Source: Hallerella porci (GTDB lineage: Bacteria; Fibrobacterota; Fibrobacteria; Fibrobacterales; Fibrobacteraceae). From it: a DNA stretch of 45,640 bases. Position numbers and translations under genes: made by a program. Shown piece by piece: positions 1-45,640 of the stretch. The notes under the pieces were generated by a model. The model saw only the letters and a program-made list of their open reading frames with translations, did no database searches and had not been told where the DNA came from. Location: NCBI RefSeq assembly GCF_003148885.1, contig NZ_QGHD01000020.1, positions 1-45,640 on the forward strand, in the 5' to 3' direction. Position 1 is the stretch's first letter; each line of letters opens with the position of its first letter.

Positions 1-147
1 ATCATCCGAATCCTTTTGCGAACTGCTAGAGTTCTATGTAATTTCGGATGTACTTGAATCTTCTGCTGCTGCAGAACTTCCACTGTCGTCACAAGAACAA
101 AATAAAGAGGCTAAAACGAAGAGTGAAATTTTAGTTAGATGTTTCAT
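1..147 (-). pseudogene. Lipoprotein N-terminus interrupted by an in-frame TAG; continues past window edge
   Basis: An ATG at 147 overlaps the TGA of the upstream gene (ATGA, 147-144), so the two are probably translationally coupled. The product starts MKHLTKISLFVLASLFCSC, a lipoprotein signal peptide with the likely lipidated Cys at residue 19, followed by a D/S/A-rich linker typical of Fibrobacter surface lipoproteins. After 37 codons a TAG (positions 36-34) stops translation. The same frame then continues NSSSSQKDSDD to the window edge, clearly the same serine-rich linker. I infer a nonsense mutation or base-call error in a larger lipoprotein whose body lies outside the window. The function is not determinable here. 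Confidence 0.6.
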
Positions 148-830
148 TGGTTTATCTCCTTTAAAATCTTACTGACTTTTTGATTGAGTTCTTTGACAGC
201 TTCATTGCTTATTTGGCTTTGCAGGTATCGAGACCAGCCGACAACGCGAGTGCCCTTGTATGTTCCAAAGTAGAGAGTCGCTTTCTTACCATCTCTCTTT
301 AGCACAATTTCTTTTTCATCTAGAGGAGATATTTTTTCAATAAAAGAATTGACGACCGTTTGGCCATTCAAGAAAATGATATTGAACTTTTTCTGATCTA
401 GCAGCTCCTTAAGAAATGGACTGCAAATTTTCAAAAGTTCCTTTTGAATAGGCTTGCATTCACTCCACTTTTTTTCCGTTGCCCATTGAACTAAGTCAAG
501 GTGCACTAAAGTGCTGTCGTAGTACGATAATTCAGAATCTATATCCTGAATAAAGCGGTTGATTTTGTTGAACCAACGTTTGTACGGATTATTCTGAAAA
601 TAATTTAAGCAAGCAGCATACACCTTTTGCGCATCATCTGTGCTTAACTCTTCATCATCACGCTTGTCGAGTGACTTGCGAGAGCATAGGCGCGCCTTGT
701 TATCGCTTAGAATATCGCCTTTGCTGTCACGAAATTCGTTGAAACTTGGATTGATTGAAATCGTACATGCATTGGCTTTTTCAATGTTGCCAAAGAAAGG
801 CACGAATGTGGATTGTTTTAAGATGCCCAA
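144..830 (-). CDS. Uracil-DNA glycosylase-superfamily-like protein
   Basis: A 228-residue protein without signal peptide or membrane segment. The N-terminal stretch FVPFFGNIEKANACTISINP followed by SFNEF resembles the first catalytic-loop region of UDG-superfamily proteins (the G-x-NPS-x-x-EF type). HLDLVQWATEKKW in the middle and IIFLNGQTV later fit the core strands of that fold. The role is therefore probably nucleobase excision or a DNA-binding derivative, but this is motif recognition only. The first usable start in frame is TTG at 830, and it has no convincing Shine-Dalgarno. The frame stays open upstream to 911 through a 14-C run (coding strand), and an ATG at 919 would enter it if the run were 12 or 15 long. 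The gene overlaps the downstream lipoprotein by 4 bases. Confidence 0.6.
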   Translation of the reverse strand: MGILKQSTFVPFFGNIEKANACTISINPSFNEFRDSKGDILSDNKARLCSRKSLDKRDDEELSTDDAQKVYAACLNYFQNNPYKRWFNKINRFIQDIDSELSYYDSTLVHLDLVQWATEKKWSECKPIQKELLKICSPFLKELLDQKKFNIIFLNGQTVVNSFIEKISPLDEKEIVLKRDGKKATLYFGTYKGTRVVGWSRYLQSQISNEAVKELNQKVSKILKEINQ

Positions 831-883
831 ACCAGCTGGAATAGGCTGACCAGCTACCTTAAGTAAACTTTTGTTTACACGAA

Positions 884-897
884 GGGGGGGGGGGGGG
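884..897. repeat. Homopolymer of 14 G (14 C on the minus strand)
   Basis: Fourteen consecutive G on the plus strand lie just upstream of the UDG-like gene and just downstream of a good minus-strand promoter. Nothing comparable occurs elsewhere in the window. Tracts of this kind are classic slippage-prone contingency sites, but they are also frequent assembly and sequencing error sites. Confidence 0.95.
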
Positions 898-927
898 TAA
901 TTTTTAACTTTTCATTCATATGTTTGA

Positions 928-956
928 AATATAATTATTTTTTTACAAGTCTGCAA
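928..956 (-). promoter_or_regulatory. Candidate sigma-70 promoter for the UDG-like gene
   Basis: On the minus strand TTGCAG (956-951) is followed after exactly 17 bases by TATATT (933-928). Transcription would begin near 921, so the ATG at 919 would be almost leaderless and the poly-C tract would sit in the first 40 bases of the message. Confidence 0.5.
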
Positions 957-1001
957 GTTTCTTCATTCTCAATAATTTAAGGAACGCCTTATTTCGCTAC
1001 G

Positions 1002-1070
1002 GTGTCATTCTGAGTGAAGAGCGATGCTCGAAACGAAGAATCTAGCATCATGCCGAAGGCACGCATTTTT
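1002..1070. repeat. Probable dispersed intergenic repeat fragment
   Basis: The stretch beginning TGTCATTCTGAGTGAAGAGC and running through CGAAACGAAGAATCTAGCATC resembles a widespread family of short intergenic repeats (the TCATTCTGAG...GAAGAATCT type) found in many Bacteroidota and related genomes. There is no second copy in this window, so the assignment rests on recognition only. Confidence 0.45.
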
Positions 1071-1105
1071 TAAATTACTAATTTCCATCCGACCGCAAAG
1101 CGGGC

Positions 1106-1132
1106 TAGACATTTTGCAATGCAAAATGTCTA
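1106..1132. terminator. Perfect 13-bp inverted repeat around one base
   Basis: TAGACATTTTGCA (1106-1118) and its exact reverse complement (1120-1132) flank a single A. The symmetry is strong enough for a DNA palindrome or an RNA hairpin. No long T-tract follows, so it may be an intergenic repeat remnant rather than a terminator. Confidence 0.4.
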
Positions 1133-1267
1133 CTTATTTCTAATTTTTCCCGCTGTCACTTTTTGTCATCCGCTTTTTATTATATTCTGTCTAAACAATT
1201 TTAAGCCTCACTGTTTTTAGCATGTCGGTGAGGAAGGAGTGAAAATGAGATGATTTTCTTGAACATC

Positions 1268-1296
1268 TTGACAATTTGTAACCAATTAGCTACATT
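1268..1296 (+). promoter_or_regulatory. Promoter of the toxin-antitoxin operon
   Basis: A consensus -35 TTGACA (1268-1273) is followed by a 17-base spacer and TACATT (1291-1296). A purine-rich GGGAGGG (1299-1305) precedes the ATG at 1309, so the predicted transcription start falls inside or right beside the ribosome binding site. Confidence 0.5.
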
Positions 1297-1308
1297 ATGG
1301 GAGGGTAG

Positions 1309-1584
1309 ATGATTACCGTTTATAAGACGGAATATTTTACCCGCTGGTTTAATCGATTGCGTGATGCTAGAGCGCGAGCAAAGATTGCAATGCGGATTCT
1401 GCAAACGGAATGCGGAAATTTTGGAGATTCAAAATCTGTTGGCGACGGCGTGCTTGAAATGCGAATTGATTATGCTCGAGAAAATAATGAAGTCGTTATT
1501 TTGCTTGCAGGTGGAGACAAGTCCACTCAGCAAAAAGATATTGCCAAGGCGAAGGAAATAAAAAATGAAAAAGAAAAAAGTTGA
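1309..1584 (+). CDS. HigB/RelE-like toxin, apparently lacking the core GxGYR segment
   Basis: This 91-residue protein matches the small addiction-module killer family (RelE/ParE superfamily, Gp49-like). It shows an N-terminal TEYFTRWFNRLRD, then GNFGDSKSVGDGVLEMRIDY and VVILLAGGDKSTQQKDIAKA near the C-terminus. Active members normally degrade mRNA at the ribosome. Family members usually read RIDY-GPGYRxYY between these blocks. Here RIDY (52-55) runs straight into ARENNEVVILL, so about eight residues including the conserved Gly-Tyr-Arg are missing in frame. The start is ATG 1309 with GGGAGGG just upstream. The last 20 bases overlap the antitoxin gene. The toxin is probably weakened or inactive, judged from remembered family consensus. 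Confidence 0.75.
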   Translation: MITVYKTEYFTRWFNRLRDARARAKIAMRILQTECGNFGDSKSVGDGVLEMRIDYARENNEVVILLAGGDKSTQQKDIAKAKEIKNEKEKS

Positions 1585-1876
1585 GATTACAAAATTAGAT
1601 GTTGCAGATCTTCTCCAATCAGAAGACGATGTTCGTTGTTTTCTGCAAGAAGCACTCAATGAAAACGATGCGGAATTGTGGCAAAAGGCAATAGGATATG
1701 CAGCTCGATCTGCGGGCATGGCAAAAATTGCAGATGCGGCAGGGCTCAACCGAGAAAGCCTTTACAAATCGCTTAAAGAAGGTGCCCACCCTCGTTTTGA
1801 CACGATTATGAAAGTTCTTAACGCCATGCAATTAAAACTTTGTATAATGCCTATTACGAAGATGAACTTTTCCTAA
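1565..1876 (+). CDS. HigA-like addiction-module antitoxin (HTH)
   Basis: A 103-residue DNA-binding antitoxin of the 'putative addiction module antidote' family. The signature runs VADLLQSEDDVRCFLQEAL at the N-terminus, then a helix-turn-helix with GMAKIADAAGLNRESLYKSL and RFDTIMKVLNAMQLKL. Family members bind the toxin and repress their own promoter, here probably the TTGACA promoter at 1268-1296. The toxin-first gene order and the 20-base overlap are usual for this class. The helix-turn-helix residues look intact, so the antitoxin may outlive its damaged toxin as a regulator. Confidence 0.85.
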   Translation: MKKKKVEITKLDVADLLQSEDDVRCFLQEALNENDAELWQKAIGYAARSAGMAKIADAAGLNRESLYKSLKEGAHPRFDTIMKVLNAMQLKLCIMPITKMNFS

Positions 1877-1889
1877 GGCTGTTGACTGT

Positions 1890-2084
1890 ATGACGGATTT
1901 ATTATACGAAAAAGAAACAGCCTTCCGCAAGGGAGAAAAAGCTGGAATTGCGAGAGGAGCTGCTGCAGGAGCTTTGAACAAAGCTCGCAAAATGGCAAAA
2001 AACTTGCTTAAACTCAAAAAACTGTCTATTTCTGAGATTGCAGTGGTTTCAGGTCTTTCGGAAGCAGAAATTCGCAAGCTGTAA
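1890..2084 (+). pseudogene. C-terminal remnant of an Rpn/PD-(D/E)XK nuclease-transposase family protein
   Basis: A 64-residue reading frame holds only the tail seen in Rpn-type 'PD-(D/E)XK nuclease family transposase' proteins: a charged Lys/Glu/Gly/Ala-rich helix (FRKGEKAGIARGAAAGALNK) followed by a short HTH-like end, LLKLKKLSISEIAVVSGLSE. The catalytic nuclease domain is absent and no matching frame precedes it. It begins with ATG 1890, 14 bases after the antitoxin, with a TAAGG upstream, so it could still be translated. I read it as a relic of a recombination-promoting nuclease gene replaced by the toxin-antitoxin module, but a domesticated mini-protein is possible. Confidence 0.55.
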
Positions 2085-2114
2085 ATTTGACACGCAATTC
2101 CGCAAGCAAAAAAA

Positions 2115-2132
2115 AGTAGTCCTCCGACTACT
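2115..2132. terminator. Small hairpin after the accessory genes
   Basis: AGTAGTC (2115-2121) and GACTACT (2126-2132) enclose CTCC. The upstream A-run gives a U-tract on the minus strand, while the plus strand has only CTTT afterwards, so its direction is uncertain. Confidence 0.4.
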
Positions 2133-2254
2133 CTTTCGTCCAATTTTCCTTTTCTATTCCGAAATTTTGTGATTTTCACAATTTTTCGGTCTTGATTCAC
2201 GCACCAAGTTCTAGATTCTTCACTGTGAACATTCCGCGCTTCGCAAGAAGAATT

Positions 2255-3025
2255 TTACTTTTTCTTTTTCGCGCGTTCGGCGTTGCGCGGAAGGCCTAAT
2301 AATTCAAAGGCATTTGCGCTGCGGAGAAAGCAATCTTTGGCGATTGCAGAATCCGATGAATTGAGACCGCGATAATAGAGAATTGTCGCCGACATAAATG
2401 GGCGATTCGCGCGGATGGAATAATTTAAAGCGACGCCATAAAGCGAATCGGCGATGGACTCGTGCAATAAAGAATTGACGCGGGCAGATGCAAATGCAAA
2501 TTTTCCGGGAGCGTCTCCGTCGAAAGCATCGTCGGCGTCTTCTAAATATTTTTTTGCCGAAGTTGCATTTCCTTTTTGAGCAAAGGCAATCGCTGCTGCA
2601 CTTAAAATGCCACCGCGAATTCCGTCGGGAATTTCATCTAAAAATTTTTCGGAAAGCGAATGTTTAATGTTGATTACTTTATCCACATTTTTCTTTTCTA
2701 AATACAATTCCATCCACGCAAGGTAATAAGCGCCGAGAGTATTCGTATCCAATTCCACTTTGCGCACTTGCTTTAACAAATCTTCGGCAAATTGCAAATC
2801 CAAACTTTGAATGCGGAGAGTCGCCATCGAAACGAGAATACGCCCTTCGGCAGAAATGTCCGATTCTTTTCGCGATGAAAGAAGTGCTCGTTCGTAGAGG
2901 CCGTAAGCCTTTGCAAATTTTCCTGCTTGCACCGATTTGTCTGCGCGATACGCCAAATCCCCCGACTCGGAATCGGCGAATAAAAATGCGCACAAAATAA
3001 GCACACAAAAAATGCAGCGACGCAT
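2255..3025 (-). CDS. Exported TPR-like protein downstream of mlaD
   Basis: About 256 residues starting with a signal peptide (MRRCIFCVLILCAFLFA). The body is helical and repetitive, with A-rich helix pairs such as AYRADKSVQAGKFAKAYGLY and RILVSMATLRIQSLDLQFAE, in the manner of tetratricopeptide repeats. The C-terminus is the basic AERAKKKK. The ATG at 3025 overlaps the mlaD stop (TAATG). An alternative ATG at 3031 is in frame, and the GGAGG upstream lies 10 and 4 bases from the two starts. As the last gene of the mla run it is likely periplasmic and might assist envelope lipid transport, but no specific function can be read. Confidence 0.75.
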   Translation of the reverse strand: MRRCIFCVLILCAFLFADSESGDLAYRADKSVQAGKFAKAYGLYERALLSSRKESDISAEGRILVSMATLRIQSLDLQFAEDLLKQVRKVELDTNTLGAYYLAWMELYLEKKNVDKVINIKHSLSEKFLDEIPDGIRGGILSAAAIAFAQKGNATSAKKYLEDADDAFDGDAPGKFAFASARVNSLLHESIADSLYGVALNYSIRANRPFMSATILYYRGLNSSDSAIAKDCFLRSANAFELLGLPRNAERAKKKK

Positions 3026-3990
3026 TACCATGCATCCTCCGCGACAAACGGAACCGAATCGCGTTTCGGAATCGAGCGGCGAATAATCCACATATTCGAT
3101 GCACCTTCAATTAAATTGTCTGCGCTGTGGAGAGTTTCTTCGCCGCGGGTCACGAGATCGTTGACGCCGCCCACCATGCGTCCGAGCGAATCCACCGTTC
3201 CATTCAAACGTCCGAAGACATCGTCGATGGAATTAAACAAATTGTTGACTTTTTGCGGCGTTCCTTCCAACGCATCGGTCATCGTGAAAAGTTTCTGCGT
3301 GAGCGTATCGGTGCGGTAAAGAATTCGCGGCACTTCTCCGCTGAGCACATCCAAAAGTTTCACGCCTTCATACGAGAAATGATCCAAGCGATCGAGCTGC
3401 GTATTCAATTTTTCGTAAACGAGTTTCGATCCGAGAAGCGCGCCGATTGTCGTATTCGTATCCATCGTGAGGGCGACGAGAGTATCTGCGGCATCGATTA
3501 AAACCGTCACACGTTCGAGGACTTCATTTAATGTTTCGAGAACGGTTTCAATGTCTTGCGCTTTTCCGGCGACAATCATATCACCATCATCGAGGATGCG
3601 GCCTTCGCCTTTGCTCACATCGATGTTGATGACGCGTTCTGAAATCACATTCTGATCGCGGATTGCAAAAATCATTGCGCGGTCAGTAATCCACGGTTGA
3701 AATTCTCGTTTGAGAGTAAATTCCATCCGCACTTTTCCCGATGCGTCAATTTTTAAATCGGAAACGTGACCGACCCGCACGCCGTTAATTTGTACTTCGG
3801 TTCCCGGGTGCAGACCTTGCGCTTTATCAAAGTAACTGTAAAGTTTATATTCTTCGACGCCGATGACACCGACCGAAGTTAAGCGCGCGTATAAAACGAA
3901 CAAGAAGACCATCAAAGTAAATGTGAGAAACACGCCGACCAAAAGGCCAGAGAGATCCATCCAATTTATCTTTCGCACCGGTTTCAGCAA
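3025..3990 (-). CDS. mlaD: MlaD-family (MCE domain) lipid-transport protein
   Basis: A 321-residue protein with a short cytoplasmic tail, one transmembrane helix (LLVGVFLTFTLMVFLFVLYA, about residues 16-35) and an MCE domain of the form YFDKAQGLHPGTEVQINGV followed by RVGHVSDLKI. The long helical C-terminal region (about 150-300) is usual for MlaD/TTG2C proteins. MlaD hexamers bind phospholipid in the periplasm and sit on the MlaFE transporter, whose genes lie immediately upstream in the same direction. The start is TTG at 3990: AAGGAG on the coding strand lies 8 bases before it, whereas the only nearby ATG (3998) directly abuts AAGGAG and is stopped after four codons. Confidence 0.88.
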   Translation of the reverse strand: MLKPVRKINWMDLSGLLVGVFLTFTLMVFLFVLYARLTSVGVIGVEEYKLYSYFDKAQGLHPGTEVQINGVRVGHVSDLKIDASGKVRMEFTLKREFQPWITDRAMIFAIRDQNVISERVINIDVSKGEGRILDDGDMIVAGKAQDIETVLETLNEVLERVTVLIDAADTLVALTMDTNTTIGALLGSKLVYEKLNTQLDRLDHFSYEGVKLLDVLSGEVPRILYRTDTLTQKLFTMTDALEGTPQKVNNLFNSIDDVFGRLNGTVDSLGRMVGGVNDLVTRGEETLHSADNLIEGASNMWIIRRSIPKRDSVPFVAEDAW

Positions 3991-4066
3991 CCAGTCATCT
4001 CCTTATTCTGAAACAAATCTGAGGTTCTTTCAAAAAATAAATTTTTCATTCGCCGTCCGAAATCCT

Positions 4067-4825
4067 TTACAAAAAATCGCGCAAATTGCGGAACATTTCG
4101 TGCGCAATCGGAATATCCGAACGAATCCATTGTTCAAATTTATAACGCTCGGAAAGTTTCTTGTTTTCTAAGAAGCAAAGATCGGCGCCGAGCTCTTTGG
4201 AAATTAACAAATCGTGAGTGACCAAAATCAGCGACGTTTTAAAAAGCGCTTGCATATTATCGATCAAAGGAATCAGCATGTTGCGGTTATAATTATCGAG
4301 ACCTGCCGTCGGTTCATCCATTAAAAGAAGCCGCGGGTCCATCGCCCACGCCCGCGCAATTGCGACACGTTTTGCAACTCCCGAACTCAGCAAATGCGGA
4401 AATTTATCTTGCACGCTGCGGACGCGCATCAAATCCAAAGCCATATTCACACGACTTTCAATTTCTTCGTCCGTTCCGCGATGATGATAATATAAAGGCA
4501 TTGCAATGTTATTGCGCACGGTTAAATTCGAAATGAGCGCACCATTTTGAAAGATGAGTTCGACGCCGCGCTTCGCTACTTCGAGCGCTGTATGCTGCGA
4601 CTTCGGGAGATGCTCTCCGAAATAATAAAGTGCGCCCGCATTCGGCACATCCAATCCTGCGATAATGCGAAGGAGCAAACTTTTTCCTTGGCCCGATGCG
4701 CCTGCGATGCAAAGAGTTTCACCGCGTCCTAATTTCAAATTCAAATCGCGCAAAACATCATCGTTATCGCCGGGATAACGGAATCGCAAATTTTCAATGC
4801 GCAACGCTTCGCCTTGATTTTCCAT
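4067..4825 (-). CDS. mlaF: MlaF-like ABC transporter ATP-binding protein
   Basis: A 252-residue ABC ATPase. It has Walker A GASGQGKS, a signature segment LLSSGVAKRVAIARAWA (SSGVAKR in place of LSGGQ, as is common in Mla/TTG2A ATPases), Walker B LLLMDEPTAGLD and the H-loop LVTHDL. It would energise retrograde or anterograde phospholipid movement with MlaE and MlaD. The chosen ATG 4825 overlaps the mlaE stop as TAATG; the frame remains open upstream but that part is not family-like. The next gene, mlaD, begins 76 bases downstream, the only real gap within the run. Confidence 0.9.
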   Translation of the reverse strand: MENQGEALRIENLRFRYPGDNDDVLRDLNLKLGRGETLCIAGASGQGKSLLLRIIAGLDVPNAGALYYFGEHLPKSQHTALEVAKRGVELIFQNGALISNLTVRNNIAMPLYYHHRGTDEEIESRVNMALDLMRVRSVQDKFPHLLSSGVAKRVAIARAWAMDPRLLLMDEPTAGLDNYNRNMLIPLIDNMQALFKTSLILVTHDLLISKELGADLCFLENKKLSERYKFEQWIRSDIPIAHEMFRNLRDFL

Positions 4826-5697
4826 TAAATAATCCTCGACATTTGCGTGGCATAATCGAAAATGTAAAAGAAGGAAAAGAGCACATCCAAAACGATGACA
4901 TACAAGAAAGAATAAATCACCGAGCGCGATGTCGCCTTTGGCACTTGACGAATGTCGCGACGAATCGTGAGTCCGCGATAACAAGCGTTGATGAAAATAA
5001 ATATGCCAAAGAAAATCGGTTTAATCACAGCAAGTGCAAAATCGGTAACGGTTAATGACGCGAGAATAGACGCCGAAAGAAAATGCCACGAGAGATTTAA
5101 ATTCAAAGATTCGCCCGAGACGGCGATTAAAAATTTGGTGATTAAAAAGCCCGCGCTAATTCCGCAGACAGAAAACAGAACCGTTGCGATGAGCATCGAA
5201 ATGACGCCGCCGATTAAAGCGGGCATTACCAAATAGCGCACCGGATTTACGCCGAGAGTTGCAAGCGCATCCACTTCGGAGTTAATGGACATTGTCCCAA
5301 TCATCGTCGTGAGCGCAGAACCGCTACGGCCTGCAATTAAAAAAGCCGTCAAAATGGGACCGACTTCGCGGATAATGACCGCGACCATTAAGCCGCCGAA
5401 TGAATTCGAAAATCCGACGCGAGGCATCACCGTGAGCGCTTCGACAATCGTCACCGTTCCGGCAAGTGCTGCGACCACAAAAAGCACGGGGAAAACTTCG
5501 ACCGCTGTAAAATAAATTTGCTGAATAATACTTTGCATGTCGCGTTTAAAATTGCGACCTTCTGCAAAAATCGAATGAATCGTTTGAAAAAATAAAAGCA
5601 GTTGGCAACCGAAAACCGTTGACAAAAATCGTCGCCCGATTTTATTGAACACCGAGCCGAAAAAAGTCCAGTCATCCAGTGTTCTGTGAATTTTCAT
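4825..5697 (-). CDS. mlaE: MlaE-family ABC permease
   Basis: A 290-residue integral membrane protein with about five or six hydrophobic helices. It carries the family's conserved central block (VIIREVGPILTAFLIAGRSG followed by SALTTMIGTM) and the VDALATLGVNPVRYLVMPAL segment. It forms the membrane dimer of the Mla/TTG2 lipid transporter. ATG 5697 overlaps the engB stop as ATGA, so expression is coupled to the gene before it. The MlaF-like ATPase and MlaD follow directly. No MlaB (STAS) or MlaC gene is present here. Confidence 0.92.
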   Translation of the reverse strand: MKIHRTLDDWTFFGSVFNKIGRRFLSTVFGCQLLLFFQTIHSIFAEGRNFKRDMQSIIQQIYFTAVEVFPVLFVVAALAGTVTIVEALTVMPRVGFSNSFGGLMVAVIIREVGPILTAFLIAGRSGSALTTMIGTMSINSEVDALATLGVNPVRYLVMPALIGGVISMLIATVLFSVCGISAGFLITKFLIAVSGESLNLNLSWHFLSASILASLTVTDFALAVIKPIFFGIFIFINACYRGLTIRRDIRQVPKATSRSVIYSFLYVIVLDVLFSFFYIFDYATQMSRII

Positions 5698-6296
5698 TTT
5701 GCCTCAACCGCAACCGTCGAAAGAATTTCTTGCCAAATTTCTTCCATGCCGACTTTTTTGAGCACGCTTAAACGCAGCGGTTTCACATCGTTCCCGAGAA
5801 TTTTTTGAATCGCGTTGCGCGTCTTCGCTTGTTCGGATTGATTCGCTTTATCGCATTTGCTCATCACCGGGAGAATGGGACAGCCCGCCGCGCGGACATT
5901 TTCAATTGTTTCCACATCGATGGGTTGTAATCCCACTTTCGAATCGATGAGATAAATGATGCCGCGAAGATTTTTGGATTTTTCCACATAAGCGCGGATG
6001 CCATTTTCCATTTCACTCATCTTGTTAAAATCGACGCCGGCGAATCCAACTCCCGGAAGATCGACTAAATAAAACGCTTGATTGATTTTAAAGAAATTGA
6101 TTTCCCGAGTTTTTCCCGGCTTTGAACTAATGCGGACGAGTTTTTTCTTGCCCGAGAGCGCATTTAAAAGCGAAGATTTTCCCGCGTTCGATCGCCCGAG
6201 AAAGGCAACTTGCGGAAGTCCATCATCCGGAATCTGCGAAAGTTTTGTCGCAGCGGTCGTAAATTCAGCGGTGATATTCATCATCGTTTCGTTCAT
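5694..6296 (-). CDS. engB: Ribosome-biogenesis GTPase EngB (YihA/YsxC)
   Basis: A 200-residue TRAFAC GTPase. G1 is GRSNAGKSSLLNAL, G2 lies around KPGKTREINFF, G3 is DLPGVGFAGV and G4 is SKCDK (NKxD-type position). EngB assists late 50S subunit assembly and is a single-domain cytoplasmic protein of about this length. It overlaps recR upstream and mlaE downstream, each by an ATGA tetranucleotide. Nothing is unusual in the protein itself. Confidence 0.95.
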   Translation of the reverse strand: MNETMMNITAEFTTAATKLSQIPDDGLPQVAFLGRSNAGKSSLLNALSGKKKLVRISSKPGKTREINFFKINQAFYLVDLPGVGFAGVDFNKMSEMENGIRAYVEKSKNLRGIIYLIDSKVGLQPIDVETIENVRAAGCPILPVMSKCDKANQSEQAKTRNAIQKILGNDVKPLRLSVLKKVGMEEIWQEILSTVAVEAK

Positions 6297-6886
6297 ATTC
6301 CAGTCCTCGATTCAAATGCACGCAAGACGGTGACTTCATCAATATATTCTAATTCGCTGCCCATCGGAATGCCGCGGGCAAGACTTGTGCGCTTTACAGG
6401 AAGATGCGCGAGTAATTTATCGATTAAAAGAATTGTCGAATCCGCTTCGGGGCTAGATCCTAACGCAAAAATAATTTCTTCAATTTTTTCATCTTGAATG
6501 CGTTGAATTAACTGCGGAATATGCAAATGCTCGGGCCCAATTCCATCAAGTGGCGAAAGGACACCGCCGAGAACGAAATAAAGTCCGTGATAAATTCCCG
6601 CATTTTCAAACGGTAAAATATCCGAAAATTTTTCGACAACGCAAATACTTTTTGAACCGGCGCGCGCTTTGCAAAGCGGACACGGATCTTCTTCGGCAAA
6701 AGAATGACACAGGCTGCAGCGTTTTACTTTTTCGCAAGCTTCGGCGATGGCTTGCGTGAGCGAGTCTGTATTTTCACGCGGACGATTTAATACAAAATAA
6801 GCAAGACGTCGCGCAGTTTTTTTTCCAATTCCCGGAAGCGACGCAAATTCCCGCACCAATTTTTCGAGGCTTGGCGGCTCAACCAT
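6293..6886 (-). CDS. recR: Recombination mediator RecR
   Basis: A 197-residue protein with the RecR order of domains: helix-hairpin-helix (LPGIGKKTARRLAYFVL), four-cysteine zinc finger (CSLCHSFAEEDPCPLC), then a Toprim domain starting ICVVEKFSDILPFENAG and containing LGGVLSPLDGIGP. RecR works with RecF/RecO in loading RecA on SSB-coated gaps. ATG 6886 lies 8 bases inside the preceding EAL-HDOD gene. The dnaX and YbaB partners often found beside recR are not here. Confidence 0.95.
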   Translation of the reverse strand: MVEPPSLEKLVREFASLPGIGKKTARRLAYFVLNRPRENTDSLTQAIAEACEKVKRCSLCHSFAEEDPCPLCKARAGSKSICVVEKFSDILPFENAGIYHGLYFVLGGVLSPLDGIGPEHLHIPQLIQRIQDEKIEEIIFALGSSPEADSTILLIDKLLAHLPVKRTSLARGIPMGSELEYIDEVTVLRAFESRTGI

Positions 6887-8114
6887 GGCTGTTTCCGTAA
6901 GCAGCGTTTAACGCTTTTACCAAATTTTCATTCGAAAGCGAAAGGCGTTTCATCAAAGTGCCGACGCGTTCTTGGCGGTCATTTTCTACCGCTTCGGCGA
7001 GCGCTAAAAGAGTTCCCAATTTTCCCGAACCGTGGAGAAGCGCTTGCGTTATTTCTTTATCGACTTTTAAATCTTCCAAAATCGTGGGCATCGGCGCTTT
7101 GACAAGGGCGTCCATGCGGCTGATAATCGCGGTGATAAATGCCTGCGCCGAAAGAGGACCTTCGGCGTCAATATCTTCGGCGAGAGCTTCGACGAAACAA
7201 GCCCGCTGCGATACATTTTGAAAGAGTGCAGTCCCTTGCGCGCGTCCACCCATTTCGGGTTGCGCATAAAGTAAAAGCATTAACCAATCGCGAATTTGCG
7301 GAATGCCTAACCACGCAATCGCATCTTGAACGGTTTCGATCGGGCGACGGCGATAGGACTTTTGCGAATTGGCGTATTGCACCAAACTTTTCGAAAGCGC
7401 TTCTTGTTCGGAAAAAACTTTTTCGATATCGGTAAACGAAGGTTCGCCGCGCAAAAATTGAAGCAAATGCAAAATGAAAGCGAGCGAGCCATCGATGCGT
7501 TTTCCGCGGACGATTTCCGGCTGCGCAAAAAAGAATCCTTGGAACAAATCGTAGCCTTCGCTCAATCGTTCTTTGAATTCTTCTTCGGTTTCCACTTTTT
7601 CGGCAAGTAACATCATTCCGCGTTCTTTAAAATACGGAACAGCAGCCTTTAACGCTTCCGGAGAATTTTCGATTAAATCGAGTTTCACATATTTGATATA
7701 CGGGAAAAATTCTTCTAAGCGTTTGAGATTTTCTGGTTCAAAGACGACATCGTCGAGCGCAAATTCAAATCCGCGGGCGTGATATTTTTTGACAATTTCA
7801 ACGATGTCTTTTTCAGCAGAAACCGATTCCAAAATTTCTAAGACGAAACGGTCTGAATCCAGCGGACCAAAGATGCCGTCTAAAAGCATTTGACGGCTGC
7901 AGTTGATAAACGCTTTGTGATTTCCTACGAGTCTTGCAAGCCCGATATTGTTCAGCACATTTTCAAGAACTTGCGCCGTTTCACGGACACCGTTGTGGAT
8001 TACCGCACGATTATCCGGAGAATCGCGGAACAAAAGTTCATAAGCAAAAATGCCTTGGTGCGAATCTAAAATCGGTTGGCGCGCCAAGTACGCAGGAGAT
8101 TCTACTGGATTCAT
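6879..8114 (-). CDS. EAL-HDOD domain signalling protein (YuxH type)
   Basis: About 411 residues. The N-terminal half is an EAL domain with YLARQPILDSHQGIFAYELL at the start, FINCSR, FALDDVVFEP, YVKLDLIE and LLAEKVETEEEF. The second half (about 200-400) is an HDOD domain (QEALSKSLVQYANS...RRPIETVQDAIAWLGIPQIRDW). The EAL motif reads ELL and the DDFG-type segment reads DDVV, which is usual for the non-hydrolytic YuxH/CdgJ class, so it probably binds rather than degrades cyclic-di-GMP, or acts as a scaffold. ATG 8114 is 8 bases after the hisG stop, with an AAGG upstream. Its place between hisG and recR is unexpected. Confidence 0.88.
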   Translation of the reverse strand: MNPVESPAYLARQPILDSHQGIFAYELLFRDSPDNRAVIHNGVRETAQVLENVLNNIGLARLVGNHKAFINCSRQMLLDGIFGPLDSDRFVLEILESVSAEKDIVEIVKKYHARGFEFALDDVVFEPENLKRLEEFFPYIKYVKLDLIENSPEALKAAVPYFKERGMMLLAEKVETEEEFKERLSEGYDLFQGFFFAQPEIVRGKRIDGSLAFILHLLQFLRGEPSFTDIEKVFSEQEALSKSLVQYANSQKSYRRRPIETVQDAIAWLGIPQIRDWLMLLLYAQPEMGGRAQGTALFQNVSQRACFVEALAEDIDAEGPLSAQAFITAIISRMDALVKAPMPTILEDLKVDKEITQALLHGSGKLGTLLALAEAVENDRQERVGTLMKRLSLSNENLVKALNAAYGNSHG

Positions 8115-8122
8115 TCCGAGCC

Positions 8123-8962
8123 TTAAATTCTCGCGGACTTGATGGCGAAGAGAAGAATGCTGCGTGCGCCCGCATCCCAAAGCTTATCCATAATGGCGTT
8201 CGCTTCTTCTTGCGGAACCATCGCTTTGACCGCATACCAATCGCGACCATGCAATTTGGAAATCGTCGGCGCATCCAAACCCGGAGTGAGTTTGCACGCT
8301 TTGTCCAAAATATCCGCAGGGCAATCGTACTCGATCATCATGTAATTTTTGGCGACGAGCTTGCCTTCGATGCGGCGAATGAGCGTGTGAACTTCTTCTA
8401 AATCTTGTTTCTGCGGATGGCAGAATAAAGCCGCGTTACTGCGGAAGAGCGGTTCCCCAACAATGCGAAGTCCCGCTTGTTTTAAAGTCGTTCCCGTTTC
8501 GACGACATCGACAATCGCATCGGCAACTCCTAAGCTCACCGAAATTTCGACAGCGCCTTCTAGCACGACGAAATTCATGTCTTTTTTGTAGTAGCCGCTC
8601 ACGATATTCGGGAAACTCGTCGCAATCGTCGAATTTTTGAGTTCGTCCAAAGATTGCACCGGACTTTCGTTCGGAACTGCAGCGCACATTTTCGAAGCGC
8701 CAAACGGCAAATCCAAAACTTTTACCGCAGGACTTTTTGCTTCGGCGTTAAAATCAATTCCGGTAATTCCCGCATCGATAATGCCGCGGCCGACATACAT
8801 CGGAATATCGCTCGGACGCAAGAAGAAAAATTCAATATCATTCTTCGCATCGATTTGCGTCAAAGTCTTGTAAGGCTTCGAAGCCTTGTAACCGCATTCT
8901 TTTAAAAGCTCTTGAGTCGGGTCAAAGAGCATTCCTTTATTGGGAAGAGCGACTTTAATCAT
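8123..8962 (-). CDS. hisG: ATP phosphoribosyltransferase, long form
   Basis: A 279-residue enzyme for the first committed step of histidine biosynthesis, joining ATP and PRPP. It begins MIKVALPNKGMLFDPTQELL, has the YVGRGIIDAGITGIDF substrate region and the PRPP-binding DAIVDVVETGTTLKQAGL. The extra C-terminal part (about 205-279) matches the ACT-like regulatory domain of the long, HisZ-independent form, so histidine feedback inhibition is expected. The start overlaps hisE as ATGA. The rest of the his pathway is not in the window. Confidence 0.95.
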   Translation of the reverse strand: MIKVALPNKGMLFDPTQELLKECGYKASKPYKTLTQIDAKNDIEFFFLRPSDIPMYVGRGIIDAGITGIDFNAEAKSPAVKVLDLPFGASKMCAAVPNESPVQSLDELKNSTIATSFPNIVSGYYKKDMNFVVLEGAVEISVSLGVADAIVDVVETGTTLKQAGLRIVGEPLFRSNAALFCHPQKQDLEEVHTLIRRIEGKLVAKNYMMIEYDCPADILDKACKLTPGLDAPTISKLHGRDWYAVKAMVPQEEANAIMDKLWDAGARSILLFAIKSARI

Positions 8963-9219
8963 AATTTCGCGTAAACCTCTTCGAGCTTAATTCCTTTTTC
9001 TGCCATCATCACGGCGACATAATAAAGCACTTGCGAAAGTTCTAAGCACTGCGCATCGTGCGATTCAAACCGAGCCGCCATCCAAGATTCGGCAGCTTCT
9101 TCGACAAGCTTTTTACCGATTCCATGCGGACCTTTCTTGAAAAGTTCGGTGGTTCCCTTTCCTTCCGGCATATCCTTTTTGCGCTGGCAGGCAAGAGCGT
9201 ACATTTCTTCAAAAGTCAT
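8959..9219 (-). CDS. hisE: Phosphoribosyl-ATP pyrophosphatase
   Basis: An 86-residue all-helical protein of the MazG-like HisE family, with KKGPHGIGKKLVEEAAESWM carrying the metal-binding acidic residues and LELSQVLYYVAVMMAEKGI after it. It hydrolyses phosphoribosyl-ATP, the product of HisG, to phosphoribosyl-AMP, and is here separate from HisI. It is the first gene of the long minus-strand run, with GAGG about 5 bases before ATG 9219. Confidence 0.92.
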   Translation of the reverse strand: MTFEEMYALACQRKKDMPEGKGTTELFKKGPHGIGKKLVEEAAESWMAARFESHDAQCLELSQVLYYVAVMMAEKGIKLEEVYAKL

Positions 9220-9299
9220 AAAAACCTCGATTTTGAATTTTGCCCAAATGTAGAAAATTTGCCCCCAAAAATTTTTCCGCAGAAATCGGAAAACGAAAA

Positions 9300-9519
9300 C
9301 TATCTCGATTTTCCGACCCGATTGCCGTAAGCATCGTAATAATCGACGGAGCCGTCGGAATTTACCCGCGATTTGCCCACATAATTGCCGTGATCATTAT
9401 AATACTGCGTCGTATTTCCGCGTTCTTCAGAACGTCCCGTTTTATTGCCGTGATCGTCATAAAAATCCGCAGCAAAAATCAAGCTCACAAAAATGAAAAT
9501 AAGCGAAAAAAATTTTCAT
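9300..9519 (-). pseudogene. Small exported protein with three YxDxxGN repeats; signal peptide out of frame
   Basis: The body contains three near-identical units, FYDDHGNKTGRSE, YYNDHGNYVGKSR and YYDAYGNRVGKSR, like YD-type repeats. In the same frame, upstream, lies a textbook signal peptide core (FSLIFIFVSLIFA), but the frame has no ATG. An ATG at 9519 sits one base out of phase across a run of seven T (coding strand, 9512-9506). With six T the product would be a 73-residue protein starting MKIFSLIFIFVSLIFA. As it stands translation could only start at an internal GTG (9488) inside the signal peptide. Either a one-base insertion, a slippage switch or an assembly error is involved. Confidence 0.6.
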
Positions 9520-9559
9520 AAGAATAATTTAGAAAATTGACAATGCATTAATTTCTCTT

Positions 9560-10279
9560 TTATTTCATCGCTTTGAAAATTCCTTTTTCCAAATCCAAAT
9601 AACCGCGGTGATGTTCCATGAGAGCGCAGCCTAAAATTCCGTGAATTGTATTTTCGGAAATCGCATTGGCTTTGGCGATTTTCTGTTTTACTTCTTCGGA
9701 TAAAACGCTGTAACGAATGGGAAAAGTAAAGCCGCCGACTTCGGAAAGTGCGCGTAAAATGGGCGCCGTATTGTAGCCGACGAAAACGTGAAAATCGGTG
9801 CGATTTCCTTTGCGCACGCAAGCGTCGAGCCAAAGACTTTCGGCAAAAGAAGTCGTCACTCCCGAATCTAAAATCATTTTGCGCGGAACGCCGTTGACTT
9901 TGATCGATACGATAATGCAGCCGTCAATTCTTTCCATCGGAATCGTATGCCAATCGGGAGAAAGCGAAATTTCTTCGGTGTCAAATTGAATGCGTCCTGC
10001 GGATTCATCGACGATGAATTTAAATCGTTCAAGTCCATCGAGCCCGAGAATTGTCGTGACCGAAACGCCGACATGTTTAGAAATAAGTTCCAAATCGATG
10101 CCGCGATTTTTGAGTTCATTCGCTTGGAATGAAATCGGAATTTCCGTTCCGCAAATTTGAAGCGGTTCATCGGAAACGCTAAACGAATGCACCGATCCTG
10201 TATCGACGAGAATCGTGTGATTGTCCTTTTGAAAAAGGATGAATCCATTTGTATCGGGCAAAAGCTTATAAATTTCCAT
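9560..10279 (-). CDS. Two-lobed retropepsin-like aspartic protease homologue
   Basis: A 239-residue soluble protein without signal peptide. It contains two clan-AA aspartic motifs, ILVDTGSVHSFS (Asp at residue 26) and MILDSGVTTSF (Asp at 138), and each is followed by the hydrophobic-hydrophobic-Gly element of that fold (TTILGLDGLERF at 77-79; GILGCALMEHHRGYLDLEKG near 215). This suggests two retropepsin-like domains in tandem, giving an intramolecular active site, whereas the common bacterial relatives carry one motif per chain. ATG 10279 is chosen because GGAGG lies 6 bases before it. It stands alone between the tiny repeat protein and pth. The substrate is unknown. Confidence 0.72.
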   Translation of the reverse strand: MEIYKLLPDTNGFILFQKDNHTILVDTGSVHSFSVSDEPLQICGTEIPISFQANELKNRGIDLELISKHVGVSVTTILGLDGLERFKFIVDESAGRIQFDTEEISLSPDWHTIPMERIDGCIIVSIKVNGVPRKMILDSGVTTSFAESLWLDACVRKGNRTDFHVFVGYNTAPILRALSEVGGFTFPIRYSVLSEEVKQKIAKANAISENTIHGILGCALMEHHRGYLDLEKGIFKAMK

Positions 10280-10411
10280 GATGAACCTCCGCAAAAGTTA
10301 GTCATCTTCTTATGAATAAGCATATATTCATTTTGACAAAAAAGAACAAAGCGCCACAAAATTTTGCAATTTCGTGACACTTTTTTCGCTTTCAAATGGA
10401 TGAATTGAATT

Positions 10412-10966
10412 TTATTTTCCGTTAAATTTTTCCATGCATTTTTTAATGCCGAATTTAAAATAACATTCGACTAATGCGGGAACTTTTGCGATGGCATTTT
10501 CAAAAGCTTCGCGGTCTTCGGGCGGAAATTTTGAAAGCACCCAATTTGCCAAATCCCATTTCGGCGGGCATTTTCCGACGCCGAAACGCACCCGCGGAAA
10601 TTTATCGCCGATGTGTTCGATGATATTGCGCAGACCATTTTGTCCGCCGTGACTGCCGCTCGCGCGAACGCGAATGCGCCCCACATCTAAATTGATATCG
10701 TCCGAAAAAACGAGAAGATGATCCGCTTTGACTTTGTACCAAGTCATGAGCGCTTGCACCGCTTCGCCCGAGAGATTCATAAACGTCTGCGGCTTTGCGA
10801 GAAGAACTTCTTCGCCGGCGACGGACACTTTTTGCGTGAGCGCTTTGTGTTCGGATTTCCATTCGCGGTTTGCGTCCGCTAATTTTTCAACTGCAGCAAA
10901 TCCTGCGTTGTGATGCGTGTTCGCATATTGCGTTCCCGGATTTCCAAGTCCAACGATTAAATACAT
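10412..10966 (-). CDS. pth: Peptidyl-tRNA hydrolase
   Basis: A 184-residue enzyme that frees tRNA from drop-off peptidyl-tRNA. All family landmarks are present: LIVGLGNPGTQYANTHHNAG with the catalytic His, LAKPQTFMNLSGEAV, the DDINLDVGRIRVR strand with the catalytic Asp, and SGSHGGQNGLRNI. ATG 10966 is 7 bases after the folC stop, so the two form an operon. The ribosomal L25 gene often found beside pth is absent. Confidence 0.96.
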   Translation of the reverse strand: MYLIVGLGNPGTQYANTHHNAGFAAVEKLADANREWKSEHKALTQKVSVAGEEVLLAKPQTFMNLSGEAVQALMTWYKVKADHLLVFSDDINLDVGRIRVRASGSHGGQNGLRNIIEHIGDKFPRVRFGVGKCPPKWDLANWVLSKFPPEDREAFENAIAKVPALVECYFKFGIKKCMEKFNGK

Positions 10967-10973
10967 AAATTCC

Positions 10974-12248
10974 TCAACGATGAATCGGTTTGTGCGTTTC
11001 GCTTGCAGTCATTTCCATTTCGCGGAAAAATTTTAAGCTATCAAATTTTTCTTTTAAAAGTTGAATGGCTGCGCCTATCATATACAGCGAACCGGTGATG
11101 AGAACGGGTGAATTCGCTTCGGTTTGAACCGCCTGCAAAAATTCTTCTGACATCGGTGCCGACGTGCCAACTTGACAACCGAGCGATTTTAATTCCTGAG
11201 AAACTTCGTCAATTTCGCGGAAGCGTTCGTAGGGCGTCCGCGTCACATGCCACACCGAAATATGCGGCGCCATCATCGGAATCATTTCTTCAATAGCTTT
11301 GTCTTTGAGCGCGCCAAAAATACAATGAAATTTTTGATTCGGATAATCGGATTCTAATGTTTCGGCTAAGCGTTTCACCGCATGCGGATTATGAGCGCCG
11401 TCTAAAAGCCAGCAGAATTTTCCGTTCGCATCGATTAACTTTTGCATGCGCCCGAGCCACTGCGCATTTTTTAACGCATTGCGCGCGGTCGTTTCGGAAA
11501 ATTTTTCGCCGAGAAATTTTTCTGCAGCGGCAAAAGAAAGCGAAGCATTTTCGATGTAATGATGTCCCGCATTCAAAAGTTTTAAATCTTCGAGAATTTC
11601 CGGTTGGACAATTTTTGCGGGAATTGCGCGGACAAATTCTTCGGCATCGCGGACAAGTTCATTTGAAATGCCGCCGACAAACATCGTCGCCTGCGGAGAA
11701 AGAATTCCCAATTTTTCGTGCAAAATCGCAGACTCGGTTTTTCCCAAAAGTTCGGTATGCTCAAGCCCGATGCTCGTGAGAATTGCGAAATTTCCTCGCG
11801 CTGTCCGCGTGGAATCTAAACGTCCGCCGAGTCCTGCTTCAACAACTGCAGCGCCGACTTTTTCTTCGGCAAAATACAAGAAGCAAACTAAAGTCACCAC
11901 TTCGAAAAAAGAGATGAACGTGTGCGTTTTTTCGGAAGCTGCTTTGACTTGCAAAAGCAAGCGATTAAAATTTTCTTCGGAAATCGGAATGTCGTCAATG
12001 CGGATGCGTTCCCGCACGTTCACCAAATGCGGGCTCGTGTAAAGCCCCGCGGAAATTCCGTGCGCTGTTAAAATTTTGGAAAGATAATAAGCGGTAGAAC
12101 CTTTGCCGTCTGTGCCGACGACATGAATCGTTTGAAAATTTTTCTCAGGATGCTGAAACACTTCTAAAAGGCGTTCCATATTTTTTAAATCTCCCGTCAT
12201 CCCAAGCGGAGCGAGAGAATGCAAATAATCTAATCCAGCGTGATTCAT
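10974..12248 (-). CDS. folC: Folylpolyglutamate / dihydrofolate synthase
   Basis: A 424-residue Mur-ligase-type enzyme. The ATP-binding loop is VVGTDGKGSTAYYLSKIL, followed by GLYTSPHLVNVRERI and VVEAGLGGRLDSTR, and LLDGAHNPHAVKRL near the start of the C-terminal domain. It adds glutamate to folates and may also make dihydrofolate. ATG 12248 lies 31 bases from the divergent radical SAM gene, so the two share a very short promoter region. It is followed by pth. Confidence 0.95.
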   Translation of the reverse strand: MNHAGLDYLHSLAPLGMTGDLKNMERLLEVFQHPEKNFQTIHVVGTDGKGSTAYYLSKILTAHGISAGLYTSPHLVNVRERIRIDDIPISEENFNRLLLQVKAASEKTHTFISFFEVVTLVCFLYFAEEKVGAAVVEAGLGGRLDSTRTARGNFAILTSIGLEHTELLGKTESAILHEKLGILSPQATMFVGGISNELVRDAEEFVRAIPAKIVQPEILEDLKLLNAGHHYIENASLSFAAAEKFLGEKFSETTARNALKNAQWLGRMQKLIDANGKFCWLLDGAHNPHAVKRLAETLESDYPNQKFHCIFGALKDKAIEEMIPMMAPHISVWHVTRTPYERFREIDEVSQELKSLGCQVGTSAPMSEEFLQAVQTEANSPVLITGSLYMIGAAIQLLKEKFDSLKFFREMEMTASETHKPIHR

Positions 12249-12279
12249 AGTTTATAAATTAGCTAAATTCGATTTTACT

Positions 12280-13143
12280 ATGAGCGAAGAAGCTTTAGAA
12301 AAAGCGTGGAGTAATCACTCCATTTTGTGGAAAGAAAATGTTTGGGTTTATCCCGTCATTAGCCGCCGCGCAGGCGGAATTTCTATCGGCATCAATTTAA
12401 ATCCCGATAAGCACTGCACATTTGACTGCGCTTATTGTCAAGTGGAACGCAGCGTTCCCGGGCTTTCTTTAAAAAACGATGTTATCGAAATCGAGAAAGA
12501 ACTCGATAAAATTATTTCTGCTTACGAGAAAAATGGACTCGCTGATTTTGTTTCTTTTCAAAATGTCGAAGCCGAAAAAAGAATGATTAAAGACATTTGC
12601 ATTTCGGGCGATGGCGAAAGTACAATGTCTCCGATTTTTCCGCAAGTTTGTGCGATGATGCGCCGCAAGCAAGACGAACTTTCCCAGTATCCACTACAGC
12701 TTACGCTCATTACAAACGCAACTCTTTTGGACCGCGAAAATGTGCGAAAAGGGCTGAAAATTTTAACGGAAAAACGCGGCGAAATTTGGGCAAAGCTCGA
12801 TGCGGGCACAGAAAATTGGTATAAAAAAATTGACCGTTCTCGCATTCCACTTGAAAAAGTCGAGCAAAATATCGAAGGCGCAATTCGCGATTTTCCGCTG
12901 CGCATTCAGACGATGCTTTGTCAAGTGCAAGGCGAATTTCCGAGCGATGAAGAAATTCAATTTTATATTCAGCGGCTGCAGAAAATTTATGCGATTTGCC
13001 CGCAGAATTTTTTGGGAGTGCAACTTTACGGCGTCGTGCGCCACACGGCAATTCCCGATGTACTTCCGCTCAAAAAAGAATTTTTTCAAAATGTCGCCGA
13101 AAAAATTCACGCGGTGCTTCCCGTTTCTGTGCAAATTTTTTAA
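12280..13143 (+). CDS. Radical SAM protein (COG0731-like)
   Basis: A 287-residue radical SAM enzyme. The [4Fe-4S] motif CTFDCAYC (about residues 46-53; CX3CX2C) follows the typical lead GISIGINLNPDKH, and DICISGDGESTMSP is the SAM-binding GGE-like strand. LTLITNATLLDRENV and EIWAKLDAGTENWYKKIDRS continue the barrel. The layout resembles the COG0731 group of Fe-S oxidoreductases related to wyosine biosynthesis enzymes. The reaction cannot be named. It is a single gene, divergent from folC and convergent with the carbohydrate-binding lipoprotein. Confidence 0.85.
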   Translation: MSEEALEKAWSNHSILWKENVWVYPVISRRAGGISIGINLNPDKHCTFDCAYCQVERSVPGLSLKNDVIEIEKELDKIISAYEKNGLADFVSFQNVEAEKRMIKDICISGDGESTMSPIFPQVCAMMRRKQDELSQYPLQLTLITNATLLDRENVRKGLKILTEKRGEIWAKLDAGTENWYKKIDRSRIPLEKVEQNIEGAIRDFPLRIQTMLCQVQGEFPSDEEIQFYIQRLQKIYAICPQNFLGVQLYGVVRHTAIPDVLPLKKEFFQNVAEKIHAVLPVSVQIF

Positions 13144-13183
13144 GGCAAATTTTTATCGTAATTTTTTGAATTTGTTAATGCAA

Positions 13184-13208
13184 AAACGCAGCACGAAGCG
13201 CTGCGTTT
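13184..13208. terminator. Hairpin between convergent genes
   Basis: AAACGCAGC (13184-13192) pairs with GCTGCGTTT (13200-13208). It sits 41 bases after the radical SAM stop and 38 bases after the end of the convergent lipoprotein gene, so it could serve both. T-tracts are only modest. Confidence 0.5.
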
Positions 13209-13245
13209 GCGGTTTATCTTTTGCGAAAAGCAGAAAATTTTTGAA

Positions 13246-14730
13246 CTAATTGACGCATTGCGTAGCGATTTTATTGGATGCGTCAAATGTAAACGAGCAA
13301 AGCGTTTGAGAATCGATGACAACCTTATATTGTCCTGCGGAAAATTCCGAAGTGGCCGCAAAAATCGATTGAATATTTTTTTCTGCGGTCGCCGTCAAAA
13401 TAACGGTTCCTTCCTCATTTTGAATGGAAACTTCTGCGCCTTTTTTCACTTCTTCAGAAAGATTCAAAACGGCGGTAAAAATTTCTGCAGACTTCGGAAT
13501 CATCGTTGAATCAAAGCCGCCGCCGAGACCAAACCAACGACCTTCGGAAATGGTAAAATTCTCCGAGCCGATGAACGGTTTTGAACTTTTTGTAATTTCT
13601 GCGCTGCCGTTTACAAGCATTAAATTTTTGCTTGCATTAAAAGCTTCGTCGCCCGATTCAATGGAATAATCGCCTTCAAAAATTTGAACGGTTTCGGCGT
13701 GGAATGCGTCGCCGTTTTTCGTGCGAATTTCAAAAGTTCCGTTTCCGATAGAATCGAGATTGGTCGCTTTCACGCCGGCGTTTCCGACATCCATTTTGAA
13801 TTTTCCCGTGCTGATAGCGATGCGTCCTTTTTCCAAATTGCCAACCTTATCCGAAGAAATTCCCGAGCCATCGCCCGTGCGCAAGTAATATTCGCCGCCC
13901 TCTTTAATGCGGACCGAACCTTTTCCTTTTAATGCATTATTCACCGCGTTCACATAAATTTTCGGTGAGTCTTTAATCACCAAATCCGCTTTCGTGTGAA
14001 TGCCGTTGTTGTAATTTCCCGTCACATAAAGAGTGCCGTTTCCGCCGATGGTCATATCTTCACGCGAATAAAGACAAGCTTTCGGAACCGAATCCGCTTC
14101 GGTGTAAGTGCCCACATTCATAAATTCATAATGGCGCGAGTCCGAAAGAACATTCACCGAGCCTTCGACAAGTTCCAATTTGACTTTATCGCCTTCGACA
14201 AAGAAAATCGGCGCATTTTTAGAATTGTGAATTTGAACGCCGTTCAAAACCAATTCGACTTTTGCCGTTTTGATGACGTTGATTAAAATTTGTCCATCGG
14301 AAAGATTTCCGCTGAGCACATACAAACCACCGCTTCCGATAAGCAGTTGATTTCCCGAAACGGAAACCGATTTTGTGCCCGCATTCGTGACAGAAATATT
14401 TTCATCTTGAAGCGAAACCATTACCGCAGAATCCGGCGCTGTATAAGTTCCCGATTTCGGAGCGGGAACATCCCACGTAAGCCAAGTACTTGTGCTAAGC
14501 GTATCGGTATCCGCATTTTCGTTGTCCGAAGGATCGTCTTTTTCCGGATTTTCTACCGAAGAATTGGAAGATTCCACCGAAGGATTTTCGGTGAAACTCG
14601 ACGACGATTCTTGAGATTGAGAAGAGCTGCTCAATTCTTCTGCGGGAGCCGTTGACGAAGAATCCGAAGAGCAAGCGAAAAATGTAAACGCAGCCGCTGC
14701 GCAAGTCCATTTCCAAAAATTCTGTTTCAT
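13246..14730 (-). CDS. Carbohydrate-binding (Cthe_2159-type) lipoprotein, shorter paralogue
   Basis: A 494-residue lipoprotein. The signal peptide ends AFTFFACSSDSSS (lipidated Cys about residue 20), followed by a Ser/Glu linker. The main part (about 90-400) has the beta-helix pattern of the Cthe_2159 family: GGLYVLSGNLSDGQILINV, VELVLNGVQIHNSKNAPIFF, NGIHTKADLVIKDSPKIYV, NALKGKGSVRIKEGG, GDGSGISSD. The founding member binds acidic plant polysaccharides such as polygalacturonate. ATG 14730 has GAGG upstream. A C-terminal extension of about 80 residues looks like a separate beta domain. It is paralogous to the next gene; a hairpin terminator between them indicates separate transcription. Confidence 0.82.
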   Translation of the reverse strand: MKQNFWKWTCAAAAFTFFACSSDSSSTAPAEELSSSSQSQESSSSFTENPSVESSNSSVENPEKDDPSDNENADTDTLSTSTWLTWDVPAPKSGTYTAPDSAVMVSLQDENISVTNAGTKSVSVSGNQLLIGSGGLYVLSGNLSDGQILINVIKTAKVELVLNGVQIHNSKNAPIFFVEGDKVKLELVEGSVNVLSDSRHYEFMNVGTYTEADSVPKACLYSREDMTIGGNGTLYVTGNYNNGIHTKADLVIKDSPKIYVNAVNNALKGKGSVRIKEGGEYYLRTGDGSGISSDKVGNLEKGRIAISTGKFKMDVGNAGVKATNLDSIGNGTFEIRTKNGDAFHAETVQIFEGDYSIESGDEAFNASKNLMLVNGSAEITKSSKPFIGSENFTISEGRWFGLGGGFDSTMIPKSAEIFTAVLNLSEEVKKGAEVSIQNEEGTVILTATAEKNIQSIFAATSEFSAGQYKVVIDSQTLCSFTFDASNKIATQCVN

Positions 14731-14820
14731 AAAGCCTCGGGGCAAAATTTTCGCCTATAATATAATTTCGAATTGGACGAAAAATAAAAGAGTTAAAATC
14801 AATTAACAAAAGACGAAAAA

Positions 14821-14839
14821 CGCCCCGAATTTCGGGGCG
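14821..14839 (-). terminator. Rho-independent terminator after the larger carbohydrate-binding gene
   Basis: CGCCCCGAA (14821-14829) and TTCGGGGCG (14831-14839) make a 9-bp GC-rich stem. On the minus strand it is followed by GTTTTTCG, 11 bases after the stop of the 14850-16985 gene. Confidence 0.85.
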
Positions 14840-14849
14840 TCCAAGCCAT

Positions 14850-16985
14850 TTATTTGTAATAATATTGCATTCCATTCGGGAAAGTAATTGAATTCATTCC
14901 CGAAACATCGACGGTTGAAACCGATGCGACATCGCCGCCGTAAATAATCATGCTTCCAGAACCTTGCGGCTTAAACGCTGCATTTGCTGAACCATAATAA
15001 TTGGCGTTCGTGTAAGAAGTCGAAGAGCAACTCGGATAGCTTTCGGTTTGACTGCCGAAGCCGAGAAGAACACCGCCCGAAATCGTGAAGCCGTCATCGG
15101 TATCGATTAAACCACCCGATTGATTCGTAGAACAGCCGCTTCCGCCGCCCATGCCGCCGCCATTACTCGAAGGAATTTCGAGAATCAAAACGCCGCCGGT
15201 TTGCGTTGCAGTTCCGTTTGCATCCAAGACGTCGATGTCATTGCCCGATGCGCTCACATAATGATAGCCGCCGCGGATATAAGCGTAGCAGTGAGACGAA
15301 GATTGCGGGCCTCCGCCCATGCCGCCCCAGCCGCCCATGCTACCCGAAGATCCACTCGAGCCGACAGCAGTTCCGCCCGCAGCATTCCAACCGTCATCGG
15401 TTGCGTATGTCGAAGTAACGCCGCCGTCAAAATACATGAACCAAGCTTCCATGCCTTCTACCGCTTTCACAATGTTAATTGAACCGTCGTTGACATGTAA
15501 CGCAGAGTCTGCGTGAATGCCGTCATCGCCCGCGGTCACAGTCGTTTCGCCACCGTTAAAGAGAATGCTTCCGTTCGAATGAATGCCGTCATCGCCTGCG
15601 GTCACGGTAACTTTGCCCGCTAAAATATTCACGAGAGAATCCGAGACAATGCCTTTGCCCGCGTTAGCGGTAATCGTCATCGTCGGGCTGCTCACACTGT
15701 CCGCAATCACAATGAAATTGGACGCTTCAACGCCATCATCTTTCGCGGTAATCGAGAAAGTTCCGCCGGTAATCACAATGCGACCTTTTCCACTCGCCAA
15801 TTTTTCTGCGTCGTCTTCGTCGGATTTAATGCCATCGCCCAAAGTCGATGTTAACGTAATATTTCCGCCTTCAATTTCTACGGAACGTTTTCCTTTGAGC
15901 GCGTTTTTCTTTGCGGTGACAGAAAGCGTCGGCGCATCTTTGATTTTCAAATCTTTCGTCGTGTGAATGCCGTTTCCGCAAAGACTCGTATCGGCGCAAG
16001 AAACATTCACCGTTAACGAACCATTGCCTTTTAATGTCAAATCTTTTTTGGAATAGACAACTGCTCGCGTCGTATCATTTTTCGTTTCGCCTTCATCGAC
16101 GAAGCTCCAAACTTTATTGCGCGTTGCCGCGTCGCCGAGTTGATTCGTCGTGCCATCGACGGCGTAAAGGAAAACTTTGTTCGCGTTCTGCACGTAAATA
16201 GCAGCGTCATCGGGACTCGTTAACGATAATCCGTTCAAGTACAAATAAACTTTTGCGGTGGTATCGGCAGCGACTAAAATTTCATACGACGATGTACTGC
16301 CCGCTAAATAATAATTGCCGGCGCAGAGAATTTTCACCACCGTTCCTGCCGTATCCACGCATTGATTATTCTTTTCAATCGTGAGCGCAGATTCGTTAAA
16401 AGTTAAAATCGGATCATTTTCATTCGGGATAATCGCGACCGATGAAATGGGAATTATAAAATTACTCGACGAAGAAATTTCGGGAATCATGACGCTCGAC
16501 GACGATTCATTTCCCGACGGAATCGCTTCGGAACTTGACGAAACAATCGCAGACAAATACGTTTTTTCGCAAGATGCATTTGCCAAATCGTAATAATACG
16601 AGCCCGCAGCATCGCTATAAAAATACCGCGTTCCAATGATCGAAAGCGGCGCTGAAGTTTCATTGCAGATAAATGAAGCTGCCGAAGAGCTCGACAAAGT
16701 CGGGTCCACAATTTCTCCGTTTGCACTCGACGAAGACGCCAAAACCTCGGGATATAAAACCGTTCCGTCCGCCAAGACAGAATATTCAATTGCACCAGAA
16801 CTGTTCAAGCAATAAGTGTTGCCGAGTCCATCTTCGAATGCGGTAAATTCACCGCAAACCGAAGAAACCGGATTTACATCTGCACCGCTTTCTGTTCCGC
16901 TCGACGAATCGCTTCCGCAGCCAAAAAACGAAGCCGTACTCAAAAGCGAGAGTGCGAGAACGCTAACTTTCTCCAATTTTTTCAT
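14850..16985 (-). CDS. Carbohydrate-binding (Cthe_2159-type) lipoprotein, larger paralogue
   Basis: A 711-residue lipoprotein. The signal peptide ends LSTASFFGCGSDSSSGTESG, and several SSSS linkers separate short modules in the first 200 residues. The beta-helix core (about 210-480) repeats the pattern KVYLYLNGLSLTSPDDAAIY, GNGIHTTKDLKIKDAPTLSV, KNALKGKRSVEIEGGNI and two almost identical turns, TVTAGDDGIHSNGSILFNGG and TVTAGDDGIHADSALHVNDG. The C-terminal part is rich in Gly/Ser (SMGGWGGMGGG) with cysteines. It is probably surface-attached and binds plant cell-wall polysaccharide. ATG 16985 is preceded by AAGGAG at 6 bases; the frame is open further upstream but that part is not protein-like. 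Confidence 0.85.
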   Translation of the reverse strand: MKKLEKVSVLALSLLSTASFFGCGSDSSSGTESGADVNPVSSVCGEFTAFEDGLGNTYCLNSSGAIEYSVLADGTVLYPEVLASSSSANGEIVDPTLSSSSAASFICNETSAPLSIIGTRYFYSDAAGSYYYDLANASCEKTYLSAIVSSSSEAIPSGNESSSSVMIPEISSSSNFIIPISSVAIIPNENDPILTFNESALTIEKNNQCVDTAGTVVKILCAGNYYLAGSTSSYEILVAADTTAKVYLYLNGLSLTSPDDAAIYVQNANKVFLYAVDGTTNQLGDAATRNKVWSFVDEGETKNDTTRAVVYSKKDLTLKGNGSLTVNVSCADTSLCGNGIHTTKDLKIKDAPTLSVTAKKNALKGKRSVEIEGGNITLTSTLGDGIKSDEDDAEKLASGKGRIVITGGTFSITAKDDGVEASNFIVIADSVSSPTMTITANAGKGIVSDSLVNILAGKVTVTAGDDGIHSNGSILFNGGETTVTAGDDGIHADSALHVNDGSINIVKAVEGMEAWFMYFDGGVTSTYATDDGWNAAGGTAVGSSGSSGSMGGWGGMGGGPQSSSHCYAYIRGGYHYVSASGNDIDVLDANGTATQTGGVLILEIPSSNGGGMGGGSGCSTNQSGGLIDTDDGFTISGGVLLGFGSQTESYPSCSSTSYTNANYYGSANAAFKPQGSGSMIIYGGDVASVSTVDVSGMNSITFPNGMQYYYK

Positions 16986-17217
16986 ACCAAACTCCTTTGT
17001 TTCTTTCAAAATTAAACGCAGATTTATCTCTTTAGGCGTAAAATCGCATTTACAAACAAAACTTTTTGAAACCAAAAGTTTCACTTCAAATGGAATGGGA
17101 AAAATTTTCTCAAAAACCTTTCCCGAGTCATTTAATTTTCGTTCCTGCGCCCTAGAAGCCCTAAAAATTTCGCCTCGTTTTTTCGCATTTCGTTTTCCTA
17201 TTTTATTTTTGCTCTGT

Positions 17218-18357
17218 ATGATTTTCACCGTTCTCGAATACGCCTTTGTGGTGCTGCTCGTTTTCTCAGCGATTTTTTACGCTGTTTTTCAAACGCGGCT
17301 TTTTTGCGCACTCGGGAAAGTGCATTTGGGAAATTCGATTCGGACTCCGCTGCCATCGGTGAGCATTCTCGTTTCCGCAAGAAATGAAGAAGCGGGAATT
17401 TCGAAAACTCTCGATTCGTTGATGAAGCAACTTTATAAAGGACGCTGGGATATTTGGATTGCCGACGATCGTTCTACCGATAACACGCCAAAAATTCTCG
17501 CGGATTATGCGGCAAAATTTCCCGACCGCATTCATGTGCTAACGATTACCGAGCTCACTCCGGGCGAAAGCGCCAAGAAAAATGCCATCGCAAAACTCGT
17601 CCAAGCTTCTGCGGGCGAAATTCTGCTTTTAACCGACGCCGATTGCATTCTCCCGCCGACGTGGATTCGTGCGATGATCCGCGAATTTGAACCGGGCATC
17701 GATTTTGTCGCCGGGCATTCTGCCATTGAACTTCCGAAAGATCGCACCAACTGGTTACTCAATATGCAAGCGGTCGAAACGATGGCTTATCGCATCGCAG
17801 GCACGGGCGCCCTCGCCATGGGAACGCCCATCACGAGCACCGGAAATAATCTCGCCTACCGCCGTAAATTTTTCGAAGAAGTTCACGGATTCGAAGGCGT
17901 CTCAAAAATTCAAAGCGGCGATGATGATTTGCTTCTTCAAAAACTCGCCCGCGAAGCGCCGTGGAAAGCGCATTATTCCGTAGATCCCGAAGCGTTCGTC
18001 ATCACGCAAGGCAAAGAAACTTTCCCCGAACTTTGGGAACAGCGCAAACGTTGGGCGTCGAAAACGACTTATTATGCGCCGAAAGTCGTCGTCATTCTTT
18101 CTCTCGTTTTCCTCTTTTTTACGCTGATTTCTCTCGGTTACATTTTATCCTTTTTCAGTCTCCCGATTTTCTTTGCAACCGTCTTCGGCGTTTTAGTCAA
18201 ACTCGTCGGCGACACTTGTGTTGAACTTCGCGGACTCCGCATCTTTCATCAACAAGAACTTTTCAAATGGTTTCTCCCCGTAGAAATCGTTCACGCTCCT
18301 TTTACCGTCTTTGCCGTGCTCTTCGGAATCGCCGGTCATTTTAAATGGAAAGGTTAA
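17218..18357 (+). CDS. Family 2 glycosyltransferase, membrane-bound
   Basis: About 379 residues. An N-terminal membrane helix (VLEYAFVVLLVFSAIFYAVF) precedes a GT2 domain: VSILVSARNEEAGISKTLDS, WIADDRSTDNTPKIL, the DxD-type LLTDADCILPP, the acceptor-site GDDDLLLQKLARE and the QxxRW-type EQRKRWASK. Three further hydrophobic segments close the protein. Such enzymes move sugars from nucleotide donors onto lipid or polysaccharide at the inner membrane. ATG 17218 starts where family similarity starts, though its ribosome binding site is weak. topB follows after 5 bases. Confidence 0.85.
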   Translation: MIFTVLEYAFVVLLVFSAIFYAVFQTRLFCALGKVHLGNSIRTPLPSVSILVSARNEEAGISKTLDSLMKQLYKGRWDIWIADDRSTDNTPKILADYAAKFPDRIHVLTITELTPGESAKKNAIAKLVQASAGEILLLTDADCILPPTWIRAMIREFEPGIDFVAGHSAIELPKDRTNWLLNMQAVETMAYRIAGTGALAMGTPITSTGNNLAYRRKFFEEVHGFEGVSKIQSGDDDLLLQKLAREAPWKAHYSVDPEAFVITQGKETFPELWEQRKRWASKTTYYAPKVVVILSLVFLFFTLISLGYILSFFSLPIFFATVFGVLVKLVGDTCVELRGLRIFHQQELFKWFLPVEIVHAPFTVFAVLFGIAGHFKWKG

Positions 18358-18362
18358 TTTCA

Positions 18363-20828
18363 ATGGTTAAAAAATCTGATGTCGTCAATTCATTAACTCT
18401 TGTCATCGCCGAAAAGCCAAGCGTCGCAGCAGATCTTGCCCGCGCCATTACCGTCGGCGGAAAATTCAAAAAAGAAAAAACGCATTTTGAAAACGACGCT
18501 TATATTATTTCGTGGGCGCTCGGCCATTTAGTCACCCTTTGCGATCCCAAAGAAATCAGCGATGTTTATAAAAGTTGGAAGATGGCAACTCTTCCGATTA
18601 TTCCCGATACATTTCCGTTAAAAGCCATTCCCGAATCCCGCGCCCAACTTACCGCACTCGGAAAACTCATCCGCAGGAAAGATGTTTCGACAATCATTAA
18701 CGCATGCGATGCGGGCCGAGAAGGCGAACTCATTTTCCATTACATTTTGGATTTTGAAAAAGGAAAAACCGGACTCAAAGGCAAAACGATTCAACGCCTT
18801 TGGATGCAAAGTATGACGCAAGCTTCTATCCGCGAAGCATTTGCCCATTTGCGTTCTCACGATGAAATGCAAAATTTACTCGACGCAGCCATTTCGCGTT
18901 CCGAAGCCGATTGGCTCGTAGGCATTAACGGTTCCCGCGGACTCACCGCTTACAATAGCAGCGCAGGCGGTTTTAACATTACCCCTTGCGGACGCGTGCA
19001 AACGCCGACTCTCGCGATGATTGTCAACCGCGAAGAAGAACGCAACAATTTTATTTCCAAACCGTATTGGACAATCCAAGGCAATTTCCTTTCGGGAAAA
19101 TCCGAATATAGCGGCAAATGGATTAACCCGCAAGCAAAAGCGGAAAAAGATCACATTTGGGAAGACGGCAAAGCCGAAGAAATCGTCAAGAAATGTCTCG
19201 GAAAAACGGGAACTGTTTCCGAAACGACAAAGCCGAGTTTTCAAAAATGCGGACCGCTTTACGATTTGACAACTCTCCAACGCGAAGCGAATAACCGTTT
19301 TGGTTTCAGCGCAAAAACGACTCTTTCCATTGCGCAAGCGCTTTACGAACGGCACAAACTCACATCGTATCCGCGTACCGATAGCCGCGCTCTTCCCGAA
19401 GATTATGTGGGAACCGTAAAAAAGACTCTCGCCACGATGGAAGGAAATCTCGCCCAATTTGCAAACAAAGCGTTGGACAATAATTGGGTCAAAAAAGATC
19501 CGCGGATTTTTAATAACGCAAAAATTTCGGATCACTTTGCCATCATCCCGACGGGCAATAAAATGCAATCGCTTTCCGAAGCCGAGATGAAAGTTTACAC
19601 GATGATTTGCCAGCGTTTCATCGCCGTCTTTTATCCGCCCGCAGAATATTTAAACACCACCCGCATTACCGAAATCGAAGGCGAAACATTTTTAACGGAA
19701 GGAAAAATTTTAAAAGTTCCCGGCTTCAAAGAAGTCTACGGAAAAACTTCGGAAGATGAAGCGAACGTCGCCCCACTCGACGGCAGCGGAAAAGCGACTG
19801 CGAAAGAATTCAACATTTCTGCAGAACACACCAATCCGCCTCCGCGCTACACCGAAAGTACTCTTCTTTCGATGATGGAAAACGCCGGAAAATTGGTAAA
19901 AGACGACGATCTAGCCGACGCGATGAAAGACCGCGGCATGGGAACTCCCGCCACCCGAGCAGCCATTATCGAAAAATTGATTTCGGATAAATATATGGTC
20001 CGCGATGGCAAAGAACTTGTGCCCACTTCCAAAGCATTCGGGCTCATTCAAACCGCCCGCGCGATGAAAATCGAAAACTTGACAAGCCCCGAACTCACCG
20101 GCGAATGGGAATATCAACTTTCGCAAATTGAAAAAGGCAAAGAAACCCGCGAAACTTTCATGAAAGGCATCGAAGATTTAACGCGGACGATGATTCAAAA
20201 CATCAAAAATTTTGATGAAGAATCGACGAAAACCGAAGCCTCTTTCAGCCCTGTCAACGGAAAAAAAGTTTACGAAACCGTTTCGCATTTCGAAACCGAA
20301 GACGGCATCCGCATTCGCAAAATTATCAGCAGCCGTCAAATGAGCGAAGAAGAAATCGTAACCTTACTTTCGCAAGGTCACGTCGGTCCCTTGAGCGGTT
20401 TCCGTTCCAAACGCGGCGCAGAATTTACCGCAGTTCTCGAAATCAAAGATGGCAAAGTTTCTTTCCTCTTTGACGCTGCCGAAGATAGCATTGAACTCGG
20501 CGAAGAACTCGGCATTTCTCCGATCGATGGCAGCCCGATTTACGATACGCTCACCACCTACGTTTCGCAAAGTTACATCGACAAAAAAGAAACCGGATTC
20601 CATTTGAACAAAGTTCTTTTGGGCAAAGAAATCTCGGTAGAAAATTTGAAGAAAATGCTCGCCGGCGAAAAGACCGATTTAATCCAAGGCTTCCGCTCAG
20701 CAAAAACGCATCGCCTTTTCGACGCTTACTTAAAGCTTGAACCGAAAACCGGAAAATTGCAATTTGAATTTCCGCCTCGCGATCCGAGCAAAAGCCGAAA
20801 ATTCTTCAGGCGAAAAACCGCCAAATAA
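18363..20828 (+). CDS. topB: DNA topoisomerase III-like type IA topoisomerase
   Basis: About 821 residues. The N-terminal Toprim domain begins LVIAEKPSVAADLARAI and holds the metal site NACDAGREGELIF. The catalytic tyrosine lies in SYPRTDSRALPED, around residue 335. GMGTPATRAAIIEKL is the conserved decatenation-region helix. Past about residue 610 there are repeated modules with QGHVGPLSGFRSKRGAEFTA and IQGFRSAKTHRLFDAYLKLE, resembling the Toprim-associated C-terminal repeat (Toprim_Crpt), and no zinc fingers. ATG 18363 has GGAAAGG 9 bases upstream; an in-frame ATG at 18345 overlaps the previous gene. It relaxes and decatenates DNA. Confidence 0.93.
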   Translation: MVKKSDVVNSLTLVIAEKPSVAADLARAITVGGKFKKEKTHFENDAYIISWALGHLVTLCDPKEISDVYKSWKMATLPIIPDTFPLKAIPESRAQLTALGKLIRRKDVSTIINACDAGREGELIFHYILDFEKGKTGLKGKTIQRLWMQSMTQASIREAFAHLRSHDEMQNLLDAAISRSEADWLVGINGSRGLTAYNSSAGGFNITPCGRVQTPTLAMIVNREEERNNFISKPYWTIQGNFLSGKSEYSGKWINPQAKAEKDHIWEDGKAEEIVKKCLGKTGTVSETTKPSFQKCGPLYDLTTLQREANNRFGFSAKTTLSIAQALYERHKLTSYPRTDSRALPEDYVGTVKKTLATMEGNLAQFANKALDNNWVKKDPRIFNNAKISDHFAIIPTGNKMQSLSEAEMKVYTMICQRFIAVFYPPAEYLNTTRITEIEGETFLTEGKILKVPGFKEVYGKTSEDEANVAPLDGSGKATAKEFNISAEHTNPPPRYTESTLLSMMENAGKLVKDDDLADAMKDRGMGTPATRAAIIEKLISDKYMVRDGKELVPTSKAFGLIQTARAMKIENLTSPELTGEWEYQLSQIEKGKETRETFMKGIEDLTRTMIQNIKNFDEESTKTEASFSPVNGKKVYETVSHFETEDGIRIRKIISSRQMSEEEIVTLLSQGHVGPLSGFRSKRGAEFTAVLEIKDGKVSFLFDAAEDSIELGEELGISPIDGSPIYDTLTTYVSQSYIDKKETGFHLNKVLLGKEISVENLKKMLAGEKTDLIQGFRSAKTHRLFDAYLKLEPKTGKLQFEFPPRDPSKSRKFFRRKTAK

Positions 20829-20833
20829 AAAAG

Positions 20834-20857
20834 CACGCCTCGGGCGTGTTTTTTTGT
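20834..20857. terminator. Bidirectional terminator between topB and the exonuclease
   Basis: CACGCC (20834-20839) and GGCGTG (20843-20848) enclose TCG, with A-run before and seven T after. It serves topB on the plus strand and the convergent exonuclease gene on the minus strand. Confidence 0.85.
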
Positions 20858-21952
20858 TTAAAGAAATTGAATTTTAACACCGTTCTTTTGCATCGCACTG
20901 CGGATCATGGGAACGAGATTTTCGGCGGGCGCAAACGGAATTAAACGCTCTAAAATTTCGTGCAAACTGTAACCATTTTCTTCTTGGATAAATGTGTAAC
21001 CTTGCACTTTTCCTTTTAACACGATGACAATTCCGCGGTCGCCTAAAAATCTTCCCGATAGAAATAAAGCCATATCGGGCAGAGGCGCTCCAATATCGGG
21101 CTTCTTCACCGCCTTTGAATTATACAGAAACGCTTTTTGCGCCAGTTCCGATTCCAAACAAAGCTTCGCCAAAATTTCGGAACCGAGTTCTTTCACTTGA
21201 ATATCGACGAGATGAGATGCTAGCCCTTTCAGCACGCCGCGTTTCGTATTCGCCAAAAGTTCGAGAACGCGACTGCGCATATTCCGCGCCGCCGTCGCAT
21301 ACAAAACGCCATTTTTCCCGAGCAAATAAATGATTCCCGGATTCCGCGAAAGCTTTAAAATTTTTGCATCATCCCAACCTTGGGGATAAAAAAGCGGACG
21401 CTTTCCGCCGCGCAATAATTCTTCGATTTGCGGAAGTCCGCCGCGTTCTTTTGCCAAAATCAAAATTTGCGCTGCTGCAATCGCATCGTTTAACGCATGA
21501 TGTTGTTCAAAATCCGGAAGATTCAACGAAGCGGTGAGTTCGTGCAAATTGTATTTGCGGAGTCCCGGGAAGACGCGCCGCGAAAGTTTTACCGTGCACA
21601 ATTTCTCGGGCGAAAAATCAAAGCCCGCGCGTTTTAATTCTGCGCCTACCGCTGCATAATCCGAAGCGACATTATGCGCCACAAAAATTCGACCGTCTAA
21701 AAGCGCATCTACTTTTGCCGCAATTTCTTCGAACGCGGGAGCGTTTTCCAATTTTTTCGGCGTGATTCCCGTGAGATTTTGAATGAACGGAGAAAGTTCC
21801 CGATCCGTGTGCACGAGCGACGAAAATTTCTGCGTAATTTTCCAATCGTCAATTAAAGCGATTCCAATTTCTATCACGCGAGAATCGGCGGGCTTTCCTC
21901 CGGTGGTTTCTACATCGACGACCGCAAAACGATAATTTGAAAAATCCGCCAT
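20858..21952 (-). CDS. DnaQ-like 3'-5' exonuclease fused to a degenerate GIY-YIG domain
   Basis: A 364-residue protein. The first 165 residues form a DEDDh exonuclease: VVDVETTGGKPADSRVIEIG, VAHNVASDYAAV, LCTVKLSRR and HHALNDAIAAAQIL. From about residue 205 PGIIYLLGKNGVLYATAARN and MRSRVLELLAN follow the UvrC-type GIY-YIG pattern (normally P-G-V-Y...YVGKAKNLRKRV), but the Gly and Lys of the second half are replaced. Exonuclease/GIY-YIG fusions are known in Bacteroidota and relatives and are thought to be repair nucleases; here the second nuclease is probably inactive. ATG 21952 overlaps the upstream gene as TAATG. Confidence 0.82.
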   Translation of the reverse strand: MADFSNYRFAVVDVETTGGKPADSRVIEIGIALIDDWKITQKFSSLVHTDRELSPFIQNLTGITPKKLENAPAFEEIAAKVDALLDGRIFVAHNVASDYAAVGAELKRAGFDFSPEKLCTVKLSRRVFPGLRKYNLHELTASLNLPDFEQHHALNDAIAAAQILILAKERGGLPQIEELLRGGKRPLFYPQGWDDAKILKLSRNPGIIYLLGKNGVLYATAARNMRSRVLELLANTKRGVLKGLASHLVDIQVKELGSEILAKLCLESELAQKAFLYNSKAVKKPDIGAPLPDMALFLSGRFLGDRGIVIVLKGKVQGYTFIQEENGYSLHEILERLIPFAPAENLVPMIRSAMQKNGVKIQFL

Positions 21953-22503
21953 TACCGCACATCAAAATCGATAGAACTGAAACCGTTTGCAATGCGCGCT
22001 TTAATCGCTTTTCCATCCACTTTCATCTGCAGCGGAACAGAATGCAAATAAGTCACGTCAGCCGTTTCCGAAGGCACCGCTTCCGATTCCGAAACGGGCG
22101 CTTGATAAATTTGTTTTTTCCCGACCCAAATGGTATAAGTAAATGTCCGCGGATTTCCGCGATGCACTTGATTTTCGGCGACGCAAAAATGCACAATGCC
22201 GCCCGCGGGAAGAGTCCGCAGACTGTCTTTAATTTTTTCTTCGGGCTCGTCGTTTGCTTCCATTCGCATCCGCATATCTTTTTTGAGTTTATCCGCCGAT
22301 TCATATTCAATCGAAACGTTCGTCTTCACATCTTCGGGAATTGCCGATTCGCGAATATCGCGCACGCGAGAATTATTTTGGTAATATTCCCAGCGTCCAT
22401 TTTCGTGTAAAATAACCACAGACCCATTAGAAGTTGTCGCAGTCATATCGCCTGCAAATGCAGCCGCCCAAGCCAAAAAACAAAAAGCAAAAATTTTCTT
22501 CAT
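21952..22503 (-). CDS. Exported protein of unknown function
   Basis: A 183-residue protein with a clear signal peptide (MKKIFAFCFLAWAAAFAG). The mature start, TATTSNGSVVILHENGRWEY, resembles the short beta motif (nG-x-vvL-x-dGxWey) of several periplasmic proteins. A basic/acidic helix follows (about 70-95), then a beta-rich C-terminal half ending SSIDFDVR. No family is recognised with confidence. It is coupled to the exonuclease gene by TAATG and divergent from gluQ, with only 40 bases between. Confidence 0.75.
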   Translation of the reverse strand: MKKIFAFCFLAWAAAFAGDMTATTSNGSVVILHENGRWEYYQNNSRVRDIRESAIPEDVKTNVSIEYESADKLKKDMRMRMEANDEPEEKIKDSLRTLPAGGIVHFCVAENQVHRGNPRTFTYTIWVGKKQIYQAPVSESEAVPSETADVTYLHSVPLQMKVDGKAIKARIANGFSSIDFDVR

Positions 22504-22543
22504 AGCGTAAATTTAGCTTTATTCTAATTTCTAATTTTTTTTT

Positions 22544-23404
22544 GTGTTTACTCGATTCGCTCCTAGCCCCACAGGATTTTTACATCGCGGGCATGTTCTC
22601 TCCGCCCTTTATGTCACGGCAATCGCCCAAAAATTCGGCGCAAAAATTCGTTTGCGCATCGAAGATCACGACCAAAGTCGCGCGCGCCCCGCTTACATTG
22701 ACGGCATCCGCGAAGATTTAGAATGGCTCGGATTTTCTTGGGATGCAGAATCCATTCAAAGCGAAAATCAAGAACGCTACATTCATTTTTTAAAACTTTT
22801 ACAAGAAAAAAATTTGGTTTACGCCTGCGATTGTTCCCGCAAATTTACCTTCGAAACCAATCCGCAAAACGCCGACGGAGAAATTATTTATCAAGGTCAT
22901 TGCCGCAACCGAAAACTTCCTTTTTCCAAAGAAAATTCTGTGCGTTTCAAAACTCCCGACGAAATAATCAAATGGGATGATTTACGCCTCGGGCATTTTT
23001 TAGAAAATCCCAAGCAGCAATGCGGTGATTTTGCCCTCAAAGATAGACTCGGACAATGGACTTATCAATTCGCAGTCGTCGCTGATGATTTTGAAGAAGA
23101 CATCGATCTCGTCGTCCGCGGCGAAGATTTACGCGTTTCCACCGCCCGCCAAATCGCCCTTTCCCAAGCGCTCGGCCGAAAAACTCCCCCTTTATTTTTT
23201 CATCATCCGCTCATTTCCGACCCAACCGGAAAAAAACTTTCCAAGCGCGACCACGTAGCAAGCATACGCGGCGAACGCGACGCCGGCATTTCCCCCGAAA
23301 CCATCCTCGGCGAAATCTGCACCGCCGCTGACATTCTTCCCCAATTTCAACCGCTTTCGTTCGAAGAAGCCGCAAAGAAATTAGGAATCGTTTTAAATGA
23401 GTAA
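22544..23404 (+). CDS. gluQ: Glutamyl-Q tRNA(Asp) synthetase
   Basis: A 286-residue truncated glutamyl-tRNA synthetase homologue. FTRFAPSPTGFLHRGHVLSA carries the HIGH-type HRGH, and SDPTGKKLSKRDH the KMSKS-type loop. The zinc site CDC...YQGHC (Cys-x-Cys and Tyr-x3-Cys) is the hallmark of GluQRS, and there is no anticodon-binding domain. It attaches glutamate to the queuosine of tRNA(Asp). The start is GTG 22544, where family similarity begins, with no clear Shine-Dalgarno sequence. Confidence 0.93.
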   Translation: MFTRFAPSPTGFLHRGHVLSALYVTAIAQKFGAKIRLRIEDHDQSRARPAYIDGIREDLEWLGFSWDAESIQSENQERYIHFLKLLQEKNLVYACDCSRKFTFETNPQNADGEIIYQGHCRNRKLPFSKENSVRFKTPDEIIKWDDLRLGHFLENPKQQCGDFALKDRLGQWTYQFAVVADDFEEDIDLVVRGEDLRVSTARQIALSQALGRKTPPLFFHHPLISDPTGKKLSKRDHVASIRGERDAGISPETILGEICTAADILPQFQPLSFEEAAKKLGIVLNE

Positions 23405-23714
23405 TTAGGAGTGAGGAGTGAAAAATTTGATCTTAGAAATTCTAAGCTCTAAAATCTAAGTTCTCATTTTCTCTCATGCAACGCTGCGGCAAGGCTTTTT
23501 AAATGAAAAATGAGATGATGGTGCGCCGGGGTTTTGAGAACTTAGAGCTGAGAACTTTGAACTTAGAAATTCTAAGATCTAAACTCTAAGCTCTAAGATC
23601 TTGCATTACCGCGCGGAGCACCTAAATTTTGAATTGTTAATTATGCATTGAATTGAATCCAAGCGAGTTTCTAAGCTTCCTTTTTTCGCGAATTTAACAT
23701 ATATTCCATACTAT
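23405..23714. repeat. Intergenic spacer with two copies of a CTTAGAAATTCTAAG-type repeat
   Basis: No gene is present. 23432-23464 is a short copy and 23528-23610 a long copy of an element built from variants of CTTAGA/TCTAAG, with the palindrome CTTAGAAATTCTAAG at its centre. The 49 bases 23528-23576 recur without a mismatch at 44561-44609, and the similarity continues into ATCTTGCATT and an AT-rich tail ending near TTGAATCCA. The element is too short to encode a protein and may be a MITE or an intergenic structural repeat. Confidence 0.85.
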
Positions 23715-26700
23715 ATGGCGGATGATCTGTATCACAAACTTTTAAATCTTCGAGACGCTTCCTTTGACTTAGACTTCAAAAGTCGGCTTTTGAATTTTGT
23801 GCCAAACGCAAAATTTCAAACCCCGCTTCTTTCGGAAGATGGAATTTCTTTTTTTGAACGATGGACGCGGAACCCGGTTGCGCTGCCTCTTTCAATGTTT
23901 GCGCCGACTAATGCGGCATTTTCGGAAAAAAATCAAAGCGACCTTTTCGCCGATTTCCGCTATGCGCTGCGCATTTTTGAAGAAGGCACGGGAGAACAAA
24001 ACGCATTCCTCGCCGTCGGTTTTCTGAAATCGCAAGGAATGGCGCCGCTGCTTTTATTCCCGATTCAAATCGACGTGAAAACTCTCACCGTTTCCCTCGC
24101 CGAGAGCCTCCCGATTGAAAATGTTCCACTGCGGCTCAAAAATAAAAACGTCGTTCAGCTGCCCGCAGCCAAAGAATTTATCCGCGAAAAAAATTTTGAC
24201 ATCCGCGAATACTTTGCAGCCGTCGCCCAAGCGATTAGAACGATGCCCGATTGGCGCAGCACTTCGCGCGGAATGTTCCTCGGATTCTACGATGCCGCAG
24301 GACTTTATGCCTTTAGCGATGCCGATGATTCGGCTTGGAATCACAGCGAAGAAAACAGCAAACTTCTTTCGCAGTTACTTTCTCCCGAAGGATTTCACGT
24401 GGTCGAATCCGATCTCGACAGCCGTAATCCCGATGAAATTTTTGATCCGGTGTCGCATTATTTTGTGCACACTCTCGATTCCGAAGCGAATACTTCCCTT
24501 CTCGAATCGCTTTCGCCCGAAAATTCTCTTTACGTTGTCGAAACGCCGCCGGGCTCTTCGCGCGAAGAATTTTTAGCCAATTTCATTGCCGAAAGCGTTT
24601 CCACCGGTAAAAAAGTTTTGCTGACTTACCGCAAAAAAATTTCGCTCGTCCGCTTTGAAAAATTGTGGAATCGCCAGCGGCCCGATTACAAAGATATCAC
24701 CTTAGAAAAATCCCGCGAAACTCTTTCTCAAACCCGAAACACATTAGTCGCTTACAATAACGCAGTCAATCACCCGATTCCTGTCGGAAATTGCACATTA
24801 TCCGAAGCGCTCACGATGCTTGCGCAAGCGGGAACGCACAAAAAAGTTTGGCCCGATTCGACATTTAACGGTTCCGAAAATTTAAGCCGCGAAGAATTTC
24901 ATTCAGCGCAAAGCAATCTGCAAGATTTACTCGAAATTTTAGAACGCGATGAAGCGAAGAAATCTTTGATCGCCTACAAAGGCGTTGCCCTAGATGCGAC
25001 AAATGAATTGCAACGCAAACGTCTCGCGTCAAAGCTCAAAAAAACAGTCGCGGAATTTTCCACCCTTTCTACTCTTGCCGATAGCGTCGCCAATGTTCTT
25101 TTCTTTAATCAAAGCATCGACATTCAAACTCTTTCGGATTTAGGAATAGCGATTTCTCCCGATTTCAATAGTGCTACGCCATCCTTTGACGGTTGGACTT
25201 TAGAATCCAAAGATTGGAGCACATTTAAAGATTCGTTGTTAGCGCTTCCAAATGCTGGCGCCACTTGGTCGGAATTTCGTCGCACCGGTTCTCCCATTTA
25301 CGTCGATGGCGCAATCAATATGCAGCTCGGCGCTGCCCGCGAAATTTTAAAAGAAAATCAAGATCGCACCTTCAAAGCTTTTTCGGAATACTATCATAAC
25401 GCGCGGAAAACTCTGCTCAAAACTTTGAAAGATCCGCGCCTAGGGAAAAAAGACGAAGACCTTTTAGCGCTGACCGATAAACTCATTCAGCTGCAAGATG
25501 CGAAAAAACTTTATACGAATACCTCGGCATTAGCGGGTCGCCTTTTGGGAAAAGATTGGCTATTTGAACACACCAACTGGATTGTGCTCGACGCCAAGCT
25601 CCGCTGGTTTTACAACTTCCGCAAAAAAGTGGAAAAATCCGAAAACGCTTCGCTTTCATTCGCTATCCTTTCCAAGTACAATCAAATCAAAGATCAAATC
25701 AGCGATGCCGCTGCTCTCCGCGAACTTTGCGAAAACGCCCGCACCGATTTTGAAGACCTTTGCCGCGAATTGGATTTTTCAAAAATTGCCGATTACAATA
25801 GCGTGACCGAGCAAGCTGAACTCGTCAAAAAATGGGAAGATGCTCTTCCACTTTTACCGATTTACACCCAAATTCAATCGAAGAGAAATGAGCTCAAAGC
25901 GCAAAATCTCGACGAACTTGAAAAAGCGATTATCGGTGATCACGCGGGCAAAGAATTTCTTTCCAGAGAATTTTCACGATTCTGGAGTTCAGATCAAATT
26001 CAGCGCGCCTGTAAAATTTTCCCCGAGCTCTTTTCGTCTACGCCGAAAGTGCACACGAAACGCGCCCGCGATTTCCGCGAAGCGACCGATGATTTGTGCA
26101 TGATGAATTTGCGTTTTGCCAAAGATGCGGTGCAAAAAAATCCGAAATTGCTCACAATTCTTCCCGCTGGGAAAGTGGCTGCGCAAATTGAAAAAACGGC
26201 GAAACTTTTTGATGTCGCAGTTATTCTCGACGCCGAATCCGTCCCGCCGATGCAAGCGATGCCTGCGATTCTTCGGGCAAAACGTGCGGTGCTTTTTGGC
26301 GATTCCAATTTACCGACGGCGCCATTCCCGAATATTTTTGGCCAAGAACGGAACGCCACATTTATCGCATCGCAATTCGAAAGTATTCTTTCTTATTCGC
26401 TGTATAAAGGCGCACCGCTTTCTTTCCTCGCATTAAATTGTCGGCATAAACATCCGATTTTAATCGAATTTGCCAATCAAAATTTCTACGGGCAAAAAAT
26501 CAAAAAATTGCCGCCGCCCAATTCCGAAATTCCTTCGGATTTGCAAATCATCGTCGAAAAAAATATTTCGCAGGCGATTGCCGATGCCGCAGCCAAACAT
26601 GTCGAACAGCATCCGATGCAATCTCTCGGCATTATCGTTTTTACCGAAGAGCGCCGCAAAAGCGTTTTCCAAGCGATTGAAAAGAAAGTTCACGAACATC

Positions 26701-27806
26701 CCGATTTAGGATTTTTCTTTTCGCCCAAAGATATTTTACGCGATCCGTATGTGAGTTTGCCCGAAGAAGCTTCCGGAAATTTCCGCGATGTTCTCTTCGT
26801 TTGTGCAGAACCCGCCGCCGCGATTGCGGGACAAGGAATGAATGCCAAATGCGTGAATGTTTGTGCAACGCATGCGCTTTCTTCGCTCCGAATTTTTGTG
26901 AATGACTTGCCCGAAAAAACGGTTTCGACGAATGCGGGAATTCGCGCATACTCCGAATTTTTACAGTTTGCGAAAAATTTCAAATCGGTGAGTCTTTTCA
27001 AAGCGAGTCCGCTGCTTTCTTCTTTTGAAGAACAAATTGTGCAAAATATCGGCAACGGAAAATGCCAACTAGAAAAGAATTGGAACTATAATGGCGCTGC
27101 CATTTTATTCGCCGTCCACGATGAAAATAATCCGGAACATTTTTTAATCGGCATTGAAAATGATTCGTCGAACGGATTTTTGCGGGAATCGGTCGAAGAC
27201 CGCTTGTATTTGCGACATAAAATTTTGGAGCAACTCGGTTGGAAAATTATTCCGCTTTGGTGCCCGAATTGGTTCCGCTCAACCGCCGACGAATGCGAAC
27301 ATATTCTGACGACGATTGCTGTGGAACAAAGTGTAGCGCCACCGCCTCGTGAGAAAAACGAAGAAGAGGAAGCTCCCGCCGAATTGCACGTGGAACCTTA
27401 TACCATCGTCAATCCGAAAATCGAAGGAACTGTGCACGATGTGCCCTTTCCCGATTTAGCGCCAAAACTTTTGATTTTGCAAATGAAATTTTTCATCGAT
27501 GCAGAATCCCCGCTGCACGAAAAAAGCCTCATTCGCCGCGTTTTGCATTTGCACGGTTTACACCGCGCAGGTCCCGCCGTCGTTCGCGCCATCAAGAATG
27601 CGATTACACAAGGACTTGTCCGCAAAGCGTTTATTAAAACCGGCTCCTTCTTCTATTCGGTAACGCCGAAGCCTATCGTTTTACGCGATCGTTCTGCGCT
27701 TCCGGAAGAAGAACGCAAGCTGATTTTCGTTTCGCCCGAAGAACGTGAACTTTTCCCAGCGGGTACCGATGAGCAAACGATAAAAGAAACTCTTGGTTTA
27801 ATTTAG
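23715..27806 (+). CDS. Giant DUF4011/DUF3320 SF1 helicase-nuclease homologue with eroded catalytic motifs
   Basis: A 1363-residue cytoplasmic protein. The N-terminus (KLLNLRDASFDLDFKSRLLN) matches the DUF4011 start. Helicase elements are in the right order but altered: ETPPGSSREEF at 278-284 in place of a Walker A PPGTGKS; VILDAESVPPMQAMPAILRA at 839-842 in place of DEAS; VNVCATHALSSLRIF at 1048-1055 in place of NVATTRARRRL. A Vsr-like MTES_1575 nuclease region follows (about 1113-1198) with HFLIGIENDSSNGF. The winged-helix DUF3320 lies at about 1249-1310. Relatives act in defence or DNA repair. This one is probably not an ATPase, yet the long frame is intact. It stands alone, with a strong terminator. 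Confidence 0.8.
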   Translation: MADDLYHKLLNLRDASFDLDFKSRLLNFVPNAKFQTPLLSEDGISFFERWTRNPVALPLSMFAPTNAAFSEKNQSDLFADFRYALRIFEEGTGEQNAFLAVGFLKSQGMAPLLLFPIQIDVKTLTVSLAESLPIENVPLRLKNKNVVQLPAAKEFIREKNFDIREYFAAVAQAIRTMPDWRSTSRGMFLGFYDAAGLYAFSDADDSAWNHSEENSKLLSQLLSPEGFHVVESDLDSRNPDEIFDPVSHYFVHTLDSEANTSLLESLSPENSLYVVETPPGSSREEFLANFIAESVSTGKKVLLTYRKKISLVRFEKLWNRQRPDYKDITLEKSRETLSQTRNTLVAYNNAVNHPIPVGNCTLSEALTMLAQAGTHKKVWPDSTFNGSENLSREEFHSAQSNLQDLLEILERDEAKKSLIAYKGVALDATNELQRKRLASKLKKTVAEFSTLSTLADSVANVLFFNQSIDIQTLSDLGIAISPDFNSATPSFDGWTLESKDWSTFKDSLLALPNAGATWSEFRRTGSPIYVDGAINMQLGAAREILKENQDRTFKAFSEYYHNARKTLLKTLKDPRLGKKDEDLLALTDKLIQLQDAKKLYTNTSALAGRLLGKDWLFEHTNWIVLDAKLRWFYNFRKKVEKSENASLSFAILSKYNQIKDQISDAAALRELCENARTDFEDLCRELDFSKIADYNSVTEQAELVKKWEDALPLLPIYTQIQSKRNELKAQNLDELEKAIIGDHAGKEFLSREFSRFWSSDQIQRACKIFPELFSSTPKVHTKRARDFREATDDLCMMNLRFAKDAVQKNPKLLTILPAGKVAAQIEKTAKLFDVAVILDAESVPPMQAMPAILRAKRAVLFGDSNLPTAPFPNIFGQERNATFIASQFESILSYSLYKGAPLSFLALNCRHKHPILIEFANQNFYGQKIKKLPPPNSEIPSDLQIIVEKNISQAIADAAAKHVEQHPMQSLGIIVFTEERRKSVFQAIEKKVHEHPDLGFFFSPKDILRDPYVSLPEEASGNFRDVLFVCAEPAAAIAGQGMNAKCVNVCATHALSSLRIFVNDLPEKTVSTNAGIRAYSEFLQFAKNFKSVSLFKASPLLSSFEEQIVQNIGNGKCQLEKNWNYNGAAILFAVHDENNPEHFLIGIENDSSNGFLRESVEDRLYLRHKILEQLGWKIIPLWCPNWFRSTADECEHILTTIAVEQSVAPPPREKNEEEEAPAELHVEPYTIVNPKIEGTVHDVPFPDLAPKLLILQMKFFIDAESPLHEKSLIRRVLHLHGLHRAGPAVVRAIKNAITQGLVRKAFIKTGSFFYSVTPKPIVLRDRSALPEEERKLIFVSPEERELFPAGTDEQTIKETLGLI

Positions 27807-27830
27807 CGCAGCTTCGCTGCGAAAGAGAAA

Positions 27831-27859
27831 ATCGCGCGCCAAAGGCGCGCGATTTTTTT
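27831..27859 (+). terminator. Rho-independent terminator of the giant helicase-like gene
   Basis: ATCGCGCGCC (27831-27840) pairs perfectly with GGCGCGCGAT (27844-27853) around AAA and runs into seven T. Confidence 0.9.
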
Positions 27860-27889
27860 ATCCATTTTTTTCAAAGAAAAAAATGGATA
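27859..27889. terminator. AT-rich perfect hairpin between two terminators
   Basis: A 14-bp stem (27859-27872 with 27876-27889) made of TATCCATTTTTTTC and its complement around AAA. It lies between the plus- and minus-strand terminators, separating the two convergent giants. Confidence 0.6.
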
Positions 27890-27895
27890 AAAAAA

Positions 27896-27912
27896 GCCCC
27901 GCGTAGCGGGGC
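27896..27912 (-). terminator. Rho-independent terminator of the fibro-slime gene
   Basis: GCCCCGC (27896-27902) pairs with GCGGGGC (27906-27912). On the minus strand the stem is followed by a run of T, 21 bases after the fibro-slime stop. Confidence 0.9.
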
Positions 27913-27932
27913 TTTTGCTTTTAGATTCCACT

Positions 27933-30900
27933 TTACTTGGTAATGCGGCGGACGCCCCATGTCTGCGTCACGTTGTGCTTACCCTTCTTCCCTTGCATCG
28001 GAATTGTCGCATGAGTACTGAGCTTTGCAATATAAGCGCCAGTTCCTGCGAGGCGACCCTTCGAAGTCACCATGTCCCAAGCGAGGTAAACGTAACCGCG
28101 GTTGTTACGGCAATCGCCGCCGAAGAATTCCTTATCCGAGCAAGCGATCGAGCCCGACTTGTGCGCCACATAAGTGCCGAGATTTGTGAAGATATCCAAT
28201 TCATAATGGAGCTTCACATCGTCGATCGAAATCTTGCCCGCTGCGATTAACGAATCCAACTTCGGATCGGTCAAGATGTTGCCCATATCCGTGCGGATAA
28301 TATAACCGAGAGTATGCGGATACTTTTCTGCCAATGTTCCGATGGAATCATAAATTCCCATGAAATACGGCTGAATAATCGGAGCGTCCACATCGGTTTC
28401 CGTCGTGACAGTTCCCATCTTAATGCTTGCGATGGTCGACGGAGCGTCACCTTCCAAAAGCATCCACGGAGAAGGAACAACCACATCGTAATCGGTCAAA
28501 GCGTTGCCGTTTGCATCGGTGAGTTCGCCCGCTTTCGCACGGACAAAGTCACCCGACTGCGGAATCGTTCCGCTCGATGTATTGTAGAACATCGTCACAT
28601 TCGAATCGACCACATTGGCATTTGCCGCAAGCACTTCTTTGTACTTTGCCGAGCCGACTAAGTCTGCTGCCGAACGCAGATAATACATGAAGAGCGAACG
28701 GACATTTTCACCCGTATAAGCGAGCGGTTCCGAGAAAGTGATGCGAACTTGGAAGAGTCCATCGGACATTTCCGAAATCGTTCCGCGGGTAATAATCGGA
28801 GCCACCTTATCCGTAATGGATTTATCGAAGCCTTGATTGGCGACGACACCATTCTTCTTAAAGCGTGCCCAAGAATTGATTGTCGCAGCGGAATTCACGG
28901 TCTGCGGTTTTGTCGAAAGCGAAAGTCCACTAAAGACGAGGATAGAATCGTAGAGAGTTCCGTTTTCAATCGTCTTGGCAGCCTTCTTAATTTGCTCAGT
29001 CGTAATCGTCACCGTTTCCGTCGTATCCGTCGACCACTTCACCACGATGGAATCTGGGAGAGAGTCCAACTTGAACGGACGATGGTAACGAATCCAAAGA
29101 GAATCGGCAATACCGTCTAAATATTCGTCGCGGGTAAAGGCTTGATCCAAGCCGGCGTAAGTTTTTGCTTCGCCCTTAGAATCGAAGACCATCACAGAAT
29201 CCGGAATTGGTACCGGCGGTTCGCTAAAGACAAGTCCTTTATATGTCGCAGAAATCAGCGGATTTTCTGTAGCGACAACAGACATTATAGCGCTATCGAG
29301 CGAAGTTCCGCTCGGATAAAGCATTGTCGAACGGAAGCGAATTTCCGCTTTTCCTTCGACCATTTCGAGAGCAAGACCGCTCACGCCAGCCGAAGAAGTC
29401 GCTTCATCCACCATCAAACCATAAGAGCAAGAGGTGCACGGAAGTCCCGTTGTCGGATCGAACATCAACACGTAAGCCTTGTATTCTGCACCGCGATAAA
29501 GAATCGAATCCGAGCTGATATTCCAGTTACCGTATGCCGGATTTAATTGTTTTTCGTAGGTCGAATCCATGAAGGCGATTGCAGGGAGAGTAAAGGTCAA
29601 CGCGAGCTTTTTATTGCGCACCCAAATATTTTTCACAATCGAAGCATTCGTCATCGCCGAAAGCGGAACGGTTGCCCACAGCGTATCAATACCGCGAAGA
29701 CCCACTTCTTGACGATCCGCATTGGTTAACGCAATCGGAGCTGCGCTATCTGCATAAACCATTAAGCCATCATCAAAGGAAACGGTATATTTTTCGCCGA
29801 CTGCACTTTCCAAGTCCACATCCAAATTGCCGTCTTCCAAAGCATCGCCGATTGCACCGACATAAACCGGAATACGTATTCCCGCCATTGCCGATGTCTT
29901 TACCTGATAAATGTGACCGGTCGAATCCTTACCGTTAGCGATCATCACATCCAAGTTACCAGCGACACGGAGAGTCGCAATCGTGGACTTTTTATTGTTC
30001 ACCGAAGCGATAAGCTTATAAGTGCCCGAAGGAAGGCCTGCAACCGCTTTCTTATCGATTACCGGCTGATACCAACTTGAAGAGAAGTCTATTGCGCCAA
30101 AGAATTTCTTTTGACCTGCAGCATAAGCGGTGCTGAAATACGATTCATCGTAAGTTTCGCCGCTCGCTGTCGTATAAGGCTTGCTTCCCTTCCAGAGAGA
30201 ATAAGTCAAAGTCACAATGCCTTGCATCTTTTCGTTGCAATACACCTTTTCTTCGGTTGCCGAAGCACCGGAAAGTGCAGCAGCGCAGTCACCAGCACCG
30301 GTTTCTTTATAGCAAATGTTGTAACGATCACCGGTTCCCGAATAAGTCGTATCCCTAGAACGTTCCAAACCTTGGCTCTGTTGAATATACATGTTCGTGT
30401 TAATGCGAACGTTACTCATCGTCGTTCTGCGGTCGCAGAAGAAGATATCCAAATCGTAGGTTTCGCCTTCGACGAATTTATTGCCATTCTTATCGGTCAA
30501 ATTATCGAGAACAGCGTAACCAGGTGCAGCCAAGTGCGTTCCACCCAAGTCTACAGCGAGTTTTCCACCGATAAAGACCCAAATATCATCGTCCCCGCGG
30601 AAGTTGAAGCGAAGACCCGGCTTATAAACAAACTGCGCATGGCTTTCAAAGCAGAACTGCTGATTGCGTCCCGTTTTCGAAGTCCAACGAGGTGTCCCTG
30701 TTGCAGCCGTTTTTTCGGTACCATCCACATAAGACGGCCAACCTGCCGGTTTATTGTCTTGACAAGACCAACCGAGGAAGCAGAATTCTGCCGAAGCCCC
30801 TAAACCAAGCCAAGTCTTAATTGCCGGAACATCATCATCACCGTTTGCAAAGCGACCGGAGCAATCGTCAACTCCGCCTTCCCAACCGCCGCCGTTGCAA

Positions 30901-32279
30901 AGCAAGTCGATTTTTTGTGCATTTTCTACCGGATCCATTTCGCGTAAAAGCGGTCCGACAAACACAGGGCCTTCGGCTAAACGCTTTGTACGAGCCGCCG
31001 GAACCGGCGAAGAACCGTAAGAAGTCATCACATCAGCATCGGTTGTCAGTTCTGTCGGATAATAACCACCTTGAGCGGTAACGCCTTCACTTGTATAATA
31101 ATCGGAATTGAATTCCCATTTGCCATAAGCATCACGGCTAAATGTCAAGTCATGGCAAGTCATTTCGTTCACGCCCGTCGTCGGGTGGAAAAGCTGATTA
31201 AAGAAATCTTGATTGATAAAGCAAGTTTCGCCCATACCGCCCATCGCAGCGGTTTTTAGAAGCGGCTTTTTATCGGCGCTAAGCGTATCTTGCACAATAT
31301 TGTGAGTCACACCAATGCAAGCGTTCACCGCCGCTTGCGCAGTCGCAGCATCCACGCCTTGAGCACCAAATTGGCAGCCTTCGCCCCCTGCGCTATAGCA
31401 AGAGAACGCCGGATGCAAAGAAGCATCGGTATCATAAATAATCGCGGCGAGTTTGTAGCTGCAGTTTCCATCTACTGCGGGGTCAGTAATCGAGAAGCCT
31501 TTATCCGCTTCGTTCATCGTTTCAGACCACATTCCCGCATCCGAAACAAAATAAAGACTATTGGAATTAAATGAAGTGAAAATATCGTTCATCGGAATCG
31601 GAGTCGGAGCAGATCCTGCGCCGTCAAAGCCATCCCAACCGATAATTTCTTCGCGTTCCGAGTCCGAATCGCGGTAAATCGTCACCGCAGACGGAGGAGT
31701 TTCATTAAACCAAATGTAATAGAACCAACCGCAGCGATCCGGATCTGTCTTCATCGCAACGCCGGTCACACCGCCATCGGTACTGAGCATCGGAACCGAG
31801 CTATTCCAAATCGATTCTTCGGGAGGAAGGAAGTAGAAATACTTTGCGTTAGGAGGATCCGTAGAAATGGCGGTTTTGCCAGCGGTCGTCGGATCTTCGT
31901 AAATATAAAGGGTGGATGCCGTACCGAAGTCACTGCAAGTAAACTTATCGCCCTGGTCCCAGCCAGTTTCGTTGTACACGCTTTTTGTAATGCCGTAGTC
32001 ATTCCAGCCGCCTTCCGATGCGGCAAAGAAGAAGTTATCGGCATACTGAGAACCATATTCCAAAGTATTGATCACATACCAGCCGTCGGAAAGAGATGTA
32101 GACGGCAACAAATTAAATGCCCCATCTACCACCAAATACATGGAATTCCAACCACCTGGATTCGCTACATAGATCGTTCCCGAGCAACTGAGCGCCCAAG
32201 ACGAACCCATTCCAAATAGGAGAGCAAAGCCAAATACAAGCTTTGCAAGCCAGTTTGTGACGTTTTTAGCTTTTTTCAT
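27933..32279 (-). CDS. Fibro-slime domain surface protein (adhesin candidate)
   Basis: A 1448-residue exported protein. The signal peptide (LVFGFALLFGMGSSWALS) is followed by beta-rich N-terminal modules with aromatic residues. The fibro-slime domain (about 350-640) contains the PA14-like hallmark FNFRGDDDIWVFIGGKLAVD near residue 560 and YDLDIFFCDRRTTMSNVRIN. Paired cysteines suggest disulphides. Later Ig-like repeats lead to a C-terminal WDMVTSKGRLAGTGAYIAKL, a FlgD-like fold often seen at the end of exported proteins. In F. succinogenes, fibro-slime proteins are outer-membrane proteins linked to cellulose adhesion. ATG 32279 has GGAG at 5 bases. It is transcribed alone, with its own terminator. 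Confidence 0.9.
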   Translation of the reverse strand: MKKAKNVTNWLAKLVFGFALLFGMGSSWALSCSGTIYVANPGGWNSMYLVVDGAFNLLPSTSLSDGWYVINTLEYGSQYADNFFFAASEGGWNDYGITKSVYNETGWDQGDKFTCSDFGTASTLYIYEDPTTAGKTAISTDPPNAKYFYFLPPEESIWNSSVPMLSTDGGVTGVAMKTDPDRCGWFYYIWFNETPPSAVTIYRDSDSEREEIIGWDGFDGAGSAPTPIPMNDIFTSFNSNSLYFVSDAGMWSETMNEADKGFSITDPAVDGNCSYKLAAIIYDTDASLHPAFSCYSAGGEGCQFGAQGVDAATAQAAVNACIGVTHNIVQDTLSADKKPLLKTAAMGGMGETCFINQDFFNQLFHPTTGVNEMTCHDLTFSRDAYGKWEFNSDYYTSEGVTAQGGYYPTELTTDADVMTSYGSSPVPAARTKRLAEGPVFVGPLLREMDPVENAQKIDLLCNGGGWEGGVDDCSGRFANGDDDVPAIKTWLGLGASAEFCFLGWSCQDNKPAGWPSYVDGTEKTAATGTPRWTSKTGRNQQFCFESHAQFVYKPGLRFNFRGDDDIWVFIGGKLAVDLGGTHLAAPGYAVLDNLTDKNGNKFVEGETYDLDIFFCDRRTTMSNVRINTNMYIQQSQGLERSRDTTYSGTGDRYNICYKETGAGDCAAALSGASATEEKVYCNEKMQGIVTLTYSLWKGSKPYTTASGETYDESYFSTAYAAGQKKFFGAIDFSSSWYQPVIDKKAVAGLPSGTYKLIASVNNKKSTIATLRVAGNLDVMIANGKDSTGHIYQVKTSAMAGIRIPVYVGAIGDALEDGNLDVDLESAVGEKYTVSFDDGLMVYADSAAPIALTNADRQEVGLRGIDTLWATVPLSAMTNASIVKNIWVRNKKLALTFTLPAIAFMDSTYEKQLNPAYGNWNISSDSILYRGAEYKAYVLMFDPTTGLPCTSCSYGLMVDEATSSAGVSGLALEMVEGKAEIRFRSTMLYPSGTSLDSAIMSVVATENPLISATYKGLVFSEPPVPIPDSVMVFDSKGEAKTYAGLDQAFTRDEYLDGIADSLWIRYHRPFKLDSLPDSIVVKWSTDTTETVTITTEQIKKAAKTIENGTLYDSILVFSGLSLSTKPQTVNSAATINSWARFKKNGVVANQGFDKSITDKVAPIITRGTISEMSDGLFQVRITFSEPLAYTGENVRSLFMYYLRSAADLVGSAKYKEVLAANANVVDSNVTMFYNTSSGTIPQSGDFVRAKAGELTDANGNALTDYDVVVPSPWMLLEGDAPSTIASIKMGTVTTETDVDAPIIQPYFMGIYDSIGTLAEKYPHTLGYIIRTDMGNILTDPKLDSLIAAGKISIDDVKLHYELDIFTNLGTYVAHKSGSIACSDKEFFGGDCRNNRGYVYLAWDMVTSKGRLAGTGAYIAKLSTHATIPMQGKKGKHNVTQTWGVRRITK

Positions 32280-32372
32280 AGTTTCTCCAAAACCAATCGC
32301 AGCATCCCAACCACGAGAGTTGCATATGACGACCCAAGAACGGCTTAGCTAAAAGTCGTTCTCATTCGCTTG

Positions 32373-32407
32373 AAAACTATCCTTTTTTACGAAAAAAGGG
32401 TAGTTTT
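32373..32407. terminator. Bidirectional hairpin after the SNF2 helicase gene
   Basis: AAAACTATCCTTTTTT (32373-32388) and AAAAAAGGGTAGTTTT (32392-32407) pair with a single mismatch. It lies about 105 bases after the SNF2 gene stop and upstream of the fibro-slime gene. The rest of 32280-32512 holds no gene that I can see. Confidence 0.6.
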
Positions 32408-32512
32408 TTCTCTATTTCTCTAAAATTTTACGATTCTGAGTGATAAAAAACGCATTTTTTTGAAATTTAAGCAATTCAAAAGTAGAGAAACAGCACAAAA
32501 TATTTGAGAATT

Positions 32513-35500
32513 CTAACTGATTGTGAAAATTTGCCGCAATTCATCGTCGGAAAGTTTTGTAATCCAACTTTCGCCGGTGGCGACCGTCATCTCGGAAATT
32601 TTCTTTTTGCTTTCGATAATCGCGTTGATTTTTTCTTCGAAAGTGTCTTTTGTGATTAAACGGTGCACGACGACGCGGCGATTTTGTCCAATTCGATAGG
32701 CGCGGTCCGTCGCCTGCGCTTCGACAGCGGGATTCCACCACAAATCGTAATGAATCACTTGTGAAGCACACGTTAAATTGAGACCGGTTCCGCCCGCTTT
32801 GAGCGATAAAATTAAAATGCGTTTTTCGGGCAACGATTCAAATTCGGCGATGACTTTTTCGCGGGCAGAAACCGAAAGAGCGCCGTGATAAAAAAGCGCT
32901 TCGGTTTTTAATTTTTTCTTCAAGACTTTTTGCAAAATTTCGCCCATTTCTGTAAATTGCGTAAACACGAGAACTTTTTCATCGGTATCTAAAATAGCTT
33001 CGACGATATCCAAGAATAATTCCATTTTTCCCGAAAGCGAAGTGTCGAAATTGCCGTCTTTTAAATATTGCGCGGGATGATTGCAAATCTGTTTTAAGGC
33101 GATGATGAGTTTTAAAACTTCTGCGCTGCGCTCAAATTTTTCTTCGGGATTTTCTAGTTCAAAATTTTCAATATTCGTCATGTAACTGTTAAATGTCGCC
33201 TGATATAATTTTTCTTGTTCTGGAGAAAGTGTTGCCCATTCATCTTGTTCCAATTTTTCGGGCAAGTCGGCGATAATGTTTTTGTCGGTTTTAACGCGGC
33301 GAAGTAAAAAAGGCGCAGTGATTTTTTTGAACAGTTCAGCGCGGTGTTTGTTGTTGCGTTCTTGAATCGGAAATTCAAATTCGGTATGAAAACTTTTTGC
33401 GCTACCCAAAAAGCCGCGATTGCAAAAATCCATGATGCTCCAAAATTCGAGCAGACGATTTTCGACGGGAGTTCCGCTCATCGCAATTTTCACGCGAGCC
33501 GATAGAGCGCGCACCGCACGACTTTGCGATGTTCCCGCATTCTTGATATTTTGCGCTTCATCGATGACAGCGAGCTGCCAACGTATTTTCGAAAGTTCTT
33601 CTTTATCCGAACGGAAAACGCCGTAAGTGGTGATGATGACATCAACCGTAGAAAGTTCTAATTGACGATTCGCACCGTGGTAAATTTTCACTCGAATTTG
33701 CGGGGCAAATTTTGCCGTTTCTCGTTTCCAGTTTTGCAAAAGTCCTGTGGGAACGATGACGAGTGCTTTCATCTCGTCAAAGGCGCCATCGTTTTTCATT
33801 TGCTGCAAAAGCGTAATCACTTGCAGCGTTTTTCCAAGTCCCATGTCGTCGGCGATGACACTTCCGAATCCGAGTTTTGCATTGCCGAGCATCCACGCAA
33901 ATCCGCGTTTTTGATACGGGCGAAGTTCTGCTTGAATTTGCGGCGGCACCGGAACGTCGCATTCGTTTTCCGCTTTTAATTTGTGAATTTCTTCGAGGGC
34001 TTCGGGCGCAATGTCAACGGTTAATCCTTCAAATTCTCCGGCGAGGGCAATTTGCAAAACTTTAAACGCCGGCATTTTAAATCGGTCGCGCAAACCATCT
34101 TGGATTCGCTTTGCATCGCTTTCGAGGACATAAAAATATTGGCCATCGAGATACAGCAAATTTTTGGATTCTTTATACATTTCCAAAAATTCTTTGCCGC
34201 CGATAATTTTATCGCCGACTTGAAGAATCCAATTCATCTGCAGCAAATTTTCGAGGCGAGCAAATCCTGCTTGCATTTTTTCTTCGGAGCGCACGATCTG
34301 CGGCTGCGGAATTCCACGAATGACATGTTCAATTCCCGCGGGCAAATTCATCGCCACGCCAAGCGCACGAAATAGCGGCACCGATTCATTTAAAAAGCGG
34401 ATGAGAGAACTTTCATAAAGATGAATGTTGTCCGTTGCTTTTCCCGAAACATACGCATCGTAATCGGGGAGATATTGCTGCAGCGGCTGCGTGCTGAGCA
34501 AAACTTGATTGCGTTTTTCACTCGGAAAATTTCGCGTCCACAATTTTGAATACGGATTCACTTCGCCGGTTTCTTGTTCGATAAAATCCAAATCGACGTC
34601 GACTTTTCCAAAGCCCGCATCGACACCGTTAATCACCGGCAAATAAGAGGCGTTTGAAATTTCATAACCCGCGAGCCATTTTTCTAATTCGCCATCGCGC
34701 AAAATTCCATTTGAATCCAAAGTGATGCCGCGGAAAAATGCATACAAACGATCATCGCAAAATCGCTTATCTTTTTCGACGCGCATATACGACGAAAGAA
34801 TTGCGATGACGAGCATTTCCGCCGAATTTTTCGTCATTTCCTTTGGCGATTCGAGCATGCTGCGGACAAATTTTGCGGGCAATTTTTTTTGCAACTGCGC
34901 AATCGCATTTTTTACTTCGGGAATTGACTGAAGCGGCAACCAAAAAATCTGCGCCATTTTCGAATCGACAAGAAAAAGCTTCGGATAAACGGCGCCGCGT
35001 TTTAAAATTTCTAAAGCTGTTTTTCGTGCACAATCGAGGAGCCGTGCGGATGCATCCGCCTTTTGCATTCCCGTCGGACCTTCAACAGAAAGCGCGTCCA
35101 ACACATACGAAAGCGGAACATTTCCAAATGTCCACTGTGAACTTCCGAGATAGCGCACTTGCCCCGGGCGCGTTAAATCGACAGATTCATCGGGATAGCG
35201 TTCAAAATTTTGCGAAAAAATTTTCGTTAATGTTTCGCGATAATTAGTAACAAAGTCAGCGTTAAAGCGGGAATTTGGCGCAACCGCATAAAGAATTGCC
35301 GAACGCACATCGACGATATTCGCCGGTTCGTATTCGGAGTTTTCATTCCCCGTCGTCGGTTCAAACGGCACCTTGATAAATTTGTCGGCGAAGGTGGGAA
35401 GCTTTGCTGATTTTACAACCAACGGTAAATCTTCTTGCCATTTTGCTTGGCCGCACTGTTCAGCGATAAGCGATAAATCGAGTCCGCGTTGCGAAAAGAG

Positions 35501-35935
35501 AAGCTGCGGATCGCGATCTATTTTTTTTCCTAAGCCGTAAATGGCTGCGTAAATATGCGTGCACAAGCCTTGCATGCCGCAAGTGCACATCGCCGAAAAT
35601 TTCACGCCGGGACCTGGGAAAAGGCGCACGTCCGATTGTTCAATCAGCGGTAAAATTTCGGAAGTTAAAATTTTCGAAGAAAAATTTCCAATAAACTGCG
35701 GATTCTTTTTGAAAATTTCCAGAATTTTATTTTCTTCGGTTTCTGTAAATCGCGATAAACGAAAGATGACTTTTTGCGTTTTCCAAGAACCATCGACGAC
35801 TTTAACTTCACCAGAACGACCCGATAATTTAATTTCCGTTGCCGTCGCTTCGGAATGCGAATACGAAGAATAAAACTTCTTCATCGAAGTTCGCCATTTA
35901 TCGCCCCAAAGTGTTGGTTTTGGATCTACTGCCAT
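32513..35935 (-). CDS. SNF2/RapA-like helicase with SWIM zinc finger
   Basis: A 1140-residue SWI2/SNF2 ATPase. The N-terminal part has a SWIM-type zinc site, CTCGMQGLCTHIYAAIYGLG, around residue 118. After a poorly conserved middle the helicase core begins at about 660: Walker A ADDMGLGKTLQVITLL (about 698), DEAQ box VIDEAQNIKNAG (about 790), SGTPVENRLLEFWSIMDF, and in the second lobe VLVFTQFTEMGE, LSLKAGGTGLNLTCASQVIH and RAYRIGQNRRVVVHRLI. All catalytic motifs look intact. Such proteins move along double-stranded DNA and remodel bound complexes. ATG 35935 is the likely start. It stands alone behind terminators. Confidence 0.93.
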   Translation of the reverse strand: MAVDPKPTLWGDKWRTSMKKFYSSYSHSEATATEIKLSGRSGEVKVVDGSWKTQKVIFRLSRFTETEENKILEIFKKNPQFIGNFSSKILTSEILPLIEQSDVRLFPGPGVKFSAMCTCGMQGLCTHIYAAIYGLGKKIDRDPQLLFSQRGLDLSLIAEQCGQAKWQEDLPLVVKSAKLPTFADKFIKVPFEPTTGNENSEYEPANIVDVRSAILYAVAPNSRFNADFVTNYRETLTKIFSQNFERYPDESVDLTRPGQVRYLGSSQWTFGNVPLSYVLDALSVEGPTGMQKADASARLLDCARKTALEILKRGAVYPKLFLVDSKMAQIFWLPLQSIPEVKNAIAQLQKKLPAKFVRSMLESPKEMTKNSAEMLVIAILSSYMRVEKDKRFCDDRLYAFFRGITLDSNGILRDGELEKWLAGYEISNASYLPVINGVDAGFGKVDVDLDFIEQETGEVNPYSKLWTRNFPSEKRNQVLLSTQPLQQYLPDYDAYVSGKATDNIHLYESSLIRFLNESVPLFRALGVAMNLPAGIEHVIRGIPQPQIVRSEEKMQAGFARLENLLQMNWILQVGDKIIGGKEFLEMYKESKNLLYLDGQYFYVLESDAKRIQDGLRDRFKMPAFKVLQIALAGEFEGLTVDIAPEALEEIHKLKAENECDVPVPPQIQAELRPYQKRGFAWMLGNAKLGFGSVIADDMGLGKTLQVITLLQQMKNDGAFDEMKALVIVPTGLLQNWKRETAKFAPQIRVKIYHGANRQLELSTVDVIITTYGVFRSDKEELSKIRWQLAVIDEAQNIKNAGTSQSRAVRALSARVKIAMSGTPVENRLLEFWSIMDFCNRGFLGSAKSFHTEFEFPIQERNNKHRAELFKKITAPFLLRRVKTDKNIIADLPEKLEQDEWATLSPEQEKLYQATFNSYMTNIENFELENPEEKFERSAEVLKLIIALKQICNHPAQYLKDGNFDTSLSGKMELFLDIVEAILDTDEKVLVFTQFTEMGEILQKVLKKKLKTEALFYHGALSVSAREKVIAEFESLPEKRILILSLKAGGTGLNLTCASQVIHYDLWWNPAVEAQATDRAYRIGQNRRVVVHRLITKDTFEEKINAIIESKKKISEMTVATGESWITKLSDDELRQIFTIS

Positions 35936-35950
35936 CGCCCCAAAAATAGA

Positions 35951-36010
35951 AAAGAAGTGCGTTTGAAACACACTTCTTTTTCATGAAAAATCCCCGCACT
36001 AAGACGGGGA
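35951..36010 (-). terminator. Tandem terminators of the RND operon
   Basis: On the minus strand, just after the RND permease stop, a stem TCCCCG/CGGGGA (36010-36005 with 35996-35991) runs into five T. A second, longer stem (AAGAAGTGTGTTTC type, 35979-35951) ends in CTTTTCTATTTTT. Together they insulate the SNF2 gene from the efflux operon. Confidence 0.8.
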
Positions 36011-36017
36011 AATTGAA

Positions 36018-39000
36018 TTAGGCTTTTGCACTGCGCTTCGCTTTAATCACAGCGGCTTGCTTTTTAACTTTCGAGAAGATTGCGTTCGGAAGCCAGAAGA
36101 AAGTCGGGACTAAGTACATCGTGAGAATTGCCGAGATCAAAAGACCGCCGACGCTCGCGATACCCATCGGCTGAGTCGATGTTGCAATATCACCACCGAT
36201 ACCGAAGGCAAGAGGAAGCTGAGCAATAATCGATGCAGCAGAAGCGAGCATAATCGGTTGGAATTTATCTTTGCCCGCCGTTAAAATTGCAGAGCGACGG
36301 CCCATTCCATTATGGCGCATATTGACGTTTGCTGCATCCAGTAAAAGAATTGCGTTGTTCACCACCACACCGATAAGCATCACGATTGCCATGAATGCCA
36401 CGAGGGAAAGCGGACGCCCTGTAAAGATCAAGGCGAGAATCACGCCGATTGCACCCATCGGGATGGTCGTAAGAATCACGAACGGCTGAGCGAAAGATTC
36501 GAGCAATGCGACGAGCAAGATGTAGGTCAAGAGAATTGCCATAACAATGGCGACCGAGAATTCTTGCACCATGTCGTCTTGCATGTCTGCGTTACCGCCG
36601 AAACCGAGTTCAACACCTTCCGGAAGACCCCAATTCTTGGAATCCGCGGTAATCTGGCTCATGACTTGACCCGTAGTAAAGCCCGGTTGCAAGTTCATCG
36701 AAATTTCGATCATACGCATCTTGCGTTTACGTAAAATCTGCGTTGCCGCTTGCGAGTTTTCGACATTGAAGAGTGCGCTCATCGGGACGTAACCCTTCGA
36801 AGTAAGAATCGGAAGGTCCAAAATGTCTTGACGATTCTTACGGTCGCTTTCGCGGAGACGCAAGTTAATATCGTATTCTTCACCGTCTTCGGTATATTGG
36901 TTCACATTAAAACCACTGACGTAGATGTAAGCCGCATTGGCAGCGCCTTGCACCGTCACACCGTAATCTGCCAAAGCACGACGATTCGGGATGAACGAAA
37001 TTTCCGGTTTCCCCGCTTCGTGCGAAGATTTCACTTCGGTGACACCTTTAATTTGCGTCACATAATGTTTCGCAATTTCAGCAGCGCGAATCACCGAGTC
37101 CGCATTCAAAGAACGCACTTCCAAAACGACGTCGCCCGATTCGCCACCGCCCATTTCCGTAGTACTTGAACTCTTCAAACTAATGTAAGCATCCGGAATA
37201 TCCGAGAGAACAAAACGCAAAGAGTCAATCACCTCATCGGTATTGCGAGTACGACCATCTTTCTTGTCGATAAGAGTGATACGCATCGTCGCTTCGTTCA
37301 CCGAAGTCAAACCACCTTCACCACCAACGGTAACAAAGTAACGCTTGAGTTCTGGAATTCCTTTAATGCGGCTTTCCACGATTTGGACAACACTGTCGGT
37401 TGCTTCCACATTGGTACCCGCGGGCATTTCAATCGTCACCTTGATAACGCCTTCATCGCTCTGCGGCATCAGTTCCACAGACATGAATTTCGTGACCAAC
37501 ATAAATGTGCCGTAGATAAGTCCAACCAACACAATGATTTGGAAAAGCACACCCGGAATCGAAAGGGCGAAAGACAAAGTCTTCAAATAAATGGCGCGGA
37601 AGAAGTTAATAATCTTCGGGAAGATACCGAGCACACGATCGAGAATCGAAGGCTTCGTTTCCATAATCGTTCCGTCAGCATTTTTCTTCTTGCCTTTGAA
37701 GAGGTAAGCCGCCATAAGCGGGGTCAAAGTAAACGTTAAGAGGAGCGAAACGACCGTCGCAAAAACCATCGTCAAGCCGTAATATCTAAAGAACGAACCC
37801 ATGACGGATTTCATGAAGGCGATAGGCACGAACACGCAAACGTTTGTTAACGTCGAAGCCATAATAGCGACCATGATTTCCGAAGTTCCCTTGTAGGCAG
37901 CTTCTTTCGGATCTAGACCTGTTTCCAGTTTTGCAGAAATATTTTCCAAAACGACGATGGAGTTCGTCACCAAAAGACCGACCGCACTCGAAAGCGCCAT
38001 TAAAGTCATCAAGTTAATCGAGAAACCTGCGAAGTACATGAGCGTGAACGCACCGATCACCGAAATCGGCATCGTCACAGCGGCGATGAACATCGTACTG
38101 AATTTACCGAGGAAGAGAAGCAAAATGATAGCCGTTAAAACAATAGCGATCATAATGTTCGAAATCACGTTATCCAAAGATTCTTGGACTTTTTCTGCTT
38201 GGTTATACACCAAGTTCAGCTTAAAGCCTTCGGGAAGGGTTGCGTTGATTTTATCGACTCTCTTGATGACCGCATTTGCCACAGCCACCACGCTCGCTTC
38301 GGTTCTCTTCTTGATGTCGAAACCGATGGAACTTTGGCCGTTATAACGCGAGTAAGAAGTAATATCTGCAATCGAGTCTTTCACATCAGCGATATCCGAA
38401 AGACGAATCATTCCGTTCGCCGTCGGGATTTCCATGTTGCGAATTTCATCAATTGTTGCGAACTTACCTTTCGTACGCGAACTCGTATTCTTACGAAGAC
38501 CGCGAATATCACCGCTCGGGTAGTTCAAGTTTGCACCTTGAAGAACTCCCATCACCGTGACCGGATCCACTTTGCGAGAAAGCATATCTTCTTTGCGGAG
38601 TTCCACGTTAATCTGACGCGTGGTACCACCGAAAAGGTCAACGCTTGCAACGCCCGGAGTCGCAGTCACAATCGGCTTCAATTCATCATCAGCCTTTTGA
38701 CGTAATTCCGAAGAAGAAATCGGGCCGGTAAACGCAAAGCTCACGATTGCATCCCCGTTAATGTCCACCTTCGAAATAATCGGGCTTTCCACAGCATCCG
38801 GGAAGTCTGCAGCCGCTTGCGAAATCTTATCGCGCACGTCCGAAGCAGCCACGTCAACGTCAGTTCCCATTTCAAAGAAGATGACGAAAACGGCGTAGTG
38901 TTCCAGAGCGATGGCTTTCACATAGTCGATACCATCGATCAATTCCACTTGGTCTTCGACCGGCTTAATCACGGTCGTTTCCAATTCGTCCGGACTTGCA

Positions 39001-39152
39001 CCCGTGTACTTCACCGTGGCAGTAACCACCGGCACTTCAAAGTTCGGGAGCATGTTGACCGGCATCATACTATAGGTATAAATACCGAAGACGACCACGG
39101 TCAAAATAACCATCAACATGGTTATCGGTTTATAAATACTTGCCTTGATCAT
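36018..39152 (-). CDS. RND efflux permease (HAE-1/AcrB-like) lacking the canonical proton-relay residues
   Basis: A 1044-residue inner-membrane transporter with the two-fold RND layout of 12 helices and two large periplasmic loops. It begins MIKASIYKPITMLMVILTVV and continues NMLPNFEVPVVTATVKYTGA, as in the AcrB group. In TM4 AcrB has two aspartates (GLLVDDAIVVVEN); here the segment is GLLVTNSIVVLENI with Thr396-Asn397 (37967-37962). In TM10 the AcrB lysine region reads GVVVNNAILLLDAAN (about residue 930). Substrates cannot be inferred. It is the last gene of the tolC-adaptor-permease operon, 21 bases after the adaptor. Confidence 0.93.
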   Translation of the reverse strand: MIKASIYKPITMLMVILTVVVFGIYTYSMMPVNMLPNFEVPVVTATVKYTGASPDELETTVIKPVEDQVELIDGIDYVKAIALEHYAVFVIFFEMGTDVDVAASDVRDKISQAAADFPDAVESPIISKVDINGDAIVSFAFTGPISSSELRQKADDELKPIVTATPGVASVDLFGGTTRQINVELRKEDMLSRKVDPVTVMGVLQGANLNYPSGDIRGLRKNTSSRTKGKFATIDEIRNMEIPTANGMIRLSDIADVKDSIADITSYSRYNGQSSIGFDIKKRTEASVVAVANAVIKRVDKINATLPEGFKLNLVYNQAEKVQESLDNVISNIMIAIVLTAIILLLFLGKFSTMFIAAVTMPISVIGAFTLMYFAGFSINLMTLMALSSAVGLLVTNSIVVLENISAKLETGLDPKEAAYKGTSEIMVAIMASTLTNVCVFVPIAFMKSVMGSFFRYYGLTMVFATVVSLLLTFTLTPLMAAYLFKGKKKNADGTIMETKPSILDRVLGIFPKIINFFRAIYLKTLSFALSIPGVLFQIIVLVGLIYGTFMLVTKFMSVELMPQSDEGVIKVTIEMPAGTNVEATDSVVQIVESRIKGIPELKRYFVTVGGEGGLTSVNEATMRITLIDKKDGRTRNTDEVIDSLRFVLSDIPDAYISLKSSSTTEMGGGESGDVVLEVRSLNADSVIRAAEIAKHYVTQIKGVTEVKSSHEAGKPEISFIPNRRALADYGVTVQGAANAAYIYVSGFNVNQYTEDGEEYDINLRLRESDRKNRQDILDLPILTSKGYVPMSALFNVENSQAATQILRKRKMRMIEISMNLQPGFTTGQVMSQITADSKNWGLPEGVELGFGGNADMQDDMVQEFSVAIVMAILLTYILLVALLESFAQPFVILTTIPMGAIGVILALIFTGRPLSLVAFMAIVMLIGVVVNNAILLLDAANVNMRHNGMGRRSAILTAGKDKFQPIMLASAASIIAQLPLAFGIGGDIATSTQPMGIASVGGLLISAILTMYLVPTFFWLPNAIFSKVKKQAAVIKAKRSAKA

Positions 39153-39173
39153 GCAAAAATCTCCTGGTTTCGG

Positions 39174-40217
39174 TTATTCCATAATCAGGACTTTGTCGCC
39201 ATCATTCAACTTAGAATGACCTTCATAAATCACTTGGTCGCCAAGTTCAATTCCCGAAAGAACCTGCGTCGTATTGTTGCCCACAACGCCGAGACGGATG
39301 AGTTTACGCTTTGCATTGCCGTCTTTGTCAACGGTCCAAGCAAAGTTCACACCGTTATTGTAAACAACTGCGTCGTTCGGAATGCTTACGCCCTTGACCG
39401 TGCGCGTATGAATGCTTGCGGTAAGGAACATACCCGGGAGAAGTTTACGGCCTTTGTTTGCAAAGGTAATTTCAACCGGGAAGAAACGCGTTTCGGCATC
39501 AGCAGCGAGCGGAACCATCGAAACTTTACCCTTGAAAATTTCGCCGTTCAAATTGATTGTCGCTTCTGCGCCTTTTTTAAAGTAACCGATATCTTGAGTC
39601 AACACATCGAGCTTCATAATCACTTTGTCGAGCTTTGCAATGGTGAACATCACCGAGCCGACATTTGCGACTTCGCCCACTTTGTAGCGGACATCCGTCA
39701 CCGTTCCCGCAGCCGGAGCGAGGACGAGAGTTGCACGGCGAGCTTGTTCAAGTTGCATTTTCGCAACATCGAGCTGCGTCTGCGTATTATCGATTTCTTG
39801 TTGCGAAATACCGCCCTTCGCCTGCACTTCTTTCATACGGGCGAGGGATTTTTCTTGAAGCTTCACTTGCGCTTCGGCTTGTTGATAAGCAGAGTTATCG
39901 CCGGTGAAGACAAATTCTGCGAGAACTTGATCTTTCGAAACATTCGAACCGACTTGCACATTGATTTTAGAAATCGGGTCGCTGAGTTTTGCAATCGCAT
40001 CCGTCTGCTGAGAACCTTCAATCGTTCCGTTAAATTCGCGGTAATCGTTGAGCTTTTCGTCTTTTGCGGTGACAATGCGAACAGGCTTGCCTTTTTGCGC
40101 CTGAATTTCTTCCATCGTCGGAGCGGCTTGTTTAGCTTCTTCCTGTTCTCCGCAAGCGGCGAGGAGCATGGCGAGTGCGAAAACGGCAATCAGTTTGGTG
40201 TTAAATGTTTGCTTCAT
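39174..40217 (-). CDS. RND periplasmic adaptor (membrane fusion lipoprotein)
   Basis: A 347-residue adaptor that bridges the permease and the TolC-type channel. The lipoprotein signal ends ALAMLLAACGEQEEAKQ. The lipoyl/hairpin core shows DAIAKLSDPISKINVQVGSN, a coiled hairpin KLQEKSLARMKEVQAKGGIS through QLEQARRATLVL, then APAAGTVTDVRYKVGEVANV and a beta-barrel and membrane-proximal region ending LNDGDKVLIME. It is cotranscribed with the genes on either side (12 and 21 bases). Confidence 0.93.
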   Translation of the reverse strand: MKQTFNTKLIAVFALAMLLAACGEQEEAKQAAPTMEEIQAQKGKPVRIVTAKDEKLNDYREFNGTIEGSQQTDAIAKLSDPISKINVQVGSNVSKDQVLAEFVFTGDNSAYQQAEAQVKLQEKSLARMKEVQAKGGISQQEIDNTQTQLDVAKMQLEQARRATLVLAPAAGTVTDVRYKVGEVANVGSVMFTIAKLDKVIMKLDVLTQDIGYFKKGAEATINLNGEIFKGKVSMVPLAADAETRFFPVEITFANKGRKLLPGMFLTASIHTRTVKGVSIPNDAVVYNNGVNFAWTVDKDGNAKRKLIRLGVVGNNTTQVLSGIELGDQVIYEGHSKLNDGDKVLIME

Positions 40218-40229
40218 ACGGTTCCTCTC

Positions 40230-41618
40230 TTAATATTCTCCGGTGGCTTTGAGCATTGCGTTATAGGCCTTATTCCAATCAACGATCGCAGAAAGATAAT
40301 CCAAGCGAGCGTTTTTCAGGCTCATGTTCGCATCCAAAAAGTTAAGCTGAGTTTCGCGGCCAGCTTTATACGCCGCTTCGGTCATGTCCAAATTCTTTTG
40401 CGCGAGTTCTACGCGACGTTGCTGAATTTCAATTTGATTTTCAGCATCTTCCAAAGTATTCTTCGCCGATTCCATTTCCAGTTGGATGCCGCGGTCGGCG
40501 TTTTCACGCTGAATTTGCGTTTTGCGCAAAGTCGTCTTCGCTTGCACAACCGCTTCGCGGGTCTTCATCCCATTGAAAAGGTTCATCGAGAAATTCAAAT
40601 AGATTCTCTTCGAAATGTTATCGTCCCAATCCGGAGCCGACCATTTGAAGAAATCGTTATTGCCATCTTGATAAGTAATAGAACCGCCGAGAACGAGAGT
40701 CGGCTTGTAATCGCCCGCTTCGATGTCGATGTTATTTTCGTACATTTTGACGCTTTCATCGAGTTGCGCGAGTTCTTTGCGGCGCTTGCGCACATTTTCC
40801 ATCACCGTATCTGGAGCAGCGTAACCGTTTTTCGGATCGCGAAGGTCGCCGTTAAATTCGGCTTCGGCATCCCACGGAAGACCCATGGTATTCAAAAGTG
40901 AATTGCGCGCGATGATGCGGTTCTTTTGCGTCTTTTGCAAATTCGTTTGGAGTTCATCCATCGAGATTTGCACGCGGATGAGATCCAATTCGGTAGCAAG
41001 ACCGCTCTGCACTGCCTGCGTCACATAGTCCAAGTTTTCTTGGAGCTGATCGATTGTCGATTGCAGAATCACGATTGCCGAATCCAAATAAATGAGTTCG
41101 TCAAAAGCGACTTCGACATTGTAACGCACATCTTGCTTCGCCGTTTCCAAGCTGAGTTCGCTCACGCGGCGGTAAGATTTTGCAATTTCGGTACCGGTCG
41201 AAACTTTACCTTGCGCGTAAAGCACTTGGGTCGCAGTAATGCCGATTTGCGTTCCCCAGCGGTAACCGCCCATCTTCGCCATCGCGTAATTGTAATTGTC
41301 AAAAACGCCGGCGAGCATTTCTTCGTTTTTGGTGGCGGCGTCATCGAGCATATCGCTAATTGCGGAATTCTTTTTTACATCTCCAACGCCGAATGTGCGC
41401 GTGTATGTGGCGCTAAGGTCGACAGTCGGAAGAGCACTTCCGTAAGCAGAAGTCACCTGAGACTCTGCAGACGCCAAATCCTGCTCGGCAGATTTAATGT
41501 CAGGAGAATTTTCCAAAGCGATCCGGACGGCATCGTCACGCGTATAAGCAGACTTTGCAAACGCAGGCATCGCAAGGATAGCGCTTGAAAGGATGAGTAA
41601 TTTTACGGTTCGATTCAT
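40230..41618 (-). CDS. TolC-family outer-membrane efflux channel
   Basis: A 462-residue protein. The signal peptide ends SSAILAMPAFA. Two OEP repeats are visible: TRDDAVRIALENSPDIKSAE with its coiled region, and in the second half RGIQLEMESAKNTLEDAENQ, then AQKNLDMTEAAYKAGRETQL and MSLKNARLDYLSAIVDWNKA, the typical TolC closing segment. It forms the outer-membrane duct for the RND pump encoded just downstream. It is the first gene of the operon; the 250 bases upstream contain no regulator gene. Confidence 0.94.
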   Translation of the reverse strand: MNRTVKLLILSSAILAMPAFAKSAYTRDDAVRIALENSPDIKSAEQDLASAESQVTSAYGSALPTVDLSATYTRTFGVGDVKKNSAISDMLDDAATKNEEMLAGVFDNYNYAMAKMGGYRWGTQIGITATQVLYAQGKVSTGTEIAKSYRRVSELSLETAKQDVRYNVEVAFDELIYLDSAIVILQSTIDQLQENLDYVTQAVQSGLATELDLIRVQISMDELQTNLQKTQKNRIIARNSLLNTMGLPWDAEAEFNGDLRDPKNGYAAPDTVMENVRKRRKELAQLDESVKMYENNIDIEAGDYKPTLVLGGSITYQDGNNDFFKWSAPDWDDNISKRIYLNFSMNLFNGMKTREAVVQAKTTLRKTQIQRENADRGIQLEMESAKNTLEDAENQIEIQQRRVELAQKNLDMTEAAYKAGRETQLNFLDANMSLKNARLDYLSAIVDWNKAYNAMLKATGEY

Positions 41619-41855
41619 TCGTTTTCTTTGTGTTTAGGGTTTTCCATTTTATAGCGCTGCCAAATTAGAAAAAATTTGATTACAAAAAAGGGTACATTTG
41701 CCTATTTGCAGACTGGTATGACGAAAAGCAAAAAAGTATGGATAAGCGGAATTGACGGATTAAATAAATCATCATTCAATTTAATACTTTGTGCGCACGC
41801 TCACATTCCTTGCTTCCGCAAAAAACAAGTCTGCAAATCTTCACCACCGAGAACG
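41619..41855. other. Upstream region of the efflux operon
   Basis: No credible gene is present. An 11-bp inverted repeat, ATTTGCAGACT (41704-41714) and AGTCTGCAAAT (41827-41837), flanks about 112 bases upstream of tolC. A TATAAA on the minus strand near 41650 is a possible -10 element but has no clear -35 partner. Confidence 0.45.
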
Positions 41856-41856
41856 C

Positions 41857-41879
41857 AAAAGCCGCGCTTCGCGCGGCTT
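41857..41879 (-). terminator. Terminator of the CstA-family gene
   Basis: AAAGCCGCGC (41857-41866) pairs with GCGCGGCTTT (41870-41879) around TTC. On the minus strand it is just after the stop at 41887, with CTTTTGC following. Confidence 0.8.
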
Positions 41880-41886
41880 TCTGCAG

Positions 41887-43428
41887 TTAATTTTCCGACT
41901 TCTGAAATTCCTTTTTCGAATCCCATTCATCCGGTTCAAATGTTTTCTCTTTAATCTCTTGTTCGAGCGCCTTTCCGCGGGAACAAAGCAAGAAGCCGAG
42001 AATTAACGCATCTTGAATAGCGAACATCAAAGCGATTTTATACGGAAGACCGAATCCGAGAGGAGCGCCTTTCAAATTTTCCGGACTCACCCAGAAGATG
42101 TATGCGCAAACAATAAATGTCATAAAGAGACACGGCACAAGAGCAATCCAGAAATTTTTCTTCTTCGCACGCAAGTAAACGACCGTCACGCAAAGGCTGC
42201 AGACCGCCATCACCTGATTCGACCAGCTGAAATAATTCCACAAAATGTTAAATCCATCTTTATTCAAATTGCTCCAGAAAATGAGAATTGCGCAAATCGC
42301 AAAAATCGGAATCGTCAAAAGCAAACGATTTTTTGCACTCGTCTGATCGATGTTGCAAAGTTCGGCAATCGTCAAACGAAGACTGCGAAGACTGGTGTCA
42401 CCGCTCGTAATCGCAAGAATAATCACGCCCACCACCACAAGAATCGAAATCGGCGCAAACGGAAGAACCGTCGAAACGAGCTCGCTCAAAACGCGAACTC
42501 CCGAAGCACCGCTCAAAAGTTCCGGCATCTTGTGATAAATAAACATACCGCCCGCAGCCCAAATCATTCCGATTAAACCTTCGATAATCATCATCCCGTA
42601 AAATGTTTGACGGCCCGTGCGTTCCGTGCGTTCGGTCCGCGCGACAATCGGGCTCTGCGTGCTATGGAAACCGCTGATAATCCCGCAAGCAATCGTCACA
42701 AAAAGCATCGGAATAATCGGCTGACCCGCAGGATGCTTGTGGAAGTTTCCTGCGAAATCGCTAAAACTAAATTCATCCAAAACGCTGAGCTCGGGAGCAA
42801 TGCCCACGAAAATTCCAATCGAAGCGAGAATTAAAAGTCCGCCGAAAATCGGATAAATGCGCCCGATAATTTTATCGATTGGGAAGAATGTACTCGCAAA
42901 ATAATAAGCGAAAATCAAAGCGACTGCGACCCAGAAAATCGTCGGCGATGTATTGCCTTCGCCCACGAAAATCGGCGTATTGATAAGACCAGCCGGCGTA
43001 TTCGTGAAAACAGCGCCCACAAAAATAAGAGCGACCGAGATAAGAATCATCACGAGTTTCGCTGGAACGCGTCCGAGGAATTTATGCGCTAACGCAGGCA
43101 CGTTCATACCGTCGTTTCGAATGCTCACCATGCCCGAAAAATAATCGTGCACAGCACCGCCAAAAACATTTCCAATCGGAAGTAAAATGAAAACGATTGC
43201 GCCGAATTTAATGCCGAGAATCACCCCGATCACAGGGCCGATGCCCGCAATATTTAAAAGCTGTACGAGCATATTTTTCCAGTGAGGTAAAAGCATCCGG
43301 TCAACGCCATCGGGATGCTTTACCGCAGGCGTTTGCCTATCGTCTGGATGAAAAACATGCTCCACAAATTTTCCGTAAGTAAAATAGCCGCCGATTAAAA
43401 TTGCGACACCGATAAGGAATGTAATCAT
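41887..43428 (-). CDS. cstA: CstA-family transporter
   Basis: A 513-residue membrane protein with many hydrophobic helices. The family's conserved N-terminal block is present: LLNIAGIGPVIGVILGIKFG followed by GNVFGGAVHDYFSGMVSIRN and GMNVPALAHKFLG. SGFHSTQSPIVARTERTERTGRQ and ITSGDTSLRSLRLTIAE are further hallmarks. CstA proteins import peptides or pyruvate in carbon-limited cells. This is a short form, lacking the long C-terminal part of the E. coli protein. ATG 43428 has AGGAAAG upstream; the frame is open a little further but that part is not family-like. It is transcribed alone. Confidence 0.9.
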   Translation of the reverse strand: MITFLIGVAILIGGYFTYGKFVEHVFHPDDRQTPAVKHPDGVDRMLLPHWKNMLVQLLNIAGIGPVIGVILGIKFGAIVFILLPIGNVFGGAVHDYFSGMVSIRNDGMNVPALAHKFLGRVPAKLVMILISVALIFVGAVFTNTPAGLINTPIFVGEGNTSPTIFWVAVALIFAYYFASTFFPIDKIIGRIYPIFGGLLILASIGIFVGIAPELSVLDEFSFSDFAGNFHKHPAGQPIIPMLFVTIACGIISGFHSTQSPIVARTERTERTGRQTFYGMMIIEGLIGMIWAAGGMFIYHKMPELLSGASGVRVLSELVSTVLPFAPISILVVVGVIILAITSGDTSLRSLRLTIAELCNIDQTSAKNRLLLTIPIFAICAILIFWSNLNKDGFNILWNYFSWSNQVMAVCSLCVTVVYLRAKKKNFWIALVPCLFMTFIVCAYIFWVSPENLKGAPLGFGLPYKIALMFAIQDALILGFLLCSRGKALEQEIKEKTFEPDEWDSKKEFQKSEN

Positions 43429-43492
43429 TTTCTTTCCTAGCTTGCTTGGGGGCCGATTCCCCGAAAAGCGTCCCAAAAATAGCAAAACAAAA

Positions 43493-43513
43493 GTGCCGTT
43501 ATGAAAACGGCAC
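43493..43513 (-). terminator. Terminator of the PAP2 phosphatase gene
   Basis: GTGCCGTT (43493-43500) pairs with AACGGCAC (43506-43513); on the minus strand the stem is followed by TTTTGTTTT, 26 bases after the phosphatase stop. Confidence 0.8.
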
Positions 43514-43538
43514 AGAACTTATTCTCCATAAAAATGCG

Positions 43539-44243
43539 TTAACGAGAATTTCGTTTTTTCTCAATTTCCGCTTTGGCTTTTTGCACCTTGTTCAAAAATT
43601 CGGGTTCCGCACAAAGACGTGCGAAAATAGCGCTTGCGATAGCGCGGGCGGCATCGACATCGCTTTGATAATGAAATCCTGCGATGACACGACTTTGCCC
43701 AATATCATAACCGAGTTTTAATATTTCATTTTGATGCGCGGGATCGAGAAGCACAAAGACAAGGGAAACGAGCCAAGCCTGCGTTGAATGCGCCGAAGGA
43801 TACGAAGTAAAATTCGTCGGCGATTCCTCTTCGGGAACTAATGTCGGTTCTTTGAAATCTTGATAAGGACGATGACGCGCAAATTTTTCTTTCGCCGCTT
43901 TCGTCACCGGTTTCGATTGTTTCAAAACGCTGCGGATAAGCACTGCGGTTTCTGGAAAATCTTTTTCATTCAAAGAAAGCCCGATGACATCGCCGTAAAA
44001 ACGCAACATCGCTTTGAGTTTATTCTGCGCAAAAAGAATCGCCGAATCGCCTTTCGTCTGCCGTAACGATTTCCCGTATAAATAATACAAGCTATCTGCA
44101 GAATAGCCCAAGCTCCCCGGATACGCAGGCGCCGGCATAAATTCTTTGACGACCGGCAATTTTTCGGGAGAAACAAATTCCACTTTTTCTTTGGCAAAGG
44201 AAAAAGCGACAAGACAAGAAAGACAGAGAAGAAGTTTTTTCAT
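43539..44243 (-). CDS. Class A-like acid phosphatase (PAP2 superfamily)
   Basis: A 234-residue exported protein with signal peptide MKKLLLCLSCLVAFSFA. The three PAP2 motifs are visible: KEKFARHRP (K-x6-RP), SYPSAHSTQA (PSAH in place of the usual PSGH) and SRVIAGFHYQSD (SR-x5-H-x3-D). It is shaped like PhoN-type periplasmic non-specific acid phosphatases, which release phosphate from organic monoesters. A Lys/Arg-rich C-terminal helix ends the chain. It is a single gene with a terminator; the 720-base spacer upstream is repetitive. Confidence 0.88.
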   Translation of the reverse strand: MKKLLLCLSCLVAFSFAKEKVEFVSPEKLPVVKEFMPAPAYPGSLGYSADSLYYLYGKSLRQTKGDSAILFAQNKLKAMLRFYGDVIGLSLNEKDFPETAVLIRSVLKQSKPVTKAAKEKFARHRPYQDFKEPTLVPEEESPTNFTSYPSAHSTQAWLVSLVFVLLDPAHQNEILKLGYDIGQSRVIAGFHYQSDVDAARAIASAIFARLCAEPEFLNKVQKAKAEIEKKRNSR

Positions 44244-44964
44244 CGAAACTCAAAATAACAAAAAATGAGAACTTAGAGCTGAGAAACTCTAAGCTCTAAA
44301 ATCTAAGTTCTAAGATCTTGCATTACCGCGTAGTTTCAATGCACAATTAACAATTATAGCAAGGTGAGAATCGCAAAAATGAGCTTGCTCATTTTTATGA
44401 CCGAGCCGCAGCGTAATGGGCGTAAGCCAATGCACAATGTACAATTGAGAATTAGGCGCGCCTTTGGCGCGCTTGTTATAAATAGCAGCGAAGCTGCCTA
44501 ACTTTTATCAATTATGCATTATTAGCCAATGCACAGGAAATAATGGCGGCGAAGCCGTGCGGGGTTTTGAGAACTTAGAGCTGAGAACTTTGAACTTAGA
44601 AATTCTAAGCTCTAAAATCTAAGTTCTAAGATCTTGCATTTCCCCGCGCGAAGCGCCTAACTCTCTAATTATGCATTGTTAATTATCCATTATAAATTGA
44701 ATCCACGCGGGCTTTCCCTTCGGACGCAAACCTCATTTTCGTGCAATGCTGCATGGACACTTCAAATGCCTTTTGAACTCTTCGTACAATGCTGCATAGA
44801 CACTTCAAATGGCTTTTGAATACTTCCTGCACCGCTGCATAAGCGATGCAATCAAAATTTTACAGTATTTCTGTAACTGAATCATAAATTTTGACCTATT
44901 TTACCCTTGTGTGGTCATTTTGGGAATAAATGTTTCAATTCACAAACACTCGATGGAGGTTCAC
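44244..44964. repeat. Repeat-rich intergenic spacer
   Basis: No gene is visible before the DUF6261 start. From 44267-44330 and 44561-44640 there are two more copies of the CTTAGA/TCTAAG element also found at 23432-23610. In between lie hairpins (44375-44396, AAAAATGAGC/GCTCATTTTT; 44456-44472, GCGCGCC/GGCGCGC) and AT-rich runs of the AATGCACAAT/AATTAACAATT kind. At 44740-44825 a 43-base unit beginning CGTGCAATGCTGCATGGACA occurs twice in tandem, followed by a third partial unit. Confidence 0.85.
44740..44825. repeat. Tandem 43-bp repeat, two copies plus a partial third
   Basis: Unit 1 (44740-44782) and unit 2 (44783-44825) share GCTGCAT-GACACTTCAAATG and CTTTTGAA with only a few differences. 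A decayed third unit (CTGCACCGCTGCATAAGCGA) follows from 44826. Confidence 0.85.
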
Positions 44965-45545
44965 ATGAGTCAGATTCGGTCATTTACTTTGACCAATGTC
45001 AACAACGCAGCACATTTTTTGTTTATGAAGGATTTTTGGGAACGTGCTTTCGCCGACGAAAACATCCAAAATTCTTTCCCCGCACAAGTAAAAGCTTTGC
45101 AAATCGCCGTTAAACAAGAGTGCGAATGCTCATCCATTTCAAAAAAAGCTTAGCTACCGATGAAATTTCCAAAGCAGATGCTCTTCGCGATAAAATTTAT
45201 GCCGGCTATAAAAAAGCGGTCCAAGCCTATTTAACTCTCCCTTTAAAAGACTACACAGAAGCTGCCGTTATTTTAAATCAGCATATCATTGATTATAAAA
45301 TCTGCGGGCGCGATCAACTCAATAAAGAAACAGGCGCATTACTGGGGTTTATCAAAGATTTAGAAACCGTGCATCAATCTCTTGTCAATAAACTCCACTT
45401 AAATATTTTTGTGGAACAATTAAAGCTTGCAAACGATACAGTGAATAAACACACCAATATTCGCACCAACGAACGCTCTGCAAAAATCGCTGACGCGATG
45501 AAACAAGCCCGCATCGCTTGCGAGGTTCTGTCAAATAAACGGTGA
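44965..45545 (+). pseudogene. DUF6261-like protein gene split by a one-base frameshift
   Basis: The first part (from ATG 44965, with GGAGG at 44955-44959) encodes MSQIRSFTLTNVNNAAHFLF and reaches a TAG at 45153. The second part, in the -1 frame, carries on with KKSLATDEISKADALRDKIY, AVQAYLTLPLKDYTEAAVIL and IIDYKICGRDQLNKETGALL, and ends at 45545. Joined at the A7 run (45140-45146) the product is about 193 residues and follows the helical pattern of DUF6261 proteins seen in Bacteroidota and Fibrobacter. One extra A would restore the frame. The heptamer A-AAA-AAA is also a possible -1 slippery site. The function of the family is unknown. Confidence 0.7.
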
Positions 45546-45640
45546 CATTTAGTTTTTGTTAGCTAAAAAAAGAGCTTTGAAATTTCAAAATTGAAGAAGC
45601 GAAAAGCAAAATCAAAGCGATGTTTTTTCAACTCGATTTT
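45546..45640. other. Window edge, possible minus-strand gene end
   Basis: On the minus strand one frame is open from the window edge for about 25 codons (ending FNFEISKLFF then TAG). It is too short to judge and may be chance. Confidence 0.2.

Follow-up and report, generated by a model that had tools for sequence, protein, structure and literature searches.

Introduction

The described relatives of the DUF4011-type helicase–nucleases are modelled as phage-defence proteins. They include PDC-S37 in PADLOC and two NCBIfam families with curated cut-offs, the DUF4011 anti-phage protein Hhe (NF042953; 2000 bits) and ProA (NF058533; 1500 bits). In Pseudomonas aeruginosa, the DUF4011 gene PA14_RS11765 is core to the species and forms the right flank of cDHS1 (PMC10250203). 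A different precedent is provided by AddB and RecC, in which inactivated helicase domains changed from motors to a DNA reader of Chi (PMC4824097). DUF4011 is mentioned rarely in the literature searched. That search found nothing linking Fibrobacter with anti-phage activity and nothing on bacterial core pseudoenzyme helicases.

The recruitment of defence genes to household roles has been suspected in many instances, but to our knowledge few clear cases combine a group-wide loss of chemistry with tight conservation. The Fibrobacteraceae, a gut fibre-degrading family, may offer one: a 4-kb gene persists in almost every member of its main genera despite the lost enzyme residues. This gene was analysed in a 45,640-nucleotide stretch of Hallerella porci DNA (the window) and across the family. 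With a probability of roughly 0.6, its product is a pseudo-enzyme, a defence-type helicase–nuclease that was inactivated once in a common ancestor and kept as a non-enzymatic core scaffold.

Gene and domain architecture

The focal gene (positions 23,715–27,806, forward strand, as are all features below unless stated) starts with ATG and encodes 1363 residues with no internal stop. It is followed by an intrinsic terminator (27,825–27,859) with a 16-pair stem and then T7. The intact frame and the strong terminator described in the initial annotation were thus both confirmed, and so was its domain order of DUF4011, helicase, MTES_1575 nuclease and DUF3320. By sequence comparison, the protein is a full-length homologue of this family: the PDC-S37 model matched it in three stretches (E 6.7e-134, 446 bits), and the hhalign alignment with intact Fibrobacteraceae relatives covered the entire protein (1314 columns, P 100, E 5e-85). 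Among Pfam models, MTES_1575 matched residues 1104–1201 (E 4e-13) and DUF3320 residues 1261–1289 (E 4e-6), the DUF4011 match at residues 68–126 was weak and below the cut-off (E 0.007), and no AAA or helicase model scored. A sub-threshold match to RAP, an RNA-binding domain of Vsr-like fold, covers residues 1139–1181.

The DUF4011-like N-terminal region (residues 1–265; 23,715–24,509), weak in Pfam, is clear by profile–profile alignment and is modelled with pLDDT values mostly of 70 to 94. A mostly helical insert (residues 326–790; 24,690–26,084) separates the two RecA-like halves and carries the near-invariant Trp494, Trp501, Trp518, Trp615 and Trp622. The MTES_1575 Vsr-like nuclease fold occupies residues 1104–1201 (27,024–27,317), and the DUF3320-like region with the C-terminal tail (residues 1261–1363; 27,495–27,803) is among the most conserved parts. 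The pI of the whole protein is about 6.

A sequence search found no solved structure for the protein. The AlphaFold models were confident (pLDDT 82.3 and 86.9; pTM 0.65 and 0.74), and their best Foldseek matches were to the Upf1/IGHMBP2/Dna2/senataxin helicases (E 5e-7 with the C-terminal model, 5e-10 with the 1200-residue model), with TM-scores of only about 0.2 to 0.4. The core is accordingly predicted to adopt an SF1B (Upf1-like) fold.

Loss of the motor and nuclease motifs

The state of each motif was read against intact relatives and counted in 56 aligned full-length orthologues. In the Walker A remnant (PPGSSRE, residues 278–284; 24,546–24,566), the intact GPPGTGKS has become TPPGSSRE, with Arg at the position of the Lys (residue 283); the orthologues read x-P-G-[TS]-x-K-x. 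The Lys is still present in 50 of the 56, having been lost in the window protein, its nearest relative and four others. The position of the Mg2+-ligand Ser/Thr is variable, and none of the 56 has a G....GK[ST] motif. Within the motif Ia remnant (residues 300–314; 24,612–24,656), Glu306 of the intact relatives is replaced by Arg or Lys in 53/56, and the following segment, which holds the LHS of the motif Ib region in intact relatives, is deleted in the dead group.

The Walker B remnant (VILDAES, residues 836–842; 26,220–26,240) has ungapped flanks against the intact VIFDEASQ. Its Asp is replaced at residue 838 by Leu (55/56) or Thr (1/56), and the catalytic Glu is replaced by Asp839 in all 56. 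The "DAES" box therefore does not retain the Walker B Asp, as residue 839 aligns with the catalytic Glu position. The Gln of motif III and the WHYRS context of motif IV are lost. In the motif V remnant (residues 1013–1026; 26,751–26,792), where VQGDERD has become ASGNFRD, Gln and Glu are lost and Arg1024-Asp1025 is invariant. In the motif VI remnant (VNVCATHALSSLRIF, residues 1047–1061; 26,853–26,897), VTRAK has become ATHAL, and the Arg is replaced by Leu in 47 orthologues and by His in 9.

In the nuclease strand, the intact IDMGI reads ILFAV in the window, so that the catalytic Asp position is Leu1131; the His is lost too. Across the orthologues this position is Gly in 44, Gln in 5, Ser in 3 and other residues in the remainder, and is never Asp (0/56). 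The second acidic pair, E1148-x-D1150, is retained, as are D1162 and R1167, with E1148, D1150 and R1167 conserved in 56/56.

Collectively, the Walker B Asp, the catalytic Glu, the motif VI Arg and the nuclease Asp are each missing from all 56 orthologues. The intact relatives that keep these residues are found in Fibrobacteraceae, Vibrio, Azospirillaceae, Rhizobium, Paraburkholderia and Cyanobacterium and on Acinetobacter plasmids. A motif scan found no second G....GK[ST], DEAS or [ST]R[AS][RK] motif elsewhere in the chain. The alignment thus agrees with the initial annotation that Walker A, Walker B, motif VI and the nuclease strand are altered. Its broader statement that all catalytic motifs are rewritten is correct for the window protein but does not extend to the family, most of whose members keep the Walker A Lys.

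Distribution, descent and selection

Of the 111 family genomes, 93 have a single orthologue of about 1320 to 1400 residues, a count that leaves out a 104-residue match in one genome (G005). Orthologues are present in 49 of the 56 good-quality family genomes and in 78 of the 80 genomes of the largest genus. Protein and family-profile searches found none elsewhere in the phylum, and the only match in one scan of genome contigs was a same-genus record. The gene is not needed by every family member, as it is missing from four genera (g2, g3, g4 and g8) and from one 94%-complete genome of another (g11). In a quick tree, the dead group forms one side of a branch with a support of 100.

For the pairs in which it could be computed, dN/dS was 0.026 to 0.16, far below the value near 1 expected of relaxed selection. 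Purifying selection is strong in every part of the chain: regional medians were 0.047 to 0.085, with 0.047 over residues 1201–1363. All 56 full-length aligned orthologues are free of stops and nearly fixed in length; two other assemblies are damaged, G031 by an internal TAG and G032 by a broken N-terminus. The replacement residues Leu838 and Asp839 are conserved, and the freed P-loop positions 282 and 284 evolve fast (82nd percentile of entropy), which suggests repurposing rather than decay. The protein has diverged faster than its neighbours, with a between-genus identity of about 33% compared to about 55% for gluQRS. The wide presence, the low dN/dS, the open frames and the confident folds favour the initial proposal of selection for a non-enzymatic role.

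Neighbourhood with gluQRS

Directly upstream lies a conserved neighbour, a gluQRS-type tRNA-synt_1c gene (22,544–23,404). In 32 of 35 loci outside the window, gluQRS and the focal gene are on the same strand with a spacing of -4 to 79 bp, and the two genes probably belong to one operon. Among the genomes examined, only that of the window has a widened gap, a strandless 310-bp interval (23,405–23,714) that contains AT-rich repeats found again at 44,266–44,640.

Proposed function and alternative explanations

Motor and nuclease of an ancestral DUF4011-type helicase–nuclease would have been inactivated a single time, before the divergence of the family's genera that have the gene, and the dead gene would then have stayed in the core genome, in one copy immediately downstream of gluQRS. 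As the gene is kept although the enzyme residues are gone, the protein probably acts by binding or scaffolding. The protein is envisaged as neither unwinding nor cutting but acting as a fixed multidomain scaffold. Three parts may hold nucleic acid, partner proteins or both: the old helicase cleft, in which the P-G-x-x-K loop is retained and motif Ia has an Arg-Arg pair, the pseudo-Vsr domain, and the winged-helix DUF3320 region at the C-terminus. The putative scaffold probably binds nucleic acid, although the deletion of the motif Ib region and the pI make such binding less certain. The DNA-bound scaffold suggested in the initial annotation is compatible with the evidence, and RNA or protein binding is equally so. 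Phage defence is a less likely function than some general housekeeping process involving nucleic acid. The chances are about even for the fuller reading, in which this member of a phage-defence family, disarmed once in an ancestor of Fibrobacter and its sister genera, is the core scaffold of an undescribed nucleic-acid process and is co-transcribed with gluQRS.

It is unlikely that the protein serves defence without catalysis, whether by sensing phages, by acting as a decoy for anti-defence factors or by providing the recognition half of a defence complex. In favour of such a role, every family model homologous to the protein is one of phage defence, and DUF4011 proteins are encoded on plasmids as well as at a defence hotspot of Pseudomonas (PMC10250203). 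However, almost every genome of its genera has the focal gene, in a single copy that is vertically inherited and syntenic and has a low dN/dS, and it neighbours gluQRS instead of sitting in a defence island; the P. aeruginosa gene is itself a core hotspot flank and not a variable system; and the C-terminal profile found no viral relatives in IMG/VR, while phages gave a single weak match. The housekeeping neighbours and the core vertical pattern leave the decoy, sensor and undescribed-defence-system readings of the initial annotation unsupported. Slightly less probable is an unorthodox residual activity, in which ATP or metal bound through Lys283, Asp839, E1148 and D1150 would drive a conformational switch or slow cutting. 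With these residues conserved, the protein could conceivably bind a nucleotide or a metal without turnover, or even keep some unusual residual activity, but the Walker B Asp, Walker A Ser/Thr, motif VI Arg and nuclease Asp are gone in effectively all members, and the window protein has Arg at the Lys position and lacks the motif Ib region. A role with GluQRS in tRNA modification or translation is doubtful to the same degree. The 32 close same-strand loci and the sub-threshold RAP match speak for it, but operon neighbourhood is a weak argument by itself, one genome (G103) has the focal gene without a close gluQRS, another (G090) has the two apart, and G002, G108 and the g4 genomes have gluQRS without the focal gene alongside.

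The other explanations are far less probable. Inactivated helicase folds are likewise present in RecC and AddB (PMC4824097), but a stand-in for a missing subunit of the break-resection nuclease is very improbable; replacement of a missing RecC is ruled out by the complete recC-recB-recD cluster of the window's genome (Exonuc_V_gamma 7e-36, RecC_C 5e-11). Just as improbable is a partnership, raised in the initial annotation, between this dead protein and an active paralogue. Three family genomes do have an intact relative too, but a protein search found no full-length intact relative in the other 90, and it ruled out such a partner in the window's genome, where the only AAA_12 helicase is a sacsin-type protein. 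Least probable of all is a pseudogene or neutral remnant: despite the lost motifs and the two damaged assemblies, the open, length-constrained orthologues argue against it and the dN/dS values rule it out.

Through the PDC-S37 match (446 bits), defence-gene scanners flag this core gene as a candidate for defence, which serves as a warning. As intact relatives exist, the group is suited to side-by-side comparison.

Comparison with known systems

PDC-S37 is the best family match, with full-length homology and a shared domain order. Compared to the focal group, the PDC-S37 relatives that were read have intact Walker A and B motifs, motif VI and nuclease Asp, are longer (1534–1982 versus about 1363 residues) and are patchy or mobile, whereas the focal group is core and sits in one conserved place. 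Hhe and ProA belong to the same superfamily and match in part (E 3e-41 and 1e-89), but the focal protein scores only 140.7 and 301.2 bits against their cut-offs and is a member of neither. PA14_RS11765 is likened to the focal gene by core status alone, not by sequence. Upf1, IGHMBP2, Dna2 and senataxin share the predicted core fold but are active ATPases. The RecC models PF04257 and PF17946 are absent from the focal protein and present in a separate gene of the genome. AddB and RecC are UvrD-like SF1 proteins (PMC4824097), whereas the focal protein is predicted to be Upf1-like SF1B. The likeness, a helicase fold that has lost its motifs and is kept as a non-motor part, is thus one of analogy with no claim of ancestry, and the proposed scaffold would resemble the AddB/RecC conversion in kind, not by descent.

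Loss of the catalytic motifs

The open reading frame at 23715-27806 (+) encodes 1363 residues in an intact frame and is followed by a terminator at 27825-27859. Pfam recognized MTES_1575 (E 4e-13), DUF3320 (4e-6) and, weakly, DUF4011 (0.007), with no helicase domain among the matches to the protein; the frame, domain order and terminator described in the initial annotation are all real. The phage-defence profile PDC-S37 matched three stretches (E 6.7e-134), and scores against the NCBIfam models ProA and Hhe fell far under their cut-offs. By descent, the dead group (this protein and its orthologues) belongs to the DUF4011/PDC-S37 superfamily, but it does not count among the active PDC-S37, Hhe or ProA enzymes.

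When 56 orthologues were aligned profile to profile with intact relatives, which keep the catalytic motifs, the match extended over the entire protein (1314 columns, E 5e-85). Compared to these relatives, the focal protein reads TPPGSSRE for GPPGTGKS in Walker A, VILDAES for VIFDEASQ in Walker B, GDSNLPTA for GDxxQMPP, ASGNFRD for VQGDERD, CATHAL for VTRAK or VSRSR in motif VI, and ILFAV...ENDSSNGF for IDLAV/IDMGI...ECDG...YH in the nuclease, and the motif Ib region (LHS, invariant among the intact relatives) is deleted. With ungapped flanks and the same spacing, FD to GD, Leu838 replaces the Walker B Asp and Asp839 the catalytic Glu. These two residues, the motif VI Arg and the nuclease Asp are each intact in 0 of 56 orthologues, the first position being Leu in 55, the second Asp in all 56 and the third Leu or His in all 56. 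No spare catalytic motif was found elsewhere in the focal chain, and the ATPase/helicase and nuclease activities of the group are very probably gone. The initial annotation had regarded all motifs as rewritten, which holds for the focal protein (Arg in place of the Walker A Lys), but this Lys survives in 50 of 56 orthologues. Together with the retained Asp839, Arg1024-Asp1025, E1148, D1150 and R1167, it leaves some room for a possible binding of nucleotide or metal.

Origin, distribution and selection

In a quick, unrooted maximum-likelihood tree, one branch (support 100) split 24 dead from 9 intact sequences. Since intact relatives occur in Vibrio, Azospirillaceae, Rhizobium, Paraburkholderia, Cyanobacterium and Acinetobacter plasmids, and as full-length PDC-S37/Hhe-like proteins in three Fibrobacteraceae genomes (G061, L049 1734-6338; G063, L050 2131-7998; G035, L051 2008-7956), a single inactivation in an ancestor is the simplest reading.

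Orthologues were found, one copy each, in 93 of 111 family genomes (a 94th match, in G005, spans 104 residues that belong to something else, and was not counted) and in 49 of the 56 of good quality. The largest genus has them in 78 of its 80 genomes, the other two being 65% and 71% complete; they also occur in every genome of the window's genus (g1) and of g5, g7, g9 and g10 and in two of three of g11, but in none of g2, g3, g4 and g8. Across the phylum, neither a search with the protein nor one with a profile (45 rows) of the last 584 residues found a dead-group member outside the family. Close-pair dN/dS was 0.026-0.158 (YN00) or 0.028-0.157 (NG86), not near 1, with regional medians of 0.047-0.085 and the minimum in the C-terminal region 1201-1363. 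The substitutes Leu838 and Asp839 are themselves conserved, whereas positions 282 and 284 of the P-loop, now freed, change rapidly. This breadth, the nearly fixed length, the low dN/dS and the conserved substitutes rule out both decay and presence in a single genome, against which the initial annotation had proposed to check. Two copies are exceptions, one interrupted by a single TAG (G031:C128) and one with a split N-terminus (G032:C9, L055), through assembly error or real loss.

Genomic neighbourhood

A gluQRS-type tRNA-modification gene (22544..23404 (+) in the window) lies just upstream on the same strand in 33 of 36 loci, the window's among them, at -4 to 79 bp outside the window. Because one genome has the gene and no close gluQRS (G103), another has the two apart (G090), and G002, G108 and the g4 genomes have gluQRS without the gene alongside, the association is positional and a functional link putative. 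In the window, AT-rich repeats at 23405-23714 widen the gap from under 80 bp to 310 bp; they recur at 44266-44640 with up to 96% identity, and the insertion is therefore probably recent. With units near TTAGAAATTCTAAG/GATCTAAACTCTAAGCTCT and inverted-repeat arms, the element resembles a mobile or palindromic repeat of small size.

Genes for topoisomerase III and an RNase T-type exonuclease lie farther upstream, and a large PA14-like protein, fibro-slime-type by its sequence, is encoded downstream. The locus is not a defence island, unlike the surroundings of the intact relative in G061, which adjoins a homologue of the defence candidate PDC-S01. Elsewhere in the window, a 1152-aa SNF2 helicase (SNF2-rel_dom, DUF3670; 32513-35971 (-)) scores high in its helicase half against the ZorD and DpdE defence models. 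A short contig of the window's genome holds nothing but a possible defence protein of 1640 aa, in which a sacsin domain and an SF1 helicase are fused (G000:C48, L097 3653-8575 (-)).

Possible role

Confident AlphaFold models were obtained on orthologues for residues 1-1200 (pLDDT 86.9, pTM 0.74) and 780-1363 (pLDDT 82.3, pTM 0.65). Foldseek matched Upf1-like SF1B helicases (senataxin, Aquarius, IGHMBP2, Dna2 and Upf1) at modest TM-scores. By our reading of the models, a large helical insert at 326-790, which bears near-invariant tryptophans, would have no counterpart in these helicases.

Collectively, we regard the protein as a pseudo-helicase-nuclease across the whole group, inactivated a single time and retained since as a core gene. 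As the best mechanism, it probably serves as a non-enzymatic scaffold in a housekeeping process, binding nucleic acid and/or proteins, and the DNA-bound scaffold of the initial annotation, though putative, is compatible with this. Its other proposals fared less well: no active paralogue that could be a partner was found in the window's genome, and, for a gene that is core, constrained and vertical, acting as a decoy or sensor for anti-defence factors is improbable. Since inactivated helicases are known to have become DNA readers in RecC and AddB (PMC4824097), a stand-in for a missing RecC was also considered; it was excluded, as recC, recB and recD form a complete cluster in the genome.

As inactivated helicases, AddB and RecC offer an analogy by which the working mode of the dead group might be understood. 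In core status it resembles the DUF4011 gene reported from every P. aeruginosa isolate (PMC10250203).
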